Part shown: positions 1 through 47,109 of the stretch, piece after piece
Position numbering within the stretch: position 1 is the first letter of the stretch
Layout of the letters: every line of letters begins with the position of its first letter
Source of the DNA: Chloroflexota bacterium
GTDB lineage: Bacteria > Chloroflexota > Dehalococcoidia > DSTF01 > JACRBR01
Assembly: GCA_028872875.1 (NCBI GenBank)
Contig: JAGWOC010000018.1
Location: forward strand, 1 to 47,109
Length of the DNA stretch: 47,109 nt
Reading direction: 5' to 3'
Notes under the pieces: model-generated
What the model was told of the DNA's origin: nothing
The model's input: the letters and a program-made list of their open reading frames with translations, nothing else
Database searches by the model: none
Made by a program: the position numbers and the translations under genes

Positions 1-40
1 CTTGCGGATGCGGTGCTTCGCCGCGCGGATGGTGCGGCAT
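1..40 (-). CDS. 5' end of an unidentified gene, cut by the window edge
   Basis: The trpF stop overlaps an ATG (TGATG, minus strand 42-38), and this second frame stays open to the window edge. It would begin MPHHPRGEAPHP. The overlap matches the coupling seen through the rest of the operon, so a further operon gene is plausible. Thirteen codons are too few to identify it. A missing trpA or a second trpB would fit the context, but that is a guess. Confidence 0.35.
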   Translation of the reverse strand, partial: MPHHPRGEAPHPQ

Positions 41-762
41 CAGCCTGCCTCGCGCACGGCGCGGACGAAGGCGGCGATCTTCGCCGGGTCCTTGGCGCCG
101 GCGGTCTCGACGCCGGTCGATACGTCGACGCACCACGGCCGCACGTCGCGTACCGCGGCGGCGACGCTGTCCGGCGCCAGGCCGCCGGCGAGCCACACGG
201 GCATGCGCGCCGCCAGCACGCGGGCGGCCGCGCGGTCGCCGGCGGCGCCGGTGCCGCGGCTCGGGTCGAGCATCACGGCGAGCGCGGCGCCGGGCTCGAT
301 GCGGCGCATGATGTCATCCGCGGTCATGCTGTCGCGCTGGCGCACGACCTTGATCGCCTGGCGGTTCGCGAGCAGGCAGTCGCTCCACGGCTCGTCGCCG
401 CTGAGCTGCACGAGGTCGAGTCCAACCTCGTCGGCGATCTCGTCCACCTCTTCGATCGGCTGGTCCTCGAACACGCCGACGACGAGCGGCCGTTTGCGCG
501 CGAGCAGGCGGTCGAGCGCCTCCGCGCCAAAGGCGAACCACGCCTCGATGCTGTCGGAGCGCACGCGGTGCGAGGGCGGCGGGTCGCTCTGCTCGACATC
601 GCGCAGCGGCGCGCCGACCGCGGCGGCGATCTGCGCGGCATCCTCGACGGCGACGCGGCGGCGGCTTTCGGCGAAGACGATGCCGATGAAGTCGGCGCCC
701 GCTTCGGCAGCGGCGACGGCGTCGGCGGCGCGCATGCAGCCGCAGATCTTGACGCGCGTCAT
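40..762 (-). CDS. trpF: Phosphoribosylanthranilate isomerase TrpF
   Basis: Catalyses the Amadori rearrangement of N-(5-phosphoribosyl)anthranilate to CdRP, a cytoplasmic step of tryptophan synthesis. The 240-residue product is a TIM barrel. The N-terminal strand VKICG carries the expected catalytic Cys7, and LDPS carries the likely catalytic Asp166. The C-terminal phosphate-binding segments LAGGLAPDSV and VDVSTGVE are present. It is about 35 residues longer than many TrpF proteins. The extra length lies around residues 51-85, a charged, proline-containing insertion after the second strand. Its ATG overlaps the stop of the upstream kinase (ATGA), so translation is probably coupled. Last recognisable trp gene of the operon in this window. 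Confidence 0.93.
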   Translation of the reverse strand: MTRVKICGCMRAADAVAAAEAGADFIGIVFAESRRRVAVEDAAQIAAAVGAPLRDVEQSDPPPSHRVRSDSIEAWFAFGAEALDRLLARKRPLVVGVFEDQPIEEVDEIADEVGLDLVQLSGDEPWSDCLLANRQAIKVVRQRDSMTADDIMRRIEPGAALAVMLDPSRGTGAAGDRAAARVLAARMPVWLAGGLAPDSVAAAVRDVRPWCVDVSTGVETAGAKDPAKIAAFVRAVREAG

Positions 763-1340
763 GGGCCCTCACCCCCCGGCCCCCTCTCCCCCGATGGGAG
801 AGGGGGAGTCGCGGGCGCGGCGGGCGCGGCCGAGTGGGCCTCGATGTGCGCGATGGCGGACTGGACGAGATCGTCGAGTGGGCGCGTTGTATCGAGCACC
901 AACCGTGGCTCGCGGGTGGTGACGACGGCGGCGCCGGGGTGCTTGTCGAGGTCGAGCGGGGCGCGCGGCTGCGACTCCATCGCGTCACGCGTCCGCAGCC
1001 GGCGCAGCAGTTCGGCGCGGTCGGGGCACGCACACTCGATCAGCGCGTAGCGGGCGCCGGCGAACATCGCGAGTCTGCGCGACTTATCGAGCGAGATCGG
1101 CCAGTAGACGGGGTTGTCCAGCACAACCGACAAACCCTGCCGCAGCAGGCTCGCCGCGACGCCGTAATACGCCTCGTACGATGCGGGGCCGGCCAGCGCT
1201 TCGCTGACGCCAGCGCGCAGGAGCGCCGATTTCACGATGTCCTTATCGAGCACGACGGCGTGCAGCGCCGGGCCGAGGGCGCGCGCGAGCGTGCTCTTGC
1301 CGCTGCCCGGCTCGCCGTGCATCTGGACGACCAGCAGCAT
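759..1340 (-). CDS. Small P-loop kinase (AAA/gluconate-kinase-like) inside the trp operon
   Basis: A 193-residue protein with a Walker A motif GEPGSGKS at residues 9-16, a conserved LDKDIVK segment near residue 31, and a VLDNP strand near residue 73 that fits Walker B. The overall look is that of small ATP-dependent kinases of the AAA_33/Zeta-like group that act on small molecules. The substrate cannot be told. Its ATG overlaps the trpC stop (TGATG) and its stop overlaps the trpF start (ATGA), so it is translationally embedded. The last 20 or so residues (PPLPSGERGPGGEG) are not part of the fold. They are the in-frame translation of a dispersed palindromic repeat at 763-808. Confidence 0.8.
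   Translation of the reverse strand: MLLVVQMHGEPGSGKSTLARALGPALHAVVLDKDIVKSALLRAGVSEALAGPASYEAYYGVAASLLRQGLSVVLDNPVYWPISLDKSRRLAMFAGARYALIECACPDRAELLRRLRTRDAMESQPRAPLDLDKHPGAAVVTTREPRLVLDTTRPLDDLVQSAIAHIEAHSAAPAAPATPPLPSGERGPGGEGP
763..808. repeat. CCCTCTCCC/GGGAGAGGG palindromic repeat
   Basis: A C-rich run followed by CCCTCTCCC, a short CGAT-type loop and GGGAGAGGG, forming a strong hairpin. The same type of element is common between genes of many GC-rich bacteria, where it is often annotated as a spurious PLPSGERG peptide. Here it lies inside the 3' end of the kinase gene and is translated. Confidence 0.7.
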
Positions 1341-2170
1341 CAGATCAGGAACTCCCGCATCTTGTCGCGCACGTCCTTCGCGGTCACGAGCGCCTCGCCG
1401 ACGAGCACGGCGTGTACGCCGGCCTTCGCCATGCGCTCGGTGTCGGCGCGGCCGTGGATGCCGCTCAGCGCCACCACCACCCGGTCCCGGGGGATCAGCG
1501 GCCGCAGCCGCTCGGTCACGGACAGGTCGACGTTGTATGTGCGCAGGTCGCGGTTGTTGATGCCGATGAGGTCGCTCTCGACGGCCAGCGCGCGATCGAC
1601 CTCTCGCTCGCTCGCCACCTCGACGAGGCACTCGAGCTGCTGTTCGTGCGCGAGGCCGACGAGCCGCGGCAGCTCGTCGTCCGCCAGGATCGAGACGATG
1701 AGGAGCACGGCGTCCGCCCCGTAGGCGCGCGACTCGTAGATCTGGTAGGGGTCGAAGATGAAGTCCTTGCGCAGCATCGCCGGGCGGCCGCCCGGGTAGT
1801 AGCCATCGATGCTGACGCGGCACTCCGCGAGGAAGTCGATCGATCCCTGGAAGTACTTCGACTCGGTGAGGATCGAGATGCCGGCGGCGCCGCCAATCGT
1901 GTAGGTGCGCGCCATCGCGCGGTGTTCGAGCACCGGCACGAGGCGGCCCTTCGACGGCGTCGCCTTCTTGATTTCGGCGATGAGCTGCATGCGCTTGCCG
2001 CCGGTGCTGGGCCCGCGCGGGCCCTCGAGGATGGAGCGGACGAGGCTCCATTGCCCGGTAGGGATGCGGTCCTGGCGGCGCCGGAGCGCGTCGAGCGGCT
2101 CGCGTTGCTTGCGCGCTTCGACCTCGACGCGCTTGTCGGCGACGATGCGGTCGATGATGTCATCGGGCAT
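1340..2170 (-). CDS. trpC: Indole-3-glycerol-phosphate synthase TrpC
   Basis: Converts CdRP to indole-3-glycerol phosphate with loss of CO2 and water. The 276-residue sequence shows the IGPS barrel motifs in order: LIAEIKKATPSKG (catalytic Lys strand), LTESKYFQGS, LRKDFIFDPYQ, LVEVASE, IGINNRDL and VALSGIHG. The N-terminal helix begins DDIIDRIVADKR, as in other TrpC proteins, which supports the ATG at 2170. It follows trpD by 16 nt and its stop overlaps the kinase start. The enzyme is single-function and not fused to TrpF, which is a separate gene here. Confidence 0.95.
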   Translation of the reverse strand: MPDDIIDRIVADKRVEVEARKQREPLDALRRRQDRIPTGQWSLVRSILEGPRGPSTGGKRMQLIAEIKKATPSKGRLVPVLEHRAMARTYTIGGAAGISILTESKYFQGSIDFLAECRVSIDGYYPGGRPAMLRKDFIFDPYQIYESRAYGADAVLLIVSILADDELPRLVGLAHEQQLECLVEVASEREVDRALAVESDLIGINNRDLRTYNVDLSVTERLRPLIPRDRVVVALSGIHGRADTERMAKAGVHAVLVGEALVTAKDVRDKMREFLI

Positions 2171-2186
2171 GCTGGCTGGACTCCGA

Positions 2187-3218
2187 TCAGACGGCGTTCG
2201 TCGCGGCGACGAACGCGTCGAGCTTGGCGCTCGCGGCGCCGGAATCGATGCTCTCCGCTGCCAAGCGCACGCCAGCCGCGAGGTCCGCGGCGGCGCCCCA
2301 TGCGACGAGCGCCGCCGCGGCGTTGATCAGGCTGAAATCGCGCAGCGGGCCGGGCGCGCCTTCGATCACCAGGCGCAGTTCCGTCGCGTTCTGCCCGGGC
2401 GTGCCGCCGCGCAGGTAGCCGATGTCGTGGCGGGCGAGCCCCGCGTCCTCCGGCGTCACGCGGTAGGTCTGCACCCCACCATCCGAGAGCTGCGCGACCG
2501 TCGATGGGCCGCTGATGCTGAGCTCGTCGAAGCCGTCGTCGCCGTGGACGACGAGCGCGCGGTGGCTGCCGAGGCGGGCGAGCACGGCCGCGACCTTCTC
2601 GACGAGCTGCGCGTGGGCGACGCCGACGACCTGCATCGTCGCGCCGGCGGGGTTGGTCAGCGGGCCGAGCATGTTGAACACGGTGCGGATGCCGATCTCA
2701 CGGCGCGACGGCGCGACATGACGCATCGCCGGGTGGAACGTCTGCGCGAACATGAAGCCGATGCCGGCGCGCTCGATGCACGCGGCGACCTGCTGCGGCG
2801 CCAGGTCGATCTTCGCGCCGAGCGCCTCCAGCACATCGGCGCTGCCGCACTGCGACGTCATGGCGCGATTGCCGTGCTTGGCGACGCGCGCGCCGGCGCC
2901 GGCGGCGATGAAGGCGGCGCACGTGCTGACGTTGAAGGAGCCGCTCTGGTCGCCGCCGGTGCCGCAGGTGTCCAGAACGGGGCCGGCGACCTCGATGCGG
3001 CTGGCCTTCTCGCGCATGACGCGCGCCATGCCGGCGATCTCGTCGACGGACTCGCCCTTCATGCGGAGCGCGGTGACGAAGGCGGCGAACTGCGCCGGCG
3101 TGGCGGCGCCGGTCATCAGCTCCTCCATGCAGGCGGCAGCCTGCGCTTCAGTGAGGTCGTCGCGCTCGATGAGCCGTGCGAGGGCGTCGCGGATGGTGAA
3201 GGGTGCGGTGTTAGTCAT
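2187..3218 (-). CDS. trpD: Anthranilate phosphoribosyltransferase TrpD
   Basis: Transfers phosphoribosyl from PRPP to anthranilate. The 343-residue protein has the PRPP loop CGTGGDQSGSFN near residue 86 and the anthranilate-site segment VAKHGNRA near residue 112. The chosen ATG (3218) overlaps the last codons of the upstream toxin gene by 8 nt. An in-frame alternative at 3245 would add nine residues (MSPGAQHTP) and overlap the toxin by 35 nt, and has no family support. Function follows from strong family motifs and from neighbours trpC and trpG. Confidence 0.94.
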   Translation of the reverse strand: MTNTAPFTIRDALARLIERDDLTEAQAAACMEELMTGAATPAQFAAFVTALRMKGESVDEIAGMARVMREKASRIEVAGPVLDTCGTGGDQSGSFNVSTCAAFIAAGAGARVAKHGNRAMTSQCGSADVLEALGAKIDLAPQQVAACIERAGIGFMFAQTFHPAMRHVAPSRREIGIRTVFNMLGPLTNPAGATMQVVGVAHAQLVEKVAAVLARLGSHRALVVHGDDGFDELSISGPSTVAQLSDGGVQTYRVTPEDAGLARHDIGYLRGGTPGQNATELRLVIEGAPGPLRDFSLINAAAALVAWGAAADLAAGVRLAAESIDSGAASAKLDAFVAATNAV

Positions 3219-3468
3219 AGGTGTGTGTTGTGCGCCTGGCGACATGCTCGATCAGCACCCACCGGGCGGCATCGGCGATGCTATAGATCACACGATACTC
3301 TCCAACCCGAACGCGCCACTGTGCCGTACCACGCAGCTTCTTCACGCCTGGTGGGCGCGGATTATCGCCGAGCGAGTGGATGGCGAACAAGACCCGCTGA
3401 CGCTCCCTAACTGGCAGCCTTCTCACGGCGCGCGCGGCCCCTGGACGGACTTCGACGCGGTAGTTCAA
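3211..3468 (-). CDS. RelE/ParE-family toxin
   Basis: An 85-residue basic protein with the RelE/ParE core: YRVEVRPGAARAVRRLP at the N-terminus, a GVKKLRG segment near residue 40, then the strand pair WRVRVGEYRVIYSI. Family members are mRNA interferases or gyrase poisons neutralised by the upstream antitoxin. The residues here do not decide which. The start codon is TTG, overlapping the antitoxin gene by 62 nt; its 3' end overlaps the trpD start. It is therefore wedged between trpG and trpD without breaking the operon. The terminal RRTTHTYD tail is charged and short, and the product is within the usual RelE length. Confidence 0.85.
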   Translation of the reverse strand: MNYRVEVRPGAARAVRRLPVRERQRVLFAIHSLGDNPRPPGVKKLRGTAQWRVRVGEYRVIYSIADAARWVLIEHVARRTTHTYD

Positions 3469-3688
3469 TGCCCATGCTCTCCATCAGCTCCTCGATCGTG
3501 ACCGTGCCCGAGGGATCTTTCAGGTGCTCCTCCAACCCGCGCTGGCCTGCCATGCTGTCGAGCTGGTCCTCGAACACCTTTTCGATGGCGTAGCGGACGA
3601 GGTCGGCCATGGGCGCCTTCTTCTCGAAGGCGAGGCGCCGGAGATCCTCGTAGCGCTCTTCGTCCATGCTCACGAGCAGCCGCTTCAT
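3407..3688 (-). CDS. Ribbon-helix-helix antitoxin
   Basis: A 93-residue protein starting MKRLLVSMDEERYEDLRRLA, the pattern of a ribbon-helix-helix DNA-binding strand followed by helix A. MADLVRYAIEKVFED follows as helix B. The C-terminal half (VTIEELMESMGIELPRR then a basic tail) is the expected toxin-binding region. The gene sits directly upstream of the RelE-like toxin and shares 62 nt with it. A ladder of TGATATCA sites lies immediately upstream (3703-3734) and is the likely autoregulatory operator. The ATG has a purine-rich GAGGGGTGAGAGC stretch in front of it. The assignment rests on fold pattern, size and pairing. Confidence 0.84.
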   Translation of the reverse strand: MKRLLVSMDEERYEDLRRLAFEKKAPMADLVRYAIEKVFEDQLDSMAGQRGLEEHLKDPSGTVTIEELMESMGIELPRRSPSRGRARREKAAS

Positions 3689-3702
3689 GCTCTCACCCCT
3701 CC

Positions 3703-3734
3703 TGATATCGTGATATCACGACATCATGATATCA
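3703..3734. promoter_or_regulatory. Tandem 8-bp palindromes, probable antitoxin operator
   Basis: Four 8-mers in exact register: TGATATCG, TGATATCA, CGACATCA, TGATATCA. TGATATCA is itself a perfect palindrome. Ribbon-helix-helix repressors such as MetJ bind arrays of 8-bp palindromes at this spacing. The last box contains the trpG stop codon. Confidence 0.72.
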
Positions 3735-4295
3735 CAGCGCGAGGAAGTTCCGGAGGATGGCCTTGCCATCGACGGTCAGGATCGACTCCGGGTGGAACTG
3801 GACGCCCTCGACCGGCAGCGTCCGGTGGCGCACGCCCATGATGACGCCGCTCTCGCTGCGCGCGCTCACCTCGAGGACATCCGGGACGGTGCCGGGCTGG
3901 ATGGCGAGCGAGTGGTAGCGCGTCGCCTCGATGGGCGACGGCAGGCCGGCGAAGACGCCCCTGCCGTCGTGCGTGATCGTCGACACCTTGCCGTGCAGGA
4001 TCTCGCCCGCGCCCGCGACGACGCCCCCGTACACCTCGCCGATGCACTGGTGCCCCAGGCACACGCCGAGAATGGGCGTCTTGCCCGCGAACCGGCGGAT
4101 GACGTCCTTGCTGATGCCGGCGTCGTCCGGGTTGCCAGGGCCGGGTGAGATGATGATGCGCTCGGGGGCGAGCTGCTCGATGTCGTCGACGGTGACGGCG
4201 TCGTTGCGCACGACCTCGACCGCGGCGCCGAGCTCGCCGAGGTACTGGTACAGGTTGTAGGTGAAGCTGTCGTAGTTGTCGATGAGCAGCAGCAT
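3732..4295 (-). CDS. trpG: Anthranilate synthase glutamine amidotransferase subunit TrpG
   Basis: Supplies ammonia from glutamine to TrpE. The 187-residue class I amidotransferase begins LLLIDNYDSFTYNL, has the oxyanion region SPGPGNP, the nucleophile in GVCLGHQ (Cys79), and His168 and Glu170 in GVQFHPES to complete the triad. The length is normal. Its ATG overlaps the stop of the Nudix-methyltransferase gene (TGATG). The stop codon falls within the toxin-antitoxin operator. It is separated from trpE by a guest gene rather than adjacent, which is unusual for this pair. Confidence 0.95.
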   Translation of the reverse strand: MLLLIDNYDSFTYNLYQYLGELGAAVEVVRNDAVTVDDIEQLAPERIIISPGPGNPDDAGISKDVIRRFAGKTPILGVCLGHQCIGEVYGGVVAGAGEILHGKVSTITHDGRGVFAGLPSPIEATRYHSLAIQPGTVPDVLEVSARSESGVIMGVRHRTLPVEGVQFHPESILTVDGKAILRNFLAL

Positions 4296-5542
4296 CAGCG
4301 CTTCCTCGCCTTGAAGATGAGCGTGTTCGGCACAAGCCGCGCGCGCGCCGCGTCCCACGCTGTCTTCGAGCCCAGCGGCGGGCGGCGGGCGTCCTCGCGC
4401 GGCTCGACGATGCGCTCGACGGCGAAGCCGGCGTCCGTCAGCATCTCGAACCAGCGCGAGAGCGTCGGGAAGCGCTGGCGGAAGCGCACGGCCGGCGCGC
4501 CCTCGAACTCCCACGACCAGTCCACCGTTTCGTCCCAGTACGCGTGCTCGACCACGTATGGCGGCGCGTCGGAGACGAGCACGCTCATCGGGTGCGTCAC
4601 CGCGAACGCGAGCACGCCGCCGCCTCGCAGCACGCGGTGCGCCTCGGCGAGCGCGTGTTCGATCCGCTCGACGTAGTTGAGCGCGTGCGACGAGACCGCC
4701 AGGTCGAAGCTGCCGTCGTCGAAGCGCGTGAGGTCCTCCGCGGTCCCTTCGACGAACGACGCGTTCTCCGCGCTTTGCGCGGAGGCGTACTGGCGGGCAT
4801 ACGCGATCTGCGCAGCGGAGGGGTCGATGCCGACGGCGACGGCGCCCATGCGGGAGAGCGCGACGCAGTCCTGGCCGCCACCGCAACCGAGCACGATGAC
4901 GCGCTTGCCGCGCACGTCGTCGAGCACGTGGAGGTCCTCCTCCGACGACACGAACGACCACATGAGGAACTCGCCGTACAGTTCGCCGAAACGCTGCTCC
5001 TGGTAGGCGGCGGAGATTGCGTCCCAGCCGGCGCGGTTGTCGGGTGCGGGCGCATCGGGCTCCGGGCGCTCGGCGAGCGGCAGGGCCGCCTCCGGCTTCG
5101 CGCCGGCCTCCGGCTCCCAGTCGGTCCGCGGGACGGGCGCCTCGCCGCGCAGGATGCGGACGACCGGGTCGCGCAGCGGCGGCGGCATCCACACCTGCTC
5201 CAGCTCGCCGGCGGCGAGCCAGCGGGCGTCGTCGTAGTCGCCCTCCGCGTCGAAGCGCATCGGCGCGCTGCCCAGGGGCGTGCGGAAGATGTTGGCGACG
5301 TAGCGGTGTGCGTCCGAGGGGTCTTCGACGTAGACCGTGTCGGCGAACTGCTCCTCGCCGACTTCGATCCCGAACGTGTCGCGCGCGTGGCGGCGGAGCG
5401 CCTCCTCGGCGGTCTCGTGCTCCGCGACCAGGGTCATCGGCAGGATCCACTGGGCGCCGAACGGCGGGTGCCCGCGCTTGCGGTGCGTCATCAGCACCAT
5501 GCCGTCACGCTCGAAGAGCGCCGCGGAGAGCAGGTCTGGCAT
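4295..5542 (-). CDS. Nudix-like domain fused to a SAM-dependent methyltransferase
   Basis: A 415-residue two-domain protein. Residues 1-135 look like a Nudix fold: VLMTHRKRGHPPFGAQWILPM is the usual lead-in, but the Nudix box is degenerate (EEALRRHARDTFGI), lacking the REUxEE glutamates that bind metal. A proline/alanine-rich linker (about 136-170) joins a class I methyltransferase: motif I VIVLGCGGGQD near 215-225, an acidic GID near 238, a FDLAVSSHALNYV segment and HRVLRGGGVLAFAV. The substrate is unknown. It begins 1 nt after trpE and overlaps trpG, so it is co-translated with anthranilate synthase. A regulatory or salvage link to the pathway is only a guess. Confidence 0.82.
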   Translation of the reverse strand: MPDLLSAALFERDGMVLMTHRKRGHPPFGAQWILPMTLVAEHETAEEALRRHARDTFGIEVGEEQFADTVYVEDPSDAHRYVANIFRTPLGSAPMRFDAEGDYDDARWLAAGELEQVWMPPPLRDPVVRILRGEAPVPRTDWEPEAGAKPEAALPLAERPEPDAPAPDNRAGWDAISAAYQEQRFGELYGEFLMWSFVSSEEDLHVLDDVRGKRVIVLGCGGGQDCVALSRMGAVAVGIDPSAAQIAYARQYASAQSAENASFVEGTAEDLTRFDDGSFDLAVSSHALNYVERIEHALAEAHRVLRGGGVLAFAVTHPMSVLVSDAPPYVVEHAYWDETVDWSWEFEGAPAVRFRQRFPTLSRWFEMLTDAGFAVERIVEPREDARRPPLGSKTAWDAARARLVPNTLIFKARKR

Positions 5543-5543
5543 C

Positions 5544-7016
<1,473 letters not shown>

Positions 7017-7017
7017 C

Positions 7018-8049
7018 TCAGCGCCTCTCCGGCATGCCGCGGTCGAGGTAATCGAGGCGGAGGGCAGCGCGCACGGCGGTGATCGTCTCCTCAGCGGCGT
7101 CGAAGCCGGCCTTGCCGCCCTTCGCGAGCGCGTCCTTGACGAGCCGCGGGTGTGCCGCGAAATACGCGCGGCGCTCGCGGATCGGGTCGAGCAGGTTGTT
7201 GATGGCGGCGACGAGCTTCTTCTTCACCTCGACGTCGCCGACGGCGCCGCGCACGTAGCGCTCCTTGAGCGCGGCGACCTCGGCCGCGTCCGGGTTGAAG
7301 GCGTCGTGGTACATGAAGACGGGGTTGCCCTCGACGTGGCCGGGGTCGGTCGCGCGGAGGCGCGTCGGGTCGGTGTACATGCCCATGACCTTGCGGCGCA
7401 CGGTCTCGGCGTCGTCCTTGAGGTAGATCGCGTTGTCGAGCGACTTGCTCATCTTCGCCTGGCCGTCGGTGCCAACGAGGCGCGGCACGCGGCCGACGAG
7501 CGGCTCCGGCTCGGGGAAGACCTCGCCGAAGTCGCGGTTGAACCTGCGCGCGATCTCGCGCGTCATCTCGATGTGCGGGAGCTGGTCCTCGCCGACGGGC
7601 ACGAGGTGCGCGCGCGGCATCAGGATATTCGCCACCTGCATCACGGGGTAGATGAAGAAGCCGACGGGCACGCCCTTCTTGCCCACATCGAGGTCCGCCA
7701 TCTCGGCCTTGAGCGTGGGGTTGCGCTGCAGGCGGCCGAGCGGCATGAACCAGCTCAGGTGCACCATCAGCTCCGCGTGCTGCGGCACCATGCTCTCGAT
7801 GACGAAGTGGCTGCCCTCCGGGTCGAGCCCGACGGCGAGCCAGTCGAGCGCCACCTCCCAGACGGACGCCCGCACGCGGTCGATGTCATCGGCGTAGTCG
7901 GACACCTGGTAGTCGGCGATGAGGAAGAAGCACTCGTACTCCTTCTGCAGGCGCACCCAGTTCTCGAGCGCGCCGGCGTAGTGGCCGAGGTGCAGCGGCC
8001 CGGTGGGACGGATGCCGGTGAGGATGCGCCTGCGGCGGAAGGGTGTCAC
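7018..8049 (-). CDS. trpS: Tryptophanyl-tRNA synthetase TrpS
   Basis: Charges tRNA-Trp. The class Ic synthetase is 343 residues from a GTG at 8049: ILTGIRPTGPLHLGHY carries the HIGH-type motif (residues 20-23), GEDQLPHIEMTREIARRFN follows, and KMSKS is at 199-203. The frame is open further upstream to 8139, but that part translates an AGCAAAC heptad repeat and is not synthetase-like, so I reject it as coding. No clear ribosome-binding site precedes the GTG. Placement inside a Trp-specified T-box operon means that charging and synthesis of tryptophan would rise together. Confidence 0.93.
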   Translation of the reverse strand: MTPFRRRRILTGIRPTGPLHLGHYAGALENWVRLQKEYECFFLIADYQVSDYADDIDRVRASVWEVALDWLAVGLDPEGSHFVIESMVPQHAELMVHLSWFMPLGRLQRNPTLKAEMADLDVGKKGVPVGFFIYPVMQVANILMPRAHLVPVGEDQLPHIEMTREIARRFNRDFGEVFPEPEPLVGRVPRLVGTDGQAKMSKSLDNAIYLKDDAETVRRKVMGMYTDPTRLRATDPGHVEGNPVFMYHDAFNPDAAEVAALKERYVRGAVGDVEVKKKLVAAINNLLDPIRERRAYFAAHPRLVKDALAKGGKAGFDAAEETITAVRAALRLDYLDRGMPERR

Positions 8050-8070
8050 GGCGGCGCACCGACGGGCAAC

Positions 8071-8098
8071 AGCAAACAGCAAACGGCAAACAGCAAGA
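8071..8098. repeat. Heptad repeat array A (AGCAAAC units)
   Basis: Four consecutive 7-bp units: AGCAAAC, AGCAAAC, GGCAAAC, AGCAAGA. It lies between the S23-type gene and trpS. An inverted counterpart is found at 8559-8586 on the other side of the S23-type gene. Confidence 0.7.
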
Positions 8099-8101
8099 TC
8101 G

Positions 8102-8590
8102 TCACACCTCGCGCTCGACGGCGTCCTCGCGCAGTGCACGCTTCGGCCGCGTCTGTCTGTCCAGGTCGATCATCTTGGCGCTGAGCATCTTCATCAGCTC
8201 AGCGCAGGTCTCGAGAAGCTCTGCTTCCTGTGCTGGCGTAATGAGTTCGGTACGTTTCAGCAAGTCGATCCAGCTCATCGTCTCGGTGGTCGAACCACGC
8301 GCGATCGACAGGTGATTCCGATAGGCGCCGGCGCTGTATCGACCGTGGCCTTCCGCGATGTTCGCGGCGATGGAGGTCGAAGAACGAAGCAGTTGCTGGA
8401 CGACGACGCTCGTAGCGCGATCGTTCGGCAGAGGTCGCACGAGACCGTAGACAGACGCGGCCAGCTCCTGCGCCCGCTGCCAGACGGCCAGGCCGCGAAA
8501 CGTGTAGACGCCGGCAAACGGATCATGTGTCGCGCGGAGTGAGCGTGAGTCGCCGCCCTTTGCTGTTTGCTGTTTGCCGCTTGCTGTCAT
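8102..8590 (-). CDS. Four-helix-bundle protein, S23 / 23S rRNA intervening-sequence family
   Basis: A 162-residue mostly helical protein. From about residue 28 it matches the S23-type pattern: [18 protein letters not shown], then [33 protein letters not shown] and a final helix with [10 protein letters not shown]. The role of these proteins is poorly known: some are encoded in 23S rRNA intervening sequences, others occur in reverse-transcriptase cassettes or alone. The ATG overlaps the trpB stop (ATGA). The first dozen residues ([13 protein letters not shown]) are translated heptad repeat, so the functional start may be downstream. Inverted heptad arrays flank the gene, which suggests it was inserted into the operon. 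Confidence 0.8.
8559..8586. repeat. Heptad repeat array B, inverted relative to array A
   Basis: Four 7-bp units on the plus strand: TTTGCTG, TTTGCTG, TTTGCCG, CTTGCTG. The reverse complement matches array A at 8071-8098. The two arrays bracket the S23-type gene as imperfect inverted repeats, with array B inside its first codons. Confidence 0.7.
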
Positions 8591-9948
8591 GCGACCACCG
8601 GCACCGCCCGCATCGCCTCGCGCACCTTCGCTTCCGGGTAGGCGAAGTCGTGCAGCTTCCCGGCTAGGTAGTTGTCGTAGGCGGTCATGTCGAAGTAGCC
8701 GTGGCCGCTCAGGTTGAACAGGATCGTCTTCTTCTCGCCCGACTGCTTGCAGGCGAGCGCCTCGTCGATCGCCGCGCGGATCGCGTGGGCGCTCTCCGGC
8801 GCCGGCACGATGGCCTCGCTGCGCGCGAACTGCATCGCCGCCTCGAACACGGTGTTCTGGTGGTAGGCCCGCGCCTCCATGAAGCCCTGGTCGTAGAGCT
8901 CGCACACCAGGTTGGCCATGCCGTGGTAGCGCAGGCCGCCCGCGTGGATGCCCTCCGGGATGAACGTGTGGCCGAGCGTGTACATCTTGACCAGCGGCGT
9001 CATGCCGGCTGTGTCGCCAAAGTCGTAGCGGAACTCGCCCTTCGTCAGCGACGGGCACGCCTCCGGCTCGACGGCGATGAAGCGCGTCTTCCGCCCTTCG
9101 ACGAGCTTCTCCCGCATGAACGGGAAGGCGATGCCCGCGTAGTTCGAGCCGCCGCCCGCGCAGCCGATGACGATGTCCGGGTACTCGCCCGCCAGCTCCA
9201 TCTGGCGGATCGCCTCCTGGCCGATGACGGTCTGGTGCATCAGCACGTGGTTGAGCACGCTGCCGAGCGAGTACTTCGTGTCATCGCGGCCGGCCGCGTC
9301 CTCGACGGCTTCGCTGATCGCGATGCCGAGGCTGCCGGGCGTGTCCGGCGTCGCGGCGAGGATGCCGCGGCCGGCGTTCGTGTCCGGGCTCGGGCTCGGC
9401 ACGACGGTCGCGCCGTAGACCTGCATCAGCGAGCGGCGGTACGGCTTCTGCTCGTAGCTCACCTTCACCATGTAGACCTTGAGTTCGATGCCGAAGAAGT
9501 TGCACGCCATCGCCAGCGCGCAGCCCCACTGGCCGGCGCCCGTCTCGGTGGTGATGCGCGTCACGCCCTCCTGCTTGTTGTAGTACGCCTGCGCGACGGC
9601 CGTGTTCGGCTTGTGCGAGCCGACGGGCGATGCGCCCTCGTACTTGAAGTAGATGTGCGCCGGCGTGCCGAGCGCCTGCTCGAGCCGGCGGGCGCGGATC
9701 AGCGGTGTCGGCCTCCAGAGCTTGTAGACCTCGCGGATCTCCTCGGGGATGTCGATGTAGCGCTCCTGCGACACCTCCTGCTTGATCAGCTCCATCGGGA
9801 AGAGCGGCGCCAGCGCCTCCGGGCCGATGGGCTGGTGGGTGCCGGGGTTGAGCGGCGGCGGCGGCGCCTTCGGCAGGTCCGCGGCGATGTTGTACCAGCG
9901 CTCCGGCAACTCCGACTCCGGCAACATGAACTTCGTCTGCTCTACCAT
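8587..9948 (-). CDS. trpB: Tryptophan synthase beta chain, TrpB2 type
   Basis: Condenses indole with serine using PLP. The 453-residue length, the N-terminal extension ([13 protein letters not shown]) and the PLP lysine in GSHKPNTA (Lys113) with the glycine loop [11 protein letters not shown] (about 262-272) identify the TrpB2 branch rather than classical TrpB. TrpB2 enzymes lack parts of the TrpA interface and often act on free indole. No trpA is visible in this window. First gene after the T-box leader; the ATG at 9948 precedes [10 protein letters not shown], usual for this family. The stop overlaps the next start. Confidence 0.94.
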
Positions 9949-9971
9949 GTGCTTCGACCTCCGGTCTCCTC

Positions 9972-9999
9972 AAGAACCCAGAACCAAGAACCGATGACC
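9972..9999. repeat. Heptad repeat array C (AAGAACC units)
   Basis: Four 7-bp units: AAGAACC, CAGAACC, AAGAACC, GATGACC. Located between the T-box terminator and the trpB start, within the transcribed leader. Confidence 0.65.
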
Positions 10000-10013
10000 T
10001 GGGACGGACGCCC

Positions 10014-10051
10014 AAACAAAAAGCCCCCACCCCTGTGAGGGGCGAGAGCTT
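10014..10051 (-). terminator. T-box-controlled intrinsic terminator
   Basis: On the minus strand a 13-bp stem (AAGCTCTCGCCCC with GGGGTGGGGGCTT, three G-U pairs), a 5-nt loop and a TTTGTTT tract at 10020-10014. The upstream arm also pairs (GGGACGA with TCGCCCC) in the alternative antiterminator, so the two structures are mutually exclusive. Confidence 0.88.
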
Positions 10052-10345
10052 GCTCGCGGTACCACCCTGCGTTCGTCCCTACGGAGCGCGCCGTACGGAC
10101 ATCTCGGACGGCACAGGCGTTTCAGCCGATGCCGCGGGCCGTGGTAACGGCGCCCAACCCGTCGGTGACTACTAGCCGGTGCCAGGAGTGCGCAGCCGGG
10201 CCGCCACGCTCCATGTCACCGGGGTTCGGTCCGAAGCTCCCGGGTCCATTCGGTCTGCTGCGCCGCCGCCGGCTTTCACCTGCCCCGGCTCTCTTCTCGG
10301 CCCGCTGCCAGACGTACTCTTCCCGATCGTCGCCTCTTGGTATGT
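10014..10345 (-). promoter_or_regulatory. Tryptophan-specific T-box riboswitch
   Basis: The leader of the trp operon has the full T-box signature on the minus strand. Stem I carries GGGAAGAGTACG (near 10324), then an AGAGAGCCGGGG/GGTGAAAGCCGG distal arm, and a specifier loop GAATGGACC whose codon TGG at 10248-10246 reads Trp. The T-box sequence GCAGGGTGGTACCGC (10070-10056) and a terminator follow. In known T-boxes uncharged cognate tRNA pairs with the specifier and with the TGGN bulge and stabilises the antiterminator. Low charging of tRNA-Trp would thus turn on synthesis genes and trpS together. The bulge base after TGG is T, which would pair with an A (or wobble with G) discriminator. Confidence 0.95.
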
Positions 10346-10351
10346 GCCGGC

Positions 10352-10380
10352 AGTGTAGGCACGCGCGGCGAGGCTGTCAA
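10352..10380 (-). promoter_or_regulatory. Promoter of the trp operon
   Basis: TTGACA (10380-10375), 17 bp spacer, TACACT (10357-10352). Transcription would begin about 7 nt downstream, right at the start of T-box stem I. This is the best sigma-70-like match in the operon. Confidence 0.85.
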
Positions 10381-10457
10381 ACGGCGCATAGGGTGGTGTG
10401 CGGGCGTTGGTGCGCTCGTTATCGTCGAGCGCGCGCACGGTGTTCAGCGCCGTGGGC

Positions 10458-11255
10458 TCAGGCTCCCTTGTAGTTCGGCTTGCGCTTCTGGGCGAAGGCC
10501 AGTGGCCCCTCCCGTGCGTCCTCCGAGGCGAGGACCTTGCGCGACTGCTCGTTCTCGAACTTGAATCCTTCGTCGAGCGGGAGGTTGAGGCCGGCGTAGA
10601 CCGCTTCCTTCACCAGACGGACGGCGAGCGGGCCGTTCTCGCAGATCGCCTGGGCGATCTCGATCGCCTTCGGCATCACCTGGTCCGCGGGGACGACGTG
10701 GTTGACGAGCCCGTTGCGGAGCGCCCATGCGGCATCGAACCGGCCGCCCGTGAGCATGAGCTCCAGCGCCAGGCCCAAGGGGATGGTGCGCGGCAGCCGC
10801 TGCGTGCCGCCGGCGCCGGGGATGATGGCGCGCGTCACCTCGGGCAGCCCGAACTGGGCGTGCTCGGCGGCGACGCGGATGTCGCAGGCGAGCGCGATCT
10901 CCAGTCCGCCGGCGAGGCAGTAGCCGTTGATGGCGGCGATGATCGGCTTGTGGCAAACGAAGTTGCGCGTGATGCCCCCGAAGGGCGCGCGCAGGTAGGC
11001 GGCGGCCATCGCCGCCTGGCCCGACTGCTGCGCCTGCGACATCGCCACCAGATCGTTGCCGGCCGAGAACGCCCGCTCGCCGGCGCCGGTGAGGATGGCG
11101 ACCCAGAGCGCGTCGTCGTCGCGGAAGCTGGTCATGGCGCTGTTCAGCTCGGCGGACGTCTGGGGGTCGATGGCGTTCATCCGCTCCGGGCGGTTGATCG
11201 TCACCACCGCGATGCGGTCGCGCGTCTCGTAGATGATCTTCTCGAAGTCAGGCAT
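10458..11255 (-). CDS. Enoyl-CoA hydratase/isomerase (crotonase family)
   Basis: A 265-residue crotonase-fold enzyme. The CoA/oxyanion loop reads FSAGNDLVAM, and the second oxyanion segment is NGYCLAGGLEIALACDI. Both catalytic glutamates expected of true hydratases are present (GGLE and LPEV, the latter before PGAGGTQRLPR). This supports hydration of a trans-2-enoyl-CoA, but the acyl chain cannot be read from the sequence. The C-terminus EGPLAFAQKRKPNYKG is typical. It is divergent from a MarR-type regulator across 332 bp containing three palindromes, which suggests control by that regulator, perhaps sensing an acyl- or aryl-CoA. Confidence 0.92.
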   Translation of the reverse strand: MPDFEKIIYETRDRIAVVTINRPERMNAIDPQTSAELNSAMTSFRDDDALWVAILTGAGERAFSAGNDLVAMSQAQQSGQAAMAAAYLRAPFGGITRNFVCHKPIIAAINGYCLAGGLEIALACDIRVAAEHAQFGLPEVTRAIIPGAGGTQRLPRTIPLGLALELMLTGGRFDAAWALRNGLVNHVVPADQVMPKAIEIAQAICENGPLAVRLVKEAVYAGLNLPLDEGFKFENEQSRKVLASEDAREGPLAFAQKRKPNYKGA

Positions 11256-11355
11256 GGCATCTCTCCGGGCGCATTCCGCGTATCGTCGGTGGGCGCAAGG
11301 TAGATCGCCCGGGCGGGCGAATCCAGCGCACCCCTAGACAATGGTTCACCGACGT

Positions 11356-11371
11356 GCAAGAATATTCTTGC
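11356..11371. promoter_or_regulatory. 16-bp perfect palindrome, candidate MarR operator
   Basis: GCAAGAATATTCTTGC is a perfect 16-bp inverted repeat with an AT-rich centre, the size and form of many MarR-family sites. It lies about 100 bp upstream of the hydratase start. Confidence 0.6.
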
Positions 11372-11430
11372 GAGCGAGGGACAGGTGCACGGGGCAGATG
11401 TGGGTCCCCAAATCTTTGCGAAAACAGCAG

Positions 11431-11450
11431 TGACCTCCCGCTGGAGGTCA
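11431..11450. promoter_or_regulatory. Inverted repeat TGACCTCC-N4-GGAGGTCA
   Basis: Perfect 8-bp arms around CGCT in the divergent region upstream of marR. Too short and lacking a T tract for a terminator, so an operator is more likely. Confidence 0.45.
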
Positions 11451-11461
11451 CAGATCATCAA

Positions 11462-11474
11462 ACTACCCGGTAGT
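11462..11474. promoter_or_regulatory. Inverted repeat ACTACC-C-GGTAGT abutting the marR -10
   Basis: A perfect 13-bp palindrome lying just upstream of, and touching, the candidate -10 box TATGAT of marR. A repressor bound here would block that promoter, consistent with autoregulation. Confidence 0.5.
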
Positions 11475-11587
11475 ATGATACGTAGACCGGCGGATTGTCC
11501 GTTGCTCGCATGATGGAGGGGCGGTACAATCCGGCAGTTGATGGGGACACGAACGAGGGCCGGAGAGAAGGGGCAAAGAGAACGCAT

Positions 11588-12115
11588 ATGGCCACAGCGA
11601 CGAAGTCTCGCACGGATTCGACCGCACCGATCCACCAGCGGATGATGCCTTGGGTCCTGGTGACCGAGATCTACTGGATGTCCTACAAGCTGCTCGAACG
11701 CCGCTTCTACCACCTCGGCGTTTCGGCGTCGCAGGCGCGGGTGCTGGCCGTGCTGCACTTCGCCAAGGAGCCGATCAAGCCGAGCCTGGTGGCGACGCTC
11801 CTCTTCCAGGAGACCCAGAGCATCACCGGCATCCTGCACCGCATCGAGTCGCGGGGCTGGGTGCGCCGGCTGCCCGACCCCAACGACCGGCGGGCCGTGG
11901 GCCTCGAGCTCACCGACAAGGGCCGCGAGATCACGCAGGAGATCGTCGACATCGCCGAGGCGCTCTACGCGGACATGTTCGGGAACGTGCTGAGCGCAAG
12001 CGAACGGCGGCAGATCGAGGCGGCGCTCAAGAAGGTGCGCGCGCTCGGGTTCAAGCTGCCGGAGACTGACTTCAAGCTCCGGCGCGCCCAGCAGTACGCG
12101 ATCTGGAAGGACTGA
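11588..12115 (+). CDS. MarR-family transcriptional regulator
   Basis: A 175-residue winged-helix protein: helix LLERRFYHLGVSASQARVL, recognition region PSLVATLLFQETQSITGILHRIESRGWV, and the MarR wing with the conserved DPNDRRAVGLELTDKGRE. Members are dimeric repressors that release DNA on binding small ligands. The start MATATKS at 11588 is chosen because the open frame further upstream shows no family similarity. It is divergent from the enoyl-CoA hydratase and has palindromes in the shared control region. It converges with the CitE-like gene 13 bp downstream. The ligand is not predictable from sequence alone. Confidence 0.9.
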   Translation: MATATKSRTDSTAPIHQRMMPWVLVTEIYWMSYKLLERRFYHLGVSASQARVLAVLHFAKEPIKPSLVATLLFQETQSITGILHRIESRGWVRRLPDPNDRRAVGLELTDKGREITQEIVDIAEALYADMFGNVLSASERRQIEAALKKVRALGFKLPETDFKLRRAQQYAIWKD

Positions 12116-12128
12116 CCCGCCCGCGCGG

Positions 12129-12977
12129 CTAGCGCGCGGCAGGGCGCCGCGCGATCGCGTCCGCGCGCGCGAGCAGCCGGCGCGCGCGCTCCGCGACCGG
12201 CGCATCGACCATCCTTCCGTCGATGCTGATCGCGCCCGCGTGGGCCGTGGCGTCGTATGCCGCGACGATCTCGCGGGCGCGCGCGACCTCCGCGTCCGAC
12301 GGCGTGAAGACGTCGTTGACGGGCGCGACCTGGTCCGGGTGCAGCACGTACTTGCCCTTGAATCCGATTGCGCGGGCGAAGCCGGTCTCCGCGACAAGGC
12401 CCTCGCGGTCGCGCACGTCCGGGTACGGCGTATCGATCGCGACGAGCCCGTTCGCAGCGGCGACCTGCACGACCTGATAGCGGAGATAGGCGATCGCCGT
12501 GCCCTCGACGTTGCGCTCGACCTCGAGCTCCGCGCAGTAGTCCTCGGCGCCGATGGAGAGCGCGCGCACGCGGTCGGACGCCCGCGCGATCTCGTCAGCG
12601 CGCAGGAGGCCGCGCGGGCTCTCGATGATCGGGACCACCGCGACGTCGCCCGGACGCACGCCGTTCGCCCGCTCCGCCTCGCGCAGCAGGACATCGAGAT
12701 CGCGGAGGTCTTGTGGCGCCTCCGCCTTCGGGAGCACGACGCCGGCGAGTCCCGGGCGCACCACGGCGAAGAGGTCGTCGCGCGTCAGGCCCGTGCGCAC
12801 GCCGTTGATGCGGACGAATACCGGCGCGGCGGCGGGCAGCGCGCCGAGCGCGCCCCGCGCGGCCGCGCGCGCGGCCTCCTTGCCGGCGGGCAGGACGGCG
12901 TCTTCGAGGTCCAGCACGATGGCGTCGGCGCCGGCGCTGGCGGCGCGTGCGACCATTCGCTCGCGGTCAGCGGGCAC
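12129..12977 (-). CDS. HpcH/HpaI aldolase / citrate lyase beta-like (CitE family)
   Basis: A TIM-barrel lyase of at least 282 residues with the CitE motifs DAIVLDLEDAV, VPIIESPRG, LSIGAEDYCAEL and GFKGKYVLHPDQV (Mg and acyl-CoA site). Such enzymes cleave malyl-, citramalyl- or related CoA thioesters. The GTG at 12977 is the first standard start, yet family similarity (RTLLFVPAD) continues upstream of it. A CTG at 13013 preceded by GGGAAAGG would give MDDALLLRTLLFVPAD and fits the family better. A promoter lies just upstream. No CitF or CitD is nearby, so it is a stand-alone CitE-like protein, possibly linked to the neighbouring CoA enzyme. Confidence 0.86.
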   Translation of the reverse strand: MPADRERMVARAASAGADAIVLDLEDAVLPAGKEAARAAARGALGALPAAAPVFVRINGVRTGLTRDDLFAVVRPGLAGVVLPKAEAPQDLRDLDVLLREAERANGVRPGDVAVVPIIESPRGLLRADEIARASDRVRALSIGAEDYCAELEVERNVEGTAIAYLRYQVVQVAAANGLVAIDTPYPDVRDREGLVAETGFARAIGFKGKYVLHPDQVAPVNDVFTPSDAEVARAREIVAAYDATAHAGAISIDGRMVDAPVAERARRLLARADAIARRPAAR

Positions 12978-13065
12978 GAAGAGCAGCGTGCGGAGGAGCA
13001 GCGCGTCGTCCAGCGAGAGGGCCTTTCCCTGCTTGCGGGCGGGGCGATCGCGGCAGCATACCGGC

Positions 13066-13101
13066 CGCCGCCACGCCGAGTGTACCAGCGCGGGTCGCGC
13101 T
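13066..13101 (-). promoter_or_regulatory. Candidate promoter of the CitE-like gene
   Basis: On the minus strand CTGACC, 17 bp, TACACT, the same -10 as the trp promoter. A transcript from here would start about 50 nt before the CTG proposed as translation start, so the coding region must begin downstream of this point. Coordinates are approximate to a few bases. Confidence 0.5.
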
Positions 13102-13228
13102 GGTCAGCCCGCCGCCCGACCCGGTCGGGCGCGAAAACTAGGGCGCCTACCGATGCGCCAGCGCGGCCAGCGGCCGAGATCAGCAGTAGCAGACGGACCA
13201 CGGCCGTGCGCGGCGACTCCCATGGCGC

Positions 13229-13257
13229 TTGACACCGTTCCGGCGATGCGATAACAA
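13229..13257 (+). promoter_or_regulatory. Candidate promoter of rho
   Basis: A perfect TTGACA (13229-13234) followed at 15-17 bp by GATAACAA, a weak -10. It would leave a leader of about 190 nt before rho, long enough for the attenuation by Rho itself known in other bacteria. Confidence 0.5.
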
Positions 13258-13449
13258 GGAAGGCAGATTCGCCCGCCTCCAGTCGCGGCGCTTGTTCTCC
13301 CGGCGCCGAACACTGAAATCCCCCTCGAACCTCCGGCACGATTCGGCTTGCCGAGCGCCACCGTGGCCGTGCCGCAACAGGATCGTCCGAGGGCGACGCG
13401 GCTATCCAACGGGTTCCGAGATGAGAGAACAACTGGTAGAGGTCCAACC

Positions 13450-14682
13450 ATGGGCGCTGTAAGAGAACGACGACGTATGCCGGCCGGTGTGCCGCGCGAC
13501 CTGCCGCAAGACGACGGCCCGCAGCCGCCGATGACCGCCCAGGAGCGCGAGAACGCGATCTTCACGGGCGGCATCCTGGATGTCGTCGATGACGGATACG
13601 GCTTCCTGCGCGGCGAGTCGTTGCTACCCGGCCCGAACGACGTCTACGTGAGCCAATCGCAGATCCGGCGGTTCGGGCTGCGCACGGGCGACTACGTGAC
13701 GGGCCAGGTGCGGCCCCCGAAGGACAGCGAGAAGTACTACGGGCTGCTGCGCGTCGACAACATCAACGGCCTCGATCCGGAGGCCGCGAAGAGCCGCCCG
13801 TACTTCGAGAACCTGACGGCGATCTTCCCCAACCAGATGATCAACCTGGAGACGGAGAACAACAGCGACCTCTCCGGCCGGCTGATCAACCTGATCTCGC
13901 CGATCGGCCGCGGACAGCGCGGGCTCATCGTCTCGCCGCCGAAGGCGGGCAAGACGTTCCTGCTGAAGGCGATCGCGCGCGGCGTCGCCGCGAACTATCC
14001 CGAGATCCACCTGATGGTCGCGCTGATCGGCGAGCGGCCGGAGGAAGTGACCGACATGAAGCGCTCGGTGAAGGGAGAGGTCGTGGCCTCGACCTTCGAC
14101 GAGCCGGTCGAAGACCACACGCGCGTTGCCGAGATGGCGCTCGACCGCGCGAAGCGGCTCGTCGAGGGCGGCACCGACGTCGTGATCCTGCTGGACAGCA
14201 TCACGCGCCTGACGCGCGCCTACAACCTGGCGATGCCGCCGAGCGGGCGCACGCTCACCGGCGGTATGGACCCGGTCGCCCTCTACCCGCCGAAGCGCTT
14301 CTTCGGCGCGGCGCGCAACTGCGAGGAGGGCGGCAGTCTGACCGTCATCGCGACCTGCCTCGTCGACACGGGCAGCCGCATGGACGAGGTGATCTTCGAG
14401 GAGTTCAAGGGGACCGGCAACCAGGAGCTGCGGCTCGACCGGCGGCTCGCGGAGCGGCGCGTCTTCCCCGCGATCGACATCGCCGGCTCGAGCACGCGGC
14501 GCGAGGAGCTGCTGCTCGACGAGCCGACGCTGCGGCAGGTGTGGCTGATGCGCCGCATGATGTCGATGATCGCGTCGAACGCGAGCAACCCGTCGGAGGC
14601 GACCGAGCGGCTGCTCGACCGGCTGTCGAAGACGAACAACAACGCCGAGTTCCTGATGACGCTGAGCAAGTCCGAGGTGTAG
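13450..14682 (+). CDS. rho: Transcription termination factor Rho
   Basis: Hexameric RNA-dependent ATPase that ends transcription. The 410-residue protein has the RNA-binding OB fold with GILDVVDDGYGFLR (about 40-54) and DVYVSQSQIRRFGLRTGD. It also has Walker A in SPPKAGKT (about 162-170), Walker B in VVILLDSITRLTRAYN, the Q loop region PPSGRTLTGGMD and the R loop in FKGTGNQELRLDRR. The start is the ATG preceded by AGAGGTCC. The frame is open upstream to 13348 but has no Rho similarity. Only a short N-terminal tail precedes the OB fold, with no long basic insertion as in Actinobacteria. The gene is alone on its strand, flanked by minus-strand genes. Confidence 0.97.
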   Translation: MGAVRERRRMPAGVPRDLPQDDGPQPPMTAQERENAIFTGGILDVVDDGYGFLRGESLLPGPNDVYVSQSQIRRFGLRTGDYVTGQVRPPKDSEKYYGLLRVDNINGLDPEAAKSRPYFENLTAIFPNQMINLETENNSDLSGRLINLISPIGRGQRGLIVSPPKAGKTFLLKAIARGVAANYPEIHLMVALIGERPEEVTDMKRSVKGEVVASTFDEPVEDHTRVAEMALDRAKRLVEGGTDVVILLDSITRLTRAYNLAMPPSGRTLTGGMDPVALYPPKRFFGAARNCEEGGSLTVIATCLVDTGSRMDEVIFEEFKGTGNQELRLDRRLAERRVFPAIDIAGSSTRREELLLDEPTLRQVWLMRRMMSMIASNASNPSEATERLLDRLSKTNNNAEFLMTLSKSEV

Positions 14683-14720
14683 GCGGGCGCCTTCGGCGCA
14701 GGGCAGACGAGAGACGGCAG

Positions 14721-14745
14721 AAGGCCCGCCGCACAGGCGGGCCTT
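14721..14745. terminator. Hairpin between convergent rho and sulfate operon
   Basis: AAGGCCCGCC, loop GCACA, GGCGGGCCTT: a perfect 10-bp stem placed 39 bp after rho and 33 bp after the end of the minus-strand transporter gene. It has no clear T run, so its termination strength is uncertain. It could serve both strands. Confidence 0.65.
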
Positions 14746-14777
14746 CATGCGCGTTCCGCGAAGGGCCGCGCCGGCGC

Positions 14778-15917
14778 TCACACGAACAGCAGGACGAGCG
14801 GGACGGCGAAGATGGCGCCGAGGAAGAGGGCGAAGCCGCGCCTGCTGCCGGTGGCCCTGCCCGCGGCCGCGAGGATGACCTCGCGGAACGGGTTGAAGGC
14901 GAGCGTCAGGACGAGCAGCGACACCGTGAGCACCGCGAGCATCTCGGCGAAGACGATGGTGAAGGCGCGCGGCGCATCGAGCAGCAGCGAGACGAACAGC
15001 TTGTCGACGAAGGTGCCGACCTGCGCGCCCATGACGTACGGGATGATGTTCCGGCGCCGGACGATGCCCTTCATCGACAGCGGCACGAGCACCGTCAGCG
15101 AGACGGCGACGGAGACGGTGAGCACGGTGACCGCGACGCCGAGGACGAACATCGTGAAGCGCTGGTGCAAGAACTCGACGGCGCGCCGCACGCGCGGGCT
15201 CGTCGACTCGAGCGACGGCAGGGCGGCGTCGAACAGCTTCAGCGAGCAGACGACGGCGACGACGCCGGCAGCGAACAGCGCGAGCCGCGGCAGCAGGCCG
15301 GCGAAGAGGTCGACCAGCGGCGTGTAGGCGTCGTTGACGCCGCGGATGACGCCGGGCGAGCCGAAGCGCACGCCATCGAGCCAGCCGCTCTGCAGCAGCC
15401 CGATGCCGAGCGGGATGCCGGCCGCGTAGACGAGCGCGGTGGTGATCAGCGCGACGGCGCCGATGTACAGGCCGTCGGGCGCGCGGCGGCCGCGCACGTA
15501 GTACAGGAAACCGACGAAGAGCACGATGAACGAGGCGCCCAGGCGGCCGCCGCTGATCATGAAGTACGCCTCGGCGTCGCTGACGACGCCGCGGCTGAAG
15601 AGCGTCAGCGCCACCGAGGCGACGGGCGAGCCGCTGCTGAGCAGGTAGGCGCTCAGCCAGCCGAAGCCGATGTAGTTCGCCGCACCGTGCACGCTCAGCG
15701 CATCGATGACCGGCGTCAGGCCGGCCGCGCCGCGCTTCATGAGCTGCAGCGAGAGGACGAAGAGCGCGAGCGCGACGGAGATCGAGAGCAGACGCGTGAG
15801 CACGCGGCCGCTCAGCGCGAGCTTCGGGACGTGCGGCACGGACAGCGTCAGTTCGGGCTCATCGAGGGCTGGCGCCGGCAGTGCGCGCTCGCGCAGTCCC
15901 TCGCTGGCCACGGTCAC
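14778..15917 (-). CDS. Na/Pi-cotransporter-like membrane protein at the end of the sulfate operon
   Basis: About 379 residues, mostly hydrophobic, with roughly eight to ten membrane segments. Two regions recall the inverted repeats of Na+/phosphate cotransporters (PNaS/NptA): [20 protein letters not shown] followed by [10 protein letters not shown], and [22 protein letters not shown]. The canonical QSSS motifs are altered and the C-terminal PhoU-like domain is absent, so it is a distant relative. The GTG start at 15917 overlaps the sat stop (GTGA); a second GTG at 15911 is possible. Being co-translated with ATP sulfurylase suggests transport of sulfate or a related sulfur oxyanion. That is an inference from context; phosphate or export of another anion cannot be excluded. 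Confidence 0.75.
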
Positions 15918-17077
15918 ACCTTCGCCCGCTCGGCGGCGATGAGGACGCGCGCGACCTCGGGGCGCGAGAACTCGTGCGGCGGCTCGATGCCGTCGCGGAG
16001 GAACTCGCGCACCTGCGTGCCGGAGAGCGTCACGCGGTCCTCGGCGGCGTGCGGGCAGGTCTTGCTCGACGCCATGCCCTCGCACTGCTTGCAATAGAAG
16101 GAGTGCTCGAAGAAGAGCGGCGTGATGCCGAGCTGCCGCGCGTCGAACTCGGCGAAGATGCGCTGGGCGTCGTAGGTGCCGTAGTAGTTGCCGACGCCGG
16201 CGTGGTCGCGGCCGACGATGAAGTGCGAGCAGCCGTAGTTCTTCCGCATGATGGCGTGGAAGATCGCCTCGCGCGGTCCGGCGTAGCGCATGGCGGCGGG
16301 CAGGACGGAGAGCAGCACGCGGTCCTTCGGGTAGTAGGTGTCGAGCAGGACCTTGTAGCACTCCATCCGCACATCGGCGGGAATGTCGTCGGCCTTGGTG
16401 TCGCCGACGAGCGGGTGCAGCAGCAGGCCGTCGACGATTTCAAGTGCGCACTTCTGGATGTACTCGTGGGCGCGGTGCACGGGGTTGCGTGTCTGGAAGC
16501 CGACGACGCGCGTCCAGCCGCGCTCGGCGAAGGCGGCGCGCGTCTGCGCGGGGTCGAGCCGGTACTCGGGGAAGCTCGCGTCGCCGGCGCGGCGGAAGAC
16601 CTGCACGGGCCCGCCGACGAGCACGTCGTCCTGGGCGTAGAGCGCGGCGACGCCCGGATGCTTGTCCTCGGTCGTGCGGTAGACCTGCCGCGCCTCGTGC
16701 TCCCTGTCGTACTCAAACTGCTCGGCGACGGTCAGCACGGCGAGCGGCGTGCCGCTGGCGTCGGTGAGCGCGACCTCGCCCTTGACGCGGTTCGCGTCGT
16801 CCCTAGAGATGCTGAGGGTGATCGGGATCGACCAGGGCAGGCCATCGGGCAGGTGCATGGCATCGACGACGCTGAGGTATTGCGCCCGCGTCATGAAGCC
16901 GTCGAGCGGCGAGAAGCCGCCGTTGGCGAGCAGCTCGAGGTCCGCGAGCTCGCGCGAGTTGAGCGCGATGGCCGGCAGCGCGCGCGCCTTCTCTTCGAGC
17001 GCCCGCGCGGCGTCGCCGTGCGTCTCGCGCGGGTTCAGCTTGCCGCCGTGCGGCGCGATCAGTCCGTGGTCGGTCAT
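15914..17077 (-). CDS. sat: Sulfate adenylyltransferase (ATP sulfurylase), Sat type
   Basis: Activates sulfate with ATP to APS. The 387-residue single-chain enzyme has the N-terminal [10 protein letters not shown], the active-site [12 protein letters not shown], the [12 protein letters not shown] loop and [13 protein letters not shown] near the C-terminus. A cysteine set in [15 protein letters not shown] resembles the zinc-binding region found in some bacterial and archaeal Sat proteins. The ATG at 17077 is preceded by GAGGAGCAGGCG, a good ribosome-binding site. It lies 29 nt after cysC. The heterodimeric CysDN form is not present here. Confidence 0.95.
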
Positions 17078-17106
17078 CGCCTGCTCCTCGGTTCCACTGC
17101 TTGCTG

Positions 17107-17655
17107 TCACGCCGTCGCGGCGACGGGGATGTAACCCCGCGCTTCGAGCGCGGAGAGGACCTTCGCGACGCTCGCATCGAGGTCCTCGGCCTCCGTGTCG
17201 ACCGTGACCTCCGGATGCAGCGGCTCCTCGTAGGGGTCGCTGATGCCGGTGAAGTTCTTGATCTCGCCGTTCAGCGCCTTCTGGTAGAGGCCCTTGACGT
17301 CGCGGCGCGTCAGCTCGGCGATCGAGCACTTCACGTACACCTCGACGAAGTCGCCGACGTTCCGTCGCACCTCATCGCGGATCTCGCGGTACGGCGAGAT
17401 GGCCGACGCCAGCACGCAGACGCCGTTCCGCGTCAGCACCTCCGCCACCCAGCCGATGCGGCGGATGTTGGTGTCGCGGTCCTCCTTGCTGAAGCCGAGC
17501 CCTTTGCTGAGATGCGTCCGGACGACGTCGCCGTCGAGCTTCTCGATCTTCCGCAGGCCGCGCTCACGCAGGAGCGGCTCGATGGCGTCGGAGATGCTGG
17601 TCTTGCCCGCCCCGGAGAGCCCCGTGAACCAGATGGTGAAACCCTGCTGTTCCAA
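17107..17655 (-). CDS. cysC: Adenylylsulfate kinase CysC
   Basis: Phosphorylates APS to PAPS. The 182-residue P-loop kinase has Walker [10 protein letters not shown] near residues 12-20, [18 protein letters not shown], the [15 protein letters not shown] helix and the lid region [11 protein letters not shown]. All are typical for a single-domain CysC. The neighbouring CysH has the iron-sulfur cysteines of an APS reductase, so PAPS is not strictly needed for reduction here. CysC may feed sulfotransferases or give a second route. The gap to cysH (17656-17699) holds heptad array D. Confidence 0.95.
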
Positions 17656-17668
17656 ACCGTGTCTCCTC

Positions 17669-17696
17669 TAGAACCTGGAACCTGAAACCGAGAACC
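17669..17696. repeat. Heptad repeat array D (TAGAACC units)
   Basis: Four 7-bp units: TAGAACC, TGGAACC, TGAAACC, GAGAACC. It fills most of the cysH-cysC gap. The consensus is close to array C upstream of trpB. Confidence 0.65.
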
Positions 17697-17699
17697 GTA

Positions 17700-18452
17700 T
17701 CAGTCGCCGACGGCGGCACGCGCGGGCTCGGGGGCGTCGTGGCCGTCGGGCGCGTGCAGGCCGCACTCCGTCTTGTCGAAGCCCTGCCAGCGGCCGCTGC
17801 GTGGGTCGTCGCCCGCGGCGACGGGCCGCGTGCAGTGCGTGCAGCCGATGCTCGGGTAGCCCTGGTCGTGCAGCTCGTTGTAGGGGACCTCGTTGTCGAG
17901 AATGTACTGCCAGACCTGCGACTCCGTCCACGTGGCGAGCGGGTTGACCTTGACCAGGCCGAACTTCCCGTCCCACTGGACGATCGGCGTCTCGGCCCGG
18001 GACTTCGATTGGTCGCGGCGGATGCCGCTCAGCCAGGCGCGCTTGCCGGCGAGGGCGCGCCGGTTCGGCTCGACCTTGCGCAGGGCGCAGCAGGCGTCGG
18101 GGTCACGCGCCCAGAGCGCGTCGCCGTATGCCGCCGCCTGCTGTGCGGGCGTCAGGAGCGACATGTAGCCGGCGGGCTCGAAGCCGTAGCGGGCCGCGGC
18201 GATGTCGCGCAACCTGTACGTCTCCGGGAAGAGGAAGTCGGTGTCGATGTAGAAGACCTCGACCGAGCGGTCGATGCGCATCATCATGTCGAGCAGCACC
18301 ATGCCGGAGGGGCCGCCGAAGCTGCAGGCGAGCGCGAGGCCCGGCTGGTACGCGGCCGCGGCCCAGCGCAGGACCTGCTGCGGCGAGGCGCCCTCGAGCT
18401 CGCGGGACGCGGCCGCGAGCGCTTCCTGTGGTGCGACGATGGTCTCCAGCAT
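17700..18452 (-). CDS. cysH: Adenylylsulfate (APS) reductase, thioredoxin-dependent
   Basis: Reduces activated sulfate to sulfite. The 250-residue protein has the nucleotide-binding strand LALACSFGGPSGMVLLDMM, VFYIDTDFLFPETY, and the catalytic cysteine in KTECGLH near the C-terminus. The pairs DACC and GCTHC are the four cysteines that bind the 4Fe-4S cluster in APS-type reductases, so APS rather than PAPS is the likely main substrate. The ATG at 18452 has GAGGGAG six bases upstream; the open frame continues to 18497 without family support. It follows the sulfite reductase gene by 32 nt. Confidence 0.93.
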   Translation of the reverse strand: MLETIVAPQEALAAASRELEGASPQQVLRWAAAAYQPGLALACSFGGPSGMVLLDMMMRIDRSVEVFYIDTDFLFPETYRLRDIAAARYGFEPAGYMSLLTPAQQAAAYGDALWARDPDACCALRKVEPNRRALAGKRAWLSGIRRDQSKSRAETPIVQWDGKFGLVKVNPLATWTESQVWQYILDNEVPYNELHDQGYPSIGCTHCTRPVAAGDDPRSGRWQGFDKTECGLHAPDGHDAPEPARAAVGD

Positions 18453-18484
18453 GCCTGCTCCCTCGTCGGTCTCCCGGCGCCGTC

Positions 18485-20260
18485 CTAGACGGCGCACTCC
18501 CCTTCGCCCATGTCGTCCAGCGTGAAGAGCTTCGTCTGGCCCCAGTCGACGTAGGCCATCGGGTCCTCATTGAACTCTGGGACCGCCTTGTACGCGGCGA
18601 GGATCTCCTGGATGTGCGCCTTGCCCACGCGCTGTGACCACTCCGGCAGCCGCTCGCCGTCGCCCCGCCCGGCGACGTAGGCGCCGATCAGGGTCTCGAA
18701 GGCGTCGGGCACGTAGCGCGCGGGGATCTTCATGATCAGCGTGCCGAGCCGCCCTTCGCCCTGCGGGTTGCCGCCGAGCAGGAGCTGGAACGCCGGGAGC
18801 TGGCGCTCGCCGCTGCGGATCGCCATGCCGTAGAAGCCGATATCGGCGACGTGGTGATGCCCGCACGAGTTGGGGCAGCCGCTGATCTTGATCCTGAGGT
18901 CGTGGATCAGCGGGTCGCGATACCGGCCGTTGGCCGCGCGGATGCGCTCCCGCAGCTCGCTGCCGAGCCCCTTCGACGAGGTGACGCCGATGCCGCACGT
19001 ATCGGCCCCCGGGCACGTCATCACGTCCGAGATGGTGAGCGCGCCGTCTTCGGCCAGGCCGATGTCGGCGAGCGCGCCGTGGACCGCGGGCAGGTCGTCC
19101 TCGTGCACCCAGCGCAGCACGAAGTTCTGCGTCGCCGACGTGCGGATGCGGCCGTTGGCGTACGTGCGGGTGATCTCGGCGAGGGCGTGCATCTGGTCGC
19201 TGGTGACGTCGCCGATCGGCAGCAGGACGTAGACCGTGTACCAGCCCGCCTGCCGTTGCCTGAGCGCGTTGGTGCGCCGCCACGCTTCGAAGCCCTCGCG
19301 CGGGGCGGTGGGGCCGCCGTTCCGCGACGCCCACGAGCCGCCCGCCGGCTCCTCCTCGAGCAGTGTGAAGTCGGGTGCGCGGTAGCGCTCGTCGAAGGCT
19401 GGCGGCAGCGTCGCCAGCTCGTCGAGGTAGAGGCGCCGGAACTCTTCGATGCCGAGGCGGGCGATGAGGAACTTGATGCGCGCCTTGTTCTTGTTGCGCC
19501 TCTCGCCGAGCCGGTCCCAGACGCGGATCACGGCCTCGATGGTGCGGAGCTGCTCCTCGACCGGCACGAACGCCTCGAGCTCGTCGGCGACCCGCGGCGC
19601 CGCGCCGAGGCCGCCGCCCACGAGCACGCGGAACCCCTGGCGTCCGCCCTGCTCGACCGCCATCAGGCCGATGTCGTGGATGGGGAGCATGCCGCGGTCG
19701 GCGGGGCTGGCCGAGTAGCTGATCTTGAACTTGCGCGGCAGCTTCTGGTTGACGGGGTTGCGCAGGAAGTAGCGCATCGCGGCCTCGGCGTAGGGCGTCA
19801 CGTCGAAGACGCAGTCGTCGGCGATGCCGCTGAGCGGGTCGGCGGTGACGTTGCGGACGGTGTTGCCGCAGGCCTCGCGCGTGGTCATGCCGGCTTCGGC
19901 GAGGCGTCGCATGACCTTCGGCGCGTCCTCGAGCATGACGAAGTGGAGCTGGATGGCCTGGCGCGTGGTGACGTGGCCGAGCTTGCGCGGCGCGTAGCGC
20001 TCGGCGCAGTCCGCGACGGCGTGGAGCTGCTCGGGCGTGAGGGTGCCGTGCGGCGCCTTGATGCGCATCATCTGCCGGTCGGCCTGGCGCTGGCCGTAGG
20101 TGCCGTGCTGGAGGCGGAAGGGGCGGAAGTCGTCGCCGAGCCCGCCGCCGGCGCGCCAGGCCAGCGCTTGCCGCTCGAAGTTGTCGATCTCCGCCTGGAC
20201 GACGGGGTCGTGGGACTTGTCCTGTGCGAACTCGGACTTCGTCGGCGCACTGGCGACCAT
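18485..20260 (-). CDS. Ferredoxin-type assimilatory sulfite reductase
   Basis: Six-electron reduction of sulfite to sulfide at a coupled siroheme and 4Fe-4S centre. The 591-residue protein has two ferredoxin-like/siroheme half-domains (HGTYGQRQADRQMMRIKAPH at the first, AGWYTVYVLLPIGDVTSDQM at the second). The cluster cysteines are in TCPGADTCGIG and SGCPNSCGHH. Nitrite reductase of the same family is an alternative, but the sat-cysC-cysH context favours sulfite. The ATG at 20260 is preceded by GGAGGTGG. An ATG at 20314 would add 18 residues that include the promoter region, so I do not use it. First gene of the sulfate operon. Confidence 0.92.
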   Translation of the reverse strand: MVASAPTKSEFAQDKSHDPVVQAEIDNFERQALAWRAGGGLGDDFRPFRLQHGTYGQRQADRQMMRIKAPHGTLTPEQLHAVADCAERYAPRKLGHVTTRQAIQLHFVMLEDAPKVMRRLAEAGMTTREACGNTVRNVTADPLSGIADDCVFDVTPYAEAAMRYFLRNPVNQKLPRKFKISYSASPADRGMLPIHDIGLMAVEQGGRQGFRVLVGGGLGAAPRVADELEAFVPVEEQLRTIEAVIRVWDRLGERRNKNKARIKFLIARLGIEEFRRLYLDELATLPPAFDERYRAPDFTLLEEEPAGGSWASRNGGPTAPREGFEAWRRTNALRQRQAGWYTVYVLLPIGDVTSDQMHALAEITRTYANGRIRTSATQNFVLRWVHEDDLPAVHGALADIGLAEDGALTISDVMTCPGADTCGIGVTSSKGLGSELRERIRAANGRYRDPLIHDLRIKISGCPNSCGHHHVADIGFYGMAIRSGERQLPAFQLLLGGNPQGEGRLGTLIMKIPARYVPDAFETLIGAYVAGRGDGERLPEWSQRVGKAHIQEILAAYKAVPEFNEDPMAYVDWGQTKLFTLDDMGEGECAV

Positions 20261-20285
20261 GGTCCACCTCCGGGTGCTGACCGGA

Positions 20286-20314
20286 TACCTACATAAGTAA
20301 ATCGAGTTAGTCAA
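20286..20314 (-). promoter_or_regulatory. Candidate promoter/operator of the sulfate assimilation operon
   Basis: In a short AT-rich island the minus strand reads TTGACT (20314-20309), 17 bp, TAGGTA. The spacer AACTCGATTTACTTATG has the look of a repressor site, perhaps of an Rrf2-type regulator as in some sulfur regulons. That regulator assignment is a guess. Confidence 0.45.
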
Positions 20315-20550
20315 GATTACCGTCCCGGGCGACGCGCGTCAAGGGCGGACGGCGGCCCAAATCGGGGAGGACGTGGATTCAGGCCGGCCCGGGCGGAGCC
20401 CGGCGGCGGCACTGTCGATGGAGCGCGTTGGGTAGAGGACGCGCGGCCCGTGAGCGATCCCTGCCGGGGGGCGGCACCCTCCGCGGAGGACCCCTCACCG
20501 CACATTCTTAGCGCCGGCACTCCGTCCGCGCCGCCCACGCGCCGACGGCC

Positions 20551-20917
20551 CGATACGATCCTGCCGGAGCGCGGGCCTTCAGCCCGCGCCGCCCACGCGC
20601 CGACGGCCCGATACGCGCCCCGCCGGAGCGCGGCCCTTCCAGTGCCCCGTGTCCAGCCCGCGAGCGCGGTTGTTCGCGGCAGCCGGGGTGCGCCGTCCTA
20701 CCCCGCCCGCGCGGCGACGGCCCGATACGCGCCCGCCGGAGCGCGGGCCTTCAGCCCGCGCCGGTCACGCGCCGACGGCGCGATACGCGCCCGCCGGAGC
20801 GCGGGCCTTCAGCCCGCGCCGCTCACGCGCCGACGGCGCGATACGCGCCCGCCGGAGCGCGGGCCTTCAGCCCGCGCCGGTCACACGCCGACGGCGCGAT
20901 ACGCGCCCGCCGGAGCA
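20551..20917. repeat. 58-bp tandem repeat array (six units)
   Basis: The anchor CGATACG recurs at 20551, 20609, 20723, 20781, 20839 and 20897. Adjacent copies are exactly 58 bp apart, except for a gap filled by a 90-bp repeat. Each unit holds a hairpin, GCGCGGGC-CTTCA-GCCCGCGC. Partial copies occur at 30169-30196 and 32142-32175. The array fills the 724-bp gap between the sulfate operon and dnaA. I see no gene in it. Confidence 0.88.
20631..20720. repeat. 90-bp direct repeat, copy 1
   Basis: Matches 20918-21007 with one visible difference (GGTTGTT against GGCTGTT). The last 23 bp equal the final seven codons and stop of dnaA. It interrupts the 58-bp array. Confidence 0.85.
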
Positions 20918-21007
20918 CGGCCCTTCCAGTGCCCCGTGTCCAGCCCGCGAGCGCGGCTGTTCGCGGCAGCCGGGGTGCGCCGTCCTACCCCGCCCGCGCG
21001 GCGACGG
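20918..21007. repeat. 90-bp direct repeat, copy 2, overlapping the dnaA 3' end
   Basis: Second copy of the 90-bp repeat, starting within the last 58-bp unit and running 23 bp into dnaA so that it includes the dnaA stop codon at 20987-20985. Confidence 0.85.
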
Positions 21008-22358
21008 CTGCCGGCGCGCCCCGCGCCAGCGCCGCCCGCACCGCCGCCAGGTCGGCTCCCGTCTCCGCCCGCGTGCCCAGCTCGGCCGCGATGCGGGCGA
21101 TGCCGCCGAGGACCGTCGAGTGGTCGCGGTGGCCGAAGAGGCGGCCGATCTCGGCGACCGAGCGGTGTCCGTCGTGCTTCAGCACGTACATCGCCAGGTG
21201 GCGCGCGTAGGTGACGTTGCGGCTGCGGCTCTTGCCTTCGAGGTCGCGCGGCTGGGCGCCGATGCGGGCGCACACCGCCTCGACCACCGCCTCCGCGCTG
21301 GCGCCCTGCTGGTCGCGCTCTGGCGCGAGCGGCGACAGCGCCCGTTCGATCGCGGCGGGGGTGACCTCGCCGCCGACGAGCGGCACGTAGGCGATGACGC
21401 GGTTGAGGTATCCCTCGAGCTCGCGCACGCTCGGGCAGCCGCGCGCCGCGATCGTCGCCAGCACGTCATCGCCGAGCCGCAGCGCGTGGCGCCCGGCCTT
21501 CGCGCGCAGGATGGCGAGCCGCGTCTCGAAGCCCGGCGCCTCCATGTCCGCGACCAGCCCGCACTGGAGCCGCGAGCGGAGCCCGTCGCTCAGCCGCAGG
21601 TGCGACGGCGCGCGGTCCGTCGAGACGACGATCTGGCGGCCCGCCGCCTGCAACTCGTTGAACGCGTGGAAGAACTCCTCCTGGAACTTCTCCTTGCCCT
21701 CGAAGAACTGCACGTCGTCGATCAGGAGCAGCTCGGCGCCGCGATAGCGGCCGCGAAAGCCCTCGATCCCCCCCGAGAGCGCGCGCACGTAGTCGTTGCC
21801 GAAGCGCTCCGCCGAGGCGTAGATCACCGACCGCCCCCGCTCGTAGGCCGCGTGGCCGATGGCGTTGAGCAGGTGCGTCTTGCCGAGGCCCGACGCCGCG
21901 AAGATGAGCAGAGGGTTCAGCGCCCCCGGCTCCTCGACCGCCCGCTGCGCCGCCGCCGCCGCCATCCGGTTCTCGTCGCCGACCACGAACGTGGCGAACG
22001 TCTCCAGCGGGTTCAGCACCGGCGGCGCTGCCGCGCGCTTGCGGTACTGCTCCGGGATGGTCTCGTGCGCGGGGTCGAGCAGCGCCGGTGGCGCAGCTTC
22101 GGCCTCGCGCAGCACCTCGAACGTGACGTCGACCTTGCGGCCGAGCACGCGCGCGAGCGTGCGCGCGATCATCGGCTGCAGGCGCATGCTCAGCCATTCG
22201 CGCGCGAAGTCATTGGGCGCGCCGACGACGAAGCCGTCGTGGTCGTGGCGCAGGCCGACCGTGTCGCGCAGCCAGGTGTCGAAGTTGGCGCGCGTCACCT
22301 GGAGTTGGAGCTGCCCGAGCGTGGCGTCCCATGTGGTGGCCGGGGTGTCCATGGTCAT
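20985..22358 (-). CDS. dnaA: Chromosomal replication initiator protein DnaA
   Basis: AAA+ initiator of 457 residues. Domain I starts DATLGQLQLQVTRANFDTWLRDTV. Domain III has Walker A in FAASGLGKTHLL (near 155), Walker B in LLLIDDVQFFEGK and the sensor STDRAPSHLRLSDGLRSRL. Domain IV ends with the DnaA-box binding signature GHRDHSTVLGG. Walker A has ASG where most DnaA proteins have a bulkier GVG-type start. The linker domain II is very short. The ATG at 22358 is preceded by GGAG at 8 nt. The usual neighbours dnaN, recF and gyrB are absent, so this is a solitary or relocated dnaA. The last codons are repeat-derived. Confidence 0.93.
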   Translation of the reverse strand: MTMDTPATTWDATLGQLQLQVTRANFDTWLRDTVGLRHDHDGFVVGAPNDFAREWLSMRLQPMIARTLARVLGRKVDVTFEVLREAEAAPPALLDPAHETIPEQYRKRAAAPPVLNPLETFATFVVGDENRMAAAAAQRAVEEPGALNPLLIFAASGLGKTHLLNAIGHAAYERGRSVIYASAERFGNDYVRALSGGIEGFRGRYRGAELLLIDDVQFFEGKEKFQEEFFHAFNELQAAGRQIVVSTDRAPSHLRLSDGLRSRLQCGLVADMEAPGFETRLAILRAKAGRHALRLGDDVLATIAARGCPSVRELEGYLNRVIAYVPLVGGEVTPAAIERALSPLAPERDQQGASAEAVVEAVCARIGAQPRDLEGKSRSRNVTYARHLAMYVLKHDGHRSVAEIGRLFGHRDHSTVLGGIARIAAELGTRAETGADLAAVRAALARGAPAAVAARAG

Positions 22359-22613
22359 CGCGAGGTCTCCGCTGGGGTGAGACGGACGGTGTGGTGACAC
22401 AACGGAGCAGGCAAGGCGGATCCCTCCCGACAAGGCGTCCGGTGAACAGAGCGCGAGCACACGCGAGCGGTACGAAATGAATATCCCGAGGCCGAAGCCG
22501 TCCGTCCGAGCCGACCCCACCGCGGCTCCATCGCTCCCTGCCCTGCAAGAGGACGGCGCTGGCCGGGTTGGCGGCGCCGTGTGAGGTAGTGGAAGGACCT
22601 CAGGACAGGGCGA

Positions 22614-22642
22614 AGAATACAGGTGAAGGGAACGCCAATCAA
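22614..22642 (-). promoter_or_regulatory. Candidate dnaA promoter
   Basis: TTGATT (22642-22637), 17 bp, TATTCT (22619-22614) on the minus strand, in a less GC-rich stretch. Confidence 0.6.
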
Positions 22643-22710
22643 GGCTTTTATGACGACTCGCGGCCAGAATTTCCCCCTTTCCGAAGCACCCTAGGGAGCC
22701 GCCCGCACGG

Positions 22711-22738
22711 TTGCCCGCTGCCCCGCGTGCGCTATGCT
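22711..22738 (+). promoter_or_regulatory. Candidate promoter of the PAP2-family gene
   Basis: TTGCCC (22711-22716), 16 bp, TATGCT (22733-22738), ending 33 bp before the ATG. Confidence 0.5.
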
Positions 22739-22771
22739 CGATGTGATGACGGACGCACCCGCACCCCCCGC

Positions 22772-23590
22772 ATGAAGAGTGCGCAGGCGCTCGGAGTTGG
22801 CCGCGCACCGCTCCCGCAGCGGCTGATCGATGCCGCCGCCCGCCACCGCGTGTACCGCGACCTCTTCGAGTTCGCGCTCGTCGCCCTCGCCTTCCTGTTC
22901 TACTTCCTCGTGCGCGCCGCGGTCGTCAACGAGACGGGCGAGGCGCTCGGAAACGCCGAGCACATCATCAACTTCGAGAAGATGCTCGGCATCTTCTGGG
23001 AGCCGCGGCTGCAGCAGGTCGTGATCGGCCGGCAGTTGCTGATCCAGTTGTTCAACTTCATCTACTTCTGGCTCGATTTCCCGCTCATCGTCCTCGTTGG
23101 CCTCTGGCTCTACGTCTTCAAGCGGCACGAGTACACGGTCGCCCGCGACGCGCTGCTGCTCTCCGGCGCCATCGCGCTGATCGTCTACAACCTGTTCCCG
23201 GTCATGCCACCGCGGCTCCTCCCCTCGGGCGAGTTCGTCGATACGGTAAGGCGGTACAGCAACGTCTCCTACCAGGCGCAGTCCACCAAGGCCTTCGTGA
23301 ACCCGTATGCGGCCGTCCCCAGCCTGCACTTCGGCTGGGCGATGGTGCTCGGCGCCGTCATCTACTTCTCGACGCGCAACTGGCTGCTGCGCGGCTTCGG
23401 GATCCTCCTGCCATGGGCGGAGCTCGCCGCCATCGTCTTTACGGCGAATCACTTCCTGGTCGACGCCGCTGCCGGCCTCATCGTCTGCCTCGTCGGCGTC
23501 CTGCTGGCCCTGGCGATGCAACGCTGGGGCTACCCGGCTGTCCGCCGCTGGGCCGAGGCGCGCTGGCGCCTGGTTGAGAGCCCGCCGTGA
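22772..23590 (+). CDS. PAP2-superfamily membrane phosphatase/transferase
   Basis: A 272-residue integral membrane protein with about six membrane segments, the first near FEFALVALAFLFYFLVRA. The PAP2 catalytic motifs are visible: NLFPVMPPRLLP, AVPSLHFGWAM (His) and FTANHFLVDAAAG (His and Asp). The pattern is closest to the PAP2_3 group, which includes inositol-phosphoceramide synthase-like and undecaprenyl- or lipid-phosphate enzymes. The lipid substrate is unknown. The ATG at 22772 is chosen because the open frame upstream crosses the promoter. It is alone on the plus strand and ends at a repeat-rich gap. Confidence 0.85.
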   Translation: MKSAQALGVGRAPLPQRLIDAAARHRVYRDLFEFALVALAFLFYFLVRAAVVNETGEALGNAEHIINFEKMLGIFWEPRLQQVVIGRQLLIQLFNFIYFWLDFPLIVLVGLWLYVFKRHEYTVARDALLLSGAIALIVYNLFPVMPPRLLPSGEFVDTVRRYSNVSYQAQSTKAFVNPYAAVPSLHFGWAMVLGAVIYFSTRNWLLRGFGILLPWAELAAIVFTANHFLVDAAAGLIVCLVGVLLALAMQRWGYPAVRRWAEARWRLVESPP

Positions 23591-23591
23591 G

Positions 23592-23612
23592 GGGGGTCGG
23601 AGGTCGGAGGTC
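23592..23612. repeat. Heptad repeat array E (GGAGGTC units)
   Basis: Three 7-bp units, GGGGGTC, GGAGGTC, GGAGGTC, starting 1 bp after the PAP2 stop. Different consensus from arrays A-D but the same unit length. Confidence 0.6.
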
Positions 23613-23613
23613 G

Positions 23614-23633
23614 GGGCACAAGGCGGTGTGCCC
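23614..23633. repeat. GGGCACA hairpin element, copy 1
   Basis: GGGCACA, AGGCGG, TGTGCCC: 7-bp arms and 6-nt loop. Lies in the gap between convergent genes, with a second copy 110 bp away. Possibly acts as a transcription stop. Confidence 0.6.
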
Positions 23634-23723
23634 GTCCGCGCGCGCCGGCCCGCGCGGCCAACCCGCCGCACGGAAGCGATCAGGTTGGCCGGCCACTGAT
23701 GCCGAAGTCGGTGGTCACAGCAG

Positions 23724-23743
23724 GGGCACAGGGCGTTGTGCCC
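23724..23743. repeat. GGGCACA hairpin element, copy 2
   Basis: GGGCACA, GGGCGT, TGTGCCC followed by CTACGC. Same arms as copy 1. It sits 29 bp beyond the stop of the minus-strand DUF3105 gene and could terminate it. Confidence 0.6.
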
Positions 23744-23771
23744 TACGCGCACGAGGCGCCGGCCTGACGGG

Positions 23772-24692
23772 TCAGGGGCAGAACCCCTCCCAGTCCACCC
23801 GGCACGAGTTCTTCGAGATGAACGCGACCAGGTTGCCCTGCTTGTAGTCCTTGTAGCTGAACTGCTCCCAGCGCGTCCACGACGACAGACCGATCGTCCC
23901 TTCGACGAGGTCGGGGTCGTGCGCCATCACCACGCGGTTCTTGTTCACATCGATGCGGCCGTTGACGACGCTCTTGATCTCCTTGACCACGTCCGTGCAC
24001 GCGGTGTCGCCGCTCTTGCAGTTCCAGCCCACGAAGACGCCGGCGTGCTCGAGGATGTGCGGGATGGCGTCGCGCGGGATCACGACGTCGTCCGGGTAAA
24101 CGTTTGGGTCGGGCGGGATGTGCGGCAGGATCAGCCCGTTGCCCAGGTCGACGTTGTTCTGCGTGTTGTAGTGCGGCCCGGACGACGGCGGGTTGCTGTC
24201 GCGGCAGCTCGTCGTCACGGTCGGCGTCGTGGCGGGAGCCGTGGCAGCCGCCGTCGTGGCCGCCGCTGGCGTCTGCACCGGCTGCGGCGTGCTGTTCGCG
24301 GCCGGCGTGCCGGCGGCCGACGTGGCCCCCGGCTGCCCGTTCGGCGCGCCCGACCAGACGACGCCCGGGCAGAAGGGGATCGGCGTCCGCTGGCTCGCCG
24401 CCGAGAAGGCGTACGGCAGGTGGTCGCGCCCCTGGTCCGGCGCGAATGTGCCCGGGATGCTGGAGCTCGTATCCGCCGCGGCGGCCGCCGGGCCGGAGAG
24501 CGACGACCCGCTGCCCGATGACACGATCAGGTAGGCGATGAGCGCTACGACCACCACGACGCCGCCGCCGATGCCGACGGGCAGCCACGGCACGCCACGC
24601 CCACCCGCCCGTACCGGCGTCTTGCGCGAGATCGCGGCGCCCTTCCCCCGTTGCTGCGACTTGCGATCCACCCTGCGTTGGTCTCTGCTCAT
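23772..24692 (-). CDS. Membrane-anchored DUF3105 protein
   Basis: A 306-residue protein with a basic N-terminus (MSRDQRRVDRK), one membrane segment near residues 33-55 (IGGGVVVVVALIAYLIV), and an exported domain. The DUF3105 hallmarks are GRDHLPYA, NPPSSGPHYNTQNN and IPHILEHAGVFVGWNC. Function of the family is unknown. The two halves of the motif are split by an Ala/Thr/Pro-rich stretch of about 85 residues, which is unusual. The domain has several cysteines (FCPG, SCRD, NCKSGDTAC, SCRVD, FCP) that could form disulfides outside the cell. The ATG at 24692 has GGGGACAGC in front. It lies downstream of the DegV gene on the same strand. Confidence 0.83.
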   Translation of the reverse strand: MSRDQRRVDRKSQQRGKGAAISRKTPVRAGGRGVPWLPVGIGGGVVVVVALIAYLIVSSGSGSSLSGPAAAAADTSSSIPGTFAPDQGRDHLPYAFSAASQRTPIPFCPGVVWSGAPNGQPGATSAAGTPAANSTPQPVQTPAAATTAAATAPATTPTVTTSCRDSNPPSSGPHYNTQNNVDLGNGLILPHIPPDPNVYPDDVVIPRDAIPHILEHAGVFVGWNCKSGDTACTDVVKEIKSVVNGRIDVNKNRVVMAHDPDLVEGTIGLSSWTRWEQFSYKDYKQGNLVAFISKNSCRVDWEGFCP

Positions 24693-24849
24693 GCTGTCCC
24701 CGGGCTCCCTGTCCCTGGCGTCGCGCCGCGCCGTCGCGGCTGACGCGCCCCTGCGGCCAATCGGCCTACAGCGTACAGGCTCGCCCGAAGCCGCGGCAAT
24801 GCTGACCGGCCGCTGGTCCACCGCCGCAAGACCCGGGGGGGCGTGAGCG

Positions 24850-25701
24850 TCACTCCGTCCAGAACGCGAAGCCGGCCAGCCCCGGCCCGGTGTGCACCCC
24901 CATCACCTGCGTGAACTCGCTGACGTACGCCTCCGCGAGGTCGACGCGGGCGCGCGCGGCTGCCAGCAGCCGCTCCGCGTCCGCCGGCGCGTTCGCGTGG
25001 TGGACCGCCAGGTGTACCCGGCGCCCTGCCGTCAGCTCGGCCAGAAGGTCGCCCATGCGTTCGAGCGCCCGCCTCCGCGTCCGTGTGCGGGCCAGGAGGC
25101 GGATGTCGGAGGCCGTGAAGCGCACGATCGGCTTCACCTGGAGCACGCCGGCCGCCCACGCGGCGACCCACGGCACCCGCCCGCCGCGCGCCAGGTAGGA
25201 CAGCGTGTCGAGCATCGCCAGCAGGGTAACGCGCGTCGCCATCTCCTCGACCGTTGCGACGACGGCGTCGATGCCGGCGCCCGCCTGGGCCGCCCGGGCC
25301 GCCTCCAGCACCACGAACCCCTGCGCCATCGCCGCGTTCCGCGAGTCGACGATGCGGACATCGAGCCCCGGCGACTCCGCTCTTGCCAGCTCGATGGCCT
25401 GGCGCGCCGAGTCGTACATCGCGCTGAACTGCTTCGACACGGTCACGCAGAGGACGCTGTCGGCCGCCCGCGCCGCCTCGCCGATCGCGCGCAGGAACAT
25501 GCCGGGCGAAGGTGCCGCCGTCGTGGGCCGCCCGGACGACGTGCGCAGCAGCTCGTAGAATTCGTGCGTGTCCGCGGTCATCGAGTCGACGAAGGTCCGG
25601 CCGCCGAAGATCAGGTGCAGCGGCACGATGCCGATGCCGTATCGCTCGGCGAGCTCCGGCGGCAGGCAGGCGGTGCTGTCGGTGATGATCGCGACGCTCA
25701 T
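24850..25701 (-). CDS. DegV-family fatty-acid-binding protein
   Basis: A 283-residue two-domain protein with the DegV start [26 protein letters not shown], then [43 protein letters not shown] and the C-terminal [12 protein letters not shown]. These are the residues that hold a fatty-acid carboxylate in FakB proteins, which deliver fatty acids to the kinase FakA. No fakA is visible here. The ATG at 25701 is preceded by GGAGGTGG. It is divergent from rpsO. Confidence 0.92.
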
Positions 25702-25769
25702 CCACCTCCAACGGTACGCGACGCGGGCGCCCGGTGCAGCCCCCCGCCGGGGCCGGGCCCGGGGCGCGT

Positions 25770-25798
25770 TTGCCCCGCGGATCCCCCTCTGCTAGACT
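25770..25798 (+). promoter_or_regulatory. Candidate rpsO promoter
   Basis: TTGCCC (25770-25775), 17 bp, TAGACT (25793-25798), 35 bp before the rpsO start. Confidence 0.55.
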
Positions 25799-25833
25799 TG
25801 CGGACGAGAGAAGAGAGAGGAAGAAGCCTGCGC

Positions 25834-26103
25834 ATGGCGTTGACGGCGGAGCGCAAAGCCGCGATTATCGGCGAGCACAAGGGTCATGAGACCGACACCG
25901 GCTCGGCCGAGGTGCAGATCGCGCTGCTGACGGAGCGCATCAACGGTCTGACCGGCCACCTGAAGCGGCACAAGCACGACTACCATACGCAGCGGGGCCT
26001 GCTGAAGCTCGTCGGCCAGCGCCGGCGGCAGCTCGCCTACCTCAACCGGCAGGACGTACCGCGCTATCGCGCCGTCCTCGCAAAGCTCGGCCTCCGCAAG
26101 TAG
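25834..26103 (+). CDS. rpsO: 30S ribosomal protein S15
   Basis: An 89-residue protein with the full S15 sequence pattern: [45 protein letters not shown] and LGLRK at the end. Binds the central domain of 16S rRNA. It is followed by pnp after 277 bp, the widely conserved rpsO-pnp order. The purine-rich GAGAGAGGAAG upstream serves as ribosome-binding site. Confidence 0.97.
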
Positions 26104-26136
26104 GGCAGATGCCCGGCGGGGGCCGTCGCACAAGCA

Positions 26137-26155
26137 GCGCCGCCAGGGGCGGCGC
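26137..26155. terminator. Hairpin in the rpsO-pnp gap
   Basis: GCGCCGCC, AGG, GGCGGCGC: perfect 8-bp stem 34 bp after rpsO. A second weaker stem, GGGGCG with CGCCCC, spans 26170-26191. No T run, so these may be RNA-stability or processing hairpins rather than terminators. Confidence 0.5.
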
Positions 26156-26380
26156 GCGTACGGACTGAAGGGGCGCCCTGTGCCGCGCCCCGGGAAGCGT
26201 GAGTCCCCCTCGAAGCGCGGACCTCGCCGGTGCCCCGCATGCCGCGGCCGGCGCACGGCCCGACCAGCGAGTCGCGGGCGACGCCGCGGAGACGGCGCAC
26301 CACCTTGCAGCATCCATCGCCCAACCAGACGATGCAGACCGGACTGAATGCCGGGACCACACGAAGGGATCTGACGGATC

Positions 26381-28807
<2,427 letters not shown>

Positions 28808-29147
28808 CGGTTACGGGCGCGGCGCGATGGCGCGCCCCGGCCACCGCGGGCCGCATCGCAACGCCATGCGCGCGCGGCTTCCGGCAGGTTCTCTGTCGCG
28901 GGCTCCCGGCCGTCGGCCCTGAGCGGTCGCTGGTGTGCAGGCCGCGCAACGTGCTGAAGCTGTACACGTCCGCGTTACGCGCGCACCGGAGCCTCGCGCT
29001 GCTGATGGCGGCCTAACTGGCCCACCCGCGTCTACGAGCGCCATGCCCCGCAGCAGCCCGTCGTCCCCCTGAACCTCCCATGGCGACGTCTGATTCTTCC
29101 CGATCCCGGTCCCCCAGCGCCGCAAGCCGCACGAGACGGACAGTCTC
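28808..29147. other. 340-bp gap after pnp
   Basis: Starts with a hairpin at 28815-28837 (GGGCGCG with CGCGCCC) that may end pnp transcription. The rest is GC-rich and shows no convincing gene; a 104-codon minus-strand open frame has no protein-like composition. Confidence 0.45.
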
Positions 29148-29258
29148 CTACGCGAAGTGCGCCCAGTTCGGCGCCACCGCGGCGAAGATGGCGAGGGCGA
29201 TGGCGATGATCCAGAACGTCATCACGATCAGCGCGAACAGGCGGTACTGCGGGTCCAT
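29148..29258 (-). CDS. 36-residue single-pass membrane peptide
   Basis: A short frame with a strong ribosome-binding site (GAGGAGGAGAGAC directly before the ATG at 29258). The product starts MDPQYRLFALIVMTFW, continues as one hydrophobic helix of about 22 residues, and ends PNWAHFA. It lies 49 bp downstream of the HAD hydrolase on the same strand and may be co-transcribed. I do not recognise a family. The combination of a strong start signal and a clean membrane helix makes it a likely real small protein, perhaps a partner of a larger membrane complex. Confidence 0.62.
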   Translation of the reverse strand: MDPQYRLFALIVMTFWIIAIALAIFAAVAPNWAHFA

Positions 29259-29307
29259 GTCTCTCCTCCTCGCCCGGCCGTGGCTCCGGCCACCGCCGCG
29301 CTCCACC

Positions 29308-29940
29308 TTACGCGGGCAGCGTGTCTGCCTCCAGCGCGATGCCGGCCGCACGCAACTGCTCGTCGAGACGGTCGCCGCGGTCGACGCGAAAGCAGACGCC
29401 CGCCATGCCGGCGGCGCGCGCCGCATCGACGTTGCTCTCCAGGTCGTCGATGAACACGCACTCGGCCGGCGGCAGGCCGAGCCGCTCCGCGGCGAGCGCG
29501 TAGATCCGGGCGTCTGGCTTCGCCATGCCCACTTCCGCCGAGCAGACGACCGCGTCGAACAGGCCGATGATGCCGATGTCGCGCAGCCGCTGCGGCAGCG
29601 TGCTGTCGGCGTTGCTGAGCACGGCCGTCCGGTACGGCGGCCGCAGCGCGCGGATCAGGTCGATGTTCGGCGCGATGAGGTGCTGGCGCTCGCGCCAGTG
29701 CTGGTGCAGCGGCGGCAGCGTCTTGCCGGCGATCGACTCGAGCTGGGCGTGCGCGTCGGACAGCCAGCGCTCGCGGTCCCCCGCGCCGACCTCGACCTGG
29801 CGCCAGGTGTCGCCGGCGTACAGCGTCTCGACGATGGCGTGCTCGCGCAGTCCGTGCGCGCGCTCGAGCTCGCGCGTCAGGTCCCAGCGCATGTCCCAGA
29901 GGACGCCGCCAAAGTCGAAGATCAGGCCGCGAATGGACAT
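29308..29940 (-). CDS. HAD-superfamily hydrolase (subfamily IA)
   Basis: A 210-residue haloacid-dehalogenase-fold protein. Motif I is FDFGGVLW with nucleophile Asp9; the second Asp of the usual DxD is replaced by Gly, as in the YihX/epoxide-hydrolase N-domain branch. Motif II is AVLSNAD, motif III is the Lys in MAKPDARIY, and motif IV is CVFIDDLESNVDAA. Probably a small-molecule phosphatase; the substrate is unknown. The ATG at 29940 follows GGGGAGACCG. Upstream is a 329-bp repeat-bearing gap. Confidence 0.88.
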   Translation of the reverse strand: MSIRGLIFDFGGVLWDMRWDLTRELERAHGLREHAIVETLYAGDTWRQVEVGAGDRERWLSDAHAQLESIAGKTLPPLHQHWRERQHLIAPNIDLIRALRPPYRTAVLSNADSTLPQRLRDIGIIGLFDAVVCSAEVGMAKPDARIYALAAERLGLPPAECVFIDDLESNVDAARAAGMAGVCFRVDRGDRLDEQLRAAGIALEADTLPA

Positions 29941-30269
29941 CGGTCTCCCCGTCCAGTGCGCCGGCAGCCGCCGCGGGCGGGCAACTGCTTTGGTTGCTAC
30001 GGGCCATATTGTGCCACCCGCTGGGCCCTGGCGCGAATCCCGGCCGGAGACCGCCAACCCGCGCCCACGGGTCGAGCGCTCGCCGGTCCGGGGCGGCCGT
30101 GCCCCGGCCCGCCGGCGTACGCGCGAGGGGCGGCCCGGACGGGCCGTCTCCGGCATTCGGCGCGCAACCCGCGCGGGCTGAAGGCCCGCGATCCGGGTGC
30201 ACGGGTGACGTAGCGTTCGCAGGGGTGGCACCGAACAGCGCCATGATGAACGGGTGACCGGGGCGGTAG
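29941..30269. other. 329-bp intergenic region with repeat remnants
   Basis: GC-rich, no gene seen. Contains an inverted partial copy of the 58-bp repeat at 30169-30196. Confidence 0.5.
30169..30196. repeat. Dispersed copy of the 58-bp unit hairpin
   Basis: GCGCGGGCTGAAGGCCCGCG flanked by ATCCGG, the reverse complement of the hairpin core of the array beside dnaA. Confidence 0.65.
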
Positions 30270-32006
30270 CTACCCGGGGTGGTAGCGGTTGGCGATCGGC
30301 AGGCGGCGGTCGCGGCCGAAGGCGCGCGGCGTGACCTTGAGGCCGGGTGGCGCCTGCCGCCGCTTGTACTCGTTCCGGTCGACCATCTGCACCACCCGCT
30401 GGACGGTCGGCAGGTCGAAGCCCATCGCCACGATCTCTTCGATGCCGCGGTCGTCCTCGACGTAGGCCTCGAGGATGGGGTCGAGCACGTCGTAGGGCGG
30501 CAGGGAGTCGCTGTCGAGCTGGTCCGGGCGCAGCTCGGCGCTCGGCGGCTTGTCGATCACGGCCTGGGGGATGAGGTCGCGGCCGGCCAGGCCGTTCCGG
30601 TAGCGGGCGAGCTCGTAGACCAGCGTCTTGGGCACGTCCTTGATGACGGCGAAGCCGCCCGCCATGTCGCCGTAGAGTGTCGAGTAGCCGGTCGCCATCT
30701 CGCTCTTGTTGCCGGTGGTGAGCACGAGCCAGCCGAACTTGTTGGAGAGCGACATCAGGATGTTGCCGCGGATGCGCGCCTGCAGGTTCTCCTCGGCGAC
30801 GCCGAACGGGGTGTCGGCGAAGGGCTCCGCCAGCATCACTAGCGAGGCCTCGAAGGCCGGCTCGATGGGCACCGTCATCAGCCGGATGCCGAGGCGCTCC
30901 GCCAGCGCAGCGGCGTCCGACTGGCTGCCCTCGGAAGAGAAGCGCGAGGGCATCGACACGCCGACGACGTGCCCGGCTTCCAGCGCGTCGGCGGCGATGC
31001 AGGCGACGAGCGACGAATCGACGCCGCCCGAGAGGCCGATGAGGACGGTGCTGAAACCGGTCTTCGCGATGTAGTCCCGCACGCCGAGCACCAGCGCGTC
31101 CCAGACTTCGGCGACGGGTCCGAGGACGGGGGCGAGCGGCGGCGGCGAGATGCGCGGCTTCTCGGCGACGAACGGCGCCTCGGAGACGACCACGTTCGGC
31201 GTGCCGCCGGCGGCCTGCTGGTCGAAGCGCGCCTTGCGGTGGCGCGGGTCGTGCAGCCGCGCCTGTAGCACGCCCTCGATGTCGATGTCGCAGACGATCA
31301 GGTCCTCGCGGAACTGGGCGCCGCGCGCGAGCAGCGCGCCGCGTTCGTCGCAGATCAGGCTGTGGCCGTCGAACACGAGCTCGTCCTGCGCGCCGGTGGC
31401 GTTGACGTGGCAGACGACGACGACGTTGTCGCTGGCGCGCGTCGCGATCATGTTCTCGCGGAAGGTGCCCTTGGCGCGGTGGTAGGGCGAGGCGTTGATG
31501 TTGACGACGACCTCGGCGCCGGCGTGCGCCTGCTGGCGCGTCGGCCCGTCCGGGTACCAGATGTCTTCGCAGATGTTGACGCCGACGCCGACGCCAGCGA
31601 TCACGAACACCGGCGACGAGGCGCCGCGCTGGAAGTAGCGGTCCTCGTCGAAGACGCCGTAGTTCGGCAGGAACTGCTTGCGGTAGCGCGCGACGAGGCG
31701 CCCGTCGGAGATGATCGCTGCGGCGTTGTAGATGTCGCCGTCCATGTCGACGAAGCCGACGATGGAGGCGATGCCGCGCGTCGCTGCGACCACCTCATCG
31801 AGCGCGCGCAGGTTGTCGGCGACGAAGGAGCGGCGCAGCACCAGGTCTTCCGGCGGGTAGCCGGTGACCGCCAGCTCGGGGAAGGCGACGAGGTCGGCGC
31901 CGAGCGCGCGCGCCCGCTCGGTCCACTCGATGATCTTCGCCGCGTTGCCCGCCAGGTCGCCGACCGTCGTATCGATCTGCGCCAGCGCGGCGCGGAGGGT
32001 GCGCAT
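30270..32006 (-). CDS. nadE: Glutamine-dependent NAD+ synthetase
   Basis: Amidates deamido-NAD to NAD+. The 578-residue protein fuses an N-terminal nitrilase-type glutaminase to a C-terminal ATP-pyrophosphatase synthetase. The glutaminase triad lies in FPELAVTGYPPEDL (Glu), YRKQFLPNYGVFDE (Lys) and VNICEDIWYP (Cys). The synthetase has GLSGGVDSSLVA (about 320) and TTGNKSEMATGYSTLYGD. The ATG at 32006 has AAAGGGAACG upstream. A palindrome at 32054-32074 may control it. Isolated gene with repeats on both sides. Confidence 0.95.
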   Translation of the reverse strand: MRTLRAALAQIDTTVGDLAGNAAKIIEWTERARALGADLVAFPELAVTGYPPEDLVLRRSFVADNLRALDEVVAATRGIASIVGFVDMDGDIYNAAAIISDGRLVARYRKQFLPNYGVFDEDRYFQRGASSPVFVIAGVGVGVNICEDIWYPDGPTRQQAHAGAEVVVNINASPYHRAKGTFRENMIATRASDNVVVVCHVNATGAQDELVFDGHSLICDERGALLARGAQFREDLIVCDIDIEGVLQARLHDPRHRKARFDQQAAGGTPNVVVSEAPFVAEKPRISPPPLAPVLGPVAEVWDALVLGVRDYIAKTGFSTVLIGLSGGVDSSLVACIAADALEAGHVVGVSMPSRFSSEGSQSDAAALAERLGIRLMTVPIEPAFEASLVMLAEPFADTPFGVAEENLQARIRGNILMSLSNKFGWLVLTTGNKSEMATGYSTLYGDMAGGFAVIKDVPKTLVYELARYRNGLAGRDLIPQAVIDKPPSAELRPDQLDSDSLPPYDVLDPILEAYVEDDRGIEEIVAMGFDLPTVQRVVQMVDRNEYKRRQAPPGLKVTPRAFGRDRRLPIANRYHPG

Positions 32007-32053
32007 ACGTTCCCTTTCGCCTCGCCGATGATAGCGCGCGGGCGGCCGTCGAG

Positions 32054-32074
32054 TTCGTGTCAACGTGACACTAA
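32054..32074. promoter_or_regulatory. 21-bp palindrome upstream of nadE
   Basis: The core GTGTCA-ACG-TGACAC (32057-32071) is perfect and symmetry extends to 21 bp with one mismatch. It starts 48 bp before the nadE ATG. A repressor of NAD synthesis such as an NrtR-type protein would fit, but the site is not matched to a known motif. Confidence 0.55.
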
Positions 32075-32141
32075 GCAGAACGTAGCAGGGAGTCGGCGCG
32101 AAGTCAACGCGCGTGGTGGCAGCGTGCGACCCGCGCCACCC

Positions 32142-32175
32142 CAAGGCCCGCGCTCCGAAGGCCCGTATCGGGCGA
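32142..32175. repeat. Dispersed fragment of the 58-bp unit
   Basis: AAGGCCCGCGCTCCGAAGG followed by CCCGTATCGGGC, the reverse complement of parts of the array unit (hairpin arm and CGATACG anchor). Confidence 0.6.
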
Positions 32176-32314
32176 TCGTCGGGGGGCTCGCGCGGGCCGG
32201 AGAGCCCGCGCTACGAGTGAGCGAGGATCTTCGTTCGCGGGGACGCCGCGTGCGCCCGTTCCCCGGCGGGATCCGCCCTGCTATCCTTTCGTGAGGCATG
32301 GTTCAAAGGTCACG

Positions 32315-33310
32315 TTGAAGATTGCAGCCGCCCCCGGAGCCACCGACCGCACGTTTGCTCCGACGCACCCCGCGGCGGTCGAGGTTCGCGACCTCGTGTA
32401 TCGCTACGGCGAGCGGCGGGCGCTCGACGGGCTGTCGCTGGCTGTGCCGTCGGGCGCGATCTTCGGCCTGCTCGGGCCCAACGGCTCCGGCAAGAGCACG
32501 CTGCTCTCGATCCTGATCGGCCGGCGCGCCGCCGAATCTGGCGAGGTCGCCGTGCTGGGCGAGCCCCTCAGCAACCACCAGCGTGCGCGCATCGGCATCG
32601 TCTTCCAGGAGCCCTCGCTCGACCCGCAGATGACGGTCAGCGAGACGATGGACCTGCAGGCGCGGATGTTCGGGCTCCGGCGCGATGCCGGCAGCGCCCA
32701 GACGCACGCGCTGCTCGAGCGCGTCGACCTCGCGGAGCGCGCGGACGCCCTCACCGCGACCCTGTCCGGCGGCATGAAACGGCGGCTCGAGCTGGCGCGC
32801 GCGCTCCTCAACAGCCCGGAGCTGCTGCTCCTCGACGAGCCGACGCTGGCGCTCGACCCCGACTCGCGGCTGCGGCTCTGGGAGCACCTGCTCGAGGCGA
32901 ACGCGGAAGGCCGCACGCTGCTGCTGGCGACGAACGACGTCGCCGAAGCGGAACGCTACTGCCAGACGGTGGCGCTGCTCGATGAGGGCAGGCTCGTCGC
33001 GCAGGGCCGGCCCGAAGACCTGAAGCGCGACCTCCGCCACGAGTCCGTCCGCATCGAATGGGCGGAGGATCCGGCGGACGAGGCCGTGATGATGGAGGGC
33101 TGGCCGGGGGTTGGCCACGTGCGGCTCGCCGGCCATACGACACACGTCACGGTGGACGCGGCGAGCCCGTTCCTGGCGCGGCTCTTCCAGCAGACCGGGG
33201 ACCGCGTGCGCGGCGTGCGGATCGAGGCGACGACGCTCGAGGACGTCTACTTCCAGCTCGTCGGCCGCGGCATCGCGTCGCCCGGCGGGGCAGAGGGCGG
33301 CGCATCGTGA
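32315..33310 (+). CDS. ABC transporter ATP-binding protein (ABC-2 exporter type)
   Basis: A 331-residue ATPase with Walker A GPNGSGKST (about 54-62), Q-loop FQEPSLDPQMTV, signature LSGGMKRR (about 150), Walker B LLLLDEPTLALD and the H-loop position occupied by ATNDVAEAE. The histidine expected there is replaced by Asn. A C-terminal domain after residue 230 follows the DrrA/CcmA-like pattern. I chose the TTG at 32315 because AAAGGTCACG stands in front; a GTG at 32291 is possible but sits on the putative promoter. Its stop overlaps the permease GTG. Substrate unknown. Confidence 0.9.
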   Translation: MKIAAAPGATDRTFAPTHPAAVEVRDLVYRYGERRALDGLSLAVPSGAIFGLLGPNGSGKSTLLSILIGRRAAESGEVAVLGEPLSNHQRARIGIVFQEPSLDPQMTVSETMDLQARMFGLRRDAGSAQTHALLERVDLAERADALTATLSGGMKRRLELARALLNSPELLLLDEPTLALDPDSRLRLWEHLLEANAEGRTLLLATNDVAEAERYCQTVALLDEGRLVAQGRPEDLKRDLRHESVRIEWAEDPADEAVMMEGWPGVGHVRLAGHTTHVTVDAASPFLARLFQQTGDRVRGVRIEATTLEDVYFQLVGRGIASPGGAEGGAS

Positions 33311-34086
33311 GCCAGGCGACCGCGATCGTGGCGCTGATGAAGCGCGACCTGCGCGCGTTCCTGCGCTCGCGGTCGCAGCTCTACTCGTCGGTGCTGTTCC
33401 CGCTGATGCTGCTGGCGATCCTCGGCACCGGCGTGTCCGACGGGCTGGATCCGAAGCACATCCGCGACTACGTCACCTTCCTGACGCCGGGGATGATCGC
33501 CATGACGGCGGTGTTCTCGTCGACGTTCTCGAGCGCCTCGTACTACCAGGACCGGGACTCCGGCGTGCTCAAGGTGCTGCTGGCATCGCCGCACTCGCCG
33601 CGCGTCGTCCTGCTGGGCAAGACGCTGAGCGCGGTGATCATCGGCGCCGTGCAGGCGCTGCTCGTGCTCGCGGTGGCCGCCGCGATCCCGGCGATCCACT
33701 TCCAGTGGCAATACGGCGTCGGATGGAGCTTGCTGGCGGCTGTCTTCGCGATCGTCGTGCTGAACCTGTTCCTGTCGGGGCTGGGGCAGTTGCTGGCGTC
33801 GAAGATCCGCACGATGCAGGGGTTCCACCTGGTGATGAACCTCGTGCTCTTCCCGTTCCTCTTCTTTTCCGGCGCCTTCTTCCCGCTGACGGACCTGCCG
33901 GTCTGGCTGAAGGTGCTCGGGCGGCTCAACCCGCTCTCGTACGGGGTCGACATGATGCATCTGGCGCTCTACGCCAATGGCGGCGGCGGCTACTTCGGGC
34001 TGCCGATGGACCTCGGCGTGCTCACGGCCCTGGCGGTGGCGGTGTTCTATTTCGGGACGAGCCGTAGCGTCAGTCCGGACCGATGA
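33307..34086 (+). CDS. ABC-2-type transporter permease
   Basis: A 259-residue membrane protein with about six helices, starting with an amphipathic ALMKRDLRAFLRSRSQLYSS segment and then LFPLMLLAILGTG. The ABC-2 middle motif reads VLLASPHSPRVVLLGKTLSA and the late loop PFLFFSGAFFPLTDLPVWLKVLGRLNPLSYG is characteristic. The GTG start overlaps the ATPase stop (GTGA). Together they form a two-gene exporter of the daunorubicin-resistance type. The following lipoprotein gene may be transcribed with them. Confidence 0.92.
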   Translation: MSQATAIVALMKRDLRAFLRSRSQLYSSVLFPLMLLAILGTGVSDGLDPKHIRDYVTFLTPGMIAMTAVFSSTFSSASYYQDRDSGVLKVLLASPHSPRVVLLGKTLSAVIIGAVQALLVLAVAAAIPAIHFQWQYGVGWSLLAAVFAIVVLNLFLSGLGQLLASKIRTMQGFHLVMNLVLFPFLFFSGAFFPLTDLPVWLKVLGRLNPLSYGVDMMHLALYANGGGGYFGLPMDLGVLTALAVAVFYFGTSRSVSPDR

Positions 34087-34121
34087 TGCGCATGTGGGGG
34101 CGGGCGGCGTCCGTACGGAGC

Positions 34122-34143
34122 GGGCGGGCACATGGTCCCGCCC
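34122..34143. repeat. Hairpin GGGCGGG-CACATGGT-CCCGCCC
   Basis: Perfect 7-bp arms followed by CCTACGC, the same tail as the GGGCACA hairpin at 23724. It lies between the permease stop and the lipoprotein start. A similar but unpaired string, GGGCAGATGGTCC followed by CCCCCTACG, occurs near 46205. Confidence 0.5.
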
Positions 34144-34172
34144 CTACGCGGGTACGCGGGACGGCGCCGGCG

Positions 34173-35150
34173 ATGATGCGCGCGGCGGTGCTCGGGCTCG
34201 CACTGGCGGCGGCCGTCGTGGCGGCGTGCGGCGGTGGGTCGCCGGGCGCTTCGGGGGTGGTGTTCCCGACGGTGATCTCGCTCGGCGGCTGCGACGTCTG
34301 CCCGGCGATCCGCAACACGACGCTCGGCGTCGGCCTGAACCGCGTCGTGATCGGGCTGGACGACGCGAAGCTGCAGCCGATCCTCGACGCGCAGGTGCAC
34401 GTGCGGTTCTACGACCTGAACGGCAGGAAGCCCGTCTTCAGCTCGCAGACCGGCACGACCTTCGAGCCGGTGCAGCTCTCGTTCATCAACGAAGACGCGC
34501 ACAACCAGAAGGTCGTGACCGGCACCGACGGCGTCTACGTGGCCTACGCGACGTTCGACCGCGCCGGCACCTGGGGCGCCCAGGTCGACGTGACGCGCGC
34601 AGGCAAGAAGCTCAAACCGATCCCGTACACCTTCACGGTGCTCGAGAAGACGCCGGAGCCGGCCATCGGCGACCCGGCGCCGCCGAGCCGCCAGATCACG
34701 CTCGCCAACGTCCACGACATCAGCGAGATCGACTCCTCGTTCCCGCCGCGCCCGGCGATGCACGAGATCACCGTCGCCGACGCGCTCAAGACGGGGAAGC
34801 CGATCGTCGTGGCGTTCGCGACGCCTGCGTTCTGCACGTCGCGCACGTGCGGGCCGATCATGGACACCGTCATGGACCCGCTGGCGGCGAAGTACGCGGG
34901 CCAGGCGATCTTCATCCACATCGAGCCGTACGATCTGCGGGCGCTGCGCGACACCGGGCAGCAGATCCCCGTGCCGGCGATGCGTCAGTGGGGGTTGCAG
35001 TCGGAGCCGTGGGTCTTCGTCATCGACCGGCACGGCAGGATCGCCGCGAAGTACGAGGGCATCACCACGGCCGCCGAGGTGGGGCAGGCGCTCCGGCGTG
35101 TGCTGGCGCAGGGCCCGGCGCCGACGGCGGCGGCGTCCCCGACGCCGTAG
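34173..35150 (+). CDS. Lipoprotein with an Ig-like/YtkA-like part and a thioredoxin-like domain
   Basis: A 325-residue exported lipoprotein. MMRAAVLGLALAAAVVAAC is a signal with lipobox VAAC and lipidated Cys19. Residues about 45-165 form a beta-rich domain (VVIGLDDAKLQPILDAQV, FINEDAHNQKVVTGTDGVY). Residues about 190-310 look like a thioredoxin fold with FCTSRTC (CX4C) near 220 and PWVFVIDRHGRIAAKYEG. The CX4C spacing recalls Sco- and TlpA-like proteins that handle copper or disulfides. Cytochrome oxidase genes lie 1.4 kb downstream, so a role in oxidase assembly is conceivable but unproven. The ATG at 34083 would add 30 residues including a hairpin repeat, so I reject it. Confidence 0.82.
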   Translation: MMRAAVLGLALAAAVVAACGGGSPGASGVVFPTVISLGGCDVCPAIRNTTLGVGLNRVVIGLDDAKLQPILDAQVHVRFYDLNGRKPVFSSQTGTTFEPVQLSFINEDAHNQKVVTGTDGVYVAYATFDRAGTWGAQVDVTRAGKKLKPIPYTFTVLEKTPEPAIGDPAPPSRQITLANVHDISEIDSSFPPRPAMHEITVADALKTGKPIVVAFATPAFCTSRTCGPIMDTVMDPLAAKYAGQAIFIHIEPYDLRALRDTGQQIPVPAMRQWGLQSEPWVFVIDRHGRIAAKYEGITTAAEVGQALRRVLAQGPAPTAAASPTP

Positions 35151-35255
35151 CCACGGCTCTTCCGCCAGAGACGGTCAGCGGGTAGGATCTGGTGGCTCTC
35201 GGGCCGAGGGGATCCGCGCGCGGCGCGACGGACTCGCAGTGTACAGGGGAAGGGC

Positions 35256-36221
35256 ATGGAGCAGGTACAGAGAGTGCTCGTCGAGGTCACCGCGGCGGCA
35301 AGCGACGCCGTCATCGGGGACGTGGAAGCGCACCGCGACGTGGCCCGCCGCCAGCCGGGCTTCCGCGGCATGAGCATCGCCCGGTCGGAGACGGCGGGCG
35401 GGAACGTCCTGCTCTCCGTGGAGACGCGCTGGCGGGACAACAATAGCCTCGCGGACTACGCCTCGCAGCAGCCGAACGTGGAGAGCGTGATCCGCGGCCA
35501 TAGCGCCGAGATCGTGGCGAATTCGCTCGAGGTGCGGCGGCTGGAGGCGGTGGGCGAGGAGGAAGCGGAGCCTTCGGGGCCGGTGTACGAGCGCATGGCG
35601 TTCGCGCTCTTCGTGCCGATTGGCGTGCTGGTCTTCGCGCTGCTGGTGATCTACGGGCTCTCGCGCATCTACCTGTCGCTCGACCCGAAGACGGCGACGC
35701 CGCTCGCGGCCATCGTCGCGATCGGCATCCTCGGCGTCTCCGGGTACATCGCCGCGCACCCGATGATCCAGCGCTGGCAGGTGGCGGGCATCGTCGGTGC
35801 CGTGGCCGCGCTGCTGCTGGGCGGCGGCATCTACGCCGGTGTGAACGGCAAGCACCCCGTCGAGATCCCGGCATCGGTGCAGGCGGCCGCCCGCGCGACG
35901 GCGCCGGCCGCGGGCGGCCCGACCGCCGTCCCGGGGGCGCTCCTGATCACGACCCCCTCGGATACCAAGTTTGACAAGAGCGAGCTCACCGCAAAGGCCG
36001 GGACGCAGGTGACCGTCACGTACGACAACAAGAGCGACATCATCCACGACATCCACTTTTTCAACGGGCCGGACGCGAAGTCCCCTTCGCTGGCGGCGAC
36101 GAAGCTGGGCAAGAACGACTCCCAGACGATCACCTTCACGGCGCCGAGCACGCCGGGGAAGTACTTCTTCCACTGCGACGCGCACCCGACACAGATGACG
36201 GGGTTCCTGGTTGTCAACTAG
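35256..36221 (+). CDS. Fusion: monooxygenase-like (ABM) domain, membrane helices, cupredoxin
   Basis: A 321-residue protein in three parts. Residues 1-100 resemble an antibiotic-biosynthesis-monooxygenase-like alpha/beta domain (VLVEVTAAASDAVIGDVEAH, ETRWRDNNSLADYA). Residues about 113-196 hold three membrane helices. Residues 220-321 are a cupredoxin with type I copper ligands visible: His in IIHDIHFF, and Cys, His and Met in FFHCDAHPTQM. The copper domain would face outward and carry electrons, plausibly to the nearby caa3-type oxidase. The first domain lacks a signal peptide and would be cytoplasmic. The ATG follows GGGGAAGGGC. A strong hairpin ends the gene. The domain order is unusual. 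Confidence 0.8.
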   Translation: MEQVQRVLVEVTAAASDAVIGDVEAHRDVARRQPGFRGMSIARSETAGGNVLLSVETRWRDNNSLADYASQQPNVESVIRGHSAEIVANSLEVRRLEAVGEEEAEPSGPVYERMAFALFVPIGVLVFALLVIYGLSRIYLSLDPKTATPLAAIVAIGILGVSGYIAAHPMIQRWQVAGIVGAVAALLLGGGIYAGVNGKHPVEIPASVQAAARATAPAAGGPTAVPGALLITTPSDTKFDKSELTAKAGTQVTVTYDNKSDIIHDIHFFNGPDAKSPSLAATKLGKNDSQTITFTAPSTPGKYFFHCDAHPTQMTGFLVVN

Positions 36222-36550
36222 GGTCGGGTGATCCCCGTCCCGAGCCGGCACAGAGCGCCCGCAACGCGGGCGCTTCTCGTTTGATTGTGTCTTGAACGCC
36301 CCGGGTCTTGGCCCCGGAGAGGCGAATCCGCGCCGGCGCCGGCGACGAGGGGACCTGAATCTGCGCGGTGCCGCGGGTGTGATTGCATTTTGATCGTCCT
36401 GCCGGAAGACAATCAATCGTGCCAGGGGACGGCACGCGGGCGCGCGGGCGCTGTTCGCGGCGGCTGGTGTGCGGGCGCAGCATGGGGCGATCGTACGCGC
36501 GGGCCGGGGGATCTCACAGGGCGGCGTGCCGCGGGCGTCCCGGACGACGG
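36222..36550. other. 329-bp gap between convergent genes
   Basis: Holds the terminator at 36254-36274 and a short less GC-rich stretch near 36380-36420. No gene seen. Confidence 0.5.
36254..36274 (+). terminator. Terminator after the cupredoxin fusion gene
   Basis: AGCGCCCGC, AAC, GCGGGCGCT: perfect 9-bp stem followed by TCTCGTTTGATTGTG, a loose T-rich tail, 32 bp after the stop codon. Confidence 0.78.
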
Positions 36551-37435
36551 CTACCTGTGCGAGAGGCCGAGCTGGTCGAGCTCGTCCTGGACGTCGGACC
36601 AGCGCGGACCCTTCTCTTCGGCCTGGGAGTCGCGGTACCAGCGGAAGAAGGCGAGGCCGATGAACCACCAGATCACCAGCGCGCCGAACGTCTTCATGAT
36701 GCCGCCGGCGACCTGCTGGTCGGCGAGCGGAGAGAGGCCCCAGAGCCGGGGCGCCTGCACGTACGGCGCGTAGATGGCGTGGTCGGCAAACGTGATGAAC
36801 GAGGCGACGACCATCGGGATCAGCGACTGCACGAAGAGATACGCCATCTGCATCGGGTACGAGATGCGCGGCAGCTCGGGGACGTCGCTGAGGATGGGCC
36901 ACCACATGAGGATCGAGACGGCGACCAGGACGGCGTGCCACGTGAAATGGAACGGATCGCTGCGCAGCGAGAGGTCGAGGACCGCCGGCAGGTGCAGCAC
37001 GACGAACGTCATGTTGACGACGAAGAGGATGACGATCGGGTGCACGAGCACGCGCGCCGCGGGCAGCACGCCGCGCACCCGGAGCGGCACCTGCCAGAGC
37101 CACGAGGGGATGCCCGCCAGGAGCAGCGGCGCCGCGACGAACGTGAGCATCGTGTGCTCGAGCATGTGGACGCTGAGCAGGTACTGCTCGCCGATGTCGT
37201 GGATGGGCGTGCCGGCGGCGAGCCAGATCGTGAAGACGCCGCCGGAGAAGAGCAGCACCTGGCGCCGCTTCACCCGCCCCGCATCGGATGCGCTCTGGCG
37301 CAGCCAGATCACCGCGTAGAGGTACAGCGCTTCGAGGACGATGCAGAAGAGCCACACGTCGGGGTGCAGGTGCCAGTGCCACCAGCCGGCCGTGCTCGTC
37401 GCAGGAGCGCCGTGGAGGAGGGGGAGCAGCACCAT
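36551..37435 (-). CDS. ctaG: Cytochrome c oxidase assembly factor CtaG (caa3 type)
   Basis: A 294-residue membrane protein with about seven helices. Conserved features are WWHWHLHPDVW near residue 18, LSVHMLEHTMLTFVAAPLLLAGIP near 90, HPIVILFVVNMTFVVLHLP and FADHAIYAPYV. The histidines are those proposed to handle copper in the caa3_CtaG family. It is the last gene of the oxidase operon, 98 nt after subunit IV. This is the membrane-integral Bacillus-type CtaG, unrelated to Cox11. Confidence 0.88.
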   Translation of the reverse strand: MVLLPLLHGAPATSTAGWWHWHLHPDVWLFCIVLEALYLYAVIWLRQSASDAGRVKRRQVLLFSGGVFTIWLAAGTPIHDIGEQYLLSVHMLEHTMLTFVAAPLLLAGIPSWLWQVPLRVRGVLPAARVLVHPIVILFVVNMTFVVLHLPAVLDLSLRSDPFHFTWHAVLVAVSILMWWPILSDVPELPRISYPMQMAYLFVQSLIPMVVASFITFADHAIYAPYVQAPRLWGLSPLADQQVAGGIMKTFGALVIWWFIGLAFFRWYRDSQAEEKGPRWSDVQDELDQLGLSHR

Positions 37436-37533
37436 GAGGGTCGCCTCGGGGTCCGCGGTCAGAGGCCGCGTGGTGGACGGTACCAGGTCATGCTACGCCG
37501 TACGCGGGCCGCCGTCCCACCGCCCGCGCGGCG

Positions 37534-37962
37534 CTACGTCAGCGACGCGCCAAGCGTCGCGAGCACTACCATCATGATCGCGACGACGAGGACGAAGCCG
37601 CCGGCGAAGAGGGTGGCGAAGATGCGATTATCGAACTTGAGGTGCATGAACCAGAGCGCCACGAGGAGGAACTTGCTCGCCGCCAGCAGAATCAGGATGG
37701 GCGCGAGGATCGCTTCGAGTGCCGTGACATAATACACGGCGACTTCCAGAGCCGTGATCGCAGCGAGCGCGAGGCCGATATTCACGTACTCCGCGGGCCC
37801 GGGACCCCGGTGCGCGACACGGACACCGCCGACGCCCGCAGCCTCGGGCGCCGGGAGGGCCGGCGCGAACGCGGTGAGGAACATCAGCGCGGCGCCGACG
37901 AGCCCCACGACGAGGAGCGGGGCGCCGATGAGCAGCGCGGGATTCTCGAAGAACGCCTTCAT
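37534..37962 (-). CDS. Cytochrome c oxidase subunit IV (prokaryotic type)
   Basis: A 142-residue protein with one N-terminal helix (IGAPLLVVGLVGAALMFL), a loop of about 30 residues, then three helices including the conserved SKFLLVALWFMHLKFDNRIF. This is the COX4_pro/CaaD-like pattern. It starts 10 nt after the subunit III stop. Together with subunits I-III it completes a caa3- or aa3-type oxidase. Confidence 0.87.
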   Translation of the reverse strand: MKAFFENPALLIGAPLLVVGLVGAALMFLTAFAPALPAPEAAGVGGVRVAHRGPGPAEYVNIGLALAAITALEVAVYYVTALEAILAPILILLAASKFLLVALWFMHLKFDNRIFATLFAGGFVLVVAIMMVVLATLGASLT

Positions 37963-37972
37963 GCGGTCACCT

Positions 37973-38578
37973 CTACCGTCCCGTCAGCAGGTACACAAGC
38001 GTGAAGATCACGATCCAGACGACATCGACGAAGTGCCAGTAGAGGCCGATCAGCTCCACGTTGAGGCTGTCGGACTGTTTGACCTTGCCCTGGAGGGAGC
38101 GCACCCAGATCGACAGCAGGATGATGACGCCGATGGAGACGTGGGCGCCGTGGAAGCCGGTGAGCACGAAGAACGTCGAGCCGAAGAGGTTGCTGTGCAG
38201 CGAGAGGCCCTTGTCGTAGAAGGTCGTGAACTCGTAGGCCTGGCCGGACAGGAAGAGGGTGCCGAGCAGCGCCGTGCAGAGCAGCCAGACGCGCATGCGG
38301 CGCAGGTCGCCGCGCTGGATCGCCGCGAGGGCGAGCACCATGCTCACGCTGCTCATCAGCAGCACGAACGAGCTGACGGATGTGAACGGGATGTCGTACA
38401 GCTCCCGCGGGTAGGGCCCGACCACGCTGCGGTCGCGGTACAGCAGGTAGGCGGAGATCAGCGAGCCGAAGAACAGGCACTCGGAGCCGAGGAAGAGCCA
38501 CATGAGCAGCTTCCGGTTGTCGAGCCCGGTGCTGGTCTCGAGCGGCTGCGCGTGCGCGGGTGTGCCGGCGTATTCCAC
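37973..38578 (-). CDS. ctaE: Cytochrome c oxidase subunit III
   Basis: A 201-residue protein with five membrane helices, the short form of subunit III. Typical features are KLLMWLFLGSECLFFGSLISAYLL, GQAYEF, FFVLTGFHGAHVSIG and YWHFVDVVWIVIFTLVYL. It lies 19 nt after subunit I. The glutamate in GSECLFF and the HFVDVVW motif are conserved in proton-pumping oxidases. Confidence 0.94.
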   Translation of the reverse strand: MEYAGTPAHAQPLETSTGLDNRKLLMWLFLGSECLFFGSLISAYLLYRDRSVVGPYPRELYDIPFTSVSSFVLLMSSVSMVLALAAIQRGDLRRMRVWLLCTALLGTLFLSGQAYEFTTFYDKGLSLHSNLFGSTFFVLTGFHGAHVSIGVIILLSIWVRSLQGKVKQSDSLNVELIGLYWHFVDVVWIVIFTLVYLLTGR

Positions 38579-38597
38579 GGTGTTGTGCCCTCCGGTC

Positions 38598-40511
38598 CTA
38601 CTCTGACGCCGGTTCGAGCGCCCAGCCGAAGAGGCCGACCGCCAGGATGATCACGCCGACCGGGATCAGCGCGAAGCTGTAGATGAAGCCGAACGCCATC
38701 ACCGGCAGGCCACAGGCGGCGATCAGCGGGAAGTACGAAGGCGACGGCATGTGGATGGCGTGTCCCGCGTCGCCGTGCGTGGCGGTGGCGACCGCGGCGC
38801 CCGCTGGCACCGGCACCGGAACGCCGTCGGGGCCTTCGACGTACTTCTTGTGCCACCAGTCGTCGACGCTGTGGACGACGGGGATGACGTCGAAGTTGTG
38901 CTCGGGCGGCGGCGAGGGGATGCTCCACTCGAGCGTCCGCGCATCCCAGGGGTCGTCGCCGGCGGCCTCGCCGCGCCGGAGGCTGATGAAGACGTTGTAC
39001 ATGAAGACCAGCACGGACACGGCGATGGTGAAGGCGCCGACCGTCGCGAGCATGTTCCAGAAGTCCCAGCCGAGGCCGCTGGGGTACGTCTGGATGCGGC
39101 GCGGCATGCCCAGGAGGCCCAGCACCATCATCGGCTGGAAGGTGAGGTTGAAGCCGATCAGCATCAGCCAGAAGTTCCACTTGCCCAGATGGTCGCTCAG
39201 CAGCTTGCCGGTGAACTTCGGGAACCAGTAGTAGATGCCGCCGAAGATGCCGAACAGCGCGCCCCCGAACAGCACCTGGTGGAAGTGCGCGACGATGTAG
39301 TACGTGTCGTTCTGCTGGTAATCCGAAGGCACCGCGGAGTGCGTGACGCCCGTGAGCCCGCCGATCGTGAACATGGCGATGAACCCGATCGCGAAGTAGA
39401 GCGGCGTCTTCATGCGCAAGTTGCCGCCCCAGAGCGTCGCCAGCCAGTTAAAGATCTTCACCCCCGTCGGCACCGAGATCATGATCGTCGAGATGCCGAA
39501 GGCGGAGTTGGCCGCGGTGCCGAGTCCCGAGGTGAACATGTGGTGCGCCCAGACGCCCCAGCTCATGAAGCCGATGGCGATGCCGGAGAAGACGACGAAC
39601 GGGTAGCCGAACAACGGCTTGCGCGAGAACGTCGGTAAGATCTCGGAGACGATCCCCATGGCCGGCAAGATGAGGATATAGACCTCGGGATGGCCGAACA
39701 TCCAGAACATGTGCTGCCAGAGCAGCGGCGTCGCGCCGGCGTTCGCGTTGAAGAAGTTGGCGCTGAACAGCCGGTCGAACGTCAGCTCGAACATCGCCAC
39801 CGCGATCACCGGCATCGCGAAGATGAGCAGGAACGACGTCACCAGCGACATCCAGACGAATACCGGCATGCGGAAGAGGCTCATGCCGGGCGCCCGCATG
39901 TTGAGGATGGTAACGATGAAGTTGAAGCCGCCGGCCAGCGAGGCGATGCCCAGGATCTGGATGCCGAGCATCCAGAAGTCCACCCCGGTCCCGGGCGAGT
40001 AGGCGCTTTCCGTCAGCGGCGCGTAGCCGTACCAACCCGTGTCGGGCGCGCCGAGCTGGCCCTTGAAGATGTTGCCGCCCGTGAAGAAGCTGACGTTGAG
40101 GAAGATGCCGCCGAGCAGGAAGACCCAGAAGCTGAAGGCGTTGAGCCGCGGGAACGCCACGTCGCGGGCGCCGATCATCAGCGGGATCAGCAGGTTCATG
40201 AAGGCGACGCCGAGCGGCATCACGACGAGGAAGATCATCGTCGTGCCGTGCATCGTGAAGATGGCGTTGTACTGGTCCGGGTTGAGCAGGCTCTGGTTCG
40301 GACGCGCGAGCTGGAGGCGCACGACCAGCGCCTCGACGCCGCCTGCGAGGAAGAAGATGAAGGCGGCGACGCCGTAGAGGACGCCGATCTTCTTGTGGTC
40401 GACGGTCGAGAGCCAGCTCCAGATGCCGTGATAGGGCTCGCCGGCGCCGCGGGCCTGCTTCATCGCCTCGGCCATCGTCACCGGTCCGCGTCCTGCGATC
40501 GCTCGTGCCAT
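38598..40511 (-). CDS. ctaD: Cytochrome c oxidase subunit I with C-terminal extension
   Basis: Catalytic subunit with heme a and the heme a3-CuB centre. The 637 residues show the heme ligand in FTMHGTTM, the CuB His-Tyr pair in FGHPEVYILILPAMG, WAHHMFTSG, and the paired histidines in VAHFHQVLFGG. The A-type HPEVY glutamate indicates an A-family pump. After about residue 545 there is a soluble stretch and two more helices starting MPSPSYFPLIAACGL and ending GWALEP. This resembles a fused small subunit of the type seen as separate subunit IV in Actinobacteria. The ATG overlaps the subunit II stop (TGATG). Confidence 0.96.
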   Translation of the reverse strand: MARAIAGRGPVTMAEAMKQARGAGEPYHGIWSWLSTVDHKKIGVLYGVAAFIFFLAGGVEALVVRLQLARPNQSLLNPDQYNAIFTMHGTTMIFLVVMPLGVAFMNLLIPLMIGARDVAFPRLNAFSFWVFLLGGIFLNVSFFTGGNIFKGQLGAPDTGWYGYAPLTESAYSPGTGVDFWMLGIQILGIASLAGGFNFIVTILNMRAPGMSLFRMPVFVWMSLVTSFLLIFAMPVIAVAMFELTFDRLFSANFFNANAGATPLLWQHMFWMFGHPEVYILILPAMGIVSEILPTFSRKPLFGYPFVVFSGIAIGFMSWGVWAHHMFTSGLGTAANSAFGISTIMISVPTGVKIFNWLATLWGGNLRMKTPLYFAIGFIAMFTIGGLTGVTHSAVPSDYQQNDTYYIVAHFHQVLFGGALFGIFGGIYYWFPKFTGKLLSDHLGKWNFWLMLIGFNLTFQPMMVLGLLGMPRRIQTYPSGLGWDFWNMLATVGAFTIAVSVLVFMYNVFISLRRGEAAGDDPWDARTLEWSIPSPPPEHNFDVIPVVHSVDDWWHKKYVEGPDGVPVPVPAGAAVATATHGDAGHAIHMPSPSYFPLIAACGLPVMAFGFIYSFALIPVGVIILAVGLFGWALEPASE

Positions 40512-41320
40512 CAGTTCCCCCCGGACGCCACGGCCTGTGGCTGACTCGACGCTGTGCTGGGCGTGGTGACGGCGCCCTGGCTCTTCGCCCAGGCCGCGAA
40601 CTCCTGCGGCGTCTGGACGATCACGCGGAAGCGCATCCCGGCGTGGCCGAAGCCGCAGAACTCGGCGCACTGGCCGGAGTAGTCGCCTGGATGGTCGGCC
40701 TTGATCCACATATGGTTCGGGTGGTTTGGGATGACCGCGATCTTCCCCGCGAGCTTGGGCACCCAGAAGCTGTGGATCACATCCCCGGAGTGGAACTGGA
40801 GGCCGATCTCCGTCCCGGCCGGGATGTGCATCTCGTTGTTGGGGCTGCTAATCGGCTTCCCTGTGGCGTCCTTGTAGTCCGGGTATTCGAACTGCCACAG
40901 CCACTGGATCGCCGTCACATTGACGCGCGTGGCGCCCTTGTGCGGTTCGCGTCCCAGCGCGACGACGCCCGCGAGCACCGGCACGGCGACGATCGCCAGC
41001 AGGATCGCCGGGGCGACCGTCCAGGCCACTTCCAGGGCGGGGTTGCCGTGGACCTGCCGCGGGATCGATTCGTCGCCCTTGCGGTTGCGGAACTTGAACA
41101 CGATGAGGAGCACGAGGCCTTCGACCAGGACGAAGACGGCGGCGGCGGGCCAGATGACGAGCAGGTAGATATCGCGCTCCCTGCCGGCGACCGGGCCAGC
41201 CGGAGCAAGCGTGTTCTGGGCGCCCCCGACGATGCTGGCGCAACCCGCAAAGAGGACGACCGTGGCGAGCGCGAACGCGCCGACCAGCGCGCGCCGAAGA
41301 TAGACGCCCCGACGGCTCAC
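40511..41320 (-). CDS. ctaC: Cytochrome c oxidase subunit II
   Basis: A 269-residue lipoprotein with signal and lipobox LFAGC (Cys27), two membrane helices (about 50-72 and 100-122), then the CuA cupredoxin domain. CuA ligands are His in DVIHSFWVP and the set GQCAEFCGFGHAGM (two Cys, His, Met). The docking Trp region AIQWLWQFEYPD is present. No fused cytochrome c domain follows, so it is aa3-like in this respect. The GTG start at 41320 has GAGGAGGAGCC upstream. First gene of the oxidase operon. Confidence 0.95.
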   Translation of the reverse strand: MSRRGVYLRRALVGAFALATVVLFAGCASIVGGAQNTLAPAGPVAGRERDIYLLVIWPAAAVFVLVEGLVLLIVFKFRNRKGDESIPRQVHGNPALEVAWTVAPAILLAIVAVPVLAGVVALGREPHKGATRVNVTAIQWLWQFEYPDYKDATGKPISSPNNEMHIPAGTEIGLQFHSGDVIHSFWVPKLAGKIAVIPNHPNHMWIKADHPGDYSGQCAEFCGFGHAGMRFRVIVQTPQEFAAWAKSQGAVTTPSTASSQPQAVASGGN

Positions 41321-41453
41321 GGCTCCTCCTCTCGTCGCTTCAGACGTCCACCTCGCGTGATGCGCCGGGTAGACGGCACGGCCCTACCGCCCGCGCGCGC
41401 AATTGGCGTCAGCGCGGGAAGGCGCGGACCGCCCCGACCTTTGCGCCGAGCGA

Positions 41454-41482
41454 ATTATTCCCCGCGTCCCGAGTAGCGTCAA
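41454..41482 (-). promoter_or_regulatory. Promoter of the cytochrome oxidase operon
   Basis: TTGACG (41482-41477), 17 bp, AATAAT (41459-41454) on the minus strand, between ctaB and ctaC. It implies that the structural genes can be transcribed independently of ctaA-ctaB. Confidence 0.75.
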
Positions 41483-41577
41483 GCCCTCGTGACGGATGCC
41501 ACAATGGCGTGGTCGGTGCGCGGGGCGGCAATGGGAGCGGTACACGGGCCCTCGGGCGCGGGACGTTCGGCCCCGGT

Positions 41578-42492
41578 TCAGCGGAGGATGAGCGGGTCGA
41601 CGCCGACGGCGACAAAGATCAGCGCCAGGTACAGCAGCGAGAAGGTGAACACCCGCATCGCGGCGCCGGGCCGGTCGTCGCCGCGCAGGCGCCACGCCTT
41701 CCAGACGAAGACGCCGCCGAGCGCGGCCGCCGCGACGAGATACAGCCACCCGACCGTGCCGGTCGCGTACAGCGCGAGGCTGACCGGCAGCAGGAGGGCG
41801 GCGTAGAGGAAGATCTGCTTCTTCGTCTCGTGGAGCGAGGCGACCACGGGGAGCATCGGCACGCCCGCGCGCGCGTAGTCGTCCCGGTACTTGATCGAGA
41901 GCGCCCAGAAGTGCGGCGGCGTCCAGAAGAAGATGATCGCGAAGAGGACGACGGCGGGCCAGCCGACGTCGCCGCGCACGGCGGCCCAGGCGACGAGCGG
42001 CGGCATCGCTCCGGCGGCCCCGCCCACGACGATGTTCTGCGGCGTCGTGCGCTTCAGCCACATCGTGTACACGAGCACGTAAAAGGCGGCGGCCGCGAAC
42101 GCGAGGAGGGCGGCCAGCAGGTTCGCGGCGAGCGCGAGGAGCACAAAGGCGGCGACTTCGAGCGCCAGCGCGAAGACCAGCGCGCTCGCCGGGTCGACCT
42201 TCCCCATCGGCAGCGGCCGCCCGCGTGTGCGGTGCATGATCTCGTCGATGTCGCGGTCGACGTAGCAGTTGATGGCGTTGGCGCCGCCGGCGGCGAGGGT
42301 GCCGCCGAGCACGGTCGCAAACATCAGCCAGGGCGAAGGGATGCCGCGCTGGGCGAGGATCATCGTCGGCAGGGTCGTGATCAGGAGCAGCGAGATGATC
42401 CCCGGCTTCGTCAGCGCGAGGTAGGCGGAGAAGACCTCCCGCCAGCGCGTGGCCGGGGCGGCGGGCCGCACGCGGACGTCTAGCGCGCCCAT
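41578..42492 (-). CDS. ctaB: Protoheme IX farnesyltransferase (heme O synthase) CtaB
   Basis: Adds a farnesyl group to protoheme for heme O, the precursor of heme A. The 304-residue UbiA-family membrane protein has the first aspartate motif in NCYVDRDIDEIMHRTRGRPL, the second region in SIKYRDDYARAGVPMLP, and the start VFSAYLALTKPGIISLLL. About nine helices. The ATG at 42492 overlaps the ctaA gene by 13 nt. Frames further upstream are noise. Confidence 0.95.
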   Translation of the reverse strand: MGALDVRVRPAAPATRWREVFSAYLALTKPGIISLLLITTLPTMILAQRGIPSPWLMFATVLGGTLAAGGANAINCYVDRDIDEIMHRTRGRPLPMGKVDPASALVFALALEVAAFVLLALAANLLAALLAFAAAAFYVLVYTMWLKRTTPQNIVVGGAAGAMPPLVAWAAVRGDVGWPAVVLFAIIFFWTPPHFWALSIKYRDDYARAGVPMLPVVASLHETKKQIFLYAALLLPVSLALYATGTVGWLYLVAAAALGGVFVWKAWRLRGDDRPGAAMRVFTFSLLYLALIFVAVGVDPLILR

Positions 42493-43433
42493 CCGGCCAC
42501 CTTCGCTCGTTCGCCGGCCGCGGTGTCCCGTGCCGCGGCCGCGCGCCGGCCGGGCAGATAGAACGACAGCGCCGCGACGCCCACGAGCAGGCACCAGAGC
42601 AGCGCCGCGAGCGACAGGTGCGCGACCACGATGCCCGCCGCCAGGCTGGTCCAGATGTTCGCGGCGCCGACCAGCGCCTGGGCCACATAGACGGCCAGCG
42701 CCACGAGCGGCAGGGCGACGAGCAGCGGCTCGCCGCGGCGCTCGTCGAAGCCCATGTAGGCCAGGCCGGCGAGGATGACCCCCAGCAGGCCGGCAACGAA
42801 CCGATGCAGCATCTGCAGGCCCTGGGCACTGCTGCTGGCCGCGGCGCCGCCGCCGCCGCACAGCGGCCAGCCCTTGCACGCCAGCGCGGCATCGGTGCCG
42901 CTGATGTACGAGCCCAGCACGAGCGTGATGAACGCCACCGCCGCGGCGGCGAGCGCCAGGCGGGTGTACGGCGTGCCCAGCGCCGCCGGCAGCGCCCCGG
43001 CGCCGTGGGCGCGGAAGTGCGCGATGACGGCGGTGACGATCATGATGCCCATGAACGTCATCGCCGTGGCCAGGTGCGCCGCGACGATCTCCGCAGGCAG
43101 GTCCTGCTTCACCGTGATGCCGCCGAGGATGATCTGGAACAGCAGCACGACGCCGGCGGTGAACGCCAGCCAGAACACGAGCTTGTTCTTGCGCTCGGTC
43201 TTGAAGGTGAAGAAGGTGACGCCGAGGAACAGGATGCCGACCACGGTGGCAGCCGTCCGGTGCGAGTACTCGATCAGCGTGTGCTTCTCGAGCTTCGGGA
43301 TGAGGCTGCCGTGGCAAGTCGGCCAGTCCGGGCAACCAAGGCCGGAGCCCGTCGCGCGCACCGTGCCGCCGATCACGACGAGCGCGAAGGTGGCGAGGAT
43401 CGTGGTGATCAGCAGGCGCTGGAACCAGGTCAT
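42480..43433 (-). CDS. ctaA: Heme A synthase CtaA
   Basis: Oxidises heme O to heme A. The 317-residue eight-helix protein has the COX15/CtaA sequence GGTVRATGSGLGCPDWPTCHG near residue 22, the Glu-His pair in IEYSHRTAATVVG, LAAEIVAAHLATA-like histidines, LQMLHRFVAGL and the second disulfide loop ACKGWPLCGG. The two cysteine pairs are of the Bacillus type. It is the first gene of a ctaA-ctaB unit. Confidence 0.93.
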   Translation of the reverse strand: MTWFQRLLITTILATFALVVIGGTVRATGSGLGCPDWPTCHGSLIPKLEKHTLIEYSHRTAATVVGILFLGVTFFTFKTERKNKLVFWLAFTAGVVLLFQIILGGITVKQDLPAEIVAAHLATAMTFMGIMIVTAVIAHFRAHGAGALPAALGTPYTRLALAAAAVAFITLVLGSYISGTDAALACKGWPLCGGGGAAASSSAQGLQMLHRFVAGLLGVILAGLAYMGFDERRGEPLLVALPLVALAVYVAQALVGAANIWTSLAAGIVVAHLSLAALLWCLLVGVAALSFYLPGRRAAAARDTAAGERAKVAGWAR

Positions 43434-43650
43434 AGCGACGTGCGGCCGGCGGCGCGGGCCGGCGCGTCATCCTCCTGTTGATGGGTGAAACAGGCGGTCG
43501 AGCGCGCTGCTCGTGAGCGATATCACGAGTAACACGCGCCTTTCCAAGGGTCAAGCACGGCAGACTGTAGCACGTTGACACAGCGGATGCCGGGGCTAAG
43601 ATACGATCCGTCCGTACACCGAACGTGCGCATTTGAGAAAGGTCACGCAG
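43434..43650. promoter_or_regulatory. Divergent control region between ctaA and the alcohol dehydrogenase
   Basis: Minus strand: TTGACC (43554-43549), 17 bp, TACTCG, a weak promoter for ctaA. An inverted repeat TCGTGA-N6-TCACGA at 43511-43528 covers its -10 and start region. Plus strand: see the dehydrogenase promoter. Confidence 0.5.
43575..43602 (+). promoter_or_regulatory. Promoter of the alcohol dehydrogenase gene
   Basis: TTGACA (43575-43580), 16 bp, TAAGAT (43597-43602), followed about 49 bp later by the ATG. Confidence 0.72.
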
Positions 43651-44766
43651 ATGGCTGAGACCGGCCGCGCCGCAGTCTTCCTCGGCCCTGGCAAGGGCTA
43701 CGAGATCCAGGAGTTCGAGGTTCCGGTGCCGGAGCCGGACGGCATCGTCATCAAGGTGTCGATGGGCGGCATCTGCGGCTCCGACCTGCACATCTGGCGC
43801 GGCGACTCGCCGCTCTTCGCGGCGATGGCCGGCAACGTCGCCGGGCACGAGATGACGGGCCGCGTGCATCGCCTCGGCGCGAAGGTCAAGACCGACTCGC
43901 TCGGCCGGCCGCTGAAGGAGGGCGACCGGGTCGCCTACGCCTACTTCTACCCGTGCGGCCGCTGCTATCAGTGCAACAAGGGCGAGTTCGCCGCCTGCCC
44001 GCAGAAGCTGCTGGGGATGGGGCCGAGCATCAGCAAGTTCAGCGGCGCCTACGGCGAGTACTACTACCTGAAGCCCGGCGGCTGGGTGTTCAAGGTGCCG
44101 GACGCGATCACGGACGCGATGGCCACGCCGGTGAACTGCGCGCTGTCGCAGGTGACGTACGGGCTGCAGGCCGCCGGGTTGCGCTACGGCGACACAGTCG
44201 TCGTGCAGGGCGCGGGTGGCCTCGGGCTGAACGCGATCGCGGTGGCGAAGGAGATGGGCGCCGATGCCGTCATCGCCATCGACGGCGTGCCGGGGCGCCT
44301 CGCGCTCGCGAAGCGCTTCGGGGCGGACGAGGTGGTCGACATCACGCAGCAGGCGACGCCGATGGATCGCATCGCGAAGGTGAAGGCGCTGACCGGTGGC
44401 CGCGGCGGCGACGTCGTGGTGGAGGTCGTCGGCATCCCCCAGGCCGTGTCCGAGGGCATCCAGATGGTGCGCGAGGGCGGCACGTACCTCGAAATCGGCA
44501 ACATCTCCTTCGGGCGGACGGCGGAGATCGACCCCTCGCAGCTCGTCTGGGGGTCGAAGCGGATCCAGGGCGTGGTCATGTACAACCCGTGGGTCATCCC
44601 GGAGGCGCTGGACTTCCTCGTGCGGACGAAGGACAAGTACCCGCACGGTGACGTCGTGTCGCACACGTTCAGGCTCGACGACATCAACGACGCGTTCCAG
44701 AACAGCGAGTGGCTGCGCGAGGGCGACGCGACGAAGGTCAACCGCGCGGCGATCGTGATGGCGTAG
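43651..44766 (+). CDS. Zinc-dependent alcohol dehydrogenase (MDR superfamily)
   Basis: A 371-residue medium-chain dehydrogenase. The catalytic zinc site is in GGICGSDLHIW (Cys) and AGHEMTG (His, Glu). The structural zinc has four cysteines in PCGRCYQCNKGEFAAC. The NAD(P) fold carries VVQGAGGLGLNAIAV, with an acidic residue at the end of the second strand (AIDGVPGRL) that favours NAD+. The substrate cannot be told; sorbitol/threonine-type branches share this layout. The ATG at 43651 follows GAAAGGTCACG. A TTG at 43633 is in frame but less likely. Its 3' end overlaps the convergent glycosyltransferase by 29 bp. Confidence 0.92.
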   Translation: MAETGRAAVFLGPGKGYEIQEFEVPVPEPDGIVIKVSMGGICGSDLHIWRGDSPLFAAMAGNVAGHEMTGRVHRLGAKVKTDSLGRPLKEGDRVAYAYFYPCGRCYQCNKGEFAACPQKLLGMGPSISKFSGAYGEYYYLKPGGWVFKVPDAITDAMATPVNCALSQVTYGLQAAGLRYGDTVVVQGAGGLGLNAIAVAKEMGADAVIAIDGVPGRLALAKRFGADEVVDITQQATPMDRIAKVKALTGGRGGDVVVEVVGIPQAVSEGIQMVREGGTYLEIGNISFGRTAEIDPSQLVWGSKRIQGVVMYNPWVIPEALDFLVRTKDKYPHGDVVSHTFRLDDINDAFQNSEWLREGDATKVNRAAIVMA

Positions 44767-46102
44767 GGGCCCGCAGCGAGGCGCCCGCCTCCCAGAGCCG
44801 GACGACGCCGAGCGCGGCGAGCGGGGCGATGACGATCGCCAGCGGGTAGTGGAAGCGCGGGTCGCCGAAGAACACGAGGTACGCCGCCGTCCACGACAGG
44901 ATCACCGCGACGAGCAGGATGACCTCGCGCCCGTAGCGTCGCGCACCGAGGGCGATGCCGAGGCCCGCGAGCACGAGCACCGCCGCCCAGAACGCGTTGT
45001 CGGCGCCGCGGAGCCGGGCATCGCCGCGGCTGCTGAACTCCGGGTGGTCGCCGAACGCGGCGTTCCAGTCGAGCGCGGTAGCGTCGGACTCGTAGATCGC
45101 GCGCAGCTTGGTGAGCGCGAGCCGCGCCTCGGCGGCGGGGTGCGACCGCGCGTACCTGAGCGCGTCGTCCAGCGCGATCCGGCTCGACGCGGCCTCGTAC
45201 TGGGCGAGGGTGAGGCCGGTCGCGTGGGAGCGCGGGACGGGCTGCAGGGTCCGCATCCGGCCCGTCGCGCCGGCGTGGTTGCCGATCCAGAAGTCGGAAC
45301 CGAAGTTCGAGGCGATCGGCACGAAGCTGCCGGAGAGGCGTTCATTCCTCACCAGCCAGGGTGTCAGCAGCAGCGCCGTCAGCGCGACGAGCGTCAGCGA
45401 CCAGGCGAGCCATCGGCGCGGGCCGGGCCGGCAGAGCAGCCACCAGAGGCCGGCGACCGGCAGGAGCAGCAGCCCCTCTCCGCGCGTCAGCGCGGCGGCG
45501 GCGACCACGGCGGCGAGCACCGGCAGGACGGCCCATCGCGTCCCCCGGCGGCGCGGGAGCCAGACGGCGAGCAGCAGGCCGAGCGCGAAGAGCGCCGTGA
45601 ACAGCGGCTCCGAGAGCGCGAGCGAGCTGAACTGGACCTGCCCGGGCCAGACGGCCAGGAGCAGCGCGGCGACGATCGCGACGCGCGCGCCAACGAGCAT
45701 GCGCGTGGCGGCGTAGGCGGCCGCGATCGTGATGAGCGCCAGCACGACGTTCGCGGCGTACGCCTGCGCCAGGCCCTGGCCGAATGCCTTGAAGACGGCG
45801 CCGAGGAAGGCCGAGTAGCCGGGCGGCCACGCCATCGTCGGCGGGCCCAGGTACGGGTTGCGGAAGCCGTCGCCGGCGGCGATGAAGCGCGCCGTGTTCC
45901 AGTACCACACCGTGTCGTCGAAGCGGCCGTCGTTGGGGTAGGGATGGACGCGGACCAGCCACGCCGCGCGCAGGCCGGCGGCAAGGCACAGCGTCGCGAA
46001 GAGCGGCGCGTGGGCCAGGGCGCGTCTGCGCCATGCGCGAGGGGCGGGCGCACCGGACGCGGGCGGCGTGGCTTCCGGCGCGGCAGCAGGGTCGGGCGTC
46101 AT
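44738..46102 (-). CDS. Membrane glycosyltransferase, GT39/ArnT-like
   Basis: A 454-residue protein with about ten to twelve membrane helices. The first outer loop has PYPNDGRFDDTVWYWNTARFI with the acidic residues expected of lipid-linked sugar transferases of the GT-C fold, and AWPPGYSAFLGAVF follows. The segment LLTPWLVRNERLSG and the long C-terminal outer loop are also typical. It would transfer a sugar from a polyprenyl-phosphate donor outside the membrane. Acceptor and sugar are unknown. The first 25 residues are Ala/Pro-rich. Its last 29 bp overlap the dehydrogenase gene on the other strand. Confidence 0.83.
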   Translation of the reverse strand: MTPDPAAAPEATPPASGAPAPRAWRRRALAHAPLFATLCLAAGLRAAWLVRVHPYPNDGRFDDTVWYWNTARFIAAGDGFRNPYLGPPTMAWPPGYSAFLGAVFKAFGQGLAQAYAANVVLALITIAAAYAATRMLVGARVAIVAALLLAVWPGQVQFSSLALSEPLFTALFALGLLLAVWLPRRRGTRWAVLPVLAAVVAAAALTRGEGLLLLPVAGLWWLLCRPGPRRWLAWSLTLVALTALLLTPWLVRNERLSGSFVPIASNFGSDFWIGNHAGATGRMRTLQPVPRSHATGLTLAQYEAASSRIALDDALRYARSHPAAEARLALTKLRAIYESDATALDWNAAFGDHPEFSSRGDARLRGADNAFWAAVLVLAGLGIALGARRYGREVILLVAVILSWTAAYLVFFGDPRFHYPLAIVIAPLAALGVVRLWEAGASLRAPTPSRSPRG

Positions 46103-46222
46103 GCCGTCTCCCGTCGCTGAGCGGCGGCGTCGATGATACGCGCGCCATCATCCCGGACGGTACCACGCCGTGATGGGAGCGCGATGGGCGCCAGCCCGGC
46201 GCGCGGGCAGATGGTCCTCCCC

Positions 46223-47109
46223 CTACGGCGTCGCCGTGGCGGCGGGCGCGGGCGTGCCGGCGGCGCAGCCGGGCGTCACCGCGCGCGTAGCCACCGTGAA
46301 CGTGAACGCCTGCGCGCCGACGCGCACGCACGCCGTCCCCGCTGCGCTGTCGAACGTCGCGCCCGTCACCGGCCCGGAGGCGACGGGCAGCGGGACGAAC
46401 TGCCAGCGGCTCGTCATGGGCGGATAGTCGGTCGAGCCGAGGCCGCAGTAGCTGAACACGCCTTCCGGGTTGCTGGAACTCGGCGCGTCGCAGACAACGG
46501 GGCCTGGTTGTGGCCTGCCAGCGAGGACCCCGACGACCGTGTTTCCGAATGTAGCGCACGCTGTGGCCTTCCCATGCTGCTGGTAAAGGGGCAACACGCT
46601 CGCCGTGCCCGTGTACATGAACACATCGCAGGGCACATGCTGGAGCTTCAAGAAGTCGACCACGTTGCAGCCGGTCGTGTACGTGAGTGTGTCGAGGTGG
46701 AAGGTCCACAGCTGCGAACCATTGCCCACGCACTGGTACTCCTGCGGGAACACAGCGTCGCCGACCAACTTCGCGGTCGCGGAGGGATATGGAAGGAATT
46801 GCCAGTGTCCGAGTATGGCGCTGTCAACACAGTACGATTCCAGCGCGGTGGCCGCCGGTGGCGCGCAGACTACGAAGCCCGGTCGCGGGTCGCCGCTCGC
46901 GGAACCAGGAACGCTGACAATCAGCCTTCCAGAGAAGCTGCCAGAGCCATAGCAGGCGTTCGGTGCTCCATGCTCAGGATATAGCACGCCTCCACCGCTG
47001 CGGCAGGGGGACTGCGGGACGAGTGGAGGCGAGGGTGTCCTGGATGTCGCGGCCACTACCGCCTGTGTAGGGAACGTGGTGGGGGCCGCAGTGCCGTACT
47101 TCTGTGCCG
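46223..47109 (-). CDS. Secreted protein with two six-cysteine repeats (partial at the 5' end)
   Basis: The frame is open to the right edge, so the N-terminus is outside the window; a GTG at 47056 exists but the Thr/Pro/Ala-rich linker before it continues in frame. The visible part has two similar repeats of about 115-120 residues. Each has six cysteines in the order PC, AC, VVC, YC, C, TGC. Shared landmarks are LY..HG before AC, RPGFVVC or QPGPVVC, HWQFLP or RWQFVP, and an aromatic strand (LWTFHL or AFTFTV) before TGC. It ends in a short Ala/Pro/Thr tail. I recognise no family. Paired cysteines and linker suggest a disulfide-rich exported domain. Confidence 0.72.
   Translation of the reverse strand, partial: AQKYGTAAPTTFPTQAVVAATSRTPSPPLVPQSPCRSGGGVLYPEHGAPNACYGSGSFSGRLIVSVPGSASGDPRPGFVVCAPPAATALESYCVDSAILGHWQFLPYPSATAKLVGDAVFPQEYQCVGNGSQLWTFHLDTLTYTTGCNVVDFLKLQHVPCDVFMYTGTASVLPLYQQHGKATACATFGNTVVGVLAGRPQPGPVVCDAPSSSNPEGVFSYCGLGSTDYPPMTSRWQFVPLPVASGPVTGATFDSAAGTACVRVGAQAFTFTVATRAVTPGCAAGTPAPAATATP

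Follow-up and report, generated by a model that had tools for sequence, protein, structure and literature searches.

The region downstream of dnaA in this Chloroflexota genome contains a tandem array of REP-type hairpin units in which the 3′ end of dnaA itself is present twice. Our analysis of the window (the whole 47,109-nt stretch of DNA under study) indicated that this arrangement very probably arose from a REP array beside dnaA, of which one segment was duplicated at the short sequence CGACGGC and the second copy was then expanded by two units.

Layout of the array and the second dnaA tail

The dnaA gene is read from the − strand, its stop codon occupies 20985–20987, and its product has all three DnaA domains. 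The array, for which Tandem Repeats Finder (TRF) reported a 58-bp period at 20526–20926, sits between dnaA and a reductase gene, at lower plus-strand coordinates than dnaA. Its hairpin reads GGAG-CGCGGGC-CTTCA-GCCCGCG, and the features of the region are as follows.

18485..20314, − strand: NIR_SIR (nitrite/sulphite reductase-type) gene, downstream of dnaA on the same strand; same neighbour in congener G001
20508..20530, + strand: heavily decayed REP core that keeps the 58-bp register of the following one
20543..20549, + strand: CGACGGC in the spacer of a 58-bp unit, proposed left duplication breakpoint (microhomology)
20550..20721, no strand assigned: duplicate copy 1, 172 bp, with one intact REP, one degenerate REP and the dnaA-tail copy
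20566..20588, + strand: intact REP core GGAGCGCGGGCCTTCAGCCCGCG
20619..20721, − strand: second dnaA 3′ end, 103 bp with 2 mismatches against the native copy; the copied codons and stop occupy 20698–20721
20625..20650, + strand: degenerate REP next to the dnaA-tail copy
20722..21008, no strand assigned: copy 2, 287 bp, with the native dnaA tail and three intact REPs, spacers GGCGCGATACGCGCC
20738..20760, + strand: intact REP core
20796..20818, + strand: intact REP core
20854..20876, + strand: intact REP core
20906..21008, − strand: native dnaA 3′ end, 103 bp (last seven codons, stop and 3′ flank)
20912..20937, + strand: degenerate REP adjoining the native dnaA tail
20985..22358, − strand: dnaA, with DnaA_N, Bac_DnaA and Bac_DnaA_C domains; native C-terminus ...AAVAARAG*
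21002..21008, + strand: CGACGGC inside the dnaA coding end, right duplication breakpoint

The preliminary description of this DNA had reported a repeat array containing a copy of the dnaA end, and both are real: the last seven codons and stop (20985–21008) recur exactly at 20698–20721. Its two 90-bp repeats are indeed two copies spaced by 287 bp, but their actual length is 103 bp. Six cores do follow a 58-bp period, as had been described; however, only four are intact and two are degenerate, with an extra decayed unit at 20508. All unit numbers may be wrong, because the genome was assembled from a metagenome into 234 contigs and several of these break off within REP arrays. Near dnaA, no match to a DnaA box above chance was found within the window. 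An AT-rich island (GTAAATCGAGTTAGTCAAGATTACC, 20290–20320) upstream of the reductase gene is conserved in G001 and looks like a promoter or operator.

Proposed duplication at a microhomology and growth of copy 2

In congener G001, whose DnaA fragment is 95% identical, the dnaA tail occurs only once, and the interval from dnaA to the reductase gene, which is its neighbour there too, holds three 58-bp units. The dnaA end was amplified together with the array in the genome studied here, in agreement with the earlier suggestion that the array had amplified from the dnaA end. The identity at offset 287 runs from 20619 to 20721/21008, where it stops within CGACGGC, a heptamer also present in the unit spacer at 20543–20549; the junction sequences share 10 of 11 bases, these 7 bp included. 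A simple 287-bp tandem duplication was ruled out, since the offset-287 identity is lost to the left of 20619 and copy 1 is 172 bp long. The length of copy 2 equals 172 + 2×58 − 1 bp, so that the two copies differ by two 58-bp units less a 1-bp insertion. Spacer variant GGCGCGATACG occurs only in copy 2, ahead of all its later units, and copy 1 and the junction retain GGCCCGATACG; the derived spacer GGCGCG is restricted to the expanded copy. Among random junctions, microhomology of at least 7 bp was found in 0.2% for the window and in 1.2% for the local sequence, whose GC-richness yields 7 bp fairly easily, which makes CGACGGC moderate evidence for the breakpoint.

The two tail copies differ by 2%, compared with 13% between the two congeners in non-coding DNA next to the reductase gene, and this placed the duplication after the species split, unless gene conversion kept the copies alike. 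The change is recent, as had been proposed. Between the congeners, dnaA itself diverges by 3.5%, with 7 of 102 fourfold sites differing.

Taken together, these observations point to the following course of events. A REP cluster would have been established in the intergenic region after dnaA, its REPs mobilised, at least ancestrally, by RAYT/TnpA-REP transposases, and a REP unit with its own flank would have been reiterated head to tail with a 58-bp period to give a three-unit array, already present in G001. A segment of 171/172 bp, made up of an intact and a degenerate REP together with the final ~103 bp of dnaA, its 3′ flank included, may then have been duplicated in tandem by slippage or illegitimate recombination between the CGACGGC of the spacer and that of the dnaA coding end. 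In the simplest order, a spacer mutation in copy 2 would have come next, after which this dnaA-side copy presumably gained its two additional 58-bp units.

The hairpin unit as a family-specific REP

At one mismatch or less, the core has 69 copies at 39 places in the 3.4-Mb assembly compared to none for a reversed-pattern control, and the repeat is therefore not a chance feature. Fourteen clusters together hold 44 of the 69 copies. Spacer and period are in most cases particular to the array (56–63, 69, 84–87, 146 or 222 bp), and the array loci are mostly intergenic. Among 18 genomes of the order the palindrome is confined to the family of the source genome, where it is present in six of eight genomes (the source genome included). 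Its 5′ tetranucleotide is mostly GGAG in the source genome, a departure that speaks against the REP-based reading; the classical GTAG stands on many copies in G005, and GCAG or GTAG in G007. The unit thus combines a palindromic hairpin of 20–40 nt with many dispersed and mostly intergenic copies; judged by these features, which are hallmarks of REP elements (PMC2817692, PMC3733652), it is a dispersed REP element. It does not form REPIN or BIME units of two inverted REPs, because all 30 neighbouring pairs in the genome stand head to tail.

Elsewhere in the window, a single core copy with GGAT instead of GGAG lies on the − strand at 30172–30194, and a weaker match to the array is found at 32143–32223. 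On contig C179 of the source genome (L090, 430–570), two cores 63 bp apart lie within a long open frame of coding-like composition and are possible intragenic REPs. The 146-bp unit of an array on contig C214 (L085, 567–986) seems to take in the region where the following gene starts, which may be a 5′-end counterpart to the capture of the dnaA tail. No captured gene 3′ end was found in the other REP arrays of the genome that have a callable coding frame.

RAYT transposases in the family

A search for REP-type transposases, suggested in the preliminary description for the genome and extended here to the family, was positive: RAYT genes are present, and in two relatives they are flanked by the REP of the window. 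The RAYT gene of G006 (L218, 1190–1900) has two copies of the palindrome upstream (++) and one inverted copy (−) downstream; that of G007 (L221, 1425–2010), whose product is 50% identical, has the same palindrome with one extra loop base on both sides. These genes and the REP of the window form a candidate cognate REP–RAYT pair. The family members without the REP core, G002 and G003, are likewise without RAYT matches, a joint absence that is only suggestive with eight genomes compared.

The source genome has one complete RAYT gene (contig C128; L046, 1380–1965), which scored 91 bits against NCBIfam NF047646 (cut-off 80) and is flanked by inverted, facing GGACAGGTC hairpins. These belong to a different REP, GTAA-GGACAGGTCTTCAGACCTGTCC, of which the genome has roughly a dozen close copies. 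Four copies of this second REP family form a run on contig C42, spaced about 120 bp apart. The end of contig C230 (L217, 1384–1730) truncates a further RAYT-like gene, which belongs to another subgroup, has an MPNHVHG motif and lacks the REP core upstream. A cognate RAYT was thus not found in the assembly, which holds only the RAYT with other REPs and the contig-end fragment; as the sole complete RAYT carries a different REP, the cognate transposase is lost, absent or unassembled here.

RAYT-catalysed excision and re-ligation, rather than slippage, might instead have built the array and captured the dnaA end. Such growth has been proposed for BIMEs, and there are described cases of REPs enclosing captured rayt 3′ termini (PMC2817692); RAYTs are, moreover, linked to the same REP in relatives. 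However, the junction lies at the microhomology and not at the foot of the REP, with some 16 bp between it and the GGAG tetranucleotide, the neighbours are all head to tail, and the assembly yielded no cognate RAYT. We consider this origin unlikely.

Possible function at dnaA

The proposal that the array may affect 3′ processing of the dnaA mRNA found no support. Single hairpins were correctly labelled as such unit by unit, but no intrinsic terminator with a U-tract was detected in the array, no Rfam family matched it, and the whole transcribed array folded no better than its shuffles (z −0.45). REPs elsewhere have been reported to influence termination and mRNA stability (PMC2817692, PMC3733652), and three lineages of the family have palindromes of REP type after dnaA: the source genome with G001; G005, with a 61-bp array of a different REP; and G007, with one copy. 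On this basis, selection could have maintained the array as an RNA or DNA device for dnaA, either a stabiliser of the mRNA 3′ end or a Rho-dependent terminator before the reductase gene. Nevertheless, G002, G003, G004 and G006 have no such palindromes after dnaA, and neither spacers nor unit number are conserved, so that a device of this kind appears quite improbable and the array probably lacks a function at this gene. For the family at large, it is a very doubtful proposition that the dnaA 3′ end is a recurrent site of REP landing and amplification whose arrays tune transcript stability or read-through, and hence initiator dosage.

In G005 (L045, 1662–1810) a REP-type hairpin, GCGGAGC-TGTA-GCTCCGC, holds the TAG stop of dnaA in its loop region. 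This hairpin opens a row of three tandem units of 61 bp, and the last five codons (VPAEL*) come from the repeat.

Two disfavoured readings: an assembly artefact and a replaced dnaA end

An assembly artefact would have created the tail duplication or the unit number, and the nature of the assembly, with contigs ending in REP arrays and two contig ends of nearly the same array sequence, invites this concern. The tails, however, differ at 2 positions and at an adjacent 1-bp indel and stand in different contexts, for which simple mis-joining is insufficient, and an array occupies this position in G001 too, an independent metagenome-assembled genome (MAG); an artefact is thus highly improbable.

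The preliminary description had also considered that a repeat replaced the original dnaA end, and had named relatives sharing the C-terminus but lacking repeats as the outcome that speaks against it. Comparison of C-termini and unit numbers gave this outcome. DnaA ends with ...PAAAAARAG* in G001, compared to ...PAAVAARAG* here, and with ...AAAAARAG* in congener G002 (77%), which has no repeats there; elsewhere in the family most termini end in ..AG* (AVAG in G003, SQAG in G004, AAAG in G006). The tail sequence occurs twice in the source genome and once in G001, each time at dnaA only, and no copy of it as a dispersed repeat was found beyond the dnaA locus in either genome. Although the array directly adjoins dnaA, and REP-derived ends do arise in the family, as at dnaA of G005, G001 and G002 refute replacement at this locus, and the chance that the native-looking end is repeat-derived is close to nil. 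The C-terminus, shared by congeners with and without repeats, is native. The native tail copy remains joined to dnaA, and the DnaA protein is therefore unchanged.

Significance and comparison with known systems

Duplication of the segment at CGACGGC followed by expansion of copy 2, our preferred reading, makes this locus a clear and datable case of REP array growth, in which a gene end was duplicated at a microhomology before units were added. The states before and after are visible in two congeners, and the analysis ties a family-specific REP to its putative RAYT in Chloroflexota. Because the protein end is unchanged, the consequence for dnaA itself is small. The process is a known one in an unusual place: tandem REP clusters with flanks and the capture of gene 3′ ends by REPs have already been published. 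Two features set the present case apart: it is the end of dnaA that was captured, and the clusters are only head to tail. Our literature search for REPs, tandem duplication and dnaA together found no paper.

The closest likeness is to the GTAG-type REPs, including the GTAG-23 clusters of Thermomicrobium roseum (PMC3733652), with which the present elements share a palindrome of 20–40 bp, an unpaired 5′ tetranucleotide, and dispersed intergenic positions mostly downstream of genes. Both form large clusters in which a unit is repeated tandemly along with its flanking DNA, Chloroflexi being among the published hosts, and the ends of the published elements often supply TAG stops to ORFs; they differ in the tetranucleotide, which is mainly GGAG here (GTAG in G005). 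RAYT/TnpA-REP REPtrons (PMC2817692, PMC6006769) are resembled by the RAYT genes with cognate flanking palindromes in G006 and G007 and by the capture of a gene 3′ end between REPs, although the end is that of the essential dnaA here and of rayt there, and the RAYT of the source genome carries another REP. The tandem REPIN clusters of Pseudomonas fluorescens SBW25 (PMC3116915) likewise consist of nearly identical units with flanking sequence, but each unit there is an inverted REP pair, whereas the present unit has a single REP and the array includes a gene end. Finally, head-to-tail dimers are usually rare in REP clusters, in contrast to the source genome, where clusters are solely of this kind.
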